Source: Clostridia bacterium (GTDB lineage: Bacteria > Bacillota > Clostridia > Oscillospirales > Acutalibacteraceae). From it: DNA of 64,000 nucleotides. How positions within the stretch are numbered: the stretch's first letter is position 1; every line of letters begins with the position of its first letter. Position numbers and translations under genes: made by a program. The stretch covers positions 42,203 to 106,202 of the forward strand of contig JAGALQ010000040.1 in the NCBI GenBank assembly GCA_017625095.1, given 5' to 3'. The notes beneath the pieces were generated by a model. The model saw only the letters and a list, made by a program, of their open reading frames with translations. It made no database searches and was not told the origin of the DNA. Positions 1-64,000 of the stretch are shown here, piece by piece.

Positions 1-243
1 AGTAACTGAATAGATACATATTGGTGAAATGCTAAATTCCAGCGCTCCCGTTTCTTCTTTTAATTCTCTTTTTGCTGTTTCCAGAATGGTTTCATTTTTT
101 TCCCTGTGACCACCGGGAACCTCATATGTATTTCTATTTTTATGTTTACAAAATACCCATTTCTCATTGTGTTTGGAAATGATGACAGCAAACTTCAATA
201 AAGAGTCATCTGTATTTTCATAAAAATTAACTTTCATATACAT
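1..243 (-). CDS. NUDIX hydrolase, N-terminal part (runs off the left edge)
   Basis: The reverse strand encodes about 81 residues from an ATG at 243 (a second in-frame ATG is at 237) before the window ends. A full NUDIX box is visible around residues 44-66: a glycine, five residues, a glutamate, seven residues, then RELKEETGA. This metal-binding helix of NUDIX pyrophosphohydrolases cleaves nucleoside-diphosphate-X bonds. GGAGAG at 249-253 is the likely ribosome site. The C-terminus, and so the substrate, lies outside the window. The motif is seen; the substrate is unknown. Confidence 0.85.
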   Translation of the reverse strand, partial: MYMKVNFYENTDDSLLKFAVIISKHNEKWVFCKHKNRNTYEVPGGHREKNETILETAKRELKEETGALEFSISPICIYSVT

Positions 244-357
244 AACACTCTCCGCAATTTTTATATTTTTATTAAGTATATCACACAGATTGGTTTAAGT
301 AAATACAATAGCTTTGTGTCATTGACTACAAAATATTATATAAATGCCAACAATTTG

Positions 358-373
358 ATTTACATATGTAAAT
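358..373. promoter_or_regulatory. 16-bp perfect palindrome, possible operator
   Basis: ATTTACATATGTAAAT is a perfect inverted repeat about 30 bp upstream of a TATAAT (403-408) that precedes the acetyltransferase gene. Its size and symmetry fit a dimeric repressor site, but no regulator gene is nearby, so the function is inferred only. Confidence 0.35.
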
Positions 374-430
374 AGAAAATTAAGTTTATTGTTGTTTTTA
401 GATATAATCTATGGTATAGTACAAACGGTG

Positions 431-1027
431 ATGGCAATGAAAAAGAAACCTATGGATAACAAAACGCTTAAATATTTTGCACGTATGGCAGCTGAAGCTT
501 ATGTCAATGACCCTGTGCATAAGTACGTTACAAAGAGTGAAAATTTCAGAAAAAAATATGTTTATCACTTTATGATCGAGCGGCTTTCTACCTCAAACCG
601 TGAAGATATTATTTATATTGATGAAGAAAAACGCGGCATCTGCGTTTGGCGTGAAGCACATAACGAGTATGATGTTTTTGATTTTCTTATGTATCCCAAC
701 TGGTTCTTCCTGTTGGTGTATTTACCTAAGACGGTTAAGACGCTTATGGCTTATTCACATCTTGATGTTAAGGTCTTTCCCGAAAACACTTGCATTATTT
801 CTCCTGTTTTTGTTGCACCCGAGCATCAGGGTAAGGGCATTGCAAGCAAACTGATAAAGCAGGGGATATCTGACCTCACCGCAAAGGGCTATAAATTAGG
901 CCTTGAGGCGCAGGATAAAGATAACGTTAAGTTTTACGAAAAACTAGGCTTCAAGGTTATCAAGCACGATTATTGGGAACGTGAGGGCATTGATAACTAT
1001 TATATGATGTACGATCCCGAAAAGTAA
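431..1027 (+). CDS. GNAT-family N-acetyltransferase
   Basis: A 198-residue protein if it starts at ATG 431; in-frame ATGs also lie at 437 and 452, and none has a strong Shine-Dalgarno. The C-terminal half carries the acetyl-CoA pyrophosphate-binding pattern of GNAT enzymes, PEHQGKGIASKLIKQ (Q-x-x-G-x-G/A), followed by a YEKLGFK segment where the fold closes. The substrate cannot be read from sequence. TATAAT at 403-408 and TATAGT at 415-420 are possible -10 elements. It is a single gene, convergent with the next one across a shared hairpin. Confidence 0.85.
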   Translation: MAMKKKPMDNKTLKYFARMAAEAYVNDPVHKYVTKSENFRKKYVYHFMIERLSTSNREDIIYIDEEKRGICVWREAHNEYDVFDFLMYPNWFFLLVYLPKTVKTLMAYSHLDVKVFPENTCIISPVFVAPEHQGKGIASKLIKQGISDLTAKGYKLGLEAQDKDNVKFYEKLGFKVIKHDYWEREGIDNYYMMYDPEK

Positions 1028-1033
1028 AAAAAG

Positions 1034-1066
1034 AAAGGCTTTCACAGTTTTGCTGTGAAAGCCTTT
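1034..1066. terminator. Bidirectional intrinsic terminator
   Basis: A 14-bp perfect stem (1034-1047 with 1053-1066) and a 5-nt loop lie between convergent genes. The T-run is on the minus strand (the A-run at 1026-1032), so it mainly terminates the minus-strand gene. Confidence 0.85.
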
Positions 1067-1080
1067 GTTAATGTGTTTTA

Positions 1081-3258
1081 TCAGTCGCCGATAAGTCCGT
1101 AATATCTGCCCATCCAGTAAGGAAGCAGGTAAATGTATGGCATCATTGCTTTTTTGCCGTTTGCACCGGCAGTACCGGGAAGCGTAGATGTGCGGTTAAC
1201 AGTTTTTGTGTTGATGTCAATAAATTCTTCTGCACCGGAGTCACATACAAACTGATTTCCGTCGTAGTGAACAAGAACTCTTGATGAGTATTCAACAGGG
1301 TATTTGAGCTGAGGCGGAATGCCCATAGCTTCTTGCTCTGTATCCCACACGATGTCCTTTCTGTAGCTGTTGAAAATCGGCCATCTTATAAGGTCGAGAT
1401 TCATTTCGGAAAGTGACTTTGCAGCGTTTTCAATGTCACAACAGTTTTCGGTAAGTGCGCCGTAAACGATGTTGAAGAACGGTGAACGTTCAACTCTTTC
1501 GTACTCCCAATGATGAGTAAGACCCATCTTGAAAATCTCTTTGTGAGAGTTTGTGTCAGTATATACGATAAGAGGATAGATGTTTACAAAGTCAAGCTGG
1601 TCGTCGATGTGGGCAACGTGACCGTCTTCGCATTTATACTGCATACAGTTCATCGCATAGTGATGCTTTTTAATGAGCATATCAAAAACCTGATTGTATT
1701 TTTCTTCACCGGTTACGTGATATGTTGTTTTGAGGAATGAGAGTATTTCAAGCGAGTTTGTACCTTTTTCATAGTACCATCTGTCATCGTTATTGAGCAG
1801 ATCGGGTTCCCAGTTTGCCCACGTGGTGGGGATGCCGTCAACATCGGTGAGATGGAAATTGTTGTCGATAATATGATCTGTAATAGTCTTTACTGTATTT
1901 GCAATTTTCTTTTTTTCCTCTTCGTCGGCAACAAGGTCATAGTAAATGCCGTATGCAAAATAGTGGCCTGTCATTTCGTCGCTTGATGTTTCACCGAGCC
2001 ATTCGCAATCGGGATTATCCTCGCAGATATGCCATTCTTCGCGGTTTTCAGTGCCGAAGTTTTCTTCGCTAGAATATCTTGTTGCTCTTGCGGTGAAGCC
2101 GGGCTTTCCTGTGATTTCGGTGAGCTTAATCATAGCTTCAACAGCTCTTTTTGCGTTCGCTTTTGCTGCTTCATCACCTGTCACGCTGTAACGGAAGCAC
2201 TGGCTTGCACAGTAAAGCCCCGTGAAAAGTCCGTCATTATCTGAGTTGGGAAGCCAGCCTGAATCAAGGTCACCGTATTTGCGAAGTGTGCGTGATACCT
2301 GATAACCTTCATTTCTTGTAAAATATTTAACAGCCATTTCGTCATAGTGATTGGCTTTTTCTTCAAGAGTCATAAGCTTTGAGGTAATAAGGCTGATTCC
2401 TCTGGGAGTTACGGCTGCGATTGTGCCGCTCTCGGAAACTGCAATTTTTGTAACCGTCGGATGCATAAGCCATACACCGTATGAGAAATAAGAAATCTTA
2501 CCTTCGATAAGGGTTATAACACCGGTGTTTGTTGCAAAGTACTTCTTGCCGTCAGCGGTAAAATACATATCGTTGAATGAGCCGTCGGGTACGGAATAGA
2601 AGTCATTGCCGTTAAACCAGTAGTTTCTGCCGTCATAGATATTAAGACCGTCATCTGAGCCTACCCAGAGGTGACCGAGACCGTCAAGTGCGATGCAGTT
2701 GATTTTCTTGCTGAGTACACCTGACATATCGGGTGTCATTTCAGCCCAGTGACGGCGCTTGCCTTTCATTGAAAGGAGACCTTCTTCAGTACAGCCTATG
2801 TAAACCGTTTCTGCATATCTTGATACGTTGTCACGTGCGGCAAGACATACCGTATCTTCAGGAATATCTACAATGTGTCTGAATTCGCTGCCGTCCATCA
2901 GATAAAGGCTCTTACTTGTGATAAGCCAGAGTGATCCGTCAAGAGCGACAGAGATATCAGTAACGGGAGCATCAAAGTCAGCAATTTTTTTGAGTTTGCC
3001 GTTTTTAAGCTCTGCGAGTGTATTGTTACAGCCGACAAAAAGTCTGCCGTTTCTTGAAAAAATGTTATTTACACTTGCGGCGATCTTCTTTGTTTTGCCT
3101 TCTTTTACTTCAATAAGGCAATCGGGTTGAGCGATGTAAAGCGTCTCGCCGTCAAAAGCAACAGCTTTTACGTTTTCAGCGTCTATGCCTTGCTCTGCAG
3201 TGAGAAAAACTTTATCATACTGTTTGAATTGTCCGAAGTGGATTGCAGGTTTTTTCAT
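1081..3258 (-). CDS. Cytoplasmic beta-propeller plus helical domain protein, unknown function
   Basis: The protein has 725 residues and no signal peptide or membrane segment. Roughly residues 20-300 contain repeated short strand units with patterns such as LWVGSDDGLNIYDG and GSLWLITSKSLYLMDG, like ligand-sensor or two-component-regulator propellers. Residues about 310-720 are mainly helical, with aromatic and acidic patches (DSGWLPNSDNDGLFTG, TTWANWEPDLLNNDDRWYYE) reminiscent of alpha/alpha-toroid carbohydrate-active enzymes. No catalytic motif can be assigned. It has its own promoter (3290-3319), RBS CAGGAGAAAAG and a terminator, so it is probably monocistronic. Neighbouring hydrolases suggest a metabolic role, but this is guesswork. 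Confidence 0.8.
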   Translation of the reverse strand: MKKPAIHFGQFKQYDKVFLTAEQGIDAENVKAVAFDGETLYIAQPDCLIEVKEGKTKKIAASVNNIFSRNGRLFVGCNNTLAELKNGKLKKIADFDAPVTDISVALDGSLWLITSKSLYLMDGSEFRHIVDIPEDTVCLAARDNVSRYAETVYIGCTEEGLLSMKGKRRHWAEMTPDMSGVLSKKINCIALDGLGHLWVGSDDGLNIYDGRNYWFNGNDFYSVPDGSFNDMYFTADGKKYFATNTGVITLIEGKISYFSYGVWLMHPTVTKIAVSESGTIAAVTPRGISLITSKLMTLEEKANHYDEMAVKYFTRNEGYQVSRTLRKYGDLDSGWLPNSDNDGLFTGLYCASQCFRYSVTGDEAAKANAKRAVEAMIKLTEITGKPGFTARATRYSSEENFGTENREEWHICEDNPDCEWLGETSSDEMTGHYFAYGIYYDLVADEEEKKKIANTVKTITDHIIDNNFHLTDVDGIPTTWANWEPDLLNNDDRWYYEKGTNSLEILSFLKTTYHVTGEEKYNQVFDMLIKKHHYAMNCMQYKCEDGHVAHIDDQLDFVNIYPLIVYTDTNSHKEIFKMGLTHHWEYERVERSPFFNIVYGALTENCCDIENAAKSLSEMNLDLIRWPIFNSYRKDIVWDTEQEAMGIPPQLKYPVEYSSRVLVHYDGNQFVCDSGAEEFIDINTKTVNRTSTLPGTAGANGKKAMMPYIYLLPYWMGRYYGLIGD

Positions 3259-3289
3259 ATCTTTTCTCCTGTAAATATTATTGATTTGA

Positions 3290-3319
3290 ATTATACTTTA
3301 TCTTTCTCTGTTATGTCAA
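3290..3319 (-). promoter_or_regulatory. Sigma-A promoter of the propeller protein gene
   Basis: On the minus strand TTGACA (3319-3314) and TATAAT (3295-3290) are separated by 18 bp, about 32 bp upstream of the start codon at 3258. Confidence 0.7.
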
Positions 3320-3326
3320 CCAAATA

Positions 3327-4451
3327 TTATATATCTTCGGTTGTTATTCTCTCAATCTCAATTGATTCGGTATATATGTTTTTTTGATCATTTTCGTCAA
3401 GTATTATCAGTCTGCCTCCGCGCTCCTTGCCGTATGTGAAGTAGCCTGCACCGAGCGTCTGATAAATGTCTATGCCGTCGATATTGATGTGAAAATCATT
3501 TATATGATCGTGGCCGAAGAATGCGGCAATTATATCACCGGTCTTTTTACAGCTCTCAAACTGCTTTCGGTGGTCAGCTTGCATATTGGGAGGGCAGGGC
3601 ACTTCTCTTATTCTGCCTTCGATGATATCGTGCCCGAATTTGTAGTAATTTCCGTCGCGTTCAAAGGTGTATTCATCATCGGCAGTGACATGAGAAAATC
3701 CGTCAAGTTCCTGCTGGATCGGTATATGTTGGAAAAGTATTGCGGGCAAAGGCTTACCGCCGTTAGCTCTTTTGAGTTGAGCTGCTTTTTTCTCGTACCA
3801 TTCAATCTGGTCATCGTGTACACAGTCGTATCGCAGCTCGCCGTTCTCAATTCTCTGATAATCGTTTGAGTCGATGAGCCAGATTGCAAAAGCATCCTTT
3901 TTGCCGTCACTGCTCTTAATTGTAACACAGCAGTTTCCGCAACCGTAAACGTTTTCGTCATTCAGATTAGATCGACAGTTTGGATATTCCATATACTGCA
4001 TCATCTGAAACTCTGTGTGGAAGCCTTCTTCACCGTCGTGGTTGCCGAAAACAACACACAGAGGAATATTTCTTTTCCTTATCGGTTCTGTAATTTTTTG
4101 TATAGTGCTTTGCACATAATTATATGTAAATTCTTCCCAATATCCGCTTATGTTATCGCCGCCGAAAACAACGAGATCGGGCTTTGTTTTTTCTACAAGC
4201 TTTTCGATTACGTTAAGTGTTTCTATGTCACAACTTTCGGGAATTGCTCTGTTTTCGTCATCGTCCATAATCGGCTCAACATCGTGGATATCAGTGATGT
4301 GCAGCACTCTGAACTTGCCGTCTTTGTTGAATCTGAGCGGTTGCGGCTTTTCTCTGTAAAACTTGCCTGAGCTGAATTTATGAGGATAGCCCATTGCACT
4401 GATGCAGGGCAGGGTAAGTCCTGTCAGAAACATTCTGAAAATCTTTTTCAT
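3327..4451 (-). CDS. Calcineurin-like metallophosphoesterase
   Basis: The 374-residue protein has the full set of binuclear metal-site motifs: D54-I-H56 (HITDIHD), GGDN near 96-99, GNHD at 135-138, a QHIP segment and GHDH in the last third. Such enzymes hydrolyse phosphomono- or diesters using two metal ions. The N-terminus is short and hydrophobic after MKK and may be an export signal, but no clear cleavage site is seen. It lies 16 bp behind the SGNH hydrolase gene and is probably co-transcribed; its GGAG lies just upstream at 4460-4463. It is paralogous to the gene at 57577: both open with LRFNK-D/N-G followed by the first motif. Confidence 0.88.
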   Translation of the reverse strand: MKKIFRMFLTGLTLPCISAMGYPHKFSSGKFYREKPQPLRFNKDGKFRVLHITDIHDVEPIMDDDENRAIPESCDIETLNVIEKLVEKTKPDLVVFGGDNISGYWEEFTYNYVQSTIQKITEPIRKRNIPLCVVFGNHDGEEGFHTEFQMMQYMEYPNCRSNLNDENVYGCGNCCVTIKSSDGKKDAFAIWLIDSNDYQRIENGELRYDCVHDDQIEWYEKKAAQLKRANGGKPLPAILFQHIPIQQELDGFSHVTADDEYTFERDGNYYKFGHDIIEGRIREVPCPPNMQADHRKQFESCKKTGDIIAAFFGHDHINDFHINIDGIDIYQTLGAGYFTYGKERGGRLIILDENDQKNIYTESIEIERITTEDI

Positions 4452-4467
4452 ATGTAATTCTCCGTTT

Positions 4468-5658
4468 TCAATTATCCGATTTGAACAAATCCAGGTTGAT
4501 ATTATCGGCTACAAGTCTGCCACCGACAAGGTTCGGATGGAGCTTGTCACCTCCGAGATATTCGAGTTTTGAACAGGTAGGTTTGTCGGGATTTACAGTC
4601 AGACTTGCCTGATCGTAAACAGCGTAAAAAAGCTCTTTGTTTTCGCTGATCATAGTGTTGAACTGTGCAACCATCTTTTCTTTTTCGGGTTTTGAATCAA
4701 TGCATTCTCCGAAGTTCATAATGTTGAATACAATCATCTTTTTGCCCTTGCCTTTGAGTTTATCGGATATCTCAACTACTTTGTCGAAAACCTGCTTTGC
4801 TGTCGGTTTTTCAGACTTGGGTGAAGATATCGTTCCGTACTGAAGGAAGTCGTTTGTTCCGAGCGCAAAAATAACATATTCACAGTCATCGTAATTGAGA
4901 ACATCACGGTTGAGGCGATTAAGAGCACTTATACCGAAAAGACCTTTGCAGATAAATCTTCTGTGAAAATCAAGGCGTATACGGTTGCCCATAATTGACT
5001 TATTGACAACTGAATATCTGCCCGGAAACTTATCTGTTATGCGTTTTGCGAATGCATTTGTCCAATAGCCCTGCTGACTTATCGAATCGCCGAAAACAAT
5101 TATTGATGAAGCGTTCTCATCGTTGAGCAGCTGAATCGACTGGAAGAGGGGGATAGGTTTGTGAAAATACATTCCGAGCACTTTCGAAGCAACTTTTCTT
5201 ACCGAGTCGCGTATTCTTGGCTGATTCTCGAGTGCCTTTGTGTGAGTTTTATTGCCTCTTGCTGTTATAAGCTCAACGTTATCGATAAGGTTACCGCTTC
5301 GCAGTGAGCCTTTTTCAACATAAATGCTGATACTTATGTATTCTCCTGTTTTGACTTCGAAAGCTGTTTCGTCGGTTGTGACAACCTCGCCGACTTTAAG
5401 ACGAAAAGACTCCTTGCCCTTTACTGTCAGACGACGGAACGAATTTGATATAACACCGTCTTCAGAGCATACAGCAGCAGTTATTTCACCAATGTATACG
5501 TCGTTTTTTGCGTGCTCGTTCGATAGTTCAATCCTGATCTTTTTGCCTGAAACGTCTGCACGCATAATCATTCTGTATGTCTTTTTTGAGGACGGATAGT
5601 AGAAAAAGGAAAGTGCTGAATGAGCCTGTCCCCAAGCCTGTACCCATTTTTCTGACAT
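4468..5658 (-). CDS. SGNH/GDSL-type hydrolase
   Basis: Start chosen at ATG 5658, behind a strong AAAGGAGGG (5666-5674), rather than an upstream in-frame codon; this gives 396 residues. All four SGNH blocks are present in the C-terminal half: FGDSIS (catalytic Ser), a GNR block with oxyanion Gly, LGTNDF (Asn), and GGDKLHPN (catalytic Asp and His). Residues 1-150 form a beta-rich N-terminal domain seen in carbohydrate-ester SGNH enzymes. There is no signal peptide, so it acts in the cytoplasm. Likely an acylesterase on sugars or lipids; the substrate is unknown. First gene of a two-gene operon with the metallophosphoesterase. Confidence 0.87.
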   Translation of the reverse strand: MSEKWVQAWGQAHSALSFFYYPSSKKTYRMIMRADVSGKKIRIELSNEHAKNDVYIGEITAAVCSEDGVISNSFRRLTVKGKESFRLKVGEVVTTDETAFEVKTGEYISISIYVEKGSLRSGNLIDNVELITARGNKTHTKALENQPRIRDSVRKVASKVLGMYFHKPIPLFQSIQLLNDENASSIIVFGDSISQQGYWTNAFAKRITDKFPGRYSVVNKSIMGNRIRLDFHRRFICKGLFGISALNRLNRDVLNYDDCEYVIFALGTNDFLQYGTISSPKSEKPTAKQVFDKVVEISDKLKGKGKKMIVFNIMNFGECIDSKPEKEKMVAQFNTMISENKELFYAVYDQASLTVNPDKPTCSKLEYLGGDKLHPNLVGGRLVADNINLDLFKSDN

Positions 5659-5685
5659 TTTTAATCCCTCCTTTAATATAAAATC

Positions 5686-5714
5686 AGTATAGCATAACAG
5701 TTGACCGATATCAA
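5686..5714 (-). promoter_or_regulatory. Promoter of the SGNH hydrolase operon
   Basis: On the minus strand TTGATA (5714-5709), a 17-bp spacer ending in TGC, then TATACT (5691-5686): an extended -10 type sigma-A promoter. Confidence 0.6.
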
Positions 5715-5780
5715 TCAATATACTGCAACTATCTTATAAAAACATAAGTTTGTTATTTGTGTTAAGACTTTTGTTTGTGA

Positions 5781-5809
5781 TTGACTTTTACCATCGGCAA
5801 TAATATAAT
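5781..5809 (+). promoter_or_regulatory. Promoter of the leucine-rich-repeat gene
   Basis: TTGACT (5781-5786), a 17-bp spacer and TATAAT (5804-5809), ending about 55 bp before the ATG. Confidence 0.65.
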
Positions 5810-5864
5810 TAAAAAAAATTCCGATTATGCAAGTGCTTAAAATTTTATGGGTTGGTGAACCGAT

Positions 5865-7325
5865 ATGAGTAATAATGACGGAAGAAATTTTGATATTCCT
5901 GAAATTCTTAAAGAAAAAGATGTTCCGAAAAAGAAGAGCAAAAAAAATATAGTGATCGGTATAATTACAGTTGCTTTTTCTCTTTTGGTTCTTGCAAGTG
6001 TTCTTATAACTGTATTTAACAAAGTTGAGATTGCCGGAGAAACATACAAATTGAATACAAACTCTGTTTATATCAGAGATTATGAATTTAAAGCTGAAGA
6101 TATTGAAGCTATAACTAAATTGAACAGTGTAACGTACATTCAGTTTACCAATTGCACTTTCCCCGAAGATGATCTCAGCTGGATTCCTGAAACTGTCAAA
6201 GAGATAAAGCTGAATAATTGCAATCTGACAGATGAACACATAGAAAGTATTGATTTTAAATCAGTCGGTTTTACCTCAATTAATATTGATAACAATAAAG
6301 GTATTACTGATTTAAGCAGCTTGAGTGATGCCGGCGATAATCTGACTTCACTCTCATTTTGCGGCTGCTCAGTTAAGGATATTTCATTTGTTTCAGCAAT
6401 GGAAAATCTGCTTTCTCTTTATTTTGATTCGAATAACGTTGAAGATATATCGGTGCTATCGGCTTGTACCAGACTTCAGATAGTCAGTTTCAACTCCAAT
6501 AAAGTAAAGAATATTGATTCACTATCGTCATGCAGTAATCTGTCACAGGTATCATTCAGTTCTAATCAGATTGAAAATCTTAACGGATTGAAAAATGCAA
6601 CTAAACTCAAGAATATCAATGCGGATGATAACAACATTTCTGATATTTCGGGTCTAAAAGATGCCACAAGGCTTGATACAGTATCTATTAAAAATTACAA
6701 TGGTGCATCGCTTGATATATCGTATCTTGAGAAATCTGCTGGAACAATTACCGAGCTGATTCTTGATGGTGCTGTCATTGATGATTTGTCGCCGATAGGT
6801 AAAATGATAAATCTCAATAAAATATCAATAAATAACAGCAGTAGTATAAAATCGCTTGAATTCTTAAGTAATTGTACGGCTGTTGAATTTGTATCTGTTT
6901 CAAATACGGCTCTTGAAAGTTTATCCGGAATTGAGAATCTCAAGGATCTTTATGACCTCGATGTTTCGGGTTGTAAATTAACATCTGTTGACCTCAGCTC
7001 GGTTCTTGCAGATAATCCTATTGATCTCAATTTCAGCAACAATAATATTTCTTCGCTGATACTGCCTGAATTAACAAAGTTGCGTACCCTTGAGATTTAC
7101 GGAAACCCTTTATCTGATATTGATATCAGTCAGCTGAAAGGTATCAGAATTGTTATGAGTTATCATAATGGTTTTGATTATTCTTCGCTTATTGATGCTT
7201 TTTCTTTATGCTGTGTTATCGATTGTCCCGAAGATAAACAAGCTGAAATTATCGGTTTGTCTGACAGCTTTACGGTTATGTCAGAAGAAGAGTATTTATT
7301 ATCAGAAAAAGAGGAAGGTAATTAA
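5865..7325 (+). CDS. Membrane-anchored leucine-rich repeat protein
   Basis: The 486-residue protein has a lysine-rich cytoplasmic N-terminus, a single membrane span at about residues 34-56 (VIGIITVAFSLLVLASVLIT), and an outer domain built of roughly 20-22-residue repeats with spaced L/I/V and N (for example LSSCSNLSQVSFSSNQIENL). This is the internalin-like LRR pattern of solenoid binding domains. No catalytic, sortase or cell-wall-binding motif is seen; the topology suggests a surface ligand-binding protein held by the N-terminal anchor. It is monocistronic, with its own promoter and terminator. Confidence 0.85.
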   Translation: MSNNDGRNFDIPEILKEKDVPKKKSKKNIVIGIITVAFSLLVLASVLITVFNKVEIAGETYKLNTNSVYIRDYEFKAEDIEAITKLNSVTYIQFTNCTFPEDDLSWIPETVKEIKLNNCNLTDEHIESIDFKSVGFTSINIDNNKGITDLSSLSDAGDNLTSLSFCGCSVKDISFVSAMENLLSLYFDSNNVEDISVLSACTRLQIVSFNSNKVKNIDSLSSCSNLSQVSFSSNQIENLNGLKNATKLKNINADDNNISDISGLKDATRLDTVSIKNYNGASLDISYLEKSAGTITELILDGAVIDDLSPIGKMINLNKISINNSSSIKSLEFLSNCTAVEFVSVSNTALESLSGIENLKDLYDLDVSGCKLTSVDLSSVLADNPIDLNFSNNNISSLILPELTKLRTLEIYGNPLSDIDISQLKGIRIVMSYHNGFDYSSLIDAFSLCCVIDCPEDKQAEIIGLSDSFTVMSEEEYLLSEKEEGN

Positions 7326-7343
7326 AAAACGGACTTATGACAC

Positions 7344-7383
7344 AAGCTCTCCGATACTTATCTTAAGTATTGGAGAGCTTTTT
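7344..7383 (+). terminator. Intrinsic terminator after the LRR gene
   Basis: A 16-bp stem with one G-T pair (7344-7359 with 7365-7380), then a T-run. Confidence 0.85.
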
Positions 7384-7401
7384 GATTAAAATGAAATATA
7401 C

Positions 7402-7440
7402 AAAAATAAGCGCAGAGTATCGGTATAGTACTCTGCGCTT
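7402..7440 (-). terminator. Intrinsic terminator after the YfhO-type gene
   Basis: Stem 7408-7419 with 7429-7440 (12 bp). On the minus strand it is followed by a short ATTTTTG tail, just past the stop at 7445. Confidence 0.8.
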
Positions 7441-7444
7441 GTGC

Positions 7445-10288
7445 TTATTCTGTTTCTATATTGCTTTCATTATTGCCATTTTCGGAAGGAGAAACGACAC
7501 TGTTTTCGGATTCTGCGTCGCTTACTTCGCTGATATAGACAATATCAGTTTTGGAAGTATCGGAATAACCTTTAAGAACACCAGCGATGGCTTTTTGTTT
7601 TCTCAGTATAACAAATAAAACAAATAGCGCAATAATTGTAAGAGCGGTTACGGAAACGCCAATAATCAAACCTCTGGGAACATATTTAAGTTCAATATCG
7701 TGTTCGCCTGCTGTAAGGTAGAAACCAATAAATCCGTTACCGATTTTACATTCTTTCATTTCGTCAACGCTTACACGCTTACCGTCGACAGAAATCTGCC
7801 AGCTTTCATCATAGGGGATGGAGGTGTAGAACAGACTGTCTTCAGGGGCGTTAACGGTGCCTTTAATCTGAGTTTCTTCGAATGACTCAATATTGAGCTG
7901 TTTTGTTTTGAGAATGTCATAGCCTTGAGTGAATTTTTCCAGATTAAGACCGTTGAGATAGACGTCAATATAACCTGAATTGCCCGAAGAAATCGGAATA
8001 TCAACATAGATTGTCTTACCTGCTTCAACAAATCCTATATCAACAAGGTGTTCGGAGTCGAAGTTATGGTCGTATAAAACGTCACCGTATGAAATTGAAA
8101 CTTGTTCAACATTGCTTGACTCAACAAACAAATAATAGCTCTTGCTTTCTGTTACAGTATACTCGAGAGTGAAGCTTGCATCTGAATCGTTAATCTCGCG
8201 GAAGAATGTCAATTCGCCGGTATCAAGACCTGAAGTGAATTCACTGATGTTGCTGTAGCTTACATTATCAATCGGAACAGGTGTAAATACGTCGGATATT
8301 CCTGTTGAACGCTCAAAGTAGTCACCCTGAACGATAAAAGGATTGTCGTTTGAATAGTCCCATCCGAGAAGTGATTTGTCTACACAGTAGCCGATGTTCA
8401 GATAGTAATTGTTTTTATATGCGTTGAATTTGCTGACATTTGTAGCCGGTGTCAGAAGCTTATCAGATGGTGTTGGCGTTGATGTTGTGTTGTCAACAAT
8501 ATATTTGAGCGATGTCATCATATTGAAGACAGGTGTCTGGAATCCGTTGTAGGTGTAGCTGTTGATAAAGTTTCCGTCAACACCGAGGTAATTGATGAGA
8601 TTAGAAGTATCCTCGTATGCCATCGAAGAGAATATAGATACGCCGTTATAGTCATACCATGAAGGATCCATTCTTGTCCTCAGGTCAGTGAGCTCCATAC
8701 GGTAGAATTGGTTTTCTTCCAATTTGTCGAGTTTTCTCTTCAAGGCGACGAACTTGTCATAATCGTCTGTATAGTAGCTCTTTTGCTGCTGCATAACGTA
8801 GTGTGATGTGTTGCCTATTGCAGCTTCTGAAACAACACAGCAGAAAAGAAGGAGAGCGAGTGCACTTGCCTGGTATTTTCCGCTGTTCATAAGAAGGATA
8901 ACGAGAGTATAGAAAACCGCAAAAATAATTGATATGATTATGGTTTCATCTGTAACGTTCTTAGAACCCAGCTTTTGCGTGATAATAATGAACGCAAGCA
9001 CTGCAATGCCTGTTGTAAGAAGCATTTTCGGGGTGTAATCGCTGATATGGATAAGAGCCTTATATGCCATTACAAGCAGAACAAATGAATAAATATATGA
9101 CAGTCTGTACGGAAGATCGTTGGGGAAATGGAATCCGTGCCATATATAGTTGAGCATATTGATATTAAAGCTTAAAAAGAGTAAGCCGAGAAGAATAATA
9201 TAACAGGTTTTCTCGCGCTTGGTGTAATGCTTTGAGTAAAGGAACAACGGAGCGAGTATTACGGATATCATACCGCAGTATACGTTGGGTAACACGTCTT
9301 CGCCGCTGCTTCTTATGGTAGGATCAACAGAGTTCAGGTGATTAGCGATAAAATCAAATATATTGAAATAGCTTTCAAATTCTTCAGGGAATGTGCCTGA
9401 GGTTGCAGAAGAATTCTGCAGAATGAAGAAAAGCGGAATGAGAAGTACAGCAGCAATGCCTGCGGCGGCAACGGAAGAAACCGCAAAACGCAAACCTGAA
9501 TTGAAGAATCTCGAATTCCTCAATGTGAATATGAAGCTCTTTTTTGCTGCTTTAACCTTAGTCGGGTTGCCGTTTTCGTCGACATATTTGGTTACATTGA
9601 ATTTCTCGGTAAGTGTGTAATGGCTGAAGTACGTTGCAATAAAGTATATTACTGCAAAAATACATACGATGTATGCCATATAGTAGTTGCTTAACATAAC
9701 AACTGCAAGCGAGAACAGATAAAGTCTGAATTTTCCGCGTTTAACTATTTGCTCTATTCCAAGCATAACAAACGGAAAAACAGCCATTGTGTCAATCCAC
9801 ATAATGTTCCAATAGTATGCGATGAAAAATCCGCAGAATGAGTAAAGAACACCGAACGCGGAAATTGAAAAATCATTCTTTCCCGTTGTTTTCCTGAGAT
9901 AATATGAGAAAAATGCACTTGCAAAAGCAGCTTTGAGCAGAACCATAATTGCGATTGCTTCAGGCATATTTTTATGTCCGCATATGAGCATTACGATTGC
10001 AAGCGGGCTGGCAAGATAGTTGCTGAAGTTTCCAAGAAAACTTGAGCCCAGACCGGAATTCCAGGAATAAAGCAGACTTTCTCCTGTAGTTATTCTGTCA
10101 TAAAGCTCAGCGAAAAGGGGGCCGTACTGATGATAAAGGTCCATTCGCAGCACAGTGTAATCACCAAACGGTATTACATTGAAACAGTAATAGACTATTA
10201 CCATTATAAAAGATGATGCAATAAAGGCAAGCAATGAATATTTATTGCGCAAAGCTGACTGAACAAATTTGTTCTCTTTCAATTTCAC
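7445..10288 (-). CDS. YfhO-family multi-spanning membrane protein (GT-C glycosyltransferase-like)
   Basis: The 947-residue protein has a start-proximal membrane span, an outer loop with DLYHQYGPLFAELYDRI and SWNSGLGSSFLGNF, about ten further spans to residue ~490, a soluble domain of ~350 residues, and a final span near 890-915 (VSVTALTIIALFVLFVIL). This is the YfhO layout; family members are thought to transfer sugars onto lipid-linked polymers such as lipoteichoic acid. The start is GTG (10288) with AAGGAG at 10301-10306, a rather long spacing. The acidic C-terminal tail is cytoplasmic. It is monocistronic. The function is inferred from the family. Confidence 0.85.
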   Translation of the reverse strand: MKLKENKFVQSALRNKYSLLAFIASSFIMVIVYYCFNVIPFGDYTVLRMDLYHQYGPLFAELYDRITTGESLLYSWNSGLGSSFLGNFSNYLASPLAIVMLICGHKNMPEAIAIMVLLKAAFASAFFSYYLRKTTGKNDFSISAFGVLYSFCGFFIAYYWNIMWIDTMAVFPFVMLGIEQIVKRGKFRLYLFSLAVVMLSNYYMAYIVCIFAVIYFIATYFSHYTLTEKFNVTKYVDENGNPTKVKAAKKSFIFTLRNSRFFNSGLRFAVSSVAAAGIAAVLLIPLFFILQNSSATSGTFPEEFESYFNIFDFIANHLNSVDPTIRSSGEDVLPNVYCGMISVILAPLFLYSKHYTKREKTCYIILLGLLFLSFNINMLNYIWHGFHFPNDLPYRLSYIYSFVLLVMAYKALIHISDYTPKMLLTTGIAVLAFIIITQKLGSKNVTDETIIISIIFAVFYTLVILLMNSGKYQASALALLLFCCVVSEAAIGNTSHYVMQQQKSYYTDDYDKFVALKRKLDKLEENQFYRMELTDLRTRMDPSWYDYNGVSIFSSMAYEDTSNLINYLGVDGNFINSYTYNGFQTPVFNMMTSLKYIVDNTTSTPTPSDKLLTPATNVSKFNAYKNNYYLNIGYCVDKSLLGWDYSNDNPFIVQGDYFERSTGISDVFTPVPIDNVSYSNISEFTSGLDTGELTFFREINDSDASFTLEYTVTESKSYYLFVESSNVEQVSISYGDVLYDHNFDSEHLVDIGFVEAGKTIYVDIPISSGNSGYIDVYLNGLNLEKFTQGYDILKTKQLNIESFEETQIKGTVNAPEDSLFYTSIPYDESWQISVDGKRVSVDEMKECKIGNGFIGFYLTAGEHDIELKYVPRGLIIGVSVTALTIIALFVLFVILRKQKAIAGVLKGYSDTSKTDIVYISEVSDAESENSVVSPSENGNNESNIETE

Positions 10289-10321
10289 TTCCTAATAACA
10301 CTCCTTAGCATTAATAAAGTT

Positions 10322-10350
10322 ATATTACCATAAAGGTAAATTCTTTTCAA
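10322..10350 (-). promoter_or_regulatory. Promoter of the YfhO-type gene
   Basis: Minus strand: TTGAAA (10350-10345), a 17-bp spacer ending in TGG, TAATAT (10327-10322). Confidence 0.5.
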
Positions 10351-10403
10351 TATATTTAAACTATATTATTCTGATTTAATTTCTGTTTATTCAACTGATA
10401 CGG

Positions 10404-10432
10404 TTATATTTTCGGACAAGAGATCATAGAAT
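10404..10432 (+). promoter_or_regulatory. Sigma-E-like promoter of the spoIIIA operon
   Basis: TTATATT (10404-10410), 14 bp, CATAGAAT (10425-10432) closely fits the Bacillus sigma-E consensus (KMATATT, 14 bp, CATACAHT) and lies 30 bp before the spoIIIAA start. In B. subtilis spoIIIA is transcribed by sigma-E in the mother cell, so position and match agree. Confidence 0.65.
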
Positions 10433-10462
10433 GTGTTGAAAGTCAGGAAAGGAACAAAACGA

Positions 10463-11482
10463 ATGAATTATATGATAAAACGATTTGAAAGTGCGGCAAG
10501 ATGTACAGGTGCGCGTGTAAGGCGTGCGCTGTTGAATCTGCCTGATTCCGTAAAGGAAAATACTTGTGAAATCAGACTGAGATGCGGAAGACCGATAATG
10601 CTTAACGGCCTTTTCGGCGAAGCATTTATTACATTAAACGGCAGAGAAAGTTATATTACTACTCCTTCTGTTATGAAAGCATCAATTGCTGATATAGAAG
10701 AATGCTTCAGAATAGTTTGCGGTTATTCCGTGCACACACATCAGAACAGCATCTGCAGCGGTTATGTGACTGTTTCGGGCGGACACCGCGTCGGTATCTC
10801 CGGTACTGCTGTTTTATCTTCAGACGGAATCGGTTCAATCAGGGATATTTCATCGATAAATATCCGTATTGCCAAAGAATTTAAAGGTATTGCGGATGAA
10901 CTTTACAGTCACATAAAAAACAACAGTTGGAAAAGCGTCATTGTCGCAGGTGCTCCCTCGAGCGGGAAAACTACTGTTCTGCGTGATTTGTCACGTATTC
11001 TTTCAAGTGAAAGCGGCGGTTATATGAAAACCGTGATTATAGATGAAAGAGAAGAAATTGCTGCTTGCTGCAATGGCGTACCGCAGAATGATGTAGGGAT
11101 AAGCAGTGATGTGCTTTCAGGATATCCCAAAGGTGAGGGAATTCTGATTGCACTCAGATCAATGTCACCTGAAAATATAATTCTTGATGAAATCGGTACC
11201 GATAAAGAGGTTGCTGCTATTGAAACCGGACTGAATTCAGGCGTTAACTTCTTTCTGAGTGTTCATGCTGCCGATTTAAATGAGCTGTTCAGACGAAAAC
11301 ATATTATCCGTTTGCTGAGCGGAGGCAGTTTTGATGCTGTCGTTTTTCTTGACGGTCAAAAGAATCCGTCTAAAACAGTCGATTATATTGCGGCAGGTGA
11401 TATTTTTGATAAAGCTCGCAGGTCTTGTGATGATAATGTTTTCAATGGTGTCAGCAGGGTCTTATGCAACGGCAATGATTAA
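10463..11482 (+). CDS. spoIIIAA: Stage III sporulation protein AA (ATPase)
   Basis: Start at ATG 10463 behind AGGAAAGGA, giving 339 residues. Walker A is GAPSSGKT at 163-170; Walker B is near IILDEIG; a conserved GGHRVGISG lies before the ATPase core. SpoIIIAA resembles secretion ATPases (VirB11/PilT type) and powers the SpoIIIA-SpoIIQ channel between mother cell and forespore. First gene of the eight-gene operon; the next gene overlaps it by 53 bp. Confidence 0.93.
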   Translation: MNYMIKRFESAARCTGARVRRALLNLPDSVKENTCEIRLRCGRPIMLNGLFGEAFITLNGRESYITTPSVMKASIADIEECFRIVCGYSVHTHQNSICSGYVTVSGGHRVGISGTAVLSSDGIGSIRDISSINIRIAKEFKGIADELYSHIKNNSWKSVIVAGAPSSGKTTVLRDLSRILSSESGGYMKTVIIDEREEIAACCNGVPQNDVGISSDVLSGYPKGEGILIALRSMSPENIILDEIGTDKEVAAIETGLNSGVNFFLSVHAADLNELFRRKHIIRLLSGGSFDAVVFLDGQKNPSKTVDYIAAGDIFDKARRSCDDNVFNGVSRVLCNGND

Positions 11483-11912
11483 GAAGAGATCAGAGATTCT
11501 TGATAGTTGCATAAGATTGTTACAAAGGATTAATTCTGAAATCAGTTACAATGCTGAACCGTTACAAATCATCATAAGCAAAGTGTGCCGATGTCACGAG
11601 TTTGATAAGCTTGTTTTTTTACATAAAATGTTACGATCTGATAGTGAAAATATAATTCTTTGTTGGAGAGAATGTGTTGAAAATTTCTCTGAAAATTCAC
11701 CGATAACAAAGAGTGATAAAGAGCTTTTGATTTCTTTTGGTGAAAAACTCGGCACAACTGATATCGAACATCAGCAAAAGCTTTGTGATGAATATACCTC
11801 TTTGTTTAAGCAGAGATATGATTCGTTACAGAAAAGTCAGAGTGAACATATCAAATTGTGTAAGGTCTGCTCGTTTGCGCTTGGTGCGGTTATGCTGATA
11901 CTTCTGATGTGA
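11430..11912 (+). CDS. spoIIIAB: Stage III sporulation protein AB
   Basis: The ATG at 11430 (GCAGG 7 bp upstream) gives 160 residues, close to the family length; this start lies inside the end of spoIIIAA in another frame. An N-terminal hydrophobic stretch is followed by a helical domain (RSEILDSCIRLLQRINSEIS) and a C-terminal membrane span (SFALGAVMLILLM), the GspF-like arrangement of SpoIIIAB. It belongs to the mother-cell side of the feeding-tube channel. The overlap with spoIIIAA suggests translational coupling. Confidence 0.87.
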   Translation: MIMFSMVSAGSYATAMIKKRSEILDSCIRLLQRINSEISYNAEPLQIIISKVCRCHEFDKLVFLHKMLRSDSENIILCWRECVENFSENSPITKSDKELLISFGEKLGTTDIEHQQKLCDEYTSLFKQRYDSLQKSQSEHIKLCKVCSFALGAVMLILLM

Positions 11913-11923
11913 TCGGAGAAAAT

Positions 11924-12118
11924 ATGGACATAGTTTTGATATTTAAAATCGGAGCAATCGGAATTGCTGTTGCAGTGCTTAATCAGGTATTGTCACGGTC
12001 AGGCAGAGATGAATATGCAATGCTTACAACACTGTCGGGTGTTCTTGTTGTCGTTATGATGCTGATACCTTATCTTGCCGATCTTTTCTCTGATCTTAAA
12101 AGGTTGATTGATTTTTAA
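11924..12118 (+). CDS. spoIIIAC: Stage III sporulation protein AC
   Basis: A 64-residue, two-span membrane protein; ATG 11924 chosen because CGGAGAA sits 5-10 bp upstream. The LIFKIGAIGIAVAVLNQVL and GRDEYAMLTTLSG segments match the conserved core of SpoIIIAC. Part of the SpoIIIA complex in the mother-cell membrane around the forespore. Confidence 0.9.
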   Translation: MDIVLIFKIGAIGIAVAVLNQVLSRSGRDEYAMLTTLSGVLVVVMMLIPYLADLFSDLKRLIDF

Positions 12119-12120
12119 AT

Positions 12121-12507
12121 ATGATTCTGACAAAGGTTTTGTTTGTTGCCATCGCTTCCTGTTTTCTTATTGTGCTGCTTAACCAGCATAAACCTGAGTT
12201 TTCTTTGCTTATCAGGTTTGCCGCAATTCTAATTATTATATGTTTACTGATAAAACCGTTGATTGAGCTTTCATCAAGTGCCGCAGAGCTTTCTGAAGGT
12301 ATAAAGCTAAACAATGAATACATTTATCTGCTGATAAAAGCACTCTTTGTCGGTATAGTCTGCAAGATTGTTTGTGATATATGCAACGATACCGGCAACA
12401 AAGCGGTTTCAACCTGTGTTGAGCTTACTGGTCAGGTTACGATAATGCTGCTTGCAATACCTTTGATTACTGCGCTGACAGGTTTTGCTAAGGGATTATT
12501 AAAATGA
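12121..12507 (+). CDS. spoIIIAD: Stage III sporulation protein AD
   Basis: A 128-residue hydrophobic protein with about four membrane spans, starting 2 bp after spoIIIAC. The end (GQVTIMLLAIPLITALTG) is typical of SpoIIIAD. Its stop overlaps the spoIIIAE start by 4 bp. Confidence 0.9.
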   Translation: MILTKVLFVAIASCFLIVLLNQHKPEFSLLIRFAAILIIICLLIKPLIELSSSAAELSEGIKLNNEYIYLLIKALFVGIVCKIVCDICNDTGNKAVSTCVELTGQVTIMLLAIPLITALTGFAKGLLK

Positions 12508-13634
12508 CGATTATCAGAAAATTAAAATATGTATCGGTAATATTGCTTATGTTTTGCTTTACTGTTACAGCTTCTGCGGAAAACAGAGATTTTTTTCAAG
12601 AGCAGATGGAGACAACCGGAGCAAATGATCTGTTTGATAATCTTACCGATGAGCAGAAAGAAATGCTTGAAGAACTGGGCATAACAAAACTTACTCCTGA
12701 AGCATTCCTGAGTGTTTCACCAAGGAAAGTATTTGATTTATTTTACCGGATTCTGATGAATGAATATAAATCGCCACTGAGTTACACAGTAACTGTCAGT
12801 GTTATGATAGTCGCAGTTTCTGTCGTTACTCAATTTATGTCACATGGCGATAAGATTTCAAGAATGATATCGGTTTTTTCGCTGATTTGCATATCTTTAT
12901 GTATGATTGTGCCGCTGGGTGAATGCTTATCGCGCGTTATTTCCGCAATCAGATTAAGTGCAGATTTTATGTTGATGCTAATTCCTGTACTGGCAACCGC
13001 ACTTACGGTCAGCGGTAATCCGGCAACGGCTCTTACCTACAACTCGTTGTGTTTTGGTGCTGCACAGATTGTAGTTGCGTTTTCGGCAGATTTCATCAGA
13101 CCGTTGATTCAGACAACGCTTTCTTTCAGCATAATGGGCGGTTTATCAGATTTGGTTAATTTTGAGAAAATTATACAGTTTGTTAAAAGGTTTACAGTCT
13201 TTCTTATGAGCTTTACGTCTACTGTATTTATCACAATGTTATCAATCAAAGGTATGCTTTCCGCATCTGCCGATACTGTTGCTGTCCGAGGTGTAAGGTT
13301 TATGATAGGTAATCTGATTCCTGTTGTAGGCGGTGCTGTCAGCGATGCATATACTTCAATCAGCGGCACGTTGCTTCTCGTCAAAAATACGGTTGCGGTT
13401 TTAGGTATTGCGGTTGTTGCACTTTTAAATGTTCCCGTTATGGTCGAATGTATTTGTTGGGTGTTTTCTTTTGCCTGTATCTCAACTGTTTCGGAGATGT
13501 TTTCTCAAAATAAAACAGCTTCATTTATCAGAGCGGTTTCGTCGTGCGTTGTTATGATGACTGTGATGCTTTTATTTGTTGTCATTGTTTTTATACTTAG
13601 TGTTGGTCTTGTAATGCTTATGAAAGGCGGTTGA
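12504..13634 (+). CDS. spoIIIAE: Stage III sporulation protein AE
   Basis: The 376-residue protein has a cleavable-looking signal peptide (about residues 1-25, ending TASAEN), an outer acidic region and about seven to eight membrane spans. It is the large polytopic subunit of the SpoIIIA channel. Length and order match Clostridia and Bacillus. Overlaps spoIIIAD. Confidence 0.9.
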   Translation: MTIIRKLKYVSVILLMFCFTVTASAENRDFFQEQMETTGANDLFDNLTDEQKEMLEELGITKLTPEAFLSVSPRKVFDLFYRILMNEYKSPLSYTVTVSVMIVAVSVVTQFMSHGDKISRMISVFSLICISLCMIVPLGECLSRVISAIRLSADFMLMLIPVLATALTVSGNPATALTYNSLCFGAAQIVVAFSADFIRPLIQTTLSFSIMGGLSDLVNFEKIIQFVKRFTVFLMSFTSTVFITMLSIKGMLSASADTVAVRGVRFMIGNLIPVVGGAVSDAYTSISGTLLLVKNTVAVLGIAVVALLNVPVMVECICWVFSFACISTVSEMFSQNKTASFIRAVSSCVVMMTVMLLFVVIVFILSVGLVMLMKGG

Positions 13635-13636
13635 TT

Positions 13637-14116
13637 TTGGAGACGTTTAAAAGTTGGGCGGTTTCGTCCGTTACGGCTGCAGCGGTTGTGACTGTAATCA
13701 GCTTACTTTCACCGTCGGGTAATCTGGAAAAATCGATAAAATTTATTATCGCACTGTTCCTCATTGCGGCATTTATAATACCTTTTTCAAATTCTGATAT
13801 TGCATTTGAATCCTTTGACATCAATAGAGGAATTAAAGAAATAATTGATGAAAACGAACTGAATAATGAAGTTAAAAAGAATGTTGAAGATTCACTTGAA
13901 AACGCTGTTGAAACAGAAATCAGCGCCTATCTCTCGGGCGTTGATATAGATTATGTTAGTGTTGAGGCAAAAGTATCTGTTGATAAGGATAATAACATTT
14001 ATACTCAATCAATCAGTATTATTCTGAGTGAAAAAATACTGACTTATGAACTAGAAAAATTTGTGTCAGAACGCTTTGGAATTAAACCCGATGTGAAGTT
14101 TGAATCGGAGGATTGA
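13637..14116 (+). CDS. spoIIIAF: Stage III sporulation protein AF
   Basis: TTG 13637 has AGGCGG (13625-13630) 6 bp upstream; an in-frame TTG at 13631 is an alternative. The 159-residue protein has two N-terminal membrane spans (~8-25 and ~33-52) and a ring-building-motif-like domain at residues ~55-155, as in SpoIIIAF. Position in the operon supports the name; similarity is weak, as usual for this subunit. Confidence 0.85.
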   Translation: METFKSWAVSSVTAAAVVTVISLLSPSGNLEKSIKFIIALFLIAAFIIPFSNSDIAFESFDINRGIKEIIDENELNNEVKKNVEDSLENAVETEISAYLSGVDIDYVSVEAKVSVDKDNNIYTQSISIILSEKILTYELEKFVSERFGIKPDVKFESED

Positions 14117-14117
14117 T

Positions 14118-14648
14118 ATGAATAAGGAAATGCTTTCCGAAATTGCAGTCAGACTACGAAATGACAAAAAAGTGCTTATTATCGTAGGCGTAATGATTGT
14201 TGGAATTATACTGACTGTAATATCGTCATTTGATAACAGGGCTGAAGAGAAAGACGAAAATCAAGTTCAGGTTGAAAAAGTTTTTAATGAATCAGAATAT
14301 ACCAATCAGCTTGAGAATAAACTTGAAGAGATGATTGCGTTGATAAGCGGGGCAGGTGAAACAAGGGTTATAGTAACACTTGAATGCGACTATGAAACCG
14401 TATATGCAAAAGACGGCAGTATTGCAAAGGATAGTGATTCGACAGACGAAGACAGCGAATACATAATTATAGATTCGCAGGATGTTCAGGGCGGGCTTGT
14501 GCTCAAAACCGTAACGCCCAAAATAAGGGGAGTTGCCGTCGTGTGTGCAGGAGGAGACTCTATATATGTCAAAACCGCAGTGACCGAATTGCTTTCCGCT
14601 GTGCTTGATATAGGCACTAATCACATAAGCGTATCAAAATTGAGATAA
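14118..14648 (+). CDS. spoIIIAG: Stage III sporulation protein AG
   Basis: ATG 14118 follows CGGAGG and gives 176 residues: one N-terminal membrane span (~22-40) and a forespore-facing domain with LEEMIALISGAGETRVIVTLE, the SpoIIIAG ring-building region. SpoIIIAG forms a large ring in the intermembrane space. Confidence 0.9.
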   Translation: MNKEMLSEIAVRLRNDKKVLIIVGVMIVGIILTVISSFDNRAEEKDENQVQVEKVFNESEYTNQLENKLEEMIALISGAGETRVIVTLECDYETVYAKDGSIAKDSDSTDEDSEYIIIDSQDVQGGLVLKTVTPKIRGVAVVCAGGDSIYVKTAVTELLSAVLDIGTNHISVSKLR

Positions 14649-14661
14649 AGGAGTTTTGGAA

Positions 14662-15210
14662 ATGAACGTTATAATCAAAAAAAGACAGATAATTATGTCG
14701 GCACTGGTGTTGGCGCTTGGGTCTGCTGTGTTTGTGAACTGGTATTTCAATAAACCGAATGCAGAGCAAACCGCGAAAGAAGAATCTGCAAGCTATTCGA
14801 TAATTGGAGATGCACAGTACGTATCTGCAAATTCTGAGAATCATTCTGTTGAAGAAACAGTAAAGAATGATTTTTCACAGACTCAGTTGAAGCGGAGTAA
14901 AGCTCACGATGAAGCTTTTGATAAACTCAAATCGGTTATAAATGATTCATCTGCCTCAAAAACAGCCGTTGATAAAGCGGCTGAAGATTTATCAAAACTT
15001 GCAAACACAATAAAAATGGAGGCTGATATTGAAGCTCTCGTTAAATCAAAGTGCGGCTTTAACTGTGTTGTTATGATAAACGGTTCTTCAGCTCAGGTTG
15101 TTTGCGAAAAAGATACGCTGGACAGCACCGTGATTCTGCAGATTAAAGAAATTTTCCTTAAACACACTGATATAAATTCTGAAAATATTACAATATTTGA
15201 ATTAAAATAG
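14662..15210 (+). CDS. spoIIIAH: Stage III sporulation protein AH
   Basis: ATG 14662 follows AAAGGAG by 8 bp. The 182-residue protein has a short basic N-terminus (KKRQ), one membrane span ending WYFNKP, and a C-terminal YscJ/FliF-like domain. SpoIIIAH binds SpoIIQ from the forespore. Last gene of the operon; no hairpin follows before the next promoter. Confidence 0.9.
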   Translation: MNVIIKKRQIIMSALVLALGSAVFVNWYFNKPNAEQTAKEESASYSIIGDAQYVSANSENHSVEETVKNDFSQTQLKRSKAHDEAFDKLKSVINDSSASKTAVDKAAEDLSKLANTIKMEADIEALVKSKCGFNCVVMINGSSAQVVCEKDTLDSTVILQIKEIFLKHTDINSENITIFELK

Positions 15211-15238
15211 TTGTTTATTTATTTTTTTGTGTTATAAT
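15211..15238 (+). promoter_or_regulatory. Promoter of the Asp23 gene
   Basis: TTGTTT (15211-15216), 16 bp, TATAAT (15233-15238), immediately after the spoIIIAH stop. It gives the vegetative genes their own start, independent of the sporulation operon. Confidence 0.55.
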
Positions 15239-15261
15239 AGTCGCAAAAGGAGGTTGTGAAA

Positions 15262-15627
15262 ATGAAAAAACAGCCCAACAACACAGTAGCAACATCGCTT
15301 GTTATTTCAGATGACGTCATTGCTTCAATCGCTATGAGCGCTGCAAAAGATATTGACGGAGTAGGAAGTCTTGTTCAACGACCTACTGACATACGCAGTG
15401 TTATGAAAATCTTTGAGGGTGCTCTTAAATATGTAGAGGTTTCCTCGTCGGACAAAGTGTATACGCTCAAGGTTCATATTTCTATCAAAGACGGTGAAAA
15501 AATTCCGGCAGTTGTTTCAGAAGTTCAGAAGGCTGTCAAGAATGCTGTTCAGGGAATGACCGGTTGCGCAGTTTCCAAAGTTAATGTTTGTGTTGCAGAT
15601 GTGGAAATCACAGAAAAACGTACCTAA
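15262..15627 (+). CDS. Asp23/Gls24 family envelope stress protein
   Basis: Start at ATG 15262, 8 bp after AAAAGGAGG; a GTG at 15256 is too close to the RBS. The 121-residue protein shows the family core (IAMSAAKDIDGVGSL, LKVHISIKDGEKIPAV). These small proteins associate with membrane anchors and affect envelope stress and cell-wall homeostasis. In B. subtilis the homologue YqhY sits just before nusB, as here. Confidence 0.9.
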   Translation: MKKQPNNTVATSLVISDDVIASIAMSAAKDIDGVGSLVQRPTDIRSVMKIFEGALKYVEVSSSDKVYTLKVHISIKDGEKIPAVVSEVQKAVKNAVQGMTGCAVSKVNVCVADVEITEKRT

Positions 15628-15656
15628 TTAACAGAAAAGTCAGTTTACCTATTGTG

Positions 15657-15694
15657 CCCTCTGCAGGTTTATCGGCAGAGGGTATTATTTTTTT
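15657..15694 (+). terminator. Intrinsic terminator or attenuator before nusB
   Basis: An 8-bp GC-rich stem (15657-15664 with 15675-15682) is followed by a T-run; the nusB RBS (15698-15703) begins only a few bases later. As NusB acts in antitermination, read-through control is an attractive but unproven idea. Confidence 0.65.
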
Positions 15695-15710
15695 ATTCGG
15701 AGGATTATTT

Positions 15711-16106
15711 ATGACACGCAGGCAGGCAAGAGAGCAGGCATTCATCCTGCTTTTCGAAAAATCATTCAATACCGATGCCACAGTTGAAGAGCTTCTTGAG
15801 CTGGCAAAAGAATTGCGTATGCTTGAAGATGATGAGTTTGTTGCAGCACTTGTAAATACAACATGCGACAATATCGAAGCAATAGATGAGCACATCAGTG
15901 CTAATTCAAAGGGATGGAAGATTAACCGCATTCCTAAGGTTACACTTGCAATTATCAGAATGGCTCTTGCCGAAATTCTTTATTTTGATGATGTTCCCGA
16001 CGGTGTTTCAGTCAACGAAGCTGTTGAACTTGCTAAAAAGTATTCAACACCCGAGGATGCTTCATACATAAACGGACTTCTCGGCACTGTTGTGAGGTCA
16101 AAGTAA
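15711..16106 (+). CDS. nusB: Transcription antitermination protein NusB
   Basis: ATG 15711 follows CGGAGG by 7 bp; 131 residues, normal for NusB. Conserved features are the N-terminal RRQAREQAFILLF and the C-terminal VSVNEAVELAKKYS-x5-YINGLLGTV. NusB with NusE binds boxA in rRNA leader transcripts. The next gene starts directly after its stop. Confidence 0.95.
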   Translation: MTRRQAREQAFILLFEKSFNTDATVEELLELAKELRMLEDDEFVAALVNTTCDNIEAIDEHISANSKGWKINRIPKVTLAIIRMALAEILYFDDVPDGVSVNEAVELAKKYSTPEDASYINGLLGTVVRSK

Positions 16107-17048
16107 ATGTCGCTTTTTCTCGGTGTAGATACCAGTAATTATACAACATCTTTAGCTGCTGTTGATACAGTGAATATGACGGCGATTCAATCGAAGAAGT
16201 TGCTTCCTGTTGCTGAAGGCTCTCTCGGTTTGCGTCAGTCAGATGCTGTTTTTCATCATACAGTTCAGCTTCCTGTTCTTTTTGATAATCTTGCGGCAGA
16301 ATGCAGTCTTTCCGATGTAAAGGCTGTCGGTGTGTCTGTCAGTCCTCGCAGTGAAGAAGGCTCATATATGCCCTGTTTCCTCGCAGGTGTCAGTGCTTCA
16401 ACTGCTTTTGCATCTTCACGCGGACTCAATCTGCATCGCTTTTCACATCAGCAGGGTCATATAGCAGCTGCTCTTTTCTCAGCAGACAGACTCGATCTGC
16501 TGTCTGAAAAGTTTTTGGCTTTTCACGTGTCAGGCGGCACAACGGAAGCTGTTATAGTCAGCCCCGATAATGAAAACATTCTCAAAACTCAACTTGTTGC
16601 GACTTCGCTTGATCTTAAGGCGGGACAGGCTGTTGACCGTGTGGGAGTTGCGCTTGGGCTGCGTTTTCCTGCGGGCAAACAGCTTGATGAGCTCGCTTGC
16701 AGATGTGATGAAAAAATCAAGGTTAAACCCGTGATACGCGGCTGTGACTGCTCACTTTCGGGTATTGAAAACAAGTGCAAGAAGATGATTGCTGACGGTG
16801 TTGCGGCTGAAAAAGTCGCAAGATACTGCATAGAATATATCTGTGCTTCACTTGATGCAATGACTCAGGCTCTTTTAGATAAATACGGCAAAATGCCGCT
16901 TGTTTTTTCCGGTGGTGTTATGAGCAACAGCATTATCAGCAAAAGACTCGGTGAAAAATACGGTGCTGTGTTTGCTAAACCTGAATTTTCTTGCGATAAC
17001 GCTGTAGGAACTGCAGTTCTTACAGCAATAATGGAGAAAAGTTTATGA
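16107..17048 (+). CDS. TsaD/Kae1-like protein (divergent paralogue)
   Basis: The 313-residue ASKHA-fold protein resembles TsaD, the tRNA t6A threonylcarbamoyltransferase: N-terminal LGVDTSNYTTS, the metal-binding H114-x3-H118 (HQQGH), SGGTTEA, a GxAVDRVG region and a C-terminal SGGVMSN...CDNAVG with the third metal ligand Asp. It is shorter than usual TsaD (~335-340) and the sequence around the motifs is divergent. Clostridia often carry such a protein here between nusB and xseA, where folD sits in Bacillus. Whether it is the main TsaD or a paralogue cannot be decided from this window. Confidence 0.75.
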   Translation: MSLFLGVDTSNYTTSLAAVDTVNMTAIQSKKLLPVAEGSLGLRQSDAVFHHTVQLPVLFDNLAAECSLSDVKAVGVSVSPRSEEGSYMPCFLAGVSASTAFASSRGLNLHRFSHQQGHIAAALFSADRLDLLSEKFLAFHVSGGTTEAVIVSPDNENILKTQLVATSLDLKAGQAVDRVGVALGLRFPAGKQLDELACRCDEKIKVKPVIRGCDCSLSGIENKCKKMIADGVAAEKVARYCIEYICASLDAMTQALLDKYGKMPLVFSGGVMSNSIISKRLGEKYGAVFAKPEFSCDNAVGTAVLTAIMEKSL

Positions 17049-18253
17049 ATATTCCTGTCTTGACTGTAGGACAGATCAACACATATATTAAGTCGCTGCT
17101 TGACGGTGACCCTAATCTTAATAACGTTTTCCTTGTCGGTGAGATTTCCAATTTTACAAATCATTACCGCACAAGGCATTTCTATTTTACACTGAAGGAT
17201 CAGGAAGCAGCTATTAAAGCAGTAATGTTCCGAAGCTCCGCACAACGTCTTCGCTTTATGCCTGAAAACGGTATGCGCGTAATAATCAGAGGTCGCATAT
17301 CTGTTTTTGAACGTGACGGACAGTATCAGCTTTATGCTGATGATATGCAGCCTGACGGAATGGGTGCGCTTAATATTGCTTTCGAACAGCTCAAAGCAAA
17401 GCTTGAAGCGCAGGGGCTTTTTGATTCATCACGCAAAAAAGCGATTCCCGAAGTGCCTTCCAGAATCGGTGTTATAACTTCACCGACCGGTGCAGCTGTC
17501 AGAGATATAATAAACGTTCTTTCACGGCGTTTTCCTCTTGCAAAAATTGTTTTCTATCCTGTTCAGGTTCAGGGGGCCGAAGCTGCAGGACAGATTGCTC
17601 AGGCTCTTGATTTGTTTAATGCACATTCTGCAGCTGACGTGATTATTGTCGGCAGAGGCGGCGGTTCGATTGAAGACCTTTGGGCATTTAACGAGGAGAA
17701 AGTTGCCCTTGCCGTGAGCAGAAGTGAAATTCCCGTTATTTCAGCTGTCGGACACGAAACAGATTTTACAATATGCGATTTCGTTGCTGATCTTCGTGCG
17801 CCTACTCCGTCTGCTGCTGCGGAGATTGCTGTGCCTGATTGCCGAGAGCATTCAGCCTACATCAGGGGATTAAGAGCTCAGGCAGCTTCGTTGATTGCTA
17901 ATAATATCGCTCAGCAGAAAGCTTATGTTAACGCACTTTCTGACAGCCGCGTTTTACGCAATCCATTGGCAACTGTTGAAAACGGCAGACAGGTTCTCGA
18001 TATGAACCTCAACCGTCTGCTTGCTGCGGAAAGAGAAATATATAACGAAAAATCAATTAGTTTTGCATCCTGCTGTGCAAAACTTGATGCGCTGAGTCCG
18101 CTTAAAGTACTCTCGAGAGGATATGCGGCTGTTTATTCTGAAGGTAAGGTTGTGGGAAGCGCATCGGATGTGGATACAGAAAAAGACATAACAATTCGCT
18201 TTCATGACGGTGAAGTCGAATGTAAGCCAATTAACAAATCAATTAACGGATAA
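17045..18253 (+). CDS. xseA: Exodeoxyribonuclease VII large subunit
   Basis: The 402-residue protein has an N-terminal OB-fold (NVFLVGEISNFTNH, RIHF-like FYFTLKD) and the catalytic core motifs RIGVITSPTGAAVRDI, GRGGGSIEDLWAFN and SAVGHETDFTICD. XseA with XseB degrades single-stranded DNA in both directions. The start overlaps the preceding stop (ATGA), showing tight coupling. Confidence 0.95.
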   Translation: MNIPVLTVGQINTYIKSLLDGDPNLNNVFLVGEISNFTNHYRTRHFYFTLKDQEAAIKAVMFRSSAQRLRFMPENGMRVIIRGRISVFERDGQYQLYADDMQPDGMGALNIAFEQLKAKLEAQGLFDSSRKKAIPEVPSRIGVITSPTGAAVRDIINVLSRRFPLAKIVFYPVQVQGAEAAGQIAQALDLFNAHSAADVIIVGRGGGSIEDLWAFNEEKVALAVSRSEIPVISAVGHETDFTICDFVADLRAPTPSAAAEIAVPDCREHSAYIRGLRAQAASLIANNIAQQKAYVNALSDSRVLRNPLATVENGRQVLDMNLNRLLAAEREIYNEKSISFASCCAKLDALSPLKVLSRGYAAVYSEGKVVGSASDVDTEKDITIRFHDGEVECKPINKSING

Positions 18254-18264
18254 GGTGAAACTCA

Positions 18265-18474
18265 ATGGAAAAGATGACCTATGAAAAGGCTCTTGCGAAG
18301 CTTGAAAAAATAGTTGATCAGCTTGAGCAGGGCAGTATTCCGCTTGAAAAATCGCTTGAATTATATGAAGAGGCAAATGAACTTGCTCTCTACTGTAAGA
18401 ATTGTCTTGATAATGCCGAGCAGAGAATAGTGAGGTTAACAAAAGACGGTACGGAGGAAGACGGCATTGAATAA
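18265..18474 (+). CDS. xseB: Exodeoxyribonuclease VII small subunit
   Basis: A 69-residue helical protein starting TYEKALAKLEKIVDQLEQG with SLELYEEA, the XseB signature. It lies 11 bp after xseA. Several small subunits bind each large subunit to form the active nuclease. Confidence 0.94.
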   Translation: MEKMTYEKALAKLEKIVDQLEQGSIPLEKSLELYEEANELALYCKNCLDNAEQRIVRLTKDGTEEDGIE

Positions 18475-19345
18475 TAACGATCTTGCTAATTCATATATTA
18501 AACTGATAAATTCTGCACTGGAAGATTACGTTCAGTTCACAGGTGATGAAGAGGACAGAGTTACTGAAGCGATGCTTTACAGCCTTAAGATAGGCGGTAA
18601 GAGAGTAAGACCGATGCTTGTGCTTGAGTTTTGCAGAGTCTGCGGCGGTGATGTTAATCTTGCTTTACCTTTTGCCTGTGCACTGGAAATGATTCACACA
18701 TATTCTCTTATTCATGATGATCTTCCGTGTATGGATGATGATGATTTCAGACGGGGAATGCCGTCTTGTCATAAAAAATATGATTATGCAACAGCACTTC
18801 TTGCCGGTGACGGTTTGCTGACTCTTGCTTTTTCTGTTGTATCAGGCGCTCAGTTGCCGTCAGAGAAGGTTGTTAAAGCTGTTAAGCTGCTTGCCGATTG
18901 CGCGGGATATCGCGGTATGATAGGCGGACAGACAATGGATCTTCAGCACGAAGGTCAGAGTATTACTGTTGAACAGTTGCGTAAAACGGATGCTCTCAAG
19001 ACGGGTAAGCTAATTTATGCTGCTTGTGTTCTTGGCTGTATTGCCGCGTCTGCGGACGAAAAAGCGATTGAAGCTGCTAAGATTTATGCCGAGAATATCG
19101 GTCTTGCTTTTCAGATTGTTGATGATGTTCTTGATATTACCTCAACTGCTGAAGAATTGGGCAAGCCGATCGGCAGTGATGAGAGTAACGGTAAGTCCAC
19201 GTATCCTGCTCTTCTCGGTTTTGAAAAGTCAAAGGCACTGGTTGCTCAGCTGACTGATGAAGCGGTTGCTGCAGTTTCTGTTTTCGGAGAAAAAGGCGCA
19301 TTTCTTGCAGACTATGCAAGAAAGCTTTCCGTACGTACAAAATAA
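18467..19345 (+). CDS. ispA: Polyprenyl diphosphate synthase (farnesyl-PP synthase type)
   Basis: A 292-residue all-helical trans-prenyltransferase. The first Asp-rich motif is DDLPCMDDDD near 85, with the GKRVRP substrate-binding motif before it; the second is QIVDDVLD. Start is TTG 18467, 9 bp after GGAGG and overlapping the xseB stop. It condenses isopentenyl-PP with allylic diphosphates, feeding undecaprenyl and quinone synthesis, and sits directly before dxs of the same pathway. Confidence 0.93.
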   Translation: MNNNDLANSYIKLINSALEDYVQFTGDEEDRVTEAMLYSLKIGGKRVRPMLVLEFCRVCGGDVNLALPFACALEMIHTYSLIHDDLPCMDDDDFRRGMPSCHKKYDYATALLAGDGLLTLAFSVVSGAQLPSEKVVKAVKLLADCAGYRGMIGGQTMDLQHEGQSITVEQLRKTDALKTGKLIYAACVLGCIAASADEKAIEAAKIYAENIGLAFQIVDDVLDITSTAEELGKPIGSDESNGKSTYPALLGFEKSKALVAQLTDEAVAAVSVFGEKGAFLADYARKLSVRTK

Positions 19346-19365
19346 AAGCTTTTCGGAGCGTAAAA

Positions 19366-21231
19366 ATGGATAATTCGATTTTGAAAAACATAAAATCACC
19401 TGATGATATAAAAAATCTCAGCTTTGAACAGCTGGACGAGCTTTCATCACAGATCAGGAAGGAACTTATAGCTACCGTTGCAAACAACGGCGGCCATCTT
19501 GCGTCGAACCTCGGTGTGGTTGAACTCACTGTTGCTCTGCACAAATGCTTTGATTCACCTAAAGATAAGTTTGTGTTTGACGTAGGCCATCAGATTTATA
19601 CACATAAACTTCTGACAGGAAGATATGATCGCTTTCACACACTCAGAACCGAGGGTGGTATATCCGGCTTTCCTCGTCCGTCAGAAAGTGAACATGACAC
19701 GTTTTTCTCAGGTCACAGCAGCACGTCGATATCTTCTGCATACGGTATAAGTGTTTCCGAACTTCTCAAAGGTTCAAAAAACTATACGGTTGCAGTTATC
19801 GGTGACGGAGCTTTTACGGGTGGTCTTGCTTATGAAGCAATCAATAATGTCGGCAGAAACCGTGATGCAAAGTTGATTGTTATTCTGAATGATAACGAGA
19901 TGTCTATATCACAGAATGTCGGCTCTGTTTCAAAGTATCTTACAAATATCCGAACAACAAAGCAGTATTTCCGCCTTAAAGCAGGTCTTGAGAGAACGCT
20001 TAACCATATCCCTCTTGTCGGAAGAAGCCTGTCAGCAGGTGTATACAAATTAAAAACGGCTGTGAAAAACAAACTCTACAACAGCAATATGTTCGAAGAC
20101 CTCGGCTTCAGATATATGGGTCCGGTTGACGGACATAATATAAAAAAACTCACAGAGGTTCTTGAAGAGGCAAAGAATATAGACCGTCCCGTGCTGCTTC
20201 ACGTGCATACAAAAAAGGGTAAGGGATATGAACTTGCTGAACAGAATCCCAGTGTTTTCCACGGTATATCAAAGTTTGATACCGATACAGGTGAAACCGT
20301 TTCAAAGGGCGCGAATTTTTCAGATGAATTCGGAAAGTATCTTTGTGATCTGGCTTCAAAAGACAGCAGAATCTGTGCAATAACTGCGGCAATGTCTTTG
20401 GGCACGGGTCTCAGCGAATATGCTCAGAATTTTTCAGACCGTTTCTTTGATGTCGGCATTGCAGAGGAACACGCGGTTGTTTTTGCTTCGGGTCTTGCAA
20501 AGGGCGGTATGGTGCCGTTTTTCGTGGTATACTCAACGTTTTTACAGCGTTGCTACGATCAGCTTATTCACGATGCGGCTTTACAGAAACAAAAGATGAT
20601 TATTGCTGTTGACCGTGCGGGTTTTGTAGGCGAAGACGGTGAAACGCACCAGGGGATTTTTGATGTTGCGTTTATGAACACGATATCAAATTTCACGATT
20701 TATGCTCCGTCAACCTATGATGAACTTCGCAAGGATATGTTCAAAGCAGTCTATAAAGACAGTAATGTTATTGCAATCCGCTATCCGAGAGGCGGCGAGT
20801 GTGAGATTCCCGATGATTTCACTCCGACACACGATGTTTTTGACATATACGGTGATGAGGATGCCGATGTTTCTCTTGTGACTTACGGCAGAATTTTCGG
20901 TAACGCATGTAAGGCATATAAATTGCTCAAAAAACAGAATAAGAGTATAAGAGTTGTAAAGCTCAATAAAATTAAACCGCTTGATGCATCAATAATTGAA
21001 GTGCTCAAAAACAGCCGCAGTATTTTCTTTTTCGAGGAAGGAATACAAAACGGTGGTGTTGGTGAAAAGCTGGCACTTCGTTTGCTCGAGGCAGGATATA
21101 AAGGTGATTATAAACTTACAGCTGTCGATTACTGCTTTGTTGAGCAGGGCAGCGTTGAGTCTACAATCAGAAAAAATAATTTAGATACTCAGTCTATGGT
21201 TGATATTGTCGGAGGTGCATTTGATGAGTGA
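19366..21231 (+). CDS. dxs: 1-deoxy-D-xylulose-5-phosphate synthase
   Basis: The 621-residue thiamine-diphosphate enzyme shows FDVGHQIYTHKLLTGR, the ThDP motif GDGAFTGGLAYEAINN, DVGIAEEHAVVFASG and RAGFVGEDGETHQG with the catalytic His. It condenses pyruvate and glyceraldehyde-3-P, the entry step of the MEP isoprenoid route. Full length. Its end overlaps tlyA by 8 bp. Confidence 0.97.
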   Translation: MDNSILKNIKSPDDIKNLSFEQLDELSSQIRKELIATVANNGGHLASNLGVVELTVALHKCFDSPKDKFVFDVGHQIYTHKLLTGRYDRFHTLRTEGGISGFPRPSESEHDTFFSGHSSTSISSAYGISVSELLKGSKNYTVAVIGDGAFTGGLAYEAINNVGRNRDAKLIVILNDNEMSISQNVGSVSKYLTNIRTTKQYFRLKAGLERTLNHIPLVGRSLSAGVYKLKTAVKNKLYNSNMFEDLGFRYMGPVDGHNIKKLTEVLEEAKNIDRPVLLHVHTKKGKGYELAEQNPSVFHGISKFDTDTGETVSKGANFSDEFGKYLCDLASKDSRICAITAAMSLGTGLSEYAQNFSDRFFDVGIAEEHAVVFASGLAKGGMVPFFVVYSTFLQRCYDQLIHDAALQKQKMIIAVDRAGFVGEDGETHQGIFDVAFMNTISNFTIYAPSTYDELRKDMFKAVYKDSNVIAIRYPRGGECEIPDDFTPTHDVFDIYGDEDADVSLVTYGRIFGNACKAYKLLKKQNKSIRVVKLNKIKPLDASIIEVLKNSRSIFFFEEGIQNGGVGEKLALRLLEAGYKGDYKLTAVDYCFVEQGSVESTIRKNNLDTQSMVDIVGGAFDE

Positions 21232-22030
21232 GAAAAAACGTCTTGATACTGCGCTTTTTGAACTCGGATTCACCGAAAGCCGTGAAAAAGCCAAGGCGCT
21301 GATTATGGCGGGTCAGGTTTATGTCAACGGTCAGAAATCGTTAAAAGCAGGCGATGATATCAAGCCTGATGACAAAATTGAAGTCCGTGGCGAAAAAATG
21401 CCTTTTGTAAGCCGCGGCGGATATAAGCTTGATAAGGCGATGAAATCATTTAATCTCTCGCTCGACGGCAAAATATGTATGGATGTCGGTGCTTCAACCG
21501 GCGGCTTCACAGACTGTATGCTGATGAATGGTGCCGTTAAGGTTTACTCTATTGATGTCGGTTACGGGCAGCTTGCATGGAAACTTCGCAGTGACAGCCG
21601 TGTTATTAACCTTGAACGCACAAATTTCCGTTACGTTACACGTGAACAAGTGCCCGATGAAATTGACTTTTCAAGTGTCGATGTTTCATTTATTTCACTC
21701 AAACTGATTTTGCCGGTTATGTTCACACTCCTGAGCTATGATGGTGAAGCTGTCTGTCTTGTCAAGCCTCAGTTTGAAGCAGGCAGAGAAAAAATCGGCA
21801 AAAAAGGTGTTGTGCGTGACAAGGGTGTTCACCTTGAAGTTATTGAAAAATGCATTGGTTACGCACGTGAAAACGGATTTAAGATCAAAGGTCTTGACTT
21901 TTCACCGGTGAAAGGTCCCGAAGGTAATATAGAATATTTACTTTACATAACCAAACAAGAGTTTGTGGAGCAGGAAATTTATCCTGAGGCTGTCGTTGAA
22001 AGCTCTCACAGCACTCTTGATAAGGAATAA
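21224..22030 (+). CDS. tlyA: TlyA family rRNA methyltransferase / S4-domain protein
   Basis: ATG 21224 follows GGAGG (21211-21215); 268 residues. An N-terminal S4 RNA-binding domain (RLDTALFELGFTESREKAK) precedes a Rossmann methyltransferase with the SAM motif MDVGASTGGFTDC. TlyA 2'-O-methylates cytidines in 16S and/or 23S rRNA. In Clostridia and Bacillus it follows dxs, as here. Confidence 0.93.
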   Translation: MSEKKRLDTALFELGFTESREKAKALIMAGQVYVNGQKSLKAGDDIKPDDKIEVRGEKMPFVSRGGYKLDKAMKSFNLSLDGKICMDVGASTGGFTDCMLMNGAVKVYSIDVGYGQLAWKLRSDSRVINLERTNFRYVTREQVPDEIDFSSVDVSFISLKLILPVMFTLLSYDGEAVCLVKPQFEAGREKIGKKGVVRDKGVHLEVIEKCIGYARENGFKIKGLDFSPVKGPEGNIEYLLYITKQEFVEQEIYPEAVVESSHSTLDKE

Positions 22031-22040
22031 GGTGACTGAT

Positions 22041-22898
22041 ATGAAAATTGCGGTCATACCGAATTTGACAAGAGAATATGCGCTGAAGACTACAAAAGAT
22101 GTCGTTCTTCAGCTCAATAAATATGATGCCGAAATTATAATTGCCGATTACGCTGCGGATGAGATGGAAGGGACTGAAAATGTCAGGTTTGCGCCTATGC
22201 AGTCTGCAATCGAAGAATGTGATGCAGTAATTGCAATCGGCGGGGATGGCACGATTCTTCATTCCGGCAAAATTGCGGCTTCTTATTCTAAACCGATACT
22301 CGGTATCAATGCAGGCAGACTTGCATTTATGGCAGGTCTTGAACGTCACGAGCTTGATTTGCTTGACAATCTTATCAGCGGCAACTATGCAACCGATAAG
22401 CGTATGATGCTTGACGTTATGATTTTTGATGAAAGCGGCATGTGTGTCAATCGCTTTAACTGTATTAACGATGCAGTTTTTGTTCGTCACATTAATAGAA
22501 CCATTATCGAGGTTACTGTTGAGAGCAACGGCAGACTTATTAATAACTACTGGGGTGACGGTGTTATATTTGCTACACCTACCGGTTCAACCGCTTATTC
22601 GCTTTCTGCAGGAGGTCCCGTTGTTGACCCGACAATTGAGAGTATAATTCTGACTCCTGTTTGCACCCACTCTCTCTTCAGCCATCCTATTATATTCAGG
22701 GCTGATGAGAGAATGTGTGTTTATGCAACAAAAGATGATGAAAATGAACTTTGCGTGTCTTGTGACGGCGAGCCGCCTATATTAATCGGTGCAGGCTGCA
22801 GTGTTGTTGTTCAAAAGGCTTCAATAACCGCAGACTTTATTAGAATAAAATCCGATAGCTTTATTGAAATACTCAATACAAAAATGCTTCATCCGTAA
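22041..22898 (+). CDS. nadK: NAD kinase
   Basis: ATG 22041 follows AAGGTGA; 285 residues. The catalytic GGDGT motif (AIGGDGTILH) and the downstream NDAVF and TPTGSTAYSLSAGGP segments identify the NAD kinase family, which makes NADP from NAD. Ten bases separate it from tlyA. Confidence 0.95.
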   Translation: MKIAVIPNLTREYALKTTKDVVLQLNKYDAEIIIADYAADEMEGTENVRFAPMQSAIEECDAVIAIGGDGTILHSGKIAASYSKPILGINAGRLAFMAGLERHELDLLDNLISGNYATDKRMMLDVMIFDESGMCVNRFNCINDAVFVRHINRTIIEVTVESNGRLINNYWGDGVIFATPTGSTAYSLSAGGPVVDPTIESIILTPVCTHSLFSHPIIFRADERMCVYATKDDENELCVSCDGEPPILIGAGCSVVVQKASITADFIRIKSDSFIEILNTKMLHP

Positions 22899-22910
22899 GG
22901 AGATGTGATT

Positions 22911-23363
22911 ATGAAAAAGAAAAGACTTGAACTTATTCTTAAAACTATCGAGCAGCAGGATATCGCTACTCAGGAGGAGTTGCTTGTAGCTCTTCGCGAG
23001 CATGGCCTTGATGTTACTCAGGCAACAGTGTCGCGAGATATCAAGGAGCTTGGTCTTATAAAGTCTATGAGTCACAGCGGCAGATACAGATATTCTGCGC
23101 CGAAGAAAGTGTCGACTGAGGCTGCCAAGAACTTTCATAACATCATTGCACCGTCTGTTCTCTGGGTGGATTATGCGATGAACACTGTAGTGATAAAGTG
23201 TTATGCAGGTATGGCACAGGCTGTTTGTGCAGCGATTGATACGATGGAGCTTAACGGCGTTGTCGGCACACTTGCAGGTGACGATACAATTTTTGTTCTT
23301 TGCAGAAACGAAGAACTTGCTGTTGTGTTTATGAACAACGTAAGGAATATGTTAACCAAGTAA
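22911..23363 (+). CDS. argR: Arginine repressor ArgR/AhrC
   Basis: ATG 22911 lies 8 bp after TAAGGAG; 150 residues. The N-terminal winged helix (VTQATVSRDIKELGLIK) binds ARG boxes and the C-terminal domain (GTLAGDDTIFVLCR) binds arginine and forms hexamers. The location next to recN is shared with Bacillus ahrC. Confidence 0.95.
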   Translation: MKKKRLELILKTIEQQDIATQEELLVALREHGLDVTQATVSRDIKELGLIKSMSHSGRYRYSAPKKVSTEAAKNFHNIIAPSVLWVDYAMNTVVIKCYAGMAQAVCAAIDTMELNGVVGTLAGDDTIFVLCRNEELAVVFMNNVRNMLTK

Positions 23364-23383
23364 TTTATTGAAGAGGTGGAGAA

Positions 23384-25048
23384 ATGCTCCATAACCTTAA
23401 AATTGAAAATGTTGCTATAATTGAGAGTGCTGATATATATTTTAATGACGGTCTCAATATTATGACAGGTGAAACAGGTGCGGGTAAATCAATTATTATT
23501 GATTCTATCAACGCTGTTTTGGGAGAACGTACATCACGCGAACTTGTCAGAACCGGTTGCACAAAAGCTTCTGTCACAGCAACTTTTAAATCAGAAAATA
23601 AAAACATTTCTTTGATACTTGATGAGCTCGGCGTTGAAACCGATCCCGACGGTATGCTTATTATCCGCCGTACAATATCGACTGACGGAAAAAATACCTG
23701 CAGGATAAACGGCACACCTGTTACCGTAGGTATGCTTAAGACATTAGGACGTGAACTTATTAACATTCACGGTCAGCACGACAGTCAGAAACTGCTTGAC
23801 CCGGAAAGTCACTATGTTTTTGTTGATGAGCTTGCCGGTAACGCGGATTTGCTGAGTGAATACCGTGAGCAGTATAATGAGCTTGTTTCGCTTAGGCGCA
23901 GAATTTCTTCTCTTATTACGGATGACGAAGAGAAAAACAGAAAAATCGAGCTGCTCAATTATCAGATAAGTGAAATAGAAAATGCTCAGCTTTCTGTTGG
24001 TGAGATGGATGAGCTTCGTTCAACAAAAACATTTTACCGAAATATCGAAAAAATTATCTCAGGTGTAAATGAAGCTTATCAGCTTCTCAGCGGCAATGAT
24101 GAAACGCCGGGAGCTGTACAGGAAGCTAAGATGGCAGCATCACGACTTAATACTGTTTCTGAATTTTCTGCTGATATCAGCGAGAACAGCCGTCTTATGC
24201 ACGATGTTGCATATCAGCTTGAAGATATGGAAGACAGGCTGCGTTCTTCGCTTGATGAACTCGAATATGACCCTGAGTATGTTTCGCAGGTCGAAGCAAG
24301 GCTTGATTATCTCAACAAACTCAGCAAAAAATACGGTGCTGATGAAGAGGCGATGCTTGATTATTGCGAAAGATGTAAAGCCGAAAGGCAGGAAATTGAG
24401 TTTTCTGATGTGAAGCTGGCTGAGCTTCAGGCAGAAGAGAAACTGCTTTTCGAAAAGGTTGTCGCCTTATCGGAAGAAATTACTCGTGTTCGTACAGTAA
24501 CATCTAAGGATTTTGCGGCAAAAGTATGCAGTGAGTTAAGCTTTCTCGACATGCCCGGTGTTGTGTTTGAGGTTGTTATAAATAAAACTGACCTTGGTGA
24601 AAACGGTGCTGATGAGCTTGAGTTTTTGATTTCTCCCAATGCAGGAGAAAATCCGAAACCTCTTGCAAAAATCGCATCGGGCGGTGAGCTTTCGCGTATT
24701 ATGCTTGCAATCAAGAACGTTCTTTCTGATAAAGACGGCACTGAAACCTTGATTTTTGATGAAATTGATACAGGTGTCAGCGGACGTGCTGCAGTTAAGC
24801 TCGGCAAAAAGCTTCACGAGGTTTCAAAAGGCAGGCAAGTGCTTTGCGTAACTCACCTTGCTCAGATTGCCTGTCAGGCTGACCATCATTTTGAAATAAG
24901 CAAAGCAACGCACGAAGGAAAAACATTCACAAGTGTTACCGCTCTTGACAGAGATGGCAGGAAATATGAGCTTGCAAGAATAATCGGCGGAGAAACTGTT
25001 ACGCAGACACAGCTTGATATGGCTGAGGAAATGTTGACAAAGATATAA
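23384..25048 (+). CDS. recN: DNA repair protein RecN
   Basis: A 554-residue SMC-like ATPase: Walker A GETGAGKS near 30, HGQHDSQKLLD, a central coiled coil (~150-370), the ABC signature ASGGELSR and Walker B LIFDEIDTGVSG. It organises double-strand-break ends during recombination. In most Clostridia spoIVB and spo0A follow; here tyrS follows. Confidence 0.96.
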   Translation: MLHNLKIENVAIIESADIYFNDGLNIMTGETGAGKSIIIDSINAVLGERTSRELVRTGCTKASVTATFKSENKNISLILDELGVETDPDGMLIIRRTISTDGKNTCRINGTPVTVGMLKTLGRELINIHGQHDSQKLLDPESHYVFVDELAGNADLLSEYREQYNELVSLRRRISSLITDDEEKNRKIELLNYQISEIENAQLSVGEMDELRSTKTFYRNIEKIISGVNEAYQLLSGNDETPGAVQEAKMAASRLNTVSEFSADISENSRLMHDVAYQLEDMEDRLRSSLDELEYDPEYVSQVEARLDYLNKLSKKYGADEEAMLDYCERCKAERQEIEFSDVKLAELQAEEKLLFEKVVALSEEITRVRTVTSKDFAAKVCSELSFLDMPGVVFEVVINKTDLGENGADELEFLISPNAGENPKPLAKIASGGELSRIMLAIKNVLSDKDGTETLIFDEIDTGVSGRAAVKLGKKLHEVSKGRQVLCVTHLAQIACQADHHFEISKATHEGKTFTSVTALDRDGRKYELARIIGGETVTQTQLDMAEEMLTKI

Positions 25049-25093
25049 ATTTAGTATATTATCAATAAGTATTTTTATCGGAGGATTTTAAAA

Positions 25094-26320
25094 ATGACAA
25101 TTTATGATGAACTTGTTGCAAGAGGTCTTATCGCCCAGGTAACTGATGAAAAAGAAATCAAAGAGCTTATCAATAACGGTAAGGCAGTTTTCTATATCGG
25201 CTTTGACCCAACTGCTGACAGCCTTCATGTCGGCCACTTTATGGCACTATGCCTTATGAAGCGACTTCAGATGGCAGGTAATAAGCCTATTGCACTTCTT
25301 GGCGGCGGTACAGGTATGATTGGTGACCCCTCAGGCAGAAGTGACCTTCGTCAGGTGCTCACAAAGGAAACAATTGAGCATAATGTCGAATGTTTCAAAA
25401 AGCAGATGAGCAGATTTATTGAGTTCGGTGAAGGCAAGGCTATGATGATTAATAATGCCGATTGGCTTCTTGATCTCAACTATGTTGATGTTCTTCGCGA
25501 GGTCGGTGCTTGCTTCTCAGTTAACAATATGCTCAGAGCTGAGTGCTATAAGCAGAGAATGGAAAAAGGTCTCAGCTTCCTCGAATTCAACTATATGATT
25601 ATGCAGAGCTACGACTTCTATCACCTTTACAAAGAATACGGCTGCAATATGCAGTTCGGTGGTGACGATCAGTGGTCAAATATGCTCGGCGGTACAGAGC
25701 TTATCCGTAAGAAGCTCGGTAAAGATGCTTATGCAATGACAATCACTCTTCTTCTCAATTCAGAGGGTAAGAAGATGGGCAAAACTGCATCAGGTGCAGT
25801 ATGGCTTGATCCCGAAAAGACTTCACCTTATGAATTCTATCAGTACTGGAGAAACGTAAGTGATGCTGATGTTCTCAAGTGCATTCGTATGCTCACTTTC
25901 CTTCCTCTTGAAGAAATAGATGAGATGGATAAGTGGGAAGGCAGTCAGCTCAATAAGGCAAAGGAGATTCTCGGTTTTGAGCTTACAAAGCTTGTACACG
26001 GTGAGGAAGAAGCTGTCAAGGCTCAGGAAGCTGCACGTGCACTCTTCTCAAACGGTGCTAACACAGATAATATGCCCACAACTGTACTTACCGACGATGA
26101 TTTCGTTGACGGCAAAGTCGGCATTATCGATATTCTCGTAAAAGCCGGCCTTGCAAAGTCAAGAGGTGAGGCTCGTCGTCTTGTAGAGCAGGGCGGTGTA
26201 TCGCTTGACGATCAGAAGGTTACTTCCATTGATGCAGGTGTTGAGGCTTCACAGCTTGCTGACGGCGGATTTGCAATTGTCAAGAAGGGCAAAAAGGCTT
26301 TCCATAAGATTACAAAATAA
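25094..26320 (+). CDS. tyrS: Tyrosyl-tRNA synthetase
   Basis: A 408-residue class I synthetase with the HIGH-type motif HVGH, the KMSKS-type loop KKMGKT, tyrosine-site residues QSYDFYHL and GGDDQW, and a C-terminal S4 RNA-binding domain (LAKSRGEARRLVEQGGV). RBS is GGAGG. There are only 45 bp to recN, so no room for a T-box leader. Confidence 0.96.
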   Translation: MTIYDELVARGLIAQVTDEKEIKELINNGKAVFYIGFDPTADSLHVGHFMALCLMKRLQMAGNKPIALLGGGTGMIGDPSGRSDLRQVLTKETIEHNVECFKKQMSRFIEFGEGKAMMINNADWLLDLNYVDVLREVGACFSVNNMLRAECYKQRMEKGLSFLEFNYMIMQSYDFYHLYKEYGCNMQFGGDDQWSNMLGGTELIRKKLGKDAYAMTITLLLNSEGKKMGKTASGAVWLDPEKTSPYEFYQYWRNVSDADVLKCIRMLTFLPLEEIDEMDKWEGSQLNKAKEILGFELTKLVHGEEEAVKAQEAARALFSNGANTDNMPTTVLTDDDFVDGKVGIIDILVKAGLAKSRGEARRLVEQGGVSLDDQKVTSIDAGVEASQLADGGFAIVKKGKKAFHKITK

Positions 26321-26334
26321 TTAACTGTATGTAT

Positions 26335-26365
26335 AAATACCGATGCGTTTGCATCGGTATTTTTT
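26335..26365 (+). terminator. Intrinsic terminator after tyrS
   Basis: A 12-bp stem (26335-26346 with 26351-26362), loop GTTT, then a T-run. Confidence 0.88.
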
Positions 26366-26409
26366 ATCTCCGTTTGCAAATAATAATCATGTCAAATGGA
26401 GGTGTTTTC

Positions 26410-28041
26410 ATGAAAAAACAATCAAACGAAAATAAGAGCACCACTTCTTCCGAAGGCGGGAGGAGTGTTGGTCTTTTTTGCTTTCTGATGGTTGGATTTG
26501 TTATTTGCTGCGTCAATATTGTTGTTATCAATATGAAAAACAATACTGCTGTCGCCGGCATAAATACAAGCAAAACTCTTGTTCTCGGAGAAAGCAGAGG
26601 GATTATTTATGATTATAAATTTAACAGATTGGTGAGTTCGGATTATGATTATGTTTGTGCCGTCAAGCCTGATATATCTTCATCAGAAATGCTTCGTAAT
26701 GTGCTTGATGCCGACTCGTATGTAAATGTTGTTAATCATATTTCTAAAGGTAATCCGACAAAATTTGTTTCGCCTCGATTTATAGCGCATAAAGATATAA
26801 TTTGTGATAAAATATACAAACGGTATAATAACTCGCAATTAGCTTCCCATCTTATCGGTTATGTTGATTATGAAAATACAGGTGTGTCAGGAATTGAAAA
26901 GTCATATAATTCACTGCTTGAATCATATTCAGGTGATTATTGTGTGCGATATTTTGCTGACGGAACAGGCAGAGTTATGAACGGTGCAGATGTTGAGGTG
27001 GAATCGGAAGGCTATAACAGCAAAGGTGGTGTTGTACTGACACTCGATAAAAATGCTCAGTTTTTGCTTGAAGAAGCAATGGACAGTTGCGGAATTGAAA
27101 AGGGTGCAGCTGCTTTGCTTGATATTAAAAGCGGCGCAATCAGAGCAATTGTAAGCAGACCGAATTTTAATCCGAATGCTGTTGTCGATTATCTTAATGG
27201 GGATAGTTCTCCGCTTTTCAACCGTTCAATAGCTGCTTATCCGATAGGCTCTGTTTTTAAACCGCTTATTGCTGCTTCAGCACTTGAACAAGGTGTTGAT
27301 CCGCGAACCGTTTATGAATGCAAAGGGGTTATATCAGATAACAATAGCAGTTTCAACTGTACAAAGTCACACGGTACGGTAAATATGGCAACCGCCTTGA
27401 TGTATTCGTGCAATTGCTATTTTATCAATTTGATTAATAAAATTGACTATGAGAAAACAATCGCTCTTGCTTCTTCCTTTTATTTTGGCAGTGAGCAGGA
27501 AATATGCAACGGTATTTATTCAAGCGGCGGTAATCTTCCGTCAATAGCTGAGCTTGATTCGTTTGCAGCCCGTGCGAATTTTTCTTTTGGTCAGGGTACG
27601 CTGAACGCAACTGTTTTGCAGATTGCTGGTCTATACACAGCGATTGCAAATGAAGGCAAGTTTTGTTCGCCCTATGCAGTTGAGGGAGAATGTGATGAAA
27701 ACGGTGTATTTGAGCCAACACATACTGCGTTCGCACCGCATAAAGTGTTTTCAAAAGAAACAGCAGATTTTATTGCAGCGTGTCTTGAACTTGCGGTAAG
27801 AGAGGGTACGGGAGTGAATGCGGCTAATGAAAAGTTTACTGTTGCCGGTAAAACAGCAACTGCACAGACAGGTGAATATCAGAAAGGAAAAGAAAGACTT
27901 GTTACATGGTTTGCAGGTTTTTTTCCATATGATAACCCTGAATACGTTCTTGTTATTATGTGCGAAGACGGTGAATCGGGTTCAAGTGATTGTGCTCCTG
28001 TTTTTTCGAAAGTTGCTGCAGCGTTGATTACGGATCAATAA
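26410..28041 (+). CDS. Class B penicillin-binding protein (PbpA/FtsI type transpeptidase)
   Basis: Start at ATG 26410 (GGAGGTG 5 bp upstream), 543 residues. One N-terminal membrane span (~20-42) is followed by a short dimerisation region and a transpeptidase domain with active site S-V-F-K (YPIGSVFKPL), S-C-N (MYSCNCYF) and a third box AGKTATAQTG. The third motif reads KTA rather than KTG. The protein cross-links peptidoglycan; small size and the SCN motif resemble the PbpA group. No spoVD-specific PASTA domain is present. It is flanked by terminators, so it is a single gene. Confidence 0.88.
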   Translation: MKKQSNENKSTTSSEGGRSVGLFCFLMVGFVICCVNIVVINMKNNTAVAGINTSKTLVLGESRGIIYDYKFNRLVSSDYDYVCAVKPDISSSEMLRNVLDADSYVNVVNHISKGNPTKFVSPRFIAHKDIICDKIYKRYNNSQLASHLIGYVDYENTGVSGIEKSYNSLLESYSGDYCVRYFADGTGRVMNGADVEVESEGYNSKGGVVLTLDKNAQFLLEEAMDSCGIEKGAAALLDIKSGAIRAIVSRPNFNPNAVVDYLNGDSSPLFNRSIAAYPIGSVFKPLIAASALEQGVDPRTVYECKGVISDNNSSFNCTKSHGTVNMATALMYSCNCYFINLINKIDYEKTIALASSFYFGSEQEICNGIYSSGGNLPSIAELDSFAARANFSFGQGTLNATVLQIAGLYTAIANEGKFCSPYAVEGECDENGVFEPTHTAFAPHKVFSKETADFIAACLELAVREGTGVNAANEKFTVAGKTATAQTGEYQKGKERLVTWFAGFFPYDNPEYVLVIMCEDGESGSSDCAPVFSKVAAALITDQ

Positions 28042-28055
28042 AATAAATAAAACAC

Positions 28056-28085
28056 TTTACTTTATTATAATAATTATGTTATAAT
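28056..28085 (+). promoter_or_regulatory. Promoter of the ruvCAB genes
   Basis: TTTACT (28056-28061), 18 bp, TATAAT (28080-28085), ending about 31 bp before ruvC. Confidence 0.5.
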
Positions 28086-28116
28086 TACTTGATAAAATTT
28101 GTGTTGGAGTAAGACT

Positions 28117-28620
28117 ATGAGAATTTTAGGTATTGACCCGGGTTATGCAATAGTCGGTTACGGAATAATAGATTATAACTCAAATCACTTTTCTGTTGTC
28201 GATTACGGTGCAATAACTACAAAGGCACATACGCCTTTTGAACAAAGGCTTTCTTCAATATACTGCGGTATGACTCAACTTATCTCAACTTATAAACCAG
28301 ATGCGATGTCGATTGAAAAGCTTTTTTTCAACACTAACACAACCACTGCAATTGATGTTGCTCAGGCAAGGGGAGTAATCGTCCTTTCAGCTGCTCAGGG
28401 CGGTCTTGATATAGCTGAATATACTCCGCTTCAGGTTAAGCAGAGCGTTGTAGGCTACGGAAGAGCAGAAAAAAAGCAGGTGCAGGAGATGACGCGATTA
28501 ATGCTCAATCTTAAAGCTGTACCAAAGCCTGACGATACCGCCGATGCGCTGGCTCTTGCTATTTGTCACGCACATTCAGCAGGTTCAATGCTTGGCAGAA
28601 TTAAAGTAAACGGAGGATAA
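28117..28620 (+). CDS. ruvC: Crossover junction endodeoxyribonuclease RuvC
   Basis: ATG 28117 lies 7 bp after GGAG; 167 residues. Catalytic acidic residues are seen in ILGIDPG (Asp7), SIEKLFF (Glu) and the C-terminal KPDDTADALA (Asp pair). It resolves Holliday junctions made and moved by RuvAB, encoded directly downstream. Confidence 0.95.
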   Translation: MRILGIDPGYAIVGYGIIDYNSNHFSVVDYGAITTKAHTPFEQRLSSIYCGMTQLISTYKPDAMSIEKLFFNTNTTTAIDVAQARGVIVLSAAQGGLDIAEYTPLQVKQSVVGYGRAEKKQVQEMTRLMLNLKAVPKPDDTADALALAICHAHSAGSMLGRIKVNGG

Positions 28621-28622
28621 AA

Positions 28623-29228
28623 ATGTTTTATTCACTTACCGGCAAAGTTGTACATACGGATGAATCAAGCGTTGCGCTCAGCTGTTCAGGTGTTGCGTTC
28701 CGCTGTTATACAAGTTTTAATACGCTCTGCAAAATCGGTTCAACGGGCGAAACGGTAACTCTCTATACATATCTCAGTGTCCGTGAGGATGCACTTGATC
28801 TTTTCGGATTTGCAGATACGGCTGAGCTTGATTGCTTTAAGATCCTTATCGGTGTTTCAGGTGTCGGTCCCAAGGCAGGACTTGCGATTCTTTCCCGTCT
28901 TACACCCGATAAGCTTTCACAAGCGGTTGCTTGCGGTGATGTCAAAGCAATTACAGCTGCTCAGGGTGTGGGTCCGAAAATTGCGCAGAGAATTATTGTT
29001 GAACTTAAAGATAAGCTTGCTCCCTTCTCGACAGGTGTCTCTTCTGTCGGCTTTTCAGACGTTGCTCAGAATATATCGGGCAGTGCGGAAAATGATGCGG
29101 TCGATGCTCTTATGTCGCTTGGCTTTTCACGTTCTGAGGCAAGTCTTGCTGTCGGCAAGCTTGAAAAAAACCTTTCACTCGACGATATGATCAAGCAGGC
29201 GCTGCTCAGCCTTTCCGGAAATCTATAA
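28623..29228 (+). CDS. ruvA: Holliday junction helicase subunit RuvA
   Basis: A 201-residue protein with an N-terminal OB domain, helix-hairpin-helix motifs (ISGVGPKAGLAIL-type LIGVSGVGPKAGLA and AAQGVGPKIAQRII) and a C-terminal helical domain that contacts RuvB. Two bases after ruvC. Confidence 0.96.
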   Translation: MFYSLTGKVVHTDESSVALSCSGVAFRCYTSFNTLCKIGSTGETVTLYTYLSVREDALDLFGFADTAELDCFKILIGVSGVGPKAGLAILSRLTPDKLSQAVACGDVKAITAAQGVGPKIAQRIIVELKDKLAPFSTGVSSVGFSDVAQNISGSAENDAVDALMSLGFSRSEASLAVGKLEKNLSLDDMIKQALLSLSGNL

Positions 29229-29243
29229 TTGAGGTGTGAAACA

Positions 29244-30275
29244 ATGATGGACGAAATGGATTTTGAAAACCGAATTGTTGCTTCCGGCTTTACCCCTGAA
29301 GATAATGATATTGAGCTTTCTCTCAGACCTCAGCGTATTGAAGATTACATCGGTCAGGAAAAGGTTAAGGAGAATCTGCGTATATATATTGAGGCGGCGA
29401 AAACGAGATGTGAGCCGCTTGACCATGTTTTGTTATACGGTCCTCCCGGCCTTGGTAAGACAACTCTTGCAGGTATTATTGCAAATGAGATGGGTGTTAA
29501 CTTCCGCGTTACTTCAGGTCCTGCGATTGAAAAGCCGGGTGATCTTGCGGCTTTACTTACAAATCTTAACGAAGGTGACGTGCTTTTTGTCGATGAAATA
29601 CACCGACTTTCAAGGGCTGTTGAAGAAGTTCTTTATCCGGCAATGGAAGACAATGCACTCGACATAATAATCGGCAAGGGACCTTCAGCCAGGTCAATAA
29701 GACTTGATCTTAAGCGTTTCACTCTTATCGGTGCTACAACACGTGCAGGTCAGCTGAGTGCTCCTCTTCGTGACAGATTCGGTGTTATATTCAGGCTTGA
29801 ACTCTATACGCCTGAGGAGCTTGCAGGCATAGTCAAGCGCTCTGCGGGCATACTCAATATAGGTATTGATGATGACGGTGCTCTCGAAATTGCGTCGCGT
29901 TCAAGAGGCACTCCGCGTATAGCTAACCGCCTTCTCAAACGAGCCCGTGACTTTGCTCAGGTTCTCGGAAAAGGCTCTATAGACTTGGAAAGTGCTCAGC
30001 TGGCACTTAACCGAATGGAAATTGATGAGCTCGGTCTTGATAATATCGACAGACTTCTGCTTTCATCAATTATCAAGTTTTATAAGGGCGGTCCCGTAGG
30101 TCTTGAAACTATAGCTGCTGCAATCGGTGAAGAAGCTGTTACGATTGAGGATGTATATGAACCTTATCTTATGCAGATTGGCTTCCTCAGCCGAACACCC
30201 CGCGGCAGGATGGTTACACCTGCAGGATATGCACATCTCGGAATTCCTGTTGAAGGTCAACAAACTTTATTTTAA
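29244..30275 (+). CDS. ruvB: Holliday junction helicase subunit RuvB
   Basis: ATG 29244 lies 7 bp after GAGGTG; 343 residues. AAA+ motifs are Walker [12 protein letters not shown], Walker [10 protein letters not shown] and sensor [18 protein letters not shown]; a winged-helix domain ends the protein. It is the motor of RuvAB branch migration. Confidence 0.97.
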
Positions 30276-30286
30276 GGGTGATTCTA

Positions 30287-31636
30287 ATGGGCAGATTATT
30301 CGGTACAGACGGTGCGCGAGGAATTGCAAACAGTGAGCTGACCTGTGAGCTTTCAATGCAGATTGGTCGAGCAACGGCAATGCTCCTTTCGGATGGAAAC
30401 CGAAAAAGACCGCGTGTGCTTATCGGAACAGACACAAGAATTTCTTCGCAGATGTTGCAGTCTGCCATTGCTGCGGGTCTTTGTTCTGTTGGTGCAGATG
30501 TATTGATTCTGGGTGTTCTTCCCACACCCGCGGTAGCTTTTCTTGTAAAAGAGTATGGCTATGATGCCGGTGTGATGATATCTGCATCCCATAATCCGTG
30601 TGAGTATAACGGAATTAAAATCTTTAAGTCAGACGGTTATAAATTACCCGATGAGCTTGAAGAGCAGATTGAAGCTATAATTCTTGACAGATCAATTGTT
30701 CCTGAAGTCAAAATCGGCGGTGACGTTGGTCGAATTCGCTCATCCGATATGCCGAGGTTTGATTATATCGAGCATCTGCTCGAAACAGTTGACTGCGATT
30801 TTTCGGGAATTAAAATCGCTCTTGACTGTGCAAACGGCTCAGCATCATTTACAGCACCAGATCTTTTTACCGAGCTCGGTGCTGATTTTGAGGTTATTTC
30901 TGCCGTGCCTAACGGTATCAATATCAACCGAGATTGCGGTTCAACCCATACAGAGTCACTTCAGAGATTTGTTACCGATAATAATTGTGCCGTCGGCTTT
31001 GCTTTTGACGGTGACGCTGACCGTCTTCTTGCAGTTGATGAAAACGGCAACGTTGTTGACGGCGACAAAATTGTTGCTATATGTGCCAAATATCTCAAAG
31101 AAAAAGGCAGACTTAAGAATGATACAGCAGTTGTAACCGTAATGAGCAATCTCGGTTTCCACGATTTTTGCGAAAAGAACTCAATTAAAGCCGAGGTTAC
31201 TACTGTTGGTGACAGATATGTTCTTGAAAAAATGCTTGATGGCGGCTTTTCCATTGGTGGCGAACAATCGGGTCACGTTATTTTTCTTGATTATGCAACA
31301 ACAGGTGACGGTCAGCTTACAGCCATACAGCTTCTTCAGATTATTAAAAAAAGCGGCAAAAAATTAAGCGAATTGGCTGCTGAAATAGATATGTATCCGC
31401 AGATTATGATCAACGTGCGGGTATCCAATATCGGTAAAGTACGATATAACAATGATATGGAAATCAAAAAAGCTGTTGCCAATGCTGAAAAAGAGCTTTT
31501 CGGTACGGGAAGAGTGCTTGTAAGAGTTTCAGGTACCGAGCCTTTGATCAGAATTATGGTTGAGGGTAAGGATGAAAATAAAATCAGACAGATTGCCGAA
31601 GAGTTGGCAACTGTCATCAAGGAACGTTTAATTTAA
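30287..31636 (+). CDS. glmM: Phosphoglucosamine mutase
   Basis: ATG 30287 follows AAGGGTG; 449 residues. The phosphoserine loop ISASHNPCEYNG, metal loop FDGDADR, sugar loop GGEQSGH and phosphate loop RVSGTEPLIR of alpha-D-phosphohexomutases are all present, with the GTDGARG start typical of GlmM. It makes glucosamine-1-P for UDP-GlcNAc and peptidoglycan. Confidence 0.95.
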   Translation: MGRLFGTDGARGIANSELTCELSMQIGRATAMLLSDGNRKRPRVLIGTDTRISSQMLQSAIAAGLCSVGADVLILGVLPTPAVAFLVKEYGYDAGVMISASHNPCEYNGIKIFKSDGYKLPDELEEQIEAIILDRSIVPEVKIGGDVGRIRSSDMPRFDYIEHLLETVDCDFSGIKIALDCANGSASFTAPDLFTELGADFEVISAVPNGININRDCGSTHTESLQRFVTDNNCAVGFAFDGDADRLLAVDENGNVVDGDKIVAICAKYLKEKGRLKNDTAVVTVMSNLGFHDFCEKNSIKAEVTTVGDRYVLEKMLDGGFSIGGEQSGHVIFLDYATTGDGQLTAIQLLQIIKKSGKKLSELAAEIDMYPQIMINVRVSNIGKVRYNNDMEIKKAVANAEKELFGTGRVLVRVSGTEPLIRIMVEGKDENKIRQIAEELATVIKERLI

Positions 31637-31655
31637 CAGTTTCAGAGGAATTATT

Positions 31656-32528
31656 ATGAGAATTTCAAACAATTGGAAAGACTATGAACTGCTCGACTGT
31701 ACTGACGGTGAGCGTCTTGAACGTTGGGGCGATATTATTCTTATTCGTCCCGACCCTCAGGTTATCTGGAAAACAGGCAGACGTCATCCTATGTGGCGCA
31801 AGGCCAATGCAAGATACAACCGTTCACAGACAGGCGGCGGCAGATGGGAGATACTCGGTAAACTTCCAGACAGGTGGGAAATTTCATACGGTGATCTCAC
31901 TTTTAATATTAAGACAATGGGATTTAAGCACACAGGTCTTTTCCCTGAACAGGCAACAAACTGGGATCTTGTTCGCTCAATGATTGAAAAAGCTGACAGA
32001 CCGCTTAAGGTACTTAACCTTTTCGCTTATACCGGAGGTGCAACTGTTGCTGCCCTCAAAAGCGGTGCGCAGGTAACTCACGTCGATGCATCGAAAGGTA
32101 TGGTGCAGTGGGCAAAAGAGAATGCCGCATCAAGCGGTGTTCTTGACGGAAAAGTCCGTTGGCTGGTTGATGATTGTATCAAGTTTGTTCAGCGTGAAAT
32201 ACGCAGAGGAAACAAATACGACATCATAATTATGGATCCTCCTTCATACGGCAGAGGTCCCGGCGGAGAGGTTTGGAAGCTTGAGGACGAGGTTCACGAT
32301 TTTGTGGCTCTTTGCGAACAGCTTCTTTCCGATGATGCTGCAGCCGTTCTTATTAATTCTTACACCACAGGTCTTTCGCCGTCGGTAATGGAATACATAC
32401 TCGGCTCTGTTATTGTGCCGCGTCACGGCGGAACAGTTTCCGGTCAGGAGCTTGGCTTACCTGCAACCCTTTCGGGTATGGCACTGCCTTGCGGTGCAAC
32501 TGCAATCTGGAGTAAACAGGAAATTTGA
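31656..32528 (+). CDS. SAM-dependent rRNA methyltransferase (RlmI-like)
   Basis: The 290-residue class I methyltransferase has SAM motif [14 protein letters not shown], an acidic-loop motif [15 protein letters not shown] and a catalytic [17 protein letters not shown]. This pattern belongs to the RlmI/RlmK-like family acting on 23S rRNA cytosine or guanine. The PUA domain of RlmI is not obvious, so the exact target is unsure. Confidence 0.8.
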
Positions 32529-32532
32529 AATT

Positions 32533-33387
32533 ATGGGAAATATAATCGAATTTGACAATGTCAGCTTCCGTTATGAAGCGGATATCGAAGGCGAAATGTT
32601 ACCGCTTGCTGTTGACAGCGTAAGTCTCGGCATTGAACAGGGCAGTTTTGTTGCTGTTTTAGGTCACAACGGCTCGGGTAAATCGACGCTTGCAAAGCTG
32701 ACTAATGCAATAAATATCCCCGAAAGCGGTAAGGTTACCGTTGACGGTATGGATACATCGGATGAAAAATTGACAGATGCCATACGCAGAACGGTTGGTA
32801 TGGTTTTTCAGAATCCCGATAATCAGATAGTTGCAACAATTGTTGAGGATGATGTTGCATTCGGTCCTGAAAACCTCGGTGTGCCGCCTGCAGAAATCAG
32901 ACAGCGCGTTGACGATGCTCTTAAGGCTGTCAATATGTTTGAATTCCGCAAAAGCGAGCCTCACAAGCTTTCAGGCGGACAGAAACAGAGAGTTGCAATT
33001 GCAGGTGTTATTGCTATGCAGACGAGCTGTATTGTGCTTGATGAGCCCACGGCAATGCTCGACCCCAACGGACGACGTGAGGTCATTGCAACAATAAAGA
33101 AGCTTAATAAAGAGATGGGTATTACGGTAATTCTTGTTACGCATTTTATGGATGAGGCTGTTCAGGCTGACAGAGTTGTCGTAATGGATAAAGGCAGAAT
33201 TATAATGGACGGTACACCGCGTGAGGTCTTCTCTGAATCAGACAGGCTGATTGCTGTCGGTCTGGATGTTCCTCAGGCAACACAGCTTGCAGCTGCACTT
33301 ATAAAAAAGGGTGTGCAGATAAGTTCCGATCTTCTTGATGAAAATGAATGTATAGATGCCGTCTGTGAACTTTTAAGGAGTAAATGA
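32533..33387 (+). CDS. ecfA1: ECF transporter ATP-binding subunit A1
   Basis: ATG 32533, 284 residues. ABC ATPase motifs: Walker [11 protein letters not shown]-loop VFQNPDNQI, signature LSGGQKQR, Walker [12 protein letters not shown] and the switch His in VTHFMD. Energising module of an energy-coupling-factor vitamin transporter, followed at once by ecfA2 and ecfT. No S component is next to it, so it probably serves several substrate subunits encoded elsewhere (group II ECF). Confidence 0.94.
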
Positions 33388-34247
33388 TGCCGATTATTTC
33401 ACTTAAAAATCTCACTCACACTTACAGTGCGGGTACACCGCTGAGTGTCAGTGCGATAGAGAACATAAATCTTGATATTGAAAGCGGAGAGCTGGTTGGC
33501 ATAATTGGTCACACCGGTTCAGGTAAAAGCACCCTTGTTCAGCATCTTAACGGTCTGCTTAAGCCGACTGAAGGTAAGGTTTTTATTGACGGCGAAGATA
33601 TCTGGTCTAACAAGAAAAAAATCCGATCTGTCAGATTTAAGGTCGGTCTTTGTTTTCAGTATCCCGAATATCAGCTGTTTGAGGAAACAGTATATAAAGA
33701 TATTTCGTTCGGTCCTAAAAATATGGGAATGTCAAAGGAAGAGATCGACTTAAGTGTACGCCGTGCGGCTGATTACGTAGGTCTCAGACACGATCTTCTC
33801 AATAAATCACCGTTTGATTTATCGGGCGGAGAAAAGAGAAGAGCTGCCATAGCAGGTGTTATGGCAATGAATCCCAAAATACTTATTCTTGATGAGCCTA
33901 CCGCGGGTCTTGATCCTAAGGGCAGAAGAGAAATTCTTGATATGATTGTTGACTATAAAAAGAAAACAGGCAGCACGGTGCTTCTTGTTTCTCACAGCAT
34001 GGAGGATGTGGCAAGTGTTGCAACAAAAATCCTTGTAATGAATAAGTCTCAGGTTGCTATGTACGGCAGTGTAGACGAAGTTTTTTCCCGTGCTGATGAG
34101 CTTGAAAAAATAAATCTCGACGTACCGCAGATTACACGAATTTTTCTCGGTCTTCGCAAACGTGGCATTGATGTCAGCGCTGATGTGTATACGGTCAATG
34201 AGGGCTGTAGCCGTCTGCTCTCACTTCTGAACGGAGGTGAATGCTGA
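33387..34247 (+). CDS. ecfA2: ECF transporter ATP-binding subunit A2
   Basis: The second ATPase, 286 residues, starting at ATG 33387 (33384 is an alternative). Motifs: GHTGSGKST, CFQYPEYQLF, LSGGEKRR, LILDEPTAGLDP, VSHSMED. It forms a heterodimer with EcfA1. The start overlaps the ecfA1 stop. Confidence 0.94.
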   Translation: MPIISLKNLTHTYSAGTPLSVSAIENINLDIESGELVGIIGHTGSGKSTLVQHLNGLLKPTEGKVFIDGEDIWSNKKKIRSVRFKVGLCFQYPEYQLFEETVYKDISFGPKNMGMSKEEIDLSVRRAADYVGLRHDLLNKSPFDLSGGEKRRAAIAGVMAMNPKILILDEPTAGLDPKGRREILDMIVDYKKKTGSTVLLVSHSMEDVASVATKILVMNKSQVAMYGSVDEVFSRADELEKINLDVPQITRIFLGLRKRGIDVSADVYTVNEGCSRLLSLLNGGEC

Positions 34248-35059
34248 TGAAGGGTATTGCAATAGGTCAGTATTATCCGGGAAAATCATTGCTTCATAAG
34301 ATGGATCCGCGTGTAAAAATATTGCTGACGCTTGTTTTTGTGTTTTTGATTTTCTTTTGTAAGAATTTTTGGGCACTTGGTCTTATGGGTAGCTTTTTGC
34401 TGATAGGAATGCTGATTTCCGGTGTGCCTTTCAAAATGCTTATCAGAAGCCTTCGTGCAATATTGTTTATTGTGCTTATTACTGCTGTTCTTAATCTTTT
34501 TTATGTTACGGACGGTAATGTGCTTTTTCCGAACACATTTATCAAGATTACGGACAAGGGTCTGTATACGGCTATTTTTATGACGGTCAGAATTGCATGC
34601 CTTATCATTGGCAGCTCACTTATGACTTTCACAACAACACCCACGATGCTGACTGACGCAATCGAAAGGCTTCTGTCACCGCTCAAAATTTTCAAAATAC
34701 AGGTTCACACTCTTGCAATGATGATGACTCTGGCACTCAGATTTATTCCTACACTTATGGAAGAAATTGAGAAGATTATGAACGCACAGAAGGCGAGAGG
34801 TGCTGACCTTGAAAGCGGTAATATTATTGACCGTGCAAAAGCACTTGTTCCGATTCTTGTTCCGCTATTTGTTTCCTCGTTCAGAAGAGCATATGAACTT
34901 GCTTTTGCAATGGAGTGCAGATGTTATACCGGAGGAAACGGTCGCACACGTATGAAGCAAATGAAGCTTTCGTGGCTGGACTTGCTGTTTGGTTTTGCAA
35001 TGACATCAATTCTTGCAGGTGTCATTTTGCTGAATCATTATTTTGCACATCTAATTTAG
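34247..35059 (+). CDS. ecfT: ECF transporter transmembrane subunit T
   Basis: ATG 34247, 9 bp after GGAGG and sharing one base with the ecfA2 stop; 270 residues with about five to six spans. The two coupling-helix motifs are visible: AQKARGAD and ECRCYTGG. It couples EcfA1A2 ATP hydrolysis to the S subunit. Confidence 0.94.
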   Translation: MKGIAIGQYYPGKSLLHKMDPRVKILLTLVFVFLIFFCKNFWALGLMGSFLLIGMLISGVPFKMLIRSLRAILFIVLITAVLNLFYVTDGNVLFPNTFIKITDKGLYTAIFMTVRIACLIIGSSLMTFTTTPTMLTDAIERLLSPLKIFKIQVHTLAMMMTLALRFIPTLMEEIEKIMNAQKARGADLESGNIIDRAKALVPILVPLFVSSFRRAYELAFAMECRCYTGGNGRTRMKQMKLSWLDLLFGFAMTSILAGVILLNHYFAHLI

Positions 35060-35075
35060 TTTGGCAGGGATTAAT

Positions 35076-35831
35076 TTGAGAAATTTACTCCTTACAATCA
35101 GATATCTCGGCTCGGCATATAGCGGCTGGCAGGTGCAACAGAATGCGCCCTCTGTTCAGCAGACGCTTCAGGACAGCATAGAGAAGCTTTTTTGCGTGCG
35201 TGAAAACGTTGTCGGATGCAGCAGAACAGACTCAGGAGTTCATGCCAATATGTATTGCTGCAATATCAGAACAGAATCGTCACTTCCGTGTGATGTGGTT
35301 GTCAGAGGACTTAACGCTTATTTGCCTGACGATATCTGTGTGGTTTCATGTGTTGAGGTCGGGTTTGATTTTCACGCGCGATATGATTGTACCGGCAAAG
35401 AGTATATTTATCTGATCAGAAATTCATCGGTTCCCGATCCGTTTATGTACGGCAGATGCTGGCAATTCAATAAGCTTATTGATGAAAAGTTGCTTGACAA
35501 TTACGCTCAGGCTTTTTGCGGCACACACGATTTTAAAGCTTTCTGTTCAGCAGGAAGCAGTGTTCAATCAACTGTTCGCACTGTCAGCAGCTTTAGCGTC
35601 GAACGCGAAGGCGATATAATTAAGATGTCTGTCAGTGCTGACGGTTTCCTTTACAATATGGTGCGGATAATGGTCGGTACGCTTACAGATATCACATTAG
35701 GTAAAATAAAAGGGGAGAGCATACCTCAGATTATTGAGTCGCTCGACCGTAGCAAAGCGGGAATAACTGCTCCTCCTCAGGGGTTGTACCTGAACAGAGT
35801 TTATTATGAAGGGTGTGAGATAAATGGATAA
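35076..35831 (+). CDS. truA: tRNA pseudouridine(38-40) synthase
   Basis: The start is probably TTG 35076 (AGGGA just upstream; TTG 35061 is another option); 251 residues. RYLGSAYSGWQVQQN and the catalytic-Asp motif CSRTDSGVHA identify TruA. It overlaps the next gene by 8 bp. Confidence 0.93.
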   Translation: MRNLLLTIRYLGSAYSGWQVQQNAPSVQQTLQDSIEKLFCVRENVVGCSRTDSGVHANMYCCNIRTESSLPCDVVVRGLNAYLPDDICVVSCVEVGFDFHARYDCTGKEYIYLIRNSSVPDPFMYGRCWQFNKLIDEKLLDNYAQAFCGTHDFKAFCSAGSSVQSTVRTVSSFSVEREGDIIKMSVSADGFLYNMVRIMVGTLTDITLGKIKGESIPQIIESLDRSKAGITAPPQGLYLNRVYYEGCEING

Positions 35832-37092
35832 GAATCAGAACAATCGCAGCTTTACTCAAGAAGATGAACGCCGTATGAAAGAACGCTCTGCAATGCGCGC
35901 TAAAGAGCGTGAAGAAAGACAAAGGTTAGAAGCAGAAAGAAAAGCGAAGCAAAAGATAACTTTCGGAAAAATGAATACGGTTGCACTGATAATACTTATT
36001 GTTGTCGTTGCTTTTTCTCTTCTTTTTATAGCGGCAAACGCTTTTGGCAATGTTACTTTTTCTAATATAGTCGATTACATAAGTGACAGTGTTACTAATA
36101 TAGAACCGGGTGCAGGTTACCCGCTGGAAATAGGCTCCGGTACTGTTAAAAATATGTCTATGATAGGCAACAGCCTTGTTGTTGTACGGAGTGATGAGGT
36201 ATCTGTACTTAATAAGACAGCTAAAAAAACATCGTCATTTCCTCATTCTTATTCAAAGCCGATGTCAGCGGTTTCAAACGGAAGGATGCTTGTGTGCGAC
36301 AGAGTAACGGGCAGATATATGATTATTAACCGTACGGAGTGTCTGCACGAAGCTGACCTTTCAACTGAAACTTATGCATGTGCAATCAGTAGTGACGGAA
36401 ATTACGCTTTTTCACTTAAAACAGAAGGTGCATCGAGCATTGTAAGTGTTTACGATTCGTCTTTTGCAAAGAAGTTTGATTTTAAATGTTCCGATGAATA
36501 TATTATCGGTTTATCGTTTTCACCTGACGGTAAAAAAATCGCTCTTATCGGTTTAGGTGCCGCTGATGCGACAATGTATTCAAAACTGTATGTTATCGAT
36601 ATTAAAAAGGGTGAATTGATATCCTCGGTCGATTTTGCGGGTGAATCACTTAATTCGGTCTTTTACAGTGGAAAGAATTCAATAGTAGTTGTCAGCGAAA
36701 ACACTTACACAATTGTTAACGCTAAATCTGAACTGGATAAAAATAATTTCGGATTTAATACAGTTTCCAGATTTGTAAGTGACCCTGACGGCAACTTTGC
36801 TGTTGTTCTTTCAAAATACGGAAGTATCGACTCGGGTGCGGTTGCGTTGCTTAACAGCAAGGGCAAAGAAAAATTCAGTATTGATATAAACTGTAATATT
36901 GAAAGTATTGATTATGACGGCAAAACCATTTGTATTGTTGATTCCGATAACTATGTGCGTACCTATAACAGAAGAGGCAAGATGATCGGGCAAACAAAGC
37001 TTTCAACTGCCGCTCAGGATATTACTGTCAGCGGAAAATACTGTTATGCTCTGTGTTACGGTACAATAGTACAGCTTGAAGTCAGAAACTGA
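35824..37092 (+). CDS. DUF5711-type membrane-anchored beta-propeller protein
   Basis: The 422-residue protein has a charged cytoplasmic N-terminus (~45 residues, rich in E/R/K and probably helical), one membrane span (~52-73) and an outer domain of seven-blade-like repeats (SPDGKKIALIG, SDPDGNFAVVL). I recognise it as the DUF5711 group of Clostridia, of unknown function. It lies between truA and a CvpA protein. A scaffold or sensing role at the membrane is only a guess. Confidence 0.8.
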   Translation: MDKNQNNRSFTQEDERRMKERSAMRAKEREERQRLEAERKAKQKITFGKMNTVALIILIVVVAFSLLFIAANAFGNVTFSNIVDYISDSVTNIEPGAGYPLEIGSGTVKNMSMIGNSLVVVRSDEVSVLNKTAKKTSSFPHSYSKPMSAVSNGRMLVCDRVTGRYMIINRTECLHEADLSTETYACAISSDGNYAFSLKTEGASSIVSVYDSSFAKKFDFKCSDEYIIGLSFSPDGKKIALIGLGAADATMYSKLYVIDIKKGELISSVDFAGESLNSVFYSGKNSIVVVSENTYTIVNAKSELDKNNFGFNTVSRFVSDPDGNFAVVLSKYGSIDSGAVALLNSKGKEKFSIDINCNIESIDYDGKTICIVDSDNYVRTYNRRGKMIGQTKLSTAAQDITVSGKYCYALCYGTIVQLEVRN

Positions 37093-37122
37093 TAATAAAC
37101 AGAGTTTATGTAGGAGGACATT

Positions 37123-37839
37123 ATGGATTTATTAATTAAATTCGGTGTGGACATTGCGCTGATAATAGTTTTAATTTCTAATGTAATCGGTTCAATGCGC
37201 AAGGGATTTCTTAAATGCATTCTTTCTCTTGTTTGTGTGATAGTTGCACTTGTTGCGGCAACTACGTTCAATGAACCTGTTGCAGAGTGGAGTTATGATT
37301 CTGTTTTAGACAGTATTGTTACCGAAAAGGTTGAGGAATCAATGCTCAACGGTATGGAAAGTATTGATGCCGCTTTGACTGTGGAAGCAATCACTCAGGC
37401 GATTCCGCAGTTTCTTGTTGACAGCATCGCAGAGATAGGAATTGACATAAGCGCTGTAACGGAATCGATAGATTCGCTTGATTTGTCAACACATGATACT
37501 GCTCAGAATATCTCACAGCAGATTATAAAACCTGCAGCTTTAGTGCTTTTGAGAATGCTGGCATATGTTCTGATTTTTGTTTTTGTCAGATTTTTGACAG
37601 GTATGATCACAAATGTATTTTCCGGTATTGTTAAACTGCCTATTCTCAAGGGTGTCAACAGATGGCTCGGTGCAGCACTGGGTGCAGCTAAAGGCATTAT
37701 TTTGGTTTTTTCAATTTGTGTTGTGCTTAACCTTCTTTCACAAATAGTTAAAAATACAGATGTCTTTGTTCAGGCTATTGAAAATTCAAATATTTGTGGT
37801 ATTATAAGTGGTGTTGATTTTGCCGCACTACTGCGGTAA
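37123..37839 (+). CDS. CvpA family membrane protein
   Basis: The 238-residue protein has two N-terminal spans with GSMRKGFLKCILSL and two C-terminal spans (LLRMLAYVLIFVFVRFL, GAAKGIILVFSICVVLN) around a central outer loop of ~80 residues. The layout and the G-x-x-RG motif fit the colicin-V-production family, linked to envelope integrity. RBS TAGGAGGA. Confidence 0.83.
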   Translation: MDLLIKFGVDIALIIVLISNVIGSMRKGFLKCILSLVCVIVALVAATTFNEPVAEWSYDSVLDSIVTEKVEESMLNGMESIDAALTVEAITQAIPQFLVDSIAEIGIDISAVTESIDSLDLSTHDTAQNISQQIIKPAALVLLRMLAYVLIFVFVRFLTGMITNVFSGIVKLPILKGVNRWLGAALGAAKGIILVFSICVVLNLLSQIVKNTDVFVQAIENSNICGIISGVDFAALLR

Positions 37840-37883
37840 ATGATATAAAACATACATAAACAATTGAAAAGGAGTATACTATT

Positions 37884-38510
37884 ATGGATAAAGATTTAAT
37901 CAATCGCTATCTCTCCAATTGGAAAACCATTCCCAATTACATCTCATTTGTCAGAATTCTTCTTATCCCTGTTTTTGCTGTTCTTTTCTACAACGATCAG
38001 CTGGTATGGGCACTTGTTGTTGTCGTGCTTTCAGGTCTTACAGACTTTGTTGACGGTAAGATTGCACGTAAATTTAACCAGGTCAGTGAACTTGGCAAAC
38101 TGCTTGATCCGCTTGCAGATAAACTTACACAGATTACACTTGCAATTCTTCTTTTCATCGAGTTTAACGAGTGTAATGACGCAACAATGAAAACCTTCAG
38201 TTGGATATTCCTCATTTTCCTTGTTAAAGAAGCTATTTTCGTTGTCGGCGCAGTTATTATGCTTTCACTCGGTATGATTCCTTCAGCTGCTGAAATTTAC
38301 GGTAAAGTAGCAACTTTTGTATTCTATGGCGTTATGGTTGCGCTCTTCCTGTTCGGACCTGAAGTCGGTGTTTTCTCAAACTTCTTTACACTTCCCTCTG
38401 TTGCTTGTGTTGTTCTTGTTGTTATTTCTGCAATTCTTACTCTCATTGCATTCGTTTCTTATATCCCTGATGTAGTAAGACAGTGTAAAGAGAGGTTCTC
38501 AAAGAAATAA
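37884..38510 (+). CDS. pgsA: CDP-diacylglycerol-glycerol-3-phosphate phosphatidyltransferase
   Basis: The 208-residue CDP-alcohol phosphatidyltransferase has the family motif (D-G-x2-A-R-x8-G-x3-D-x3-D), seen in DFVDGKIARKFNQVSE and LGKLLDPLADKL. It makes phosphatidylglycerol phosphate. The name rests on the usual single-copy genome role; other CDP-alcohol transferases share the motif. Confidence 0.87.
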   Translation: MDKDLINRYLSNWKTIPNYISFVRILLIPVFAVLFYNDQLVWALVVVVLSGLTDFVDGKIARKFNQVSELGKLLDPLADKLTQITLAILLFIEFNECNDATMKTFSWIFLIFLVKEAIFVVGAVIMLSLGMIPSAAEIYGKVATFVFYGVMVALFLFGPEVGVFSNFFTLPSVACVVLVVISAILTLIAFVSYIPDVVRQCKERFSKK

Positions 38511-38537
38511 AAGGCGTTTTTAGGAGTAATTAAAAAA

Positions 38538-40841
38538 ATGAAAAGAATGATGTGCAGTAAATGCAATCAGCGTCCTGCTGTTATTTTCATTCAGCGCGTT
38601 GAAAACGGTCAATCGACCCCCGAGGGCCTTTGTCTTAAATGCGCTATGGAAATGAACGTCGGACCTATAAAACAAATGATGGAAAGTATGGGTATCACCG
38701 AAGACGATGTCGATGCCGTTACAGAGCAGATGGATGCTGCAATGGAAGGTATTGATGAAGGCTCATTTGAAAACGGTGGCGCACCCACATTCCCGTTTAT
38801 GCAGAATTTCCTGGGAAACATAGGTAATTCCGCTCCTGATGTCGAAGACGTTGAGGATTCTGAAGTACCGGAGAATAAACAGGAAAAAAGAGGCATATTC
38901 GGCAAGAAAAAAAAGAAACCCGATGAGAACAAGAGAAAGTATCTTTCTCTTTACTGTACAAACCTTACCGCAAAGGCAAAGGACGGCAAGATTGACAGAA
39001 TAATCGGCAGAGATAATGAGATATATCGCTCTGTGCAGATTCTTTGCAGACGTTCAAAGAATAATCCCTGTCTTATCGGTGAGCCGGGTGTAGGTAAAAC
39101 AGCAATAGCAGAAGGTCTTGCTCTTCGTATTGCTAACGGTGATGTACCTGCCAAGCTTGCCGATAAAGAGATTCATCTTCTTGATCTTACCGCACTTGTT
39201 GCAGGAACACAGTTCAGAGGACAGTTTGAAAGCAGAATAAAAGGTCTTGTTGACGAAGTGAAGTCAGAGGGTAATATTATTCTCTTTATTGATGAGGTTC
39301 ATAACCTTGTCGGTACAGGTGATGCGGAAGGCTCAATGAATGCGGCCAATATCCTCAAGCCTGCTCTTTCGCGTGGTGAAATTCAGATAATCGGCGCAAC
39401 AACCTTTACCGAATACAGAAAATATATCGAAAAGGATGCAGCGCTTGAACGCAGACTTCAGCCCGTTAAGGTTGAAGAGCCGTCAATTGAAGACACGTAT
39501 AAGGTGCTTCTCGGTATAAAGGATTATTATGAGAATTATCACAGAGTAAGAATCAACGATTCGCTTGTATACAGTGCAGTTGTTCTTTCTGAGCGTTATA
39601 TCAATGACAGATTTTTGCCTGATAAGGCAATTGACCTTCTTGATGAAGCCTGTACCTGCGCAAATCTTCGTAATAAATATATCAGTATGCACGAAATGGC
39701 AGAAAAGCGTCTTGCAGGATTAAAAATCGAGCATCAGCGCCTTTCAGAAGAAAAAGAAATTGATTATGAAGCCGTATCAAAGATTAAGTCCGAGATAATG
39801 GCTTGCGAAAACGAGATCAATAATCTTTCCGAACTTGCTAAGGATAATAATGTTACCGAGGATGATATTGCAAAGGTTATTCAGCTCTGGACAGGCATAC
39901 CTGCACAGAAGGTTATTGAAAGTGATCTTCGCAGACTTGCCGATCTTGAAGATAAGCTTAAATCTAAGCTTATCGGTCAAGATGAGGCTATTAAGCTCGT
40001 CGCTTCCGCAATCAAACGCGGCAGAGTACAGATAAGCCCGAGACGCAGACCTTCATCGTTTATCTTTGTCGGTCCGACCGGTGTAGGTAAAACTGAGCTT
40101 GTAAAGCTTTTGTCTCAGGAGCTTTTTGATACACCGGAAACACTTATCCGTCTTGATATGTCAGAGTTTATGGAGAAGCACAGTGTATCAAGAATTATCG
40201 GCTCGCCACCCGGTTATGTCGGTTATGATGAAGCAGGTCAGCTCACTGAAAAGGTAAGAAGAAAGCCTTATTCGGTTATTCTCTTTGATGAGATTGAAAA
40301 AGCTCATCCTGACGTTATGAATATTCTTCTTCAGATTCTTGATGAAGGAAAAATCAACGACGCACAAGGTAGAACCGTAAGCTTTGAAAATACGGTTATC
40401 ATTATGACATCAAATGCCGGCAGTGACCGCAAAGACGGTTCACTCGGCTTCGCAAAAAGCAAAGCTGAAGCTACGACTGACCGAGCAATGAAAGCTCTCA
40501 GAGAGTTCCTTCGTCCCGAGTTTATCGGCAGAGTTGATGAGATTGCAGTATTCAATGATCTTACAGCAGATAACTATAAAGAAATAGCTGTTCTTATGCT
40601 CAACGAGCTTGTTGAACCGCTTGAAAACAAGGGTATTAAGTTTACCTGGTCTGACGATGTTCCTGTTGTGCTTGCTTCAAAATGCGAGAACGGAACAAGA
40701 GGCGCACGTGACCTGAGAAACGCAATACGCAGAAATGTAGAAGATAAGATTGCCAACCTCATTGTTGAAAATGCTTCAACTCCGCTCAGCTCTGTTGCAC
40801 TCAGTGTTGATAACGGTGAGATAATTCTTGCTTCAATGTAA
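38538..40841 (+). CDS. Clp-family AAA+ ATPase with N-terminal zinc finger
   Basis: The 767-residue protein starts with a four-cysteine finger (C-x2-C ... C-x2-C within residues 6-37), like the N-terminus of McsA, followed by an acidic/basic linker. Two AAA+ modules follow: [13 protein letters not shown] with LFIDEVHNL, and [13 protein letters not shown] with [15 protein letters not shown] loop lies where ClpC carries its VGF ClpP-docking loop. The Clp_N repeat domain is missing. It probably unfolds substrates for ClpP, with the zinc finger taking the adaptor or substrate role. No CtsR-type operator or mcsB gene is nearby. Confidence 0.88.
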
Positions 40842-40854
40842 ATATAATAAAATT

Positions 40855-40890
40855 AAGGACATCAGCAGTCTGGGAACTGTTGATGTCCTT
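40855..40890. terminator. Bidirectional intrinsic terminator
   Basis: A 15-bp stem (40855-40869 with 40876-40890) sits between the Clp gene and the convergent dehydrogenase gene, with T-rich flanks on both strands. Confidence 0.8.
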
Positions 40891-40896
40891 GCTTCT

Positions 40897-41880
40897 TTAT
40901 AAGATTACCGTTTTATTGGTTTTGTCTGATATATATGCATTTTCGAGAAGCAGAGTAAGTGCGGTTGCTTCTTCTGTGCCAAGTCCTTCGGGTGTACCTG
41001 TATTGTTAATGCAGGCATCAATAAATTTATTAAGAGGACTGATATCTGCTTCATCAGCTTTTGGTTCAATAAAAGAATCACTGAATTCGGCGGTTTCTTT
41101 AGTTTTAATTTTGATATTCCAGTTTTCTTCAATAATTGTTCCGTCAGTGCCATAAACCTCAAGTCTGTGCGGTGAACTGTATGAATCAAAACCTGTTTCG
41201 GATATACCGATAATTCCGTTTTCAAACTCAATAATTGAAACTGCGTTTTCATCGACCTTTGAGCCGAGAGGTGAGTTGAATAATGCCGAAATACGCTTTG
41301 GCTTGCCGCAGAGGTATGCTAACTGATACATGGGGTGACATCCTAGGTCCATCATCGCACCACCGCCAGCATCCTTTTCTTCGAACCAGTATTCGGGAAG
41401 CCAGCCGTTGCTTACGCCGCTGTGTGCGTTGCGGATTCTTACGGTAGTAACCTTGCCTATCTTTCCGGAATCGATGTATTTTTTTATTAATTTTGTGGGT
41501 TTGTTGAAGAGTTGCGGGTAAGAGATTGTGAATGTAACACCGTTTCGTTTTATCGCATTTGATATTTTCTCACAGCCTTCAACCGTTGTTGAAAGAGCTT
41601 TTTCAGTGAAGATGTGTTTGCCGGCATCAGCTGCTTTTACAAGTACATCATCGTGCATAGTTGTAGGTGTGCAGCAGATAACAGCATCGATATCGTTTCT
41701 AGCAAGCAAAACATCAAGATCAGGCTCAAAATCAACATTCAACTCGTTTGCCCATTCTTTTCCTCTTTCGGCATTATTGTCCCAGATTGCCGCAATTTCA
41801 GCTTTTCCTGAAGCGATAATATCTCTTGCATATCCTGCAGCGTGTACGTGCCATTTTGAAAGCATTGCAACTCTGAGCAT
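40897..41880 (-). CDS. Gfo/Idh/MocA family oxidoreductase
   Basis: ATG 41880 with GGGGTG upstream; 327 residues. An N-terminal Rossmann domain is followed by the family's EKALSTTVEGC motif and DLGCHPMYQLAYLCG (the D-x3-H catalytic pair). Such enzymes oxidise sugars or cyclitols such as myo-inositol with NAD(P). Last gene of the coaX-aldolase-kinase operon; the partner kinase makes an inositol-type substrate plausible, not proven. Confidence 0.85.
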   Translation of the reverse strand: MLRVAMLSKWHVHAAGYARDIIASGKAEIAAIWDNNAERGKEWANELNVDFEPDLDVLLARNDIDAVICCTPTTMHDDVLVKAADAGKHIFTEKALSTTVEGCEKISNAIKRNGVTFTISYPQLFNKPTKLIKKYIDSGKIGKVTTVRIRNAHSGVSNGWLPEYWFEEKDAGGGAMMDLGCHPMYQLAYLCGKPKRISALFNSPLGSKVDENAVSIIEFENGIIGISETGFDSYSSPHRLEVYGTDGTIIEENWNIKIKTKETAEFSDSFIEPKADEADISPLNKFIDACINNTGTPEGLGTEEATALTLLLENAYISDKTNKTVIL

Positions 41881-41894
41881 ATTAATCACCCCAT

Positions 41895-42914
41895 TCAGAT
41901 TTCTGTTACGATTTCGCCGCAGCCGTTAGCTTTTTGTTCCGCAATAAATGCCTCTATTTTTTCAACACTCGGCATAGCTTCTGAGCAGCTGTGTGCAGAA
42001 ACAAGCATTGAAGCGGATGCGGTTGCGAACTCGAGTGCATCCTTGAGATCTTTGCCCTGAAGCAGCGAATGTAAGAATGCGGAAGCGTATCCGTCGCCGC
42101 CGCCGAAGCCCTTGAGCATCTTGACGGGGAAGATGTTTACTTTGTAGTTTTTGCCGTCAGCAGCATAGGCATAAGAGCCTTCCTTGCCGTGCTTGATAAT
42201 GATGAGCTTTGCACCGAATCCGTGCCAGAGCTTTGCTGATGCAAGGTCATCGTTGCCGCCGCCCATAATTGACTCGGTAAGGTCGAACTCTTCTCTTGAT
42301 CCGAGAATCATATCTGCATTCTGTGCAACAAGATTGTAGTAGATTGAAATTTCATCCTTGTTCTTCCATGTATAGCTTCTGTAGTCGATATCGAATACGA
42401 CAATTGTTCCGTTTTTCTTTGCGAGGAACATTGCTTTGAGTGCAGCTTCACGACTGGGGGAAGTGCAAAGAGATGTGCCGGAAATAACAAGCATCTTAGC
42501 CTGCTTTATGTATTCTTCATCAATATCCTCAACGTCAAGCATAAGGTCAGCAACACCGTCTCTGTACATAAGGATGCTTGATTCTGTCGGACTCTTTATT
42601 TCTGTGAATGTAAGACCGAGGTTTTCGCCGTTCTTGCATCTTACTATATGAGAAACGTCAATACCGTCATTCTTGAAATAGTTAGTTACATAATCGCCGA
42701 ACTGATCATCTGAAACGCGTGCAAAGAAGCCGCATTTTGAGCCGAGACGTGCAAGACCTACTGCGATATTGGCAGGAGAGCCACCGACATACTTGTTAAA
42801 ATTGCTACTTTCTGAAAGCGGTTTGTTCATATCGGTGGGGTTGAAATCAATGGCGACTCTGCCAAGAGGAATTACGTCAAAAGGTCTGCTGTTGTCAAAA
42901 TTAAAGTAACTCAT
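41895..42914 (-). CDS. iolC: PfkB-family sugar kinase, IolC-like (5-dehydro-2-deoxygluconokinase)
   Basis: ATG 42914 with GGAGGT upstream; 339 residues. FDVIPLGRVAIDFNP and the unusual GFGGGDGYASAF form of the PfkB C-terminal motif (usually GAGD) are typical of IolC. IolC phosphorylates 5-dehydro-2-deoxygluconate in myo-inositol breakdown, and the adjacent class II aldolase fits the next step. Its start overlaps the aldolase gene by 14 bp. Another ketose or ribose-type kinase is the main alternative. Confidence 0.78.
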   Translation of the reverse strand: MSYFNFDNSRPFDVIPLGRVAIDFNPTDMNKPLSESSNFNKYVGGSPANIAVGLARLGSKCGFFARVSDDQFGDYVTNYFKNDGIDVSHIVRCKNGENLGLTFTEIKSPTESSILMYRDGVADLMLDVEDIDEEYIKQAKMLVISGTSLCTSPSREAALKAMFLAKKNGTIVVFDIDYRSYTWKNKDEISIYYNLVAQNADMILGSREEFDLTESIMGGGNDDLASAKLWHGFGAKLIIIKHGKEGSYAYAADGKNYKVNIFPVKMLKGFGGGDGYASAFLHSLLQGKDLKDALEFATASASMLVSAHSCSEAMPSVEKIEAFIAEQKANGCGEIVTEI

Positions 42915-43782
42915 TCTTATTACCTCCATTATTAAAAAGCTCTGCTTTGTCTGAACAGTCAAAAATTTCAATATGTTTCATAGCATTCAGATATGCTCCT
43001 TCAATTTCTGCACTGTGTAAATCGTAGTAGCCTTTGATTTGCGAATTGTTGTATGCGTTTCTGGCGCTTGCTTCAACGCTGTCAAATGTAGCGGTTGCTA
43101 TGTTGATTTTTTTGATTCCGTTTTCACGGCATTTTATAAATTCTTCGGGCAGAATACCTGTGCCGCCGTGAAGTACAAGCGGAAGATGGACTGAATTCTT
43201 AACTTCATTCAGAATATCAAATCGAAGATGGGGTGTTTCTTTATAGTTTCCGTGTGCGTTGCCTATGGCTATAACAAGCGCATCAACATCGGTTTCTTTA
43301 CAGAATCTTACGGCATCAGCAGGGGAGGTGCAGTTAATTGCAATATCCTCACTGCCGTCTTCACTGCCGCCGACACAGCCGATTTCTGCCTCAACAGCCG
43401 CACCGTATTGCTTTGCTAATTCGACTGTTTTGTTTGTCATACAAATATTTTCGTCAAGCGTAAGGTGAGAGCCGTCGTACATTACGCTTGTAAAACCTAA
43501 ATCCAGCGCAAGCTTAATTTTTTCAAGGGTTTTGCCGTGATCAAAATGTACGGCAACGGGTACTTTTGAGTTTTTTGCCGCTGCTACCATCAGCGGTCCG
43601 AATATTTCAAGCGGTGATTGCTTTAATCTGACTTCGGCAATCTGCAGTATTATCGGGCTGTTTGTTTCTTCGGCGGCTTTTATTATGCCAAGCACCATTT
43701 CCAGGTTTGCTACGCTGAAGCTGCCGACAGCCCATGAGCCTTCTGCTGCTTTGTTAAGTAATTGCTTCATATTAAAAAGCAT
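42901..43782 (-). CDS. Class II fructose-bisphosphate aldolase family (IolJ-like)
   Basis: The 293-residue zinc aldolase has HFDHG (zinc His), YDGSHL, HGGTG and INIATATF in family order. Members cleave fructose-, tagatose- or 2-deoxy-5-keto-gluconate phosphates. Directly upstream of the IolC-like kinase, an IolJ role (making DHAP and malonate semialdehyde) is the best reading; ordinary glycolytic Fba is possible. RBS AAAGGAG, 15 bp after coaX. Confidence 0.85.
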   Translation of the reverse strand: MLFNMKQLLNKAAEGSWAVGSFSVANLEMVLGIIKAAEETNSPIILQIAEVRLKQSPLEIFGPLMVAAAKNSKVPVAVHFDHGKTLEKIKLALDLGFTSVMYDGSHLTLDENICMTNKTVELAKQYGAAVEAEIGCVGGSEDGSEDIAINCTSPADAVRFCKETDVDALVIAIGNAHGNYKETPHLRFDILNEVKNSVHLPLVLHGGTGILPEEFIKCRENGIKKINIATATFDSVEASARNAYNNSQIKGYYDLHSAEIEGAYLNAMKHIEIFDCSDKAELFNNGGNKNELL

Positions 43783-43797
43783 ACCTTACAGCTCCTT

Positions 43798-44565
43798 TTA
43801 CTTATTTTTGTTATAAATGCTTCTAAGACCTTCGAGCAGCATATTGTCATCAAATATAATCTCTCGTTTACAGTGCTTGATAATAGGTTTAGCATATCCG
43901 CCGGTAGCAACAATTGACTTGAATGTGTAACCAAGTTCATTTTCAAAGCGGTCAGTCATACCGTCAATCATACACGCTGTGCCGTATACCGCGCCTGACT
44001 GCATACAACCGATTGTTTCTGTGCCGATTGTCTTTGCAGGTGCTTTGATGTTTATTGCAGGCAGCTGTGAAGCTTCGCTTGAAAGAGCGTTGAGTGAAAT
44101 CCCAATGCCGGCCGCTATAGTACAACCGAGAAATGTGCCGTCTGCATCAAGTGCAAACATTTTTGTCGCTGTGCCGAGGTCTATGACAAGGCAGGGTAGA
44201 GGATATTTTTCAATCGCCGCAACGGCGCCGACAACCATATCGGCACCAAGCTGACCGGGAATATCAGTGGCGATTTTAAGATCAGTACGAATGTTCTGAT
44301 CAATGTATTGAGGTGTGCAACCTGTTGTGAGTTTAACAGCACTACCAATATCTCTAGTAATTTCCGGTACAACAGAACTGATAATGGCAGCGGTACATTT
44401 TTGGGGGTCAAGTGAATTAAGGTTGAACATATTGAGTAGCTCAAATGCGTACTCGTCCCGTGTGCGTACGCGCTGTGTTGCAAGCCTGCTGACAAAGCGA
44501 AGTTCATCGCCATTATACAAACCGAGTGTTATGTTTGTGTTTCCTATGTCGATTGTGAGTAACAT
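43798..44565 (-). CDS. coaX: Type III pantothenate kinase
   Basis: The 255-residue ASKHA enzyme starts LLTIDIGNTNITLGLY, with LGADMVVGAVAA and DLGTATK motifs of CoaX. It phosphorylates pantothenate, the first step of coenzyme A synthesis. RBS CGGAGG. First gene of the operon, divergent from mscL. Confidence 0.94.
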   Translation of the reverse strand: MLLTIDIGNTNITLGLYNGDELRFVSRLATQRVRTRDEYAFELLNMFNLNSLDPQKCTAAIISSVVPEITRDIGSAVKLTTGCTPQYIDQNIRTDLKIATDIPGQLGADMVVGAVAAIEKYPLPCLVIDLGTATKMFALDADGTFLGCTIAAGIGISLNALSSEASQLPAINIKAPAKTIGTETIGCMQSGAVYGTACMIDGMTDRFENELGYTFKSIVATGGYAKPIIKHCKREIIFDDNMLLEGLRSIYNKNK

Positions 44566-44629
44566 AACAGTACCTCCGAGTTTTCTTATACTATTTTTAG
44601 CATATTTTTATTTAATAGTCAATTACAAC

Positions 44630-44658
44630 TTGAAATGTATTTTTTTGTATGATATAAT
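44630..44658 (+). promoter_or_regulatory. Promoter of mscL, back to back with that of coaX
   Basis: TTGAAA (44630-44635), 17 bp, TATAAT (44653-44658). On the other strand a TTGACT (44622-44617) lies 8 bp away and probably serves coaX. Confidence 0.6.
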
Positions 44659-44688
44659 ACCTAAAAATTATAATTAGGATGTGTTATT

Positions 44689-45156
44689 ATGAGCAAAAAA
44701 TCAAGTTTCTTTTCAGAGTTCAAGACATTTATTATGCGCGGTAACGTAATCGATCTTGCTGTCGGTGTTATCATCGGTGCTGCTTTTCAGGCTATCATCA
44801 AATCTCTTGTTGATGACCTTGTAATGCCCGTAATCAGCCTTGCAACCAATGGTGTTGATTTTGCAAATATGTTTGTTTCTCTCGACGGCAATGAGTATGA
44901 AACACTTGCTGCTGCACAGGAGGCAGGTGCTGCTGTTTTTGCATACGGTAATTTCATTAATGCTGTTCTCAATTTCCTTATTATGGCTTTTGTTATTTTT
45001 GTTCTCGTCAGAACAATCAACAAGCTTCGTGAGAAAGCTGTTAAGAAGGAAGAAGTTGCTGAGGCAGCTCCCACAACAAAGAAATGTCCCTTCTGTAAGA
45101 GCGAAATCGACATCGAAGCTACAAAGTGTCCCAACTGTACTTCTGACGTAGAATAA
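44689..45156 (+). CDS. mscL: Large-conductance mechanosensitive channel with C-terminal zinc ribbon
   Basis: The 155-residue protein opens with the MscL core: [20 protein letters not shown] (N-terminal helix and TM1) and a second span [19 protein letters not shown]. MscL releases solutes during osmotic downshock. The last ~28 residues add a zinc ribbon, [18 protein letters not shown] (C-x2-C, 10 residues, C-x2-C), in place of the usual charged helix bundle. The tail is cytoplasmic. Confidence 0.93.
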
Positions 45157-45176
45157 AATTATAAGAAGGTTAAAAA

Positions 45177-45983
45177 ATGAAAATCGGTTTTATAGGTGCA
45201 GGTAATCTTGCTACTGCGCTTGTTGGCGGTTCTTCGCAGTCTGATTTCTTCAGTCAGCATGAATTTTTTGCTTACGATTTGTATCAACCTAGCCTTGAAA
45301 GAATTTCTGCTTACGGTGTATCGGCTGTATCTGATGTATCAGAGCTTATTAACGTGAGTGATATTGTCATCCTTGCTGTCAAGCCTAAAGATTTTCCGTC
45401 ACTGCTTAAAGAGAATTCCGAAACATTCAAGGTAAATAATCTTTTTATTGTTTCGGTTGCTGCGGGTACTGAACTTGCATTCATTAGTTCTTTACTCGGT
45501 TATGATGCAAAACTTGCCAGGATTATGCCGAATATCAACGCCAAGGTTCGCGGTTCTGCAACTGCGGTCTTTGTTCAGGATAATGTTCCTGCCGCAGAAA
45601 AACAAACACTGATTGATTTTTGTAATTCGTTCGGCGGTACATTTGAAATGGATGAAAATCAGTTTGCTGTTTTCGGCGTTATAGGCGGTTGTTCTCCTGC
45701 TTTTAACTATATGTACATTGACCAGCTTGCACGCGCAGCTGTAAAGCTCGGTATGAATAAGGCTGTTGCACTCGAGGTTGCAGCCCAGGCTGTTAAAGGC
45801 AGCGCCGAAATGATACTCAGCAACGACGCTCATCCTTATGAGCTTGTTGACAGAGTCTGTTCACCGGGTGGCACAACAATTGAAGGTGTTACCGCCTTAC
45901 AGCAGAACGGATTTGAAAACGCAATTAATTCTGCAGTTGAAGCAGCGTACAATAAAGACTGCAAAATGAGAGCTAAAAAATAA
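45177..45983 (+). CDS. proC: Pyrroline-5-carboxylate reductase
   Basis: The 268-residue Rossmann reductase has the nucleotide motif GFIGAGNLATALVGG, VKPKDF and the C-terminal VCSPGGTTIEGV family motif. It makes proline from pyrroline-5-carboxylate. It lies 20 bp after mscL; both relate loosely to osmotic adaptation. Confidence 0.94.
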   Translation: MKIGFIGAGNLATALVGGSSQSDFFSQHEFFAYDLYQPSLERISAYGVSAVSDVSELINVSDIVILAVKPKDFPSLLKENSETFKVNNLFIVSVAAGTELAFISSLLGYDAKLARIMPNINAKVRGSATAVFVQDNVPAAEKQTLIDFCNSFGGTFEMDENQFAVFGVIGGCSPAFNYMYIDQLARAAVKLGMNKAVALEVAAQAVKGSAEMILSNDAHPYELVDRVCSPGGTTIEGVTALQQNGFENAINSAVEAAYNKDCKMRAKK

Positions 45984-46001
45984 CTGAAAGGTCGCAATTC
46001 A

Positions 46002-47393
46002 ATGAACATCATTACAATACGCGAGCTGTTCAAGAACACTGAACAGTATATTGATAAAGACATAGAGGTCTGTGGCTGGGTGCGCAGTGTGCGTGCATCC
46101 AAGGCTTTCGGCTTTATTGTGCTTAACGATGGCACATTTTTTGAGCCGCTTCAGGTTGTTTTCCACGATACAATGTCAAACTTTGAAGAGGTTTCAAAAC
46201 TCAATGTCGGTTCTGCACTTATCGTAAGAGGTAAGCTTGTTGCTACTCCTGAAGCTAAGCAGGCTTTTGAGATTCAGGCTGTTGAGGTTGAGGTTGAAGG
46301 CCCTTCAACACCCGATTATCCGCTTCAGAAGAAGCGCCACAGCCTTGAGTACCTTCGTACAATCTCACACCTCAGAGCACGTACAAACACATTCCAGGCT
46401 GTTTTCCGTGTCCGTTCACTTGTAGCTTTTGCAATTCACAGCTTCTTTATGGAGCGTAATTTTGTATATGTCCACACTCCCATCATTACAGGTAGTGACT
46501 GTGAGGGTGCAGGCGAGATGTTCAGAGTTTCCACACTCGATCCCGATAATCTTCCTATGACTGAAGACGGCAAGGTCGATTACAGTGAGGATTTCTTCGG
46601 AAAGCCCACAAACCTTACCGTAAGCGGTCAGCTCAACGGCGAAACCTATGCTATGGCTTTCCGCAATATCTACACTTTTGGACCTACTTTCCGTGCTGAA
46701 AATTCCAACACAACACGTCATGCTGCTGAGTTCTGGATGATTGAACCTGAAATTGCTTTTGCAGATCTTAGTGATGATATGCAGCTTGCTGAGGATATGC
46801 TTAAGTATGTTATCAACTATGTTCTTGAGCACGCTCCCGAAGAAATGAAATTCTTCGACAGCTTTATAGATAAGGGACTTCTTGAAAGACTTCATAACGT
46901 TGTCAATTCCGATTTCGGCAGAGTAACATATACAGAAGCTATTGAGATTCTTGAGAAGAATAACGATAAGTTTGATTATCCTGTTCACTGGGGCAGTGAT
47001 CTTCAGACTGAGCACGAGCGTTATCTTACAGAAACCGTGTTCAAGCGCCCTGTATTTGTTACCGATTATCCGAAGGAAATCAAGGCTTTCTATATGAAGC
47101 TCAATGAAGACGGCAAGACAGTTGCTGCTATGGACTGTCTTGTTCCCGGTATCGGTGAGATTATCGGCGGCAGCCAGAGAGAGGATGATTATGATAAGCT
47201 TGTAACCCGTATGAATGAGCTTGGCCTCAATCCCGATGATTATGATTTTTATCTTGATCTTCGCAAGTACGGCACAGCACGTCACGCAGGCTTCGGTCTC
47301 GGTTTTGAACGCTGCGTAATGTACCTCACAGGTATGTCGAATATCCGTGACGTTCTTCCTTTCCCGAGAACGGTTAATAATTGCGATATCTAA
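46002..47393 (+). CDS. asnS: Asparaginyl-tRNA synthetase
   Basis: The 463-residue class IIb synthetase has an N-terminal OB anticodon domain ([22 protein letters not shown]), motif 2 ([21 protein letters not shown]) region and motif 3 ([15 protein letters not shown]). No T-box leader is present; only 18 bp separate it from proC. Confidence 0.96.
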
Positions 47394-47400
47394 TAATTTA

Positions 47401-47433
47401 TCGGAGCAGTTGGTTTGAATTCAGCTGCTCCGA
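47401..47433 (+). terminator. Hairpin terminator after asnS
   Basis: A 12-bp stem with one G-T pair (47401-47412 with 47422-47433). The tail is T-rich rather than a clean T-run. Confidence 0.65.
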
Positions 47434-47462
47434 AATTAATTTGATTATTTTTAAAAAAAGAC

Positions 47463-47491
47463 TTGATTTTTTATCTGATATAATGTAAAAT
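47463..47491 (+). promoter_or_regulatory. Promoter of tRNA-Ser
   Basis: TTGATT (47463-47468), 17 bp, TAAAAT (47486-47491), 17 bp before the tRNA 5' end; a TATAAT at 47479-47484 is an alternative -10. Confidence 0.5.
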
Positions 47492-47508
47492 ATTGAGCGT
47501 TGACTTAT

Positions 47509-47600
47509 GGAGAGTTGTCCGAGCTGGCCGAAGGAGCACGATTGGAAATCGTGTAAACGTCAAAAGCGTTTCGAGGGTTCGAATCCCTTGCTCTCCGCCA
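47509..47600 (+). tRNA. tRNA-Ser (anticodon GGA)
   Basis: The 92-nt gene has a seven-pair acceptor stem (GGAGAGT with GCTCTCC), anticodon loop TTGGAAA in a CACGA/TCGTG stem (anticodon GGA, reading UCC/UCU), the long variable arm expected of serine tRNAs, T-arm GGGTTCGAATCCC and an encoded CCA. Its last 16 bases recur twice downstream. Confidence 0.96.
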
Positions 47601-47606
47601 AAAAAG

Positions 47607-47638
47607 CAGATACACCCGCAGGGTGTGTCTGTTTTTTT
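47607..47638 (+). terminator. Intrinsic terminator of tRNA-Ser
   Basis: An 11-bp stem (47607-47617 with 47621-47631), a 3-nt loop and a seven-T run. Confidence 0.9.
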
Positions 47639-47643
47639 ATTTT

Positions 47644-47784
47644 GCAAGGGATTCGAAAGGGCGTAAAGAAAACTCTCCGGTGGAGAGTTTTTAGCCCGTC
47701 GCGTTGATGCCATTAAAAGTCTGTAGCCATAACGGGTTCGAAAAGATAGTTGCTTTCAGAAAAAACTACCCTTGCTCTCCGCCA
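47644..47784 (+). repeat. tRNA-tail-bounded non-coding unit A
   Basis: This 141-bp unit is nearly the same as unit B. It starts with GCAAGGGATTCGAA, the exact reverse complement of tRNA-Ser T-arm bases 47578-47591, and ends with a direct 16-bp copy of the tRNA tail (47769-47784, CCCTTGCTCTCCGCCA). Its ends can pair (GCAAGGG with CCCTTGC). Inside are a GGGC/GCCC helix (47659-47662 with 47694-47697) enclosing a terminator-like hairpin (47669-47678 with 47682-47691, T5 tail), and a GGGTTCGA block like a split T-arm. No credible coding frame is present. Confidence 0.85.
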
Positions 47785-47790
47785 AAAAAA

Positions 47791-47930
47791 GCAAGGGATT
47801 CGAAAGGGCGTAAAAAAACTCTCCGGTGGAGAGTTTTTAGCCCGTCGCGTTGATGCCATTAAAAGTCTGTAGCCATAATGGGTTCGAGATGGCAGTGGTT
47901 TTCAGAAAAAACTACCCTTGCTCTCCGCCA
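47791..47930 (+). repeat. tRNA-tail-bounded non-coding unit B
   Basis: The second copy (140 bp) starts six A's after unit A. It differs from A by one single-base indel and seven substitutions, all seven lying in the ~21-nt stretch just before the TTTTCAGAAAAAACTA block; the rest is identical. It ends with the third copy of the tRNA tail (47915-47930). The internal hairpin is 47815-47824 with 47828-47837. Confidence 0.85.
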
Positions 47931-47934
47931 GAAA

Positions 47935-47966
47935 CCATAAGAACTAAGGTTCTTGTGGCTTTTTTC
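47935..47966 (+). terminator. Terminator-like hairpin after unit B
   Basis: A 10-bp stem with one G-T pair (47935-47944 with 47949-47958), then CTTTTTTCTTTT. Confidence 0.75.
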
Positions 47967-48020
47967 TTTTACTTTTACACTAACTAAAATATACTCAAAC
48001 ACCAACTTCGACTACAAAAA

Positions 48021-48081
48021 GACGATGGCAGATAGAGGTTAAATATCTCTATGGTCGCCAAGAACATCCGTCACCGTCGTC
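48021..48081 (+). other. Possible structured non-coding segment
   Basis: GACGATGG (48021-48028) can pair with CCGTCGTC (48074-48081), and ATAGAG can pair with CTCTAT inside. It lies between the repeat units and the HNH promoter. No gene is seen in 47967-48084; whether this is a transcript or a chance dyad is unknown. Confidence 0.3.
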
Positions 48082-48084
48082 AGA

Positions 48085-48113
48085 TTGAAAAGTATTTTAA
48101 TATGTGATATAAT
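48085..48113 (+). promoter_or_regulatory. Promoter of the HNH endonuclease gene
   Basis: TTGAAA (48085-48090), 17 bp, TATAAT (48108-48113), 32 bp before the ATG. Confidence 0.65.
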
Positions 48114-48145
48114 TGTTAAAACATTTCTTAGGAGTATGAGTAGAT

Positions 48146-49072
48146 ATGGATATAATTTTCTGCAACATTGCTTATATGGAACACTATGATATTGAGGTAG
48201 TTGAAGAAACACCTAAGCATGGTGGTCAATATGTAATTGATACAGGTGATGCTCTTGAAAAGTACAACTTCCATGTTTGCGACGATGGAAAATGCAGAGG
48301 GTTTGTTGAAACAAAGTATCGTGACTCATATAAAAGTGGAAAACAACCTAATAGCATAAGAATTGAGAATATCAATCCTCTTTTTAAAAGCAAATCATCA
48401 ATTGATGGTGTAACTGTTGTTTTTTGTGCTCATTCAGATATTGAGAGAAAGACAGTTATTGTCGGTTGGTATAACAATGCAACTGTGTTTAGAAACAGAG
48501 ATAAATACAATGGTAGAGATTATAACTTGATGTGTGATAAAAAAGATGCACACATTCTTGATACAAACAATAGAACGTTTATTGTTCCTCGTGCCTCCCA
48601 AAGTGATTTTGGCTTCGGTCAGGCTAATGTATGGTATGCTAAAGAAGAAAAGGCTTCTGAGTACGTAAAAAGCGTTTTATGCTATATAAATAGTAAAGTA
48701 AATACCTTAATATTTTCAGAAGATACAATGCCACAAATTGTTCCTGAAGAATATGTTGAAAGTGGTATCGGAAAGAAAATAACTGTCAACAAATATGAGC
48801 GAAATACAAATGCAAGAAGAAAGTGTCTTGAAACTCAGGGGACAAAGTGCGTAATATGCGGTTTTGATGCTGAGAAAATATATGGAACAGAGTTTAAAAA
48901 CCGTATAGAAGTTCACCATATAGTTCCAATTAATGAAATCAAGTCAGATTATAAAGTTGACCCAACAAAGGATATTGTTCCAGTTTGCCCTAATTGTCAT
49001 ATGATGTTACATACTAAAATGAGTGACGGAAAATATCCAACAATCGAGTATCTGAAATCAGTGATTAAATAG
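48146..49072 (+). CDS. HNH endonuclease with unknown N-terminal domain
   Basis: The 308-residue protein ends in a complete HNH module: C-x2-C (CVICGFD), the HH pair in VHHIVPINE, and VCPNCHMMLH with a second C-x2-C. Residues 1-200 hold a separate domain (FCNIAYMEHYD, GGQYV, NFHVCDDGKCRGFVET) with a long alpha/beta region; in restriction-type HNH proteins such a domain often reads modified bases or sequence, but I cannot name this one. The gene has its own promoter and terminator. Its A-rich codons (many AAA, AAT, ATA) contrast with the synthetase upstream, hinting at transfer. No methyltransferase is near, so a modification-dependent role is an inference. Confidence 0.82.
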   Translation: MDIIFCNIAYMEHYDIEVVEETPKHGGQYVIDTGDALEKYNFHVCDDGKCRGFVETKYRDSYKSGKQPNSIRIENINPLFKSKSSIDGVTVVFCAHSDIERKTVIVGWYNNATVFRNRDKYNGRDYNLMCDKKDAHILDTNNRTFIVPRASQSDFGFGQANVWYAKEEKASEYVKSVLCYINSKVNTLIFSEDTMPQIVPEEYVESGIGKKITVNKYERNTNARRKCLETQGTKCVICGFDAEKIYGTEFKNRIEVHHIVPINEIKSDYKVDPTKDIVPVCPNCHMMLHTKMSDGKYPTIEYLKSVIK

Positions 49073-49083
49073 TGTAATAATAT

Positions 49084-49118
49084 GTGCGATGGGATATAAA
49101 ATCCTGTTGCACTTTCTC
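49084..49118 (+). terminator. Terminator after the HNH gene
   Basis: A 12-bp stem with three G-T pairs (49084-49095 with 49101-49112), then TTTCTCT. Confidence 0.6.
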
Positions 49119-49140
49119 TATTAGTAAGGAGTGATATATA

Positions 49141-49319
49141 ATGAAACAAGCAACACTTGAAGATTTATACTACTGGAATATAACCTAAATGAAACAAGCT
49201 TTGTTAGGGGTACTGAATATGGTAAATGTTTTGATAAAGTAACCGAGCTTTCAAAGTTCGTATGCAGTCAGTTGTCCGAAGAATACATAAATAAAATGAA
49301 TGAACTTGAATCAGCTTAA
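49141..49319 (+). pseudogene. Frameshifted small gene (DUF6809-like)
   Basis: After a good RBS (AAGGAGTG) an ATG opens MKQATLEDLYYWN and then meets TAA at 49186-49188. In another frame from 49182 the protein continues (NLNETSFVRGTEYGKC, KVTELSKFVCSQLSEEY) to a stop at 49317-49319. The joined ~59-residue product resembles short Firmicute proteins beginning LEDLYYGN and carrying an EYGK core (DUF6809 as I recall), often found on mobile elements. One frameshift is enough to explain it. Confidence 0.55.
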
Positions 49320-49398
49320 ATGATATTTTCATAGTGGATTTTTAGTAAAAATATGTTATAATCAATTTATAAAATTTATTTCAAAGGAATGATAAGTT

Positions 49399-49623
49399 AT
49401 TAAAAAGATAAAGTTATTGATTCTATCATTCGTTTTTATATGTTGTCTTGGTGGCTGCAACAGCAACGCAGCTTCCGTTGGAATAATCGGCGGAGCAGAT
49501 GGTCCGACTGCTGTTTTTGTCAGTTCCAATATAGATTGGTTACATATTTGCGGCTTAATTGTTGTGACGCTTACAATTATTTTATTTGCATTCTTTCTCT
49601 ATTTCCGAAAGAAAAAGAAATAA
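49399..49623 (+). CDS. Small lipoprotein with OadB-type GGADGPTA motif, apparent ATT start
   Basis: The reading frame gives a textbook lipoprotein signal, KKIKLLILSFVFICCLGGC, if translation starts at ATT 49399 with AAAGGA ten bases upstream. The only nearby ATG (49389) is out of frame and stops after four codons; TTG 49417 is possible but has no RBS. After the lipobox comes SVGIIGGADGPTAVFVSS, a motif of sodium-pumping decarboxylase beta subunits, then a membrane span and a KKKK end (74 residues). Many Firmicutes encode such tiny proteins with unknown role. ATT may be a true rare start or a mutated ATG. Confidence 0.55.
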   Translation: MKKIKLLILSFVFICCLGGCNSNAASVGIIGGADGPTAVFVSSNIDWLHICGLIVVTLTIILFAFFLYFRKKKK

Positions 49624-49664
49624 GTTCAACTAATTTTTTTAAAATTATTGAGGAGTATTCAGAT

Positions 49665-50303
49665 ATGAAAACATTTTTATTTCAGGGTGATTCAATAACC
49701 GATGCAGGTAGGGATGACGAAAATCAGGATAATTTCGGTCTGGGCTGCGGATATGCATTGCTTCTTGCATCTGATATTGAAAAGAATAATAAAGGTAAGA
49801 TTAAATTCATCAATCGCGGTAAAAGCGGAGACAGAATAACCGACGTTTATGCACGAATCAAGGAAGATATAATTAACTTAAAGCCTGACTATATGTCAAT
49901 TCTCATCGGCGTTAATGATGTTTCTCACGAGCTTACAATGGGTTGCGGTGTTACACCGAAAAAATTCGGGATGATTTATGAGCTGCTTATAGAAGAAATC
50001 AAGGAGAGCTTACCCGAAATCACGATTATAATTTTAGAGCCGTTTGTTTTAAAAGGCACTGCTACTGAAAAGTTATGGAACGATTTTAATTGCGAAGTCA
50101 GAAAGCTTGCGGATGTTTCAAAACAGATTGCGCAAAAATATAATTTGAAATTTGTTCCGCTTCAGGATAAATTTGATGAATTATCGTCAGACGGTGATAC
50201 AAGATACTGGAGCGTTGACGGTATTCATCCGACTTCTGCAGGACATCAGGTTATCAAAGAGGAATTGCAGAAAGCTATCGAGGAGTATATCTCTGTATTG
50301 TAA
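49665..50303 (+). CDS. SGNH/GDSL hydrolase, short form
   Basis: ATG 49665 follows GAGGAG by 9 bp; 212 residues. All SGNH blocks are seen: FQGDSITDAG (Ser), GKSGDRITD (Gly), GVNDVSHE (Asn) and VDGIHPTSAGH (Asp, His). This compact form resembles lysophospholipase L1 or acetylxylan-esterase-like enzymes. No signal peptide. It lacks the N-terminal domain of the SGNH protein at 4468 and is not its close copy. Confidence 0.88.
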   Translation: MKTFLFQGDSITDAGRDDENQDNFGLGCGYALLLASDIEKNNKGKIKFINRGKSGDRITDVYARIKEDIINLKPDYMSILIGVNDVSHELTMGCGVTPKKFGMIYELLIEEIKESLPEITIIILEPFVLKGTATEKLWNDFNCEVRKLADVSKQIAQKYNLKFVPLQDKFDELSSDGDTRYWSVDGIHPTSAGHQVIKEELQKAIEEYISVL

Positions 50304-50346
50304 TAAAGTTAGTTTTTCCGATTTTAGTTTTCTCGAACATATAATA

Positions 50347-50379
50347 AAGCGCAACGATTGAATTACCGTTGTGCTTTTT
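50347..50379 (+). terminator. Terminator after the SGNH gene
   Basis: A 10-bp stem with one G-T pair (50347-50356 with 50367-50376) and a T-run. Confidence 0.8.
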
Positions 50380-50436
50380 CAATAATTATTAAATATTAAT
50401 AAATTGTAAAATACAGTAGAGTTTTTACCTTTATTA

Positions 50437-50445
50437 TGATATAAT
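50437..50445 (+). promoter_or_regulatory. Extended -10 promoter of the DUF4474-like gene
   Basis: TGATATAAT (TG-N-TATAAT) about 73 bp before the GTG start; no good -35 is seen. Confidence 0.45.
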
Positions 50446-50517
50446 CCATAAATATGTGTTAAGAAAAATGTTTTTTTACGTTTAAGAGAAGATAATATTT
50501 TATTGGAGGTTTAAATC

Positions 50518-51735
50518 GTGTCTTTTAAAAGAATTTTTTCAATCATTTTGTCTGTTCTTATTGTTGTAACAGCTGTTTTGCCGACACTTGCTGAAAGCAG
50601 CGCACCTGAAGTTGATGTTGCTACGGACAGACCTGATACTCTGACTATGAGTGAGTACAAGTCTCAGCTTCGTGACGAAGGATTACCTATTATTACAACA
50701 GAGCAGTTTCTGGAGATTACGTCTTTCTTCAATACAATCTTCAGAATTCTCACCGGTCAGATTTTCTTCCCTCAGGAAAATTTTGAGGTAGAGTTTGATG
50801 ATTTGGTCGGCAACGCTTGTAATACAATTTATAATGATTGCGGCCTTGATATTGTAGCTCTTCTTTCAAGCATACCTGATTTTACTAAGCCTGCTCAGAT
50901 TGCAGCAAAGGTTTTTGACATCAATACCGATACAATTCGTGAAGAAATGTATGATAAGCGTGATGAAGCAAGAGCCAATAACGATGAGACAATGTATTAC
51001 GTATATTATTTCCTTGGTGCTTATCTTGCGATAATTGAAAAGTGTACCATATACAGTGTTCCTACTGATGATCCGGACGTTTATGAAGTTGAAGCGTTAA
51101 TTCATTTCAAAGACGGAACTACTGATTCGCTTGATACCGATATTTACATTAACATTGTAACAGGTGAATGTACAAATAATGACGGTAGCGGTCTTGCAGG
51201 AACAGGTTTTAACTATAATCTTCAGGAATCCTTGGTCTACGCAACGCTCGACAGCTGGATGAGAGAGTTCGGTTTCTGCGTTTTCTATGATATCGCTGCA
51301 AACTCTTTCCCGCTGCTTTGGCATTATGTAACTCGCAGATTTACTTTTGAATATGACGGTCTTGAGTGGATGATTCAGATCTGGAAAGGTAATTATCTTA
51401 TCACCAACGGTGCAGAAGTCGGTGTATACAACAGAGAGCCCGGATCATTAGGAACATTTTATAACTGTGCAACAAATGATCAGCTGATGGAAATGTCGCT
51501 TCAGGTCTATAATGGAGACGAATTGCTTGTTAATCAGGAGCCGCAGATGCATTGGTGGATTAACGGTTTCCAAATGGGCAGAAGACGTTATTCACCCAGT
51601 AAACTGACAATGAAATTCTCCATTGTTATGCCTGATGAAGAAATGCTTAACGCTTTCTGTGAATCAATGGATAACCACTATCGTCACGATGTAAGCTATG
51701 AGGTTGATGGCTTAAAGGTTAACGTTGTCTGGTAA
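50518..51735 (+). CDS. Secreted DUF4474-like protein
   Basis: The 405-residue protein has a signal peptide (about 1-25, ending TLAES) and starts at GTG 50518 with TGGAGGT upstream. The C-terminal half carries WMREFGFCVFYDIAANSFP, YDGLEWMIQIWKGNYL and NGAEVGVYNR, which I recognise as the DUF4474 domain of Clostridia (function unknown). Residues ~30-210 are helical and unassigned. It faces a secreted alpha/beta hydrolase gene. Confidence 0.78.
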   Translation: MSFKRIFSIILSVLIVVTAVLPTLAESSAPEVDVATDRPDTLTMSEYKSQLRDEGLPIITTEQFLEITSFFNTIFRILTGQIFFPQENFEVEFDDLVGNACNTIYNDCGLDIVALLSSIPDFTKPAQIAAKVFDINTDTIREEMYDKRDEARANNDETMYYVYYFLGAYLAIIEKCTIYSVPTDDPDVYEVEALIHFKDGTTDSLDTDIYINIVTGECTNNDGSGLAGTGFNYNLQESLVYATLDSWMREFGFCVFYDIAANSFPLLWHYVTRRFTFEYDGLEWMIQIWKGNYLITNGAEVGVYNREPGSLGTFYNCATNDQLMEMSLQVYNGDELLVNQEPQMHWWINGFQMGRRRYSPSKLTMKFSIVMPDEEMLNAFCESMDNHYRHDVSYEVDGLKVNVVW

Positions 51736-51753
51736 AACATAAATAATGAAACT

Positions 51754-51788
51754 AAAGTGCAATGGATTAAAATTCATTGCACTTTTTT
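51754..51788 (+). terminator. Terminator after the DUF4474-like gene
   Basis: An 11-bp stem (51754-51764 with 51775-51785) with a six-T run. Confidence 0.85.
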
Positions 51789-51819
51789 ATTCAGATTAAT
51801 TCAAAATGTTTAATGCTAT

Positions 51820-51853
51820 AAAAAAGGAACACAGTTAAATACTGTGTTCCTTT
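51820..51853 (-). terminator. Terminator after the alpha/beta hydrolase gene
   Basis: A 13-bp stem (51823-51835 with 51841-51853) with a six-T run on the minus strand. Confidence 0.88.
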
Positions 51854-51870
51854 AGGTTAATCTTTAATTC

Positions 51871-53529
51871 TTATGCGTTGTTTATCTTTTCGTTGATGAA
51901 GTTAATAAAGAGCTTAAACCAAGCAAAGAAAGCATTGAATGCAACCTTAATCTTATCAAAGAATGATTCGGGTTTATATACTTCAGGGGCAGCATCCCAA
52001 TGCTCTGTGTTACAGTTTTCTTCTGTCATAGGTTCAAGAGAATCGGCTTTGTCATTATAGACCATAAACTGACTATACGGATAATCTTTATATGTGAGCT
52101 GACGGTTAGCTGAAGCAACCTCAAACATTATTTTAATCTCATAACAAGTCCAATCGGAATGAGATGAACCTTTAATAAACCAAGTGTATTCAGGGTAAAG
52201 ACAGGTAGACGCATCAATCTGTTTATCGGGAGAGATGTAATTGCCTTTGCCTTCAGCGGTTCTCTTTGCTATGTATTCATCGGAAAGTGTGCTGTATACG
52301 TCTGATGTTGTTGCACCGAATGAACTGCGTTTAACTGAAGCAAACTGGTCAGATATTGCATTTGAAGTCGATGTAATCGGTATCATCTGGAAGCCATATT
52401 TTGAGATTATACCAAGATTTGCACCGTCTGCTTTTATTTTCTGGAGAAGCTGCGGTACTCTCTGACGGACATTTTTGTCATAACGGTCGAGTTTTTCGAT
52501 GAGTCCTGCATATTTTGTTCTCTTTTCGCTTCCTTCTTCACCGAATACATAGAACTTTGCTGATTCGTAGTCTTCGGGAGTTACGCAAGCCCAGTAGTTA
52601 GGCCATGTGTAGAAAGTTGAAAGAGCAAGAGCCGAGGTTACACCTTCAACAAGCTTATCGTAGAAAATGTTCTCTGTTGTGCTGATAACGCCTTCCATAA
52701 GTCCTGTCTGAACAAGCATATCGATTGTTGCTGTTAAGAAATCGTTCATGCTGAACATACCGAGACCTTCAACGTCGCGGAGAACTCTCATAAGTGCAGG
52801 GGGATCAACATCGAATTTTGCACAGATAACATCGCTGAGTATTTCTGCACCGCCGACAACGCTGCCGTCAATTCCGATGCCCTGAATATCTTTAGCACCG
52901 TATTTAGCAACATATGCCATTACAATGTTGGTTCCCAGACATGTTGCTGCTATACCGACTTTTTCGCAACCGGTTGTTCTTTTGATATCCTGTACAAATG
53001 TGTGGAATTCATCAGCGGTTTCCCAAGGATCAAGACGCCAGTCGTAATGGAACCAATAATCTTCCCAAGCAAAGTAGCCCTTTGAACCTTTCTGGCTGTA
53101 GGTTCTTTTGTTTTGCATCTGATCTTTACGCTTTTGCGATATGCCTGAGCCGTTTGTTACGTTACCGTTTTCATCAAGAAGAGAATTTGAAAAAATCTTG
53201 CTTATTTCAGTTTCAAGAGCAGCATAAAGGTCGTCCCAACTGTTGAGCATAAGACCTTTGGCAAGTGCAGGGAGGAGATTTTCTGCCATGGACTTATACA
53301 TTTCACTGTTGTCCGAACCGTTTTCGCTGTCACCTTTGACAAGATTAGCAACATCTTTGTAGTGGAATATTTTTTTGCCATCCTGGTCATACAGAGCTTC
53401 ACCGTCGCCCGAAATACGGATAACGGGAATCTGACTGCGACTTTCGTTTGCATCAACCCACGAGAAAGCAGGTATCACAGAACTTATGATAAGTACTACT
53501 GTGAGAATGCATGAGAGAAATCTTTTCAT
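51871..53529 (-). CDS. Secreted alpha/beta hydrolase-like protein (LCAT type) with Cys at the nucleophile elbow
   Basis: The 552-residue protein has a signal peptide (about 1-27). WFHYDWRLDPWETADEFHTF followed by GIAATCLGTNIVMAY matches the region before and at the nucleophile elbow of lecithin:cholesterol-acyltransferase-like esterases, but where GxSxG is expected the sequence is A-T-C-L-G. A late DASTCLYP...GSSHSDWT block would supply Asp and His. A hydrophobic C-terminal stretch (FFAWFKLFINFIN) may anchor it. Cys-nucleophile hydrolases exist (dienelactone hydrolase), so it could be active. Monocistronic, strong promoter. Confidence 0.75.
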   Translation of the reverse strand: MKRFLSCILTVVLIISSVIPAFSWVDANESRSQIPVIRISGDGEALYDQDGKKIFHYKDVANLVKGDSENGSDNSEMYKSMAENLLPALAKGLMLNSWDDLYAALETEISKIFSNSLLDENGNVTNGSGISQKRKDQMQNKRTYSQKGSKGYFAWEDYWFHYDWRLDPWETADEFHTFVQDIKRTTGCEKVGIAATCLGTNIVMAYVAKYGAKDIQGIGIDGSVVGGAEILSDVICAKFDVDPPALMRVLRDVEGLGMFSMNDFLTATIDMLVQTGLMEGVISTTENIFYDKLVEGVTSALALSTFYTWPNYWACVTPEDYESAKFYVFGEEGSEKRTKYAGLIEKLDRYDKNVRQRVPQLLQKIKADGANLGIISKYGFQMIPITSTSNAISDQFASVKRSSFGATTSDVYSTLSDEYIAKRTAEGKGNYISPDKQIDASTCLYPEYTWFIKGSSHSDWTCYEIKIMFEVASANRQLTYKDYPYSQFMVYNDKADSLEPMTEENCNTEHWDAAPEVYKPESFFDKIKVAFNAFFAWFKLFINFINEKINNA

Positions 53530-53569
53530 TTTAATACCTCACATTTTTATTATAAATTTTTCCTGATTA

Positions 53570-53598
53570 ATTATATTACATATGTAGTTTTTTGTCAA
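53570..53598 (-). promoter_or_regulatory. Consensus sigma-A promoter of the secreted hydrolase
   Basis: Minus strand: TTGACA (53598-53593), 17 bp, TATAAT (53575-53570), a perfect consensus. Confidence 0.8.
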
Positions 53599-53708
53599 TT
53601 AAACTGTATTAAGAATTTGTGTTATAAGTAAACTAAAAGTAATATTTTTTGTGTGCTGTAGTGAAATGCAGTCTGATTTCTGAATGAAGTGATATATTAA
53701 CAAAATAC

Positions 53709-53736
53709 TTGAAATTCTAATCGTTTAGTATATAAT
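53709..53736 (+). promoter_or_regulatory. Promoter of the ADP-ribosylglycohydrolase gene
   Basis: TTGAAA (53709-53714), 16 bp, TATAAT (53731-53736), 37 bp before the ATG. Confidence 0.6.
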
Positions 53737-53773
53737 ACAAGTATTCATTTTTAAAGAAAGTCAGGTCGTTTTT

Positions 53774-55144
53774 ATGATTTTTAAAAACTACGGAATTAGT
53801 ATTGAACCCGATTATTCTGATAAAAACGGTTTTAACCGCTATGCAAGTGATATACTTCTGGAATATCAGCAGAGTATTGAAGAAGGTCTTGATGTTGAGA
53901 AATATAAAGACTTTTTTCAGGAATCGGCATCTCTCGATAATGGCGAAGAAAAGAATAAACGTAGTGATGAAATTTTTTCGATTGTCACCAATGCAGATTT
54001 GCGTGAGGACTATGAATACACTGAGCCTTCAGATATTCAAAGAATCAGAGAACTACGAAATGAATATAAAATAAAAGGCAAATTACCTGACATTGATTTA
54101 CTTAAGCGAAAAATTAGAGGTGCCTGGCTTGGCAGGGCAGTCGGCTGTCTGCTGGGTAAACCGCTCGAAGGTATCAGAAGCGATGAGCTTATTCCGTTTC
54201 TTAAGGAATCCGATAATTACCCGATGCATCGCTATGTCTTAAGTAAGGATATAACTGAAGAAATACATAAAAAGTATAAATTTTGGTTTCATGATAAGCC
54301 TTATGCCGATACTGTTGACGGTATGCCTGTGGATGATGATACAAACTATGTTGTTTTAGCCCAGAAAATTATCGACGATTACGGCAGAGATTTTTGCAGC
54401 GAGGATGTTGTGCAGTCTTGGCTGAAATATCAGTCAGTCCATTCTTATTTTACAGCTGAACGAATTGCCTATGTGAATTTTATCAACTGTTTAAAACCAC
54501 CTGCATCGGCTGTGTATAAGAATGTCTGCAGAGAATGGATAGGTGCACAGATAAGAGGCGATTATTACGGTTATATAAATCCCGGTGATCCTGAAACTGC
54601 ATCCGCGATGGCATATAAAGACGCAAGAATATCTCACGTCAAAAACGGTATATACGGTGAAATGTTTGTTTCTGCAATGATTGCAGCAGCTGCTGTTACC
54701 GACAGTATTGAAGATATTATTCTTTGCGGTCTCGGTCAGATTCCTTGCACATCAAGACTTTATGAAGCTGTAATCAAAATTTTGTCCTATTATAAGAACG
54801 GTGTTTCGGTAGATAAATGTTTTGAGCATATTCATTCTCAGTATGATGAACATACTGATCACGGCTGGTGTCATACGATCTCAAATGCAATGATTGTAAC
54901 TGCTGCTCTTCTTTACGGCGAAGGTGATTTTGGCAAATCAATCTGCTGTGCTGTCGGCATGGCTTTTGATACCGATTGTAACGGTGCTACCGTTGGATCA
55001 ATCCTTGGTATGAGAGGTACGGACAGCTGCATTGATGAGGTGTGGAGCAAACCTGTGAACAATAAAATTCACACATCAATTTTCGGTGTAGGTACAGTGG
55101 ATATTGATAAAGCTGTTGAACATACACTTGAGCACATCAGATAA
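53774..55144 (+). CDS. ADP-ribosylglycohydrolase family protein
   Basis: The 456-residue protein has a ~110-residue N-terminal extension of unknown function and then the all-helical ARH fold: GAWLGRAVGCLLGKPLEG, PVDDDTNYVVLA (first metal-binding acidic cluster) and FDTDCNGATVGSILG (second cluster). Members remove ADP-ribose from proteins or other molecules, or cleave related glycosides. No ADP-ribosyltransferase is near, so a scavenging or glycosidase-like role next to GH3 is as likely as a regulatory one. Confidence 0.88.
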   Translation: MIFKNYGISIEPDYSDKNGFNRYASDILLEYQQSIEEGLDVEKYKDFFQESASLDNGEEKNKRSDEIFSIVTNADLREDYEYTEPSDIQRIRELRNEYKIKGKLPDIDLLKRKIRGAWLGRAVGCLLGKPLEGIRSDELIPFLKESDNYPMHRYVLSKDITEEIHKKYKFWFHDKPYADTVDGMPVDDDTNYVVLAQKIIDDYGRDFCSEDVVQSWLKYQSVHSYFTAERIAYVNFINCLKPPASAVYKNVCREWIGAQIRGDYYGYINPGDPETASAMAYKDARISHVKNGIYGEMFVSAMIAAAAVTDSIEDIILCGLGQIPCTSRLYEAVIKILSYYKNGVSVDKCFEHIHSQYDEHTDHGWCHTISNAMIVTAALLYGEGDFGKSICCAVGMAFDTDCNGATVGSILGMRGTDSCIDEVWSKPVNNKIHTSIFGVGTVDIDKAVEHTLEHIR

Positions 55145-55148
55145 AAAC

Positions 55149-55179
55149 AGAGCCATTGGAGTTTGCTTCCAATGGCTCT
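55149..55179. terminator. Bidirectional terminator
   Basis: A 12-bp stem (55149-55160 with 55168-55179) between convergent genes, with T-runs on both sides (minus strand GTTTTTAT). Confidence 0.85.
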
Positions 55180-55186
55180 TTCTTGT

Positions 55187-57439
55187 TTACAGTTCAATTT
55201 CTGCGCTGAGTCGAATATCTCTTGATGATGATGCGGCATATATTCTGAATGTTCCCGGTTCAACTTTCCATTCGTAGTCACGGTTCATCAGCTTGAAGGC
55301 GTCATAACCGAGATTGAATTCAACTTGCTGAATTTCATCCGGTTCAAGTGTGATTCTTTTGAAGTCTTTGAGCAGCAGTAGCGGAGTTACAACAGAGCTT
55401 TCGCAGTCTTCTACATAAATCTGAACAACTTCATCGCCCGATACATTGCCGATGTTTTTTATATTCAGTTTAACATTTACATCGGTCGCACCCGTTTGAG
55501 TTACCTCGAGGTCGGTATATTCAAATTCTGTGTAGCTCAGACCGAATCCGAACGGATAAAGTGCGTCGCCGTTACCTTCGTAATATTCGTTACTGGCACC
55601 GGGTAGGATCGAATAATAGCAGGGAATCATTGTGGAGCGGCGGGGGAGTGAAAACGGTAATTTGCCGCCCGGATTAACTTTGCCGAGAAGAACATCGCAT
55701 ATAGCCTGCGGACCGCTCTCACCGCAGAACCAGCATGAAAGAACAGCATCACAGATTTCGCTTTCTTCACTGATTGAAAGTGGCTTACCGTGAATCATTG
55801 TAAATACAATCGGCTTGCCTGTTTTGCTCAATTCTTTAATAAGTTCACCTTGTCTGCCGCAAAGCGTAAGTTCACAGCGGTCTCTGCCTTCACCGCTTGA
55901 TATGTTATCGTCACCGCCACAGAATATAACGAGGTCACTTTCGTTGGCAATCTTGATTGCTTGTGCAAAGTCTTCTGACTGTTCTTCAGCCTTTATATCT
56001 TTGAGATGGTTCTGATCAGAAAGTGCAAATTCAAATGAACTGTCGCTGATTGAACATCCGTCACACTGAAGAATTTCACAGTCGGGAAGTTCTTCTTTCA
56101 GAACATCGTAAAATGTTTTAAGATGTCTGCCGACAGGTTTCGCAGAGTATCCGCCGAGTCTTATTTTGTTTGAAGAGGGACCGATAAGTGCAATTTTTTT
56201 GTATTTATTTTTATCAAGCGGAAGAAAACCATTGTTTTTGAGCAGAATAATCGATTTTTGGGCAATTTCAAGTGCTTTTGCCAGATGGGCATCACAGTTG
56301 ATTATCTGCTTGTAAGCTTCTTCGTCGGTATAAGGATTCTCAAATATTCCGAGTCTGAATTTAAGCGTAAGTACTCTTCTGCAGGATTCATTAATGTTTT
56401 CTATATCAATTTTGCCTTCATTTACAAGCTCTTCAAGTGAATCAACCCAGAGTTTGTTCGGATATTCGTCACCGCCCTGACAATCAAGACCGTTTTTCTT
56501 TGCAAGATATATGGCATCTTTTTCGTTTTTAGCCATTTTGTGAAGATAATGAACTCTGCGAAGACCGCCCCAGTCAGAGCGGCAGATACCTTTGAGTCCG
56601 AAACGTTCTTTAAGTACGGTCTGAAGGTAGTGTTTTGACGTCATCATAAGGTCGCCGTCAATTGAATTGTAGCTGACCATAACATCATAAGCTCCGCCTT
56701 CTTTGATTGCAGCTTCAAATACGGGCAGATAGCAGCTCTCAATTTCACGGATGCCGACTCTTGCTGTGCCGCAGTTAATTCCTCTTTCAGGAATGCCATG
56801 TATACAGTAATGCTTCGGCTCAGATATAACGGAATCTTTTGCGGAAATATCACCGTTCTGGTGACCGCTTACTATGCCAACAGCCATTTTGGTTGACAGA
56901 CAGGTGTCTTCACCGAATGTTTCCTCGGTGCGTCCCCATCTGGGGTCACGTGCAACATCGAGGTTGGGCGCAAGAACTTCGTAAATGCCGAGTGCTCTGG
57001 CTTCTGTTGCAATTACTCGACCTGCATCAAAAGCGTATTTCGGCTCAAATGTTGCAGCCCATGCAGTGGGGATGGGAAGAATTGTTGACCTTGTACCGCA
57101 AATTCCGTGAAGTGCCTCACCCGTGAATATAACAGGTATACCGAGTCTTGAATTCTCAATAAAGAATTTCTGCAGCTTATTCATAACTGAAGGTACGGAA
57201 TAATTATCGTGAAGATAACCCAGACCGTCAGGGAAATCGGATTTGAGTCTGTCCCAGTCATAGTCGGTTGTGGGAGCAACCGAGCAAGAATCGACAGGGT
57301 CCTTTTCGGTGCAGTAATTGTTGCCGAACTTCATATCAAGCTGAGCTATTTTTTCGCGAAGAGTCATTCGTGAGAGAAGATCTTCTGCACGTTCTTCGGG
57401 GGAGTATTCAGGATTTTTGTAGATGATTTCTTGTGTCAT
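55187..57439 (-). CDS. Glycoside hydrolase family 3 (beta-glucosidase type)
   Basis: The 750-residue enzyme has the GH3 N-terminal barrel (APNLDVARDPRWGRTEETFGED, KHYCIHG), the nucleophile motif CRSDWGGL, the (alpha/beta)6 domain with ALIGPSS and GGDDNISSGEGRDR, and a C-terminal fibronectin-III-like domain (YPFGFGLSYTEFEY). It hydrolyses beta-glucosides or xylosides. No signal peptide, so it acts on imported oligosaccharides. Monocistronic. Confidence 0.94.
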   Translation of the reverse strand: MTQEIIYKNPEYSPEERAEDLLSRMTLREKIAQLDMKFGNNYCTEKDPVDSCSVAPTTDYDWDRLKSDFPDGLGYLHDNYSVPSVMNKLQKFFIENSRLGIPVIFTGEALHGICGTRSTILPIPTAWAATFEPKYAFDAGRVIATEARALGIYEVLAPNLDVARDPRWGRTEETFGEDTCLSTKMAVGIVSGHQNGDISAKDSVISEPKHYCIHGIPERGINCGTARVGIREIESCYLPVFEAAIKEGGAYDVMVSYNSIDGDLMMTSKHYLQTVLKERFGLKGICRSDWGGLRRVHYLHKMAKNEKDAIYLAKKNGLDCQGGDEYPNKLWVDSLEELVNEGKIDIENINESCRRVLTLKFRLGIFENPYTDEEAYKQIINCDAHLAKALEIAQKSIILLKNNGFLPLDKNKYKKIALIGPSSNKIRLGGYSAKPVGRHLKTFYDVLKEELPDCEILQCDGCSISDSSFEFALSDQNHLKDIKAEEQSEDFAQAIKIANESDLVIFCGGDDNISSGEGRDRCELTLCGRQGELIKELSKTGKPIVFTMIHGKPLSISEESEICDAVLSCWFCGESGPQAICDVLLGKVNPGGKLPFSLPRRSTMIPCYYSILPGASNEYYEGNGDALYPFGFGLSYTEFEYTDLEVTQTGATDVNVKLNIKNIGNVSGDEVVQIYVEDCESSVVTPLLLLKDFKRITLEPDEIQQVEFNLGYDAFKLMNRDYEWKVEPGTFRIYAASSSRDIRLSAEIEL

Positions 57440-57469
57440 AGCAATATCCTCAATTGAAAATTTGTAGAA

Positions 57470-57498
57470 ATTATATCATACGTTAATCTGATTTGCAA
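57470..57498 (-). promoter_or_regulatory. Promoter of the GH3 gene
   Basis: Minus strand: TTGCAA (57498-57493), 17 bp, TATAAT (57475-57470), 31 bp before the start. It is back to back with the promoter at 57517. Confidence 0.6.
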
Positions 57499-57516
57499 CA
57501 AAACTACATCCTTGGT

Positions 57517-57545
57517 TTGACAAAACAAAAAAGCACATTTATAAT
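57517..57545 (+). promoter_or_regulatory. Consensus sigma-A promoter of the metallophosphoesterase gene
   Basis: TTGACA (57517-57522), 17 bp, TATAAT (57540-57545), 31 bp before the ATG: perfect consensus. Confidence 0.8.
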
Positions 57546-57576
57546 CAAAGTACAATATTAACCGGAGGTTAGCGTT

Positions 57577-58773
57577 ATGAAGAAGATAATGTTATTTGTT
57601 TTGTTATTTTGTTTGATTGCAGGTGTTTTATCATTCGGTGTATCAGCCACAGAAGACAGCAATGAACTGAGATTTAATAAAAACGGTGAGTTTAAGGTGC
57701 TTCATATTTCTGACTGTCAGGATAATTTCCCTGCAGAAGAAAAAATGATGACTTATATCAACTATATGCTTGATATTTATGAGCCTGATCTTGTTGTACT
57801 CGGCGGTGACAATTCAATCGGTCTTGCTGAAACCAAGGAACAGGAGATTGCGGAGCTAGTTGAACCTTTTGTTGAGCATCAGGTGCCGTTTACTCTTGTT
57901 TTCGGTAATCACGATCATGAGCAGGGTGTAAGCAAGGAAGAGCTTCTGAGCTATTTTCAGAAATACGGCGGAGAATACTGCCTGGCTTATGATGCTGTGC
58001 CTGAACTTCACGGTACAGCCAATCACAATCTGCCCGTCTATGCAAGTGGCAGTGACGAGGTGAAATTCAATTTCTGGCTTCTTGATACAGGATCATATGT
58101 TTATGACGAAAATGATCCAGACAAAAGACTTGGATATGATGCCGTGACAGAAGATCAGATTGAATGGTACAAGTCAATAAGCAAATCACTTGAAGAAAAA
58201 GAAGGCAGAAAAGTACCTTCACTTGTTTTCCAGCATATGGTTGTAGGTGAGGTTTACGAAGCTATGTTTCCGTCGGTACCGTTTGAAATACCTGATCTGA
58301 TTGAAAGCTATAACGGTAAGCATTATCCGATTATTGCACCTAACACAAGTGTATTCTCAGGTCATCTTTTTGAGCCGCCTTCACCCGGATATTATAATCA
58401 CGGCGAATTCAGCGCTATGCTCGAAAGGGGAGATGTGCTCGGGATTTATTGCGGACACGACCATATCAACACCTATGAACTTGTATACGAAGGTATAATT
58501 ATCGGCAACACGCCCGGTGTTACCTGCCACGCTTACGGTAACGAAATGACAAGAGGCAGCAGACTTTTTGTAATCAGTGAAAACGATACATCAACATTTA
58601 CTTCTGAAGTTATCACATATAACGATCTGGCTCTTGAAAATGAAGATTTTGCCAATGCTGCAGGTATCGGTAAGGCTGAGGCCGGTTTCTGGGTATTTAT
58701 AAGCAATTTGCTTCTTTTCCTCAAAAACCTTTCAGCTATTGTAATTTACCCGTTCAGTTTGATTTTCGGTTAA
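57577..58773 (+). CDS. Secreted metallophosphoesterase (paralogue of the gene at 3327)
   Basis: The 398-residue protein has a signal peptide (1-25, ending VSATED), then LRFNKNGEFKVLHISDCQD, GGDN (77-80... region), GNHDHEQG near 110, FQHMV and GHDHINTY. The first metal motif reads D-C-Q instead of D-x-H, while the other motifs are intact; D-x-Q occurs in some members of the superfamily. The C-terminus is hydrophobic (FISNLLLFLKNLSAIVIYP) and may be a membrane anchor. Strong promoter and RBS CGGAGG. Confidence 0.88.
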   Translation: MKKIMLFVLLFCLIAGVLSFGVSATEDSNELRFNKNGEFKVLHISDCQDNFPAEEKMMTYINYMLDIYEPDLVVLGGDNSIGLAETKEQEIAELVEPFVEHQVPFTLVFGNHDHEQGVSKEELLSYFQKYGGEYCLAYDAVPELHGTANHNLPVYASGSDEVKFNFWLLDTGSYVYDENDPDKRLGYDAVTEDQIEWYKSISKSLEEKEGRKVPSLVFQHMVVGEVYEAMFPSVPFEIPDLIESYNGKHYPIIAPNTSVFSGHLFEPPSPGYYNHGEFSAMLERGDVLGIYCGHDHINTYELVYEGIIIGNTPGVTCHAYGNEMTRGSRLFVISENDTSTFTSEVITYNDLALENEDFANAAGIGKAEAGFWVFISNLLLFLKNLSAIVIYPFSLIFG

Positions 58774-58780
58774 AAATGTT

Positions 58781-58816
58781 AAGCCCTTGAGTGTTTGAAA
58801 CTCAAGGGCTTTTTTC
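58781..58816 (+). terminator. Terminator after the secreted metallophosphoesterase
   Basis: A 12-bp stem (58781-58792 with 58800-58811) and a six-T run that ends at the stop of the convergent gene. Confidence 0.88.
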
Positions 58817-60176
58817 AATAATAAAGTGTTCTTAATCCTTTCGGATAATGGTTTTTGGCTTTGCCGCCGCTTACTTTTGCGCCGCCTACGGTGCAGCCGT
58901 CGACCGTGACAACCGCCCAACCGTTTTCACAGTCGGCAAAAATCTCTTCGCCGTGAAGATACTTTCTTACGTTCTCGGAATCCGCCGTAAGCTCAATTTT
59001 TCGTTTGAACTTTTTGCCAAGTGCCATAAAAAACTGATGATGCGGAAGAATATAGTTTTTCTTGATTTCGCCTATGGTAACACCGCAGGAAAAAGCAGTG
59101 CCTTTATTTACTGTGAATTCAGGTGTGAAATATACAGGGGTTGTATTGTACATTCTTACGTTTTCTTTGTCGTATTCAATTAACGTATCATTCAGAAAAT
59201 CAAATACGGCTTTATCAACTTTTTCTTGCTGAGTATTTATAATCGGAAGTCTGCATTCGGGAGCGCCATTTCTGTGAAGTACAGCCATAAACTGTCCTTC
59301 ACCGGGAGCTTTATGTGGATAGAATCTTCTGCAAAAGCCTATGTTTTCTGTCTGACATCCGTCGAATTTAATGCCTTCTGAAGTTACATCCATAACTCTG
59401 TCTGTTACGGGTATCAGTTCAAAATCCGTATGGCGTTGAAGAAAGGAATCAACGGTCATTTCGTTTTCTTCAAGTGAAAAAGTGCAGGTAGCATAAATTA
59501 TAAAACCGTTTGATTTAAGTAGTTTTACAGCGTTATCAAGAATTTCTTTCTGCCTTTCTGCGCACTTTAGTACGTTTTCAGTGCTCCATTCATCAATTGC
59601 TGTGTCATCTTTTCTGAACATACCTTCGCCGGAGCAAGGTGCATCAACCATAATCAGATCAAATGTTGAAGGGAAAGTTGCGGCAAGCTTTGACGTATCC
59701 ATACAGGTTGTAACAGTGTTTTGAAAACCCATACGCTCAATATTGCCTGTCAGAATTTTACATCTTGACGGTATAATTTCATTTGATACAAGGACACTGC
59801 TCGGATTAATTCTGTTTCTCAGCTGCGTGCTTTTGCCGCCGGGGGCAGCGCACATATCAAGAACAGTCCATTCGGGATTAATATCAAGAGATTCGGCTGG
59901 TGCCATTGCACCCGGCTCCTGTACGTAAATCATACCAGCATGATGGTACGGATGGTTACCGATTTTGTCATAATCAAAATAGTATCCGCCGTTTACATAA
60001 GGAATCTTCTCAGATGAGAAAACATTTAGCTTTTCGAAATCATCTATACTGATTTTATCGGTGTTTATTCTGAAAGCACGGACAGGGGAGTCTGACATTG
60101 CTTTTTCATATTCGGTGTACTCTTCACCCAACAGTGATTTCATACGAGTTACAAATTCAATTGGAAGCATCTTCAT
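58815..60176 (-). CDS. NOL1/NOP2/Sun-type rRNA cytosine-C5 methyltransferase (RsmF-like)
   Basis: The 453-residue protein has an N-terminal RNA-binding region with VRAFRINT, the SAM motif VLDMCAAPGGKSTQL and the two catalytic cysteines in DAPCSGEGMFR and YATCTFSLEENE. A C-terminal PUA-like region follows, as in RsmF/YebU, which methylates 16S rRNA C1407. It shares one base with rsmE upstream, so they form an operon. Confidence 0.88.
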   Translation of the reverse strand: MKMLPIEFVTRMKSLLGEEYTEYEKAMSDSPVRAFRINTDKISIDDFEKLNVFSSEKIPYVNGGYYFDYDKIGNHPYHHAGMIYVQEPGAMAPAESLDINPEWTVLDMCAAPGGKSTQLRNRINPSSVLVSNEIIPSRCKILTGNIERMGFQNTVTTCMDTSKLAATFPSTFDLIMVDAPCSGEGMFRKDDTAIDEWSTENVLKCAERQKEILDNAVKLLKSNGFIIYATCTFSLEENEMTVDSFLQRHTDFELIPVTDRVMDVTSEGIKFDGCQTENIGFCRRFYPHKAPGEGQFMAVLHRNGAPECRLPIINTQQEKVDKAVFDFLNDTLIEYDKENVRMYNTTPVYFTPEFTVNKGTAFSCGVTIGEIKKNYILPHHQFFMALGKKFKRKIELTADSENVRKYLHGEEIFADCENGWAVVTVDGCTVGGAKVSGGKAKNHYPKGLRTLYY

Positions 60177-60922
60177 TATAAGTCACCGTTCAATTCTGTT
60201 TCAGCATAAAGCATACACATTCCGACAGTGGTTATCGCAGCGGTTTCCGTGCGGAGTATTCTTTTGCCTAATGATATTATTCTACCGCTGTTTTCTCGCG
60301 CTAGTTCTATTTCTTTTTCGTCAAATCCACCCTCGGGTCCTATAAAAATACCGACTGTCATATTATGTTTTATGTCCTTCAGCACAGAAACAGTGGCAGC
60401 CATACCGTCTTCATTTTCATATGGAATTATCATAATATCAGATGATGATTTAATTGCCTGAGAAAAAGGGATGACAGAGTGGACGGTCGGTACAACATTG
60501 CGTTTGCTTTGCTTTGCGGCGCTTTCGGCAATTGCCTGCCATCTGGTTTGCTTTGAGCTTTTTTTCTTTTCTTCAAGTTTAACAACGCATCTGCTCATTT
60601 CAACAGGAGTAATGTCGGAAACACCAAGCTCGACACATTTTTGGATTATAAGCTCCATTTTATCACTTTTGGGCAACCCCTGAAACAGGTGGATTCTGAT
60701 AGGCAGCTCATTGTCTGAATAGTTTTCTTCAACTATCTGAGCAATTGCCGCTTCGGCTTCGTATGTCTCAAGTTGGCAAAGGTCGCTTTTGCCGTCGCAA
60801 CTGATGAGAAACTTATCGCCGATTTTCATACGCAGTACATTTTTGATATGGTTGAAATCTGCACCGCTAATATAATATCTTCCGTCATTGCAGTTGTTTT
60901 TATCAACAAAGAAATTAAACAA
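60176..60922 (-). CDS. rsmE: 16S rRNA m3U1498 methyltransferase
   Basis: The 248-residue SPOUT enzyme starts at TTG 60922 with GAGG 11 bp upstream. Family motifs: ISGADFNHIKNVLRMKIGD (N-terminal PUA), KSDKMELIIQKCVELGV, FIGPEGGFDEKEIE and SLGKRILRTETA. First gene of the two-gene rRNA modification operon. Confidence 0.95.
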   Translation of the reverse strand: MFNFFVDKNNCNDGRYYISGADFNHIKNVLRMKIGDKFLISCDGKSDLCQLETYEAEAAIAQIVEENYSDNELPIRIHLFQGLPKSDKMELIIQKCVELGVSDITPVEMSRCVVKLEEKKKSSKQTRWQAIAESAAKQSKRNVVPTVHSVIPFSQAIKSSSDIMIIPYENEDGMAATVSVLKDIKHNMTVGIFIGPEGGFDEKEIELARENSGRIISLGKRILRTETAAITTVGMCMLYAETELNGDL

Positions 60923-60945
60923 TCAGATCACATCCTCTTTTGGTA

Positions 60946-60974
60946 ATTATAGCAGACAGACTTATATATAACAA
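60946..60974 (-). promoter_or_regulatory. Promoter of the rsmE operon
   Basis: Minus strand: TTGTTA (60974-60969), 17 bp, TATAAT (60951-60946), 23 bp before the TTG start. Confidence 0.55.
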
Positions 60975-61047
60975 CGGTTTAAGAACACTTTTTTAAGAAA
61001 AAGGATTGAAATTGTATAATACCGTCAGTTTTTTTAGGAGCATTAAA

Positions 61048-62276
61048 ATGAAATTTAATAACTTTATAAAACTCTGTTTATAAGCTGTTTGATCGGTGCT
61101 GTAGGCGGCATAATAGGCACGTTTTTTTCTTATTCTGTTGAGTTTGTGACCGGCTTAAGGGCTGAACACAGTTGGCTGCTTTATTTGTTGCCTGCAGGTG
61201 GTTTGCTTACTGTCGTAATTTATAAGCTGTCAAAACTTCAAGGCATTTCAACCAACCGTGTACTTGAGAGTGTAAGGACAGAAACGAATGTACCTTCCGT
61301 TCTTGCGCCGGTTATTTTTGCGTGTACGGTTATAACGCATTTATTCGGCGGCTCTGCAGGCAGAGAATGCGCTGCACTGCAGATTGGCGGCAGTATCGCT
61401 TCGCTTTTTTCGCAGCTTTTTAAGAGCGATGAGCGAACGCGTCATACTCTTGTTCAGTGCGGTATGTCAGCACTGTTTTCTGCTCTTTTCGGTACACCTC
61501 TGGTTGCAGCTGTTTTTACTCTGGAGGTAATTACAATAGGTCGCATACGTTTGATTGCGGCAATACCATGTGCCGTTTCAAGCGCAATAGCATATGCAAT
61601 TTCTCAGGGATTGAGTGTCACTGCAGAAAGATTCCGATACGATACAGTGCCTGCTTTTTTTCGGTTGTGATGAAATCTATTGTTGTAATTGTTCTTGCCG
61701 CTCTGCTGAGTTCTCTGTTTTGCAAGCTCTTACATTTTTCTGAAAAACTTCTTGCGAAATTGCTTAAAAATGCATTTTTGCGTGCTTTTGTTTGCGGTTG
61801 TGATTATATCAGTTCTTTCAGGTTCAACCGACTATAACGGTGGCGGTATTGGTGTAATATCGCGCATTTTTACGGAAGGTGAGTTTCGTTATGAGGCTTT
61901 TGCACTCAAGATTTTGCTGACAGTTCTGACGGTAGCAGGCGGATATAAAGGCGGTGAAATAGTTCCGTCTTTGTTTATCGGTGCTACATTCGGTGCGACT
62001 TGTTCAAGCTTTATTGGTCTTGATTTTGCTTTTGCTGCTGCGGTTGGCGCAACTTCAATGTTCTGCGGTGTTACAAACTGTCCTTTTGCTTCAATTCTTA
62101 TTTCTTTTGAACTGTTCGGTTTCGGCGGAATCGGTTATTATGTTGTTGCATGTCTGATAAGCTATCTGATGACCAATAAGATCGGACTTTTCAGTCAGGA
62201 CAGGTTTTATATTAATCGAATATTAAGAAGTAATAAAACCTCTGAAAATACCAATGATAATGTAACGGAACAGTAA
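61048..62276 (+). pseudogene. ClC-type chloride/fluoride channel gene with three frameshifts
   Basis: An ATG at 61048 with AGGAG upstream opens MKFNNFIKLCL and stops at 61081; the protein goes on in a second frame (SCLIGAVGGIIGTFF, from ~61083), a third (MKSIVVIVLAALLSSLF, after the T-run near 61657) and a fourth (VVIISVLSGSTDYNGGG, from ~61790). Joined, about 409 residues cover a whole ClC protein, with GSAGREC-AALQIGGS (gating Glu) and GYKGGEIVPSLFIGATFG. The latter is closer to the CLC-F fluoride group than to EcClC. Either a pseudogene or homopolymer errors in assembly. Confidence 0.8.
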
Positions 62277-62313
62277 CAGCTGTTCGTTTGCAATATTTGT
62301 AAATGCTGATTTA

Positions 62314-62342
62314 TTGACAAGAATAATTTACTTTGTTATATT
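62314..62342 (+). promoter_or_regulatory. Promoter of the GPH symporter gene
   Basis: TTGACA (62314-62319), 17 bp, TATATT (62337-62342), 41 bp before the ATG. Confidence 0.65.
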
Positions 62343-62383
62343 GATTAAGGAACAAAATTTATAGTTCAGGAGATGATCCGAAT

Positions 62384-63805
62384 ATGAGCAAATCTAATCA
62401 GCAAAGCGGTATTCGTCCTTTCGGATGGCGTGACAAGCTCGGTTATGCAATGGGTGATATGGGCTGTGGATTTTCTTTTCAGCTTATATCAACGTTTATG
62501 CAGCTTTTCTATATGCAGTATATCGGTGTATCCGAGGAAGCATATGCAATCATAATTCTTCTCTCTAAATTATTTGATGCCGTTAATGATGTTGTTATCG
62601 GCAACCTTGTTGACACCAAGAGAATAAGCAAAAAAAGCAAATATATGCCATGGATTCTTTTAGGCGGTGTCACTCTTGTTATATTTAACGTAATGATTTT
62701 TGCTCCCGTAAAGAATTTTCCTTATCTTGCTAAGTGTGCCTGGTGCCTTATTTCATACTGTTTGTGGTCAATAGCTTACACTATGGTAAATGTACCTTAC
62801 GGTTCACTTCATTCTGTAATAACAGATGATCCTCAGGAAAAGGTATCTCTTTCTACATTCAGAAGTGTAGGTGCAGCTCTTCCTGCTGTTATTATGATGA
62901 TAGTTCTTCCGAGATTTGTTTACAATACAACAACTAATGCCGCAGGCGAGCAGGTTCAAACGCTTAAAGGCGGAACTCTTCTTCCGGTTGCGCTGGTTCT
63001 TTCTGTTATCGCTATGGTTGTTTTGTGGGGCACAACAAAACTGGTAAAAGAACGTGTCAATCATTCTTCTGCTGAAAACGCTGTAGGTATCAAAGCGATG
63101 ATTTCTTCTACAAAATCATTCTTTACAAACCGTGCTATGGTTGGCGCAACTATCGCTTCTGTTGCTTCTGTTGCTCTTTTCAATTCCACAATGGCACTTA
63201 ATAATATGGTTTTTCAGTATTTCTTTAAAGATACCGATAAAATCAGTATCGCTATGGTAGGCAGCTATGCGCCTATGATACTATTTATGATTTTTATGGG
63301 TACACTTACAAAGAAATTCGGCAAAAAGTCTGTTATTGTCACTACAATGCTTATCGGCACAATTTCCGGTATTGCTTCTTTGTTTGCGCCTATCACTCCT
63401 GATTTCAAGGGTATGATTATTTACATTGTTTGCCTTATGGGACTGAACCTTGGCAATGCAGGATTCCAGATTTCAGTCTGGGCAATTATTGCTGACTGTA
63501 TTGAGGTGAGCTACAGAAAGACAGGTAAGAGTGAAGAAGGCTCACTTTATGCACTTTATTCCTTCTTCCGTAAGCTGGCTCAGGGTATCGGCCAGGCTGT
63601 TGTTGCCCTTGCTCTTGGTGCTATCGGCTTTGTTGAAGGTGATAATGCCGTTCAGCCCGAAACGTTTGGCGAGGATGTAAAATCACTTTATTTTATAGTG
63701 CTTGCTGTCGGCTCTCTCATTGCTTTCCTTTCGATGAAATTCATATACAATATCGGCAAAAAAGAAGAGCTTGAGTTTGCTCAGAGTGTCAGCGAAAGTA
63801 AGTAA
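62384..63805 (+). CDS. GPH-family sugar:cation symporter (MFS)
   Basis: The 473-residue, ~12-span protein begins RPFGWRDKLGYAMGDMGCGF, the GPH (glycoside-pentoside-hexuronide) opening, with ILLSKLFDAVNDVVIGNLVD and KSKYMPWILLG typical of this group, and FWGT-like loops mid-protein. It imports a glycoside with Na+ or H+. The GH3 enzyme at 55187 is a reasonable partner but is not in the same operon. RBS is AGGAG. Confidence 0.9.
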   Translation: MSKSNQQSGIRPFGWRDKLGYAMGDMGCGFSFQLISTFMQLFYMQYIGVSEEAYAIIILLSKLFDAVNDVVIGNLVDTKRISKKSKYMPWILLGGVTLVIFNVMIFAPVKNFPYLAKCAWCLISYCLWSIAYTMVNVPYGSLHSVITDDPQEKVSLSTFRSVGAALPAVIMMIVLPRFVYNTTTNAAGEQVQTLKGGTLLPVALVLSVIAMVVLWGTTKLVKERVNHSSAENAVGIKAMISSTKSFFTNRAMVGATIASVASVALFNSTMALNNMVFQYFFKDTDKISIAMVGSYAPMILFMIFMGTLTKKFGKKSVIVTTMLIGTISGIASLFAPITPDFKGMIIYIVCLMGLNLGNAGFQISVWAIIADCIEVSYRKTGKSEEGSLYALYSFFRKLAQGIGQAVVALALGAIGFVEGDNAVQPETFGEDVKSLYFIVLAVGSLIAFLSMKFIYNIGKKEELEFAQSVSESK

Positions 63806-63828
63806 TTTTTATAATAATACTGTTGTAT

Positions 63829-63866
63829 TCCGGATTTCCCGAGAAAAAGGGAAGTCCGGATTTTTA
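63829..63866 (+). terminator. Terminator after the GPH symporter
   Basis: A 12-bp stem with one G-T pair (63829-63840 with 63849-63860) and a five-T run. Confidence 0.88.
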
Positions 63867-63885
63867 TTGTCTCTTCAGCAAAGAC

Positions 63886-63908
63886 AAAACCCCCGGTTCT
63901 ACCGGGGG
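63886..63908 (-). terminator. Minus-strand terminator of a transcript from the right edge
   Basis: An 8-bp GC-rich stem (63890-63897 with 63901-63908), followed on the minus strand by GTTTTGTC. The 92 bases to its right hold a second dyad (GTGGC with GCCAC, 63938-63957) and a GGAGG (rc of 63982-63986) but no start codon or coding frame, so it may be the 3' end of an RNA or a 3' UTR. Confidence 0.65.
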
Positions 63909-64000
63909 AATAAAAAAGCTTTAGTAAAAACAAAACGTGGCGAGCAAAGGCAAGCCACAAAAACGTAGAGAAAAGATTTAACCTCCAAGTATAATAGAAA

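Follow-up and report, generated by a model that had tools for sequence, protein, structure and literature searches.

The window, the whole stretch of 64,000 nucleotides that was analyzed, contains a tRNA-Ser(GGA) gene followed by two tandem units whose ends repeat parts of that gene. The features of the locus, all on the forward strand, are as follows.

47509..47600, + strand: tRNA-Ser(GGA) gene called by ARAGORN, the host gene and apparent source, by its T-arm and tail, of the unit ends
47601..47643, + strand: proximal terminator hairpin, T-run and spacer; such terminators are local to the tRNA and do not travel with the unit body
47644..47784, + strand: unit 1, 141 nt, defined by sequence repeats and alignment, with more copies elsewhere
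47644..47657, + strand: inverted T-arm copy of unit 1, GCAAGGGATTCGAA, an inverted-repeat pair with the tRNA
47659..47697, + strand: core of unit 1, GGGC / 10-bp hairpin with a GGT loop / GCCC, from folding and from covariation over 103 distinct units
47769..47784, + strand: tRNA-tail copy of unit 1, from repeat and pattern searches
47791..47930, + strand: unit 2, 140 nt, not preceded by a terminator, defined by sequence repeats and alignment
47791..47804, + strand: inverted T-arm copy of unit 2, an inverted-repeat pair with the tRNA
47806..47843, + strand: core hairpin of unit 2, from folding
47915..47930, + strand: tRNA-tail copy of unit 2, from repeat and pattern searches
47935..47965, + strand: terminator 3′ of unit 2, possibly the former native tRNA terminator, from its likeness to the distal terminator of genome G005

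The layout given in the initial annotation was confirmed. The 16-bp tRNA tail CCCTTGCTCTCCGCCA, reported there to occur three times, was found as an exact match at 47585, 47769, and 47915 only, and a search allowing up to two mismatches returned the same three sites, with none in 100 shuffles. Both units, of 141 and 140 nt (47644-47784 and 47791-47930), open at their 5′ start with the reverse complement of the T-arm, GCAAGGGATTCGAA, and their alignment contained the seven substitutions confined to 21 nt and the single 1-base indel that had been described. The annotated hairpin inside a GGGC/GCCC helix, with ends GCAAGGG/CCCTTGC, was recovered when each unit was folded as single-stranded DNA (z -4.00 for unit 1 and -4.20 for unit 2, with 0 of 200 shuffles equally stable). 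Folded as RNA, unit 1 was barely above shuffled sequence (z -1.72, matched in stability by 14 of 200 shuffles); unit 2 was more stable than shuffled (z -3.55). For comparison, the arms of the copy in genome G001 make a 16-bp outer stem (DNA z -6.85). The initial annotation does not mention the terminators of this locus: one lies ahead of unit 1, a second, different one follows unit 2, and the space between the units holds none. Directly behind the array is a gene with an HNH endonuclease domain (PF01844, 48146-49072), which could be old cargo.

Searches against Rfam at gathering thresholds gave no match in the window, where the tRNA itself was also missed, and on 13 further loci they returned, besides tRNAs, only a Gut-1 RNA that adjoins the unit of L224 and does not lie inside it. 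A known Rfam family is rejected or at least made less likely by these results. The Gut-1 RNA of L224 (RF01706, 63.2 bits, 745-821) sits between the tail copy of the unit and a further inverted-arm remnant. In the portions of the literature consulted, we found no description of this element.

The genome of the window carries two more full copies behind tRNA-Ser(CGA) (C22:37545 and C22:34566), as well as a partial copy (C22:30111); a more distantly related type lies at C22:134414, after tRNA-Gln. Copies were present in 10 of 59 genomes, this one counted. The core pattern, with up to two mismatches, was found in 46 of 200 sampled genomes of the window's family (own genome included); read backwards, the pattern had no match in the same 200 genomes. 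Across the phylum, a near-identical pattern (at most one mismatch) was found in one of 149 genomes, that of the window, and in 0 of the 148 others, a sample in which the window's class is represented by few genomes. Among named genomes, at least 120 stretches matched. Among the 80 matches listed, 69 had Clostridia-type names (Ruminococcaceae, Oscillospiraceae, Clostridia, and the like), five were Bifidobacterium, and one each came from Lachnospiraceae, Coriobacteriia, Rhodobacterales, Rhodospirillales, Marivivens, and an alphaproteobacterial MAG. Two core patterns matched no viral contig and the arm pattern matched one, a contig carrying a tRNA plus the unit; a viral origin is rejected or at least weakened by these counts.

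We next consider where the copies sit. Among 179 core hits (L038-L187, duplicates between collections kept in), a tRNA or tmRNA gene lay upstream on the same strand within 300 bp in 85 cases and within 3 kb in 9; another 24 had no tRNA but lay within 160 bp of the start of their sequence, and 61 had none. The hairpin was found 62-120 bp behind 109 of 176 non-redundant tRNAs, all taken from loci picked for holding the core. These 109 units, one of which is a false pick (L169, tRNA-Tyr, inside a Gut-1-like hairpin array), span 15 tRNA isotypes plus tmRNA and all have the same orientation behind the gene: Ser 25, Arg 24, Leu 14, Pro 8, Tyr 6, Gln 6, Gly 6, Lys 5, Thr 4, Glu 3, Val 2, Ala 2, and one each for Asn, Met, Trp, and tmRNA. 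The 61 of 179 core hits without an upstream tRNA count against the reading proposed below.

The ends of the units match the gene behind which they lie. An inverted T-arm of the unit's own tRNA, at least 10 nt long, was present in 98 of 109 units, compared with 18% when isotypes were swapped, and the median match was 14 nt versus 6 nt with a swapped tRNA. For the tail copy, at least 12 nt of the own tRNA were found in 88 of 109 units (0.14% when swapped), with medians of 16 and 6 nt. Judged from these matches, the unit ends appear to be copied from each target. Counted against such copying are the 11 units that lack an arm of at least 10 nt and the 21 that lack a tail copy of at least 12 nt, some of which end with the contig. 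The arms of the Met unit (L226) measure only 6 nt. At a tRNA-Arg(CCT) gene (L097), the arm is half local and the tail is that of another tRNA form, so that these ends look as after a jump.

Genes other than tRNAs are also occupied. At rpsI, the hairpin is inverted relative to the gene and is followed by a copy of the gene end (QFSKR-stop); two loci, L044 and L050, have three rpsI ends in tandem, the gene's own included. At both of these loci, the hairpin unit is stacked next to another kind of unit, unrelated to it, which has a separate copy of the rpsI 3′ end. Core copies with no tRNA in the sequence examined were found in G193 and in Bifidobacterium. In G193 (among L189-L192 and L231-L239), about ten core hairpins share a common, different frame, again with no tRNA in the sequence examined. 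The initial proposal of a small mobile element that targets tRNA tails is supported by the arms and tails, which match the unit's own tRNA, but it is too narrow: the rpsI and tRNA-less copies fall outside it.

Among 72,556 plasmid records, a 40-nt core query matched 25 at E ≤1, and no match extended over 80% of the query. Four of the 25 were inspected, and in these the hairpin lies within transposase-like genes (L372 by eye). Comparison with uninterrupted copies gave inserts of exactly 45 bp in Paracoccus (IS110 type), 44 bp in Allorhizobium (IS481), and ~52 bp in Moraxella (IS3), the last having CGTTAAG and TTAG flanks in common with the tRNA units. The plasmid inserts may be related to the tRNA units by descent or may be alike in the hairpin only. 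A conserved 45-bp hairpin also recurs on Rhodobacterales plasmids (L371, L381, L382, and L383); in L371 it lies within an annotated, unbroken IS110 transposase gene, and in L381-L383 near transposase-like sequence by eye.

The core hairpin covaries: over 103 distinct units, each pair is kept with several pair types. Because pairing itself was the search criterion, only this variety of pair types is informative. Flanking pairs that were not selected for are kept too, the second being G-C in 56 and C-G in 30 of the 103 units and paired at 0.89 (shuffle mean 0.49); the third pair is an A/G mismatch in 36 of 103.

To compare the histories of body and ends, we used 56 units of known genome, leaving out pairs with a body below 30 nt. 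Bodies behind different tRNAs in one genome scored a mean of 0.34 (36 pairs), those behind the same tRNA in different genera -0.01 (72 pairs), and those differing in both -0.06 (1207 pairs), with shuffled bodies at -0.11 (sd 0.08). A comparison with free end gaps separated these classes little (median 0.82 versus 0.77-0.78). By eye, genome G216 has like bodies at Gln, Lys, Arg, Ser(GGA), Ser(CGA), and Leu. Proximal terminators behaved differently, with a likeness of 18.0 for different tRNAs of one genome (43 pairs), 17.6 between genera (1416 pairs), and 33.1 for the same tRNA inside a genus (14 pairs). Since bodies follow the genome whereas arm, tail, and terminator follow the target, only the ~100-nt hairpin body would travel. 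With terminators found local to the tRNA, the notion of an element carrying its own terminator was dropped. Gene conversion could also account for the resemblance of bodies inside one genome.

The same terminator was found on both sides of the unit over at least 25 nt in 27 of the 79 units that had a tail copy and enough sequence. This likeness stops before the arm in 6 of them and at the arm in 7, and in 14 it runs beyond the arm start into a further unit, several of these being cut off (L188, L201, and L241). A gapped score placed 32 of 80 units above the 99th percentile of swapped pairs, several of them identical over 38 nt. In sequence, the two-sided terminators look like a duplicated target, made of tail and terminator, that has gained an inverted arm and is partly masked by tandem copying and decay. 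Counted against target copying, the other 52 of 79 units had no terminator common to both sides, a state also seen at the window's tRNA-Ser(GGA) locus.

Loci with and without a unit were compared in two genera. In genus g97, a unit lies between tRNA-Ser(CGA) and a V-ATPase gene in G216 and G245, and the same interval of G261 and G275 lacks one; the tail copy of the G245 unit is degenerate, which counts against target copying. Within the window's genus, the distal terminator of G005 at tRNA-Ser(GGA) scores 36 and 40 against the empty loci of G004 and G006, respectively, and the terminator behind unit 2 of the window scores 38 against the G005 distal terminator but only 25 and 26 against those of the two empty loci. 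Scores of up to 30 occur between unrelated terminators, and the two empty loci give just 25 with each other, so these values are weak evidence that a former terminator was pushed outward. Another point against target copying is that the proximal terminator of the window is like that of G003 (54) and unlike the native ones.

Turning to possible sources of mobility, we surveyed 658 ORFs within 3.5 kb of units at 141 loci. Among the 12 ORF groups present in at least three loci, no mobility gene and no recombinase was seen by eye, and this lack of a mobiliser counts against the reading proposed below. At locus L015 of the window's genome, genes do lie between units: by eye, one for an 809-aa protein and a small HTH-regulator-like gene, then one for a 1368-aa protein. 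As required mobilisers, we rejected or gave less weight to Y1/RAYT (PF01797 in 12 of 22 carriers), reverse transcriptase (PF00078 in 6 of 17), serine recombinase (PF00239 in 12 of 13, missing in G106), and IS110 (PF02371 in 1 of 13). In a REP/RAYT system the repeats would flank the Y1 transposase gene, but a script run without a positive control found no core hairpin at 27 PF01797 loci.

We propose that the units are a gene-free, non-autonomous palindromic element that copies its target's end, and we put the probability of this reading at roughly 45%. In its favor are the distribution, the arms, tails, and terminators that match the target, the bodies common to one genome, the covarying hairpin, the orthologous loci with and without a unit, the rebuilt rpsI end, the 45-bp insert of a related hairpin, and the mixed ends at L097. 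That the element is mobile is in itself probable, although neither strain-level polymorphism nor an excised form of the units was seen, which counts against mobility. The travelling part would be the ~100-nt body, made of the conserved core hairpin and a species-specific stretch. This body would enter just after a conserved tRNA, tmRNA, or rpsI gene, at its 3′ end; the gene's last 16-22 nt, often with the terminator, would end up flanking the body on both sides, and the gene end would also be copied inverted at the body's 5′ side. The target gene would be kept intact, and copies would stack in tandem. We infer that a hairpin strand may be inserted by DNA synthesis that switches templates in the T-arm/terminator region, and that insertion may be started in trans by a putative nuclease, transposase, or recombinase; the inverted-arm step is a guess. 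Copying of the target by DNA synthesis is a tentative part of this proposal, with odds a little short of even. It is rather doubtful that the units represent a new insertion mode, in which synthesis copies the target end both ways and nearly any tRNA is occupied harmlessly, with some arrays holding genes between copies in an integron-like manner.

Alternatively, the units could be integron- or CIME-like cassettes, in which a folded site closed by target-derived arms is moved by a tyrosine recombinase in trans and the arms are later corrected by fold-back or gene conversion. The targets equal those that the part of PMC5704250 drawn on here gives for tyrosine-recombinase IMEs, rpsI included, and units are stacked in tandem, some of them 1.7-4.4 kb apart with cargo between. 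Such cargo was found at L015 only, of 21 loci, and PF00589, present in 13 of 13 carriers, was also present in 14 of 14 control genomes. A cassette should moreover bring its own terminator and tail, yet both are local. Because the terminators proved local, we lowered our estimate of the cassette, which we regard as unlikely, and raised that of target-copying insertion.

The units could instead be old residents, inherited at each tRNA, whose bodies are homogenized by gene conversion while the ends stay local. Bodies are indeed alike inside genomes, and truncated further units speak of repeated local rearrangement. Against this stand the presence or absence of a unit at orthologous loci, the sporadic distribution (46 of 200 family genomes, 0 of 148 others in the phylum), and the isolated copies away from tRNAs, which make such an origin quite improbable.

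Stacked att scars, raised in the initial annotation, would make the units minimal CIMEs, accreted remains of decayed integrative elements. The target classes and tandem accretion are those of IMEs and CIMEs as covered in the sections of PMC5704250 used here, and integrase elements are present at some unit loci. However, among the 42 of 58 PF00589 matches examined, two adjoin a unit, which lies outside the att copy, and one is a remnant near rpsI units; no integrative parent with a unit inside its att site was found among them. In the two adjoining cases (L350 and L351), the integrase element sits in the tRNA and has half of the tRNA (50 nt), with no inverted arm, as its att repeat. This 50-nt copy precedes the terminator and unit, so the unit is not the att site of these integrase elements, and that role was rejected. 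Unrelated elements, furthermore, would not leave scars that share a single covarying hairpin and have the same body throughout a genome, and viral contigs gave the counts above (0 with the two core patterns, 1 with the arm pattern). Of the suggestion, the stacking and the target classes stand, but the two integrase loci speak against it, and we consider it highly improbable. Least probable of all is a structured RNA, the third option of the initial annotation, or a trailer with a host role in tRNA termination or processing, which would fit the conserved structure and constant orientation of the 109 units behind tRNAs, but not their presence or absence at orthologous tRNAs, their restriction to 46 of 200 family genomes, the inverted orientation at rpsI, or the RNA z of only -1.72 for unit 1 of the window.

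tRNA genes are common docking sites for islands, and some casposons insert at tRNA 3′ ends. In the descriptions available to us, casposons are self-synthesizing transposons with genes, whereas the units are gene-free. Integron attC cassettes form tandem units that are folded, imperfect palindromes and alike within one genome. Our units are likewise tandem, folded, and alike within a genome, but they are anchored at many tRNA genes and their outer stem appears to be copied from the target. For IMEs and CIMEs, the part of PMC5704250 consulted describes the 3′ ends of tRNA and ribosomal-protein genes, including rpsI, as targets, together with tandem accretion. As compared from that part, the units share the target classes, the rebuilt gene end, the tandem accretion, and the lack of a remaining integrase, and the flanking direct repeats by which CIMEs are recognized, which contain the end of the target gene, are found as tail copies of at least 12 nt in 88 of 109 units. 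They differ in their size of 140-200 bp, single hairpin, inverted arm, and local terminator. REP, CGTC-REP, RPE, and RUP are small non-autonomous palindromes in many copies, RUP lying within IS elements, and CGTC-REPs are without a dedicated transposase, according to the portions of PMC3733652 and PMC2229807 used here. As far as those portions go, our units are likewise small, multi-copy, non-autonomous palindromes, but their core has a 10-bp stem, a 3-nt loop, and conserved flanks, and their arms appear to be copied from the end of the target gene. The element bears on the question of how small palindromes spread in bacteria, and since its body and ends have separable histories, it offers a handle on the insertion step. 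A 140-200 bp element that settles behind 15 tRNA types without damaging the tRNAs would represent a new sort of minimal tRNA-gene resident.
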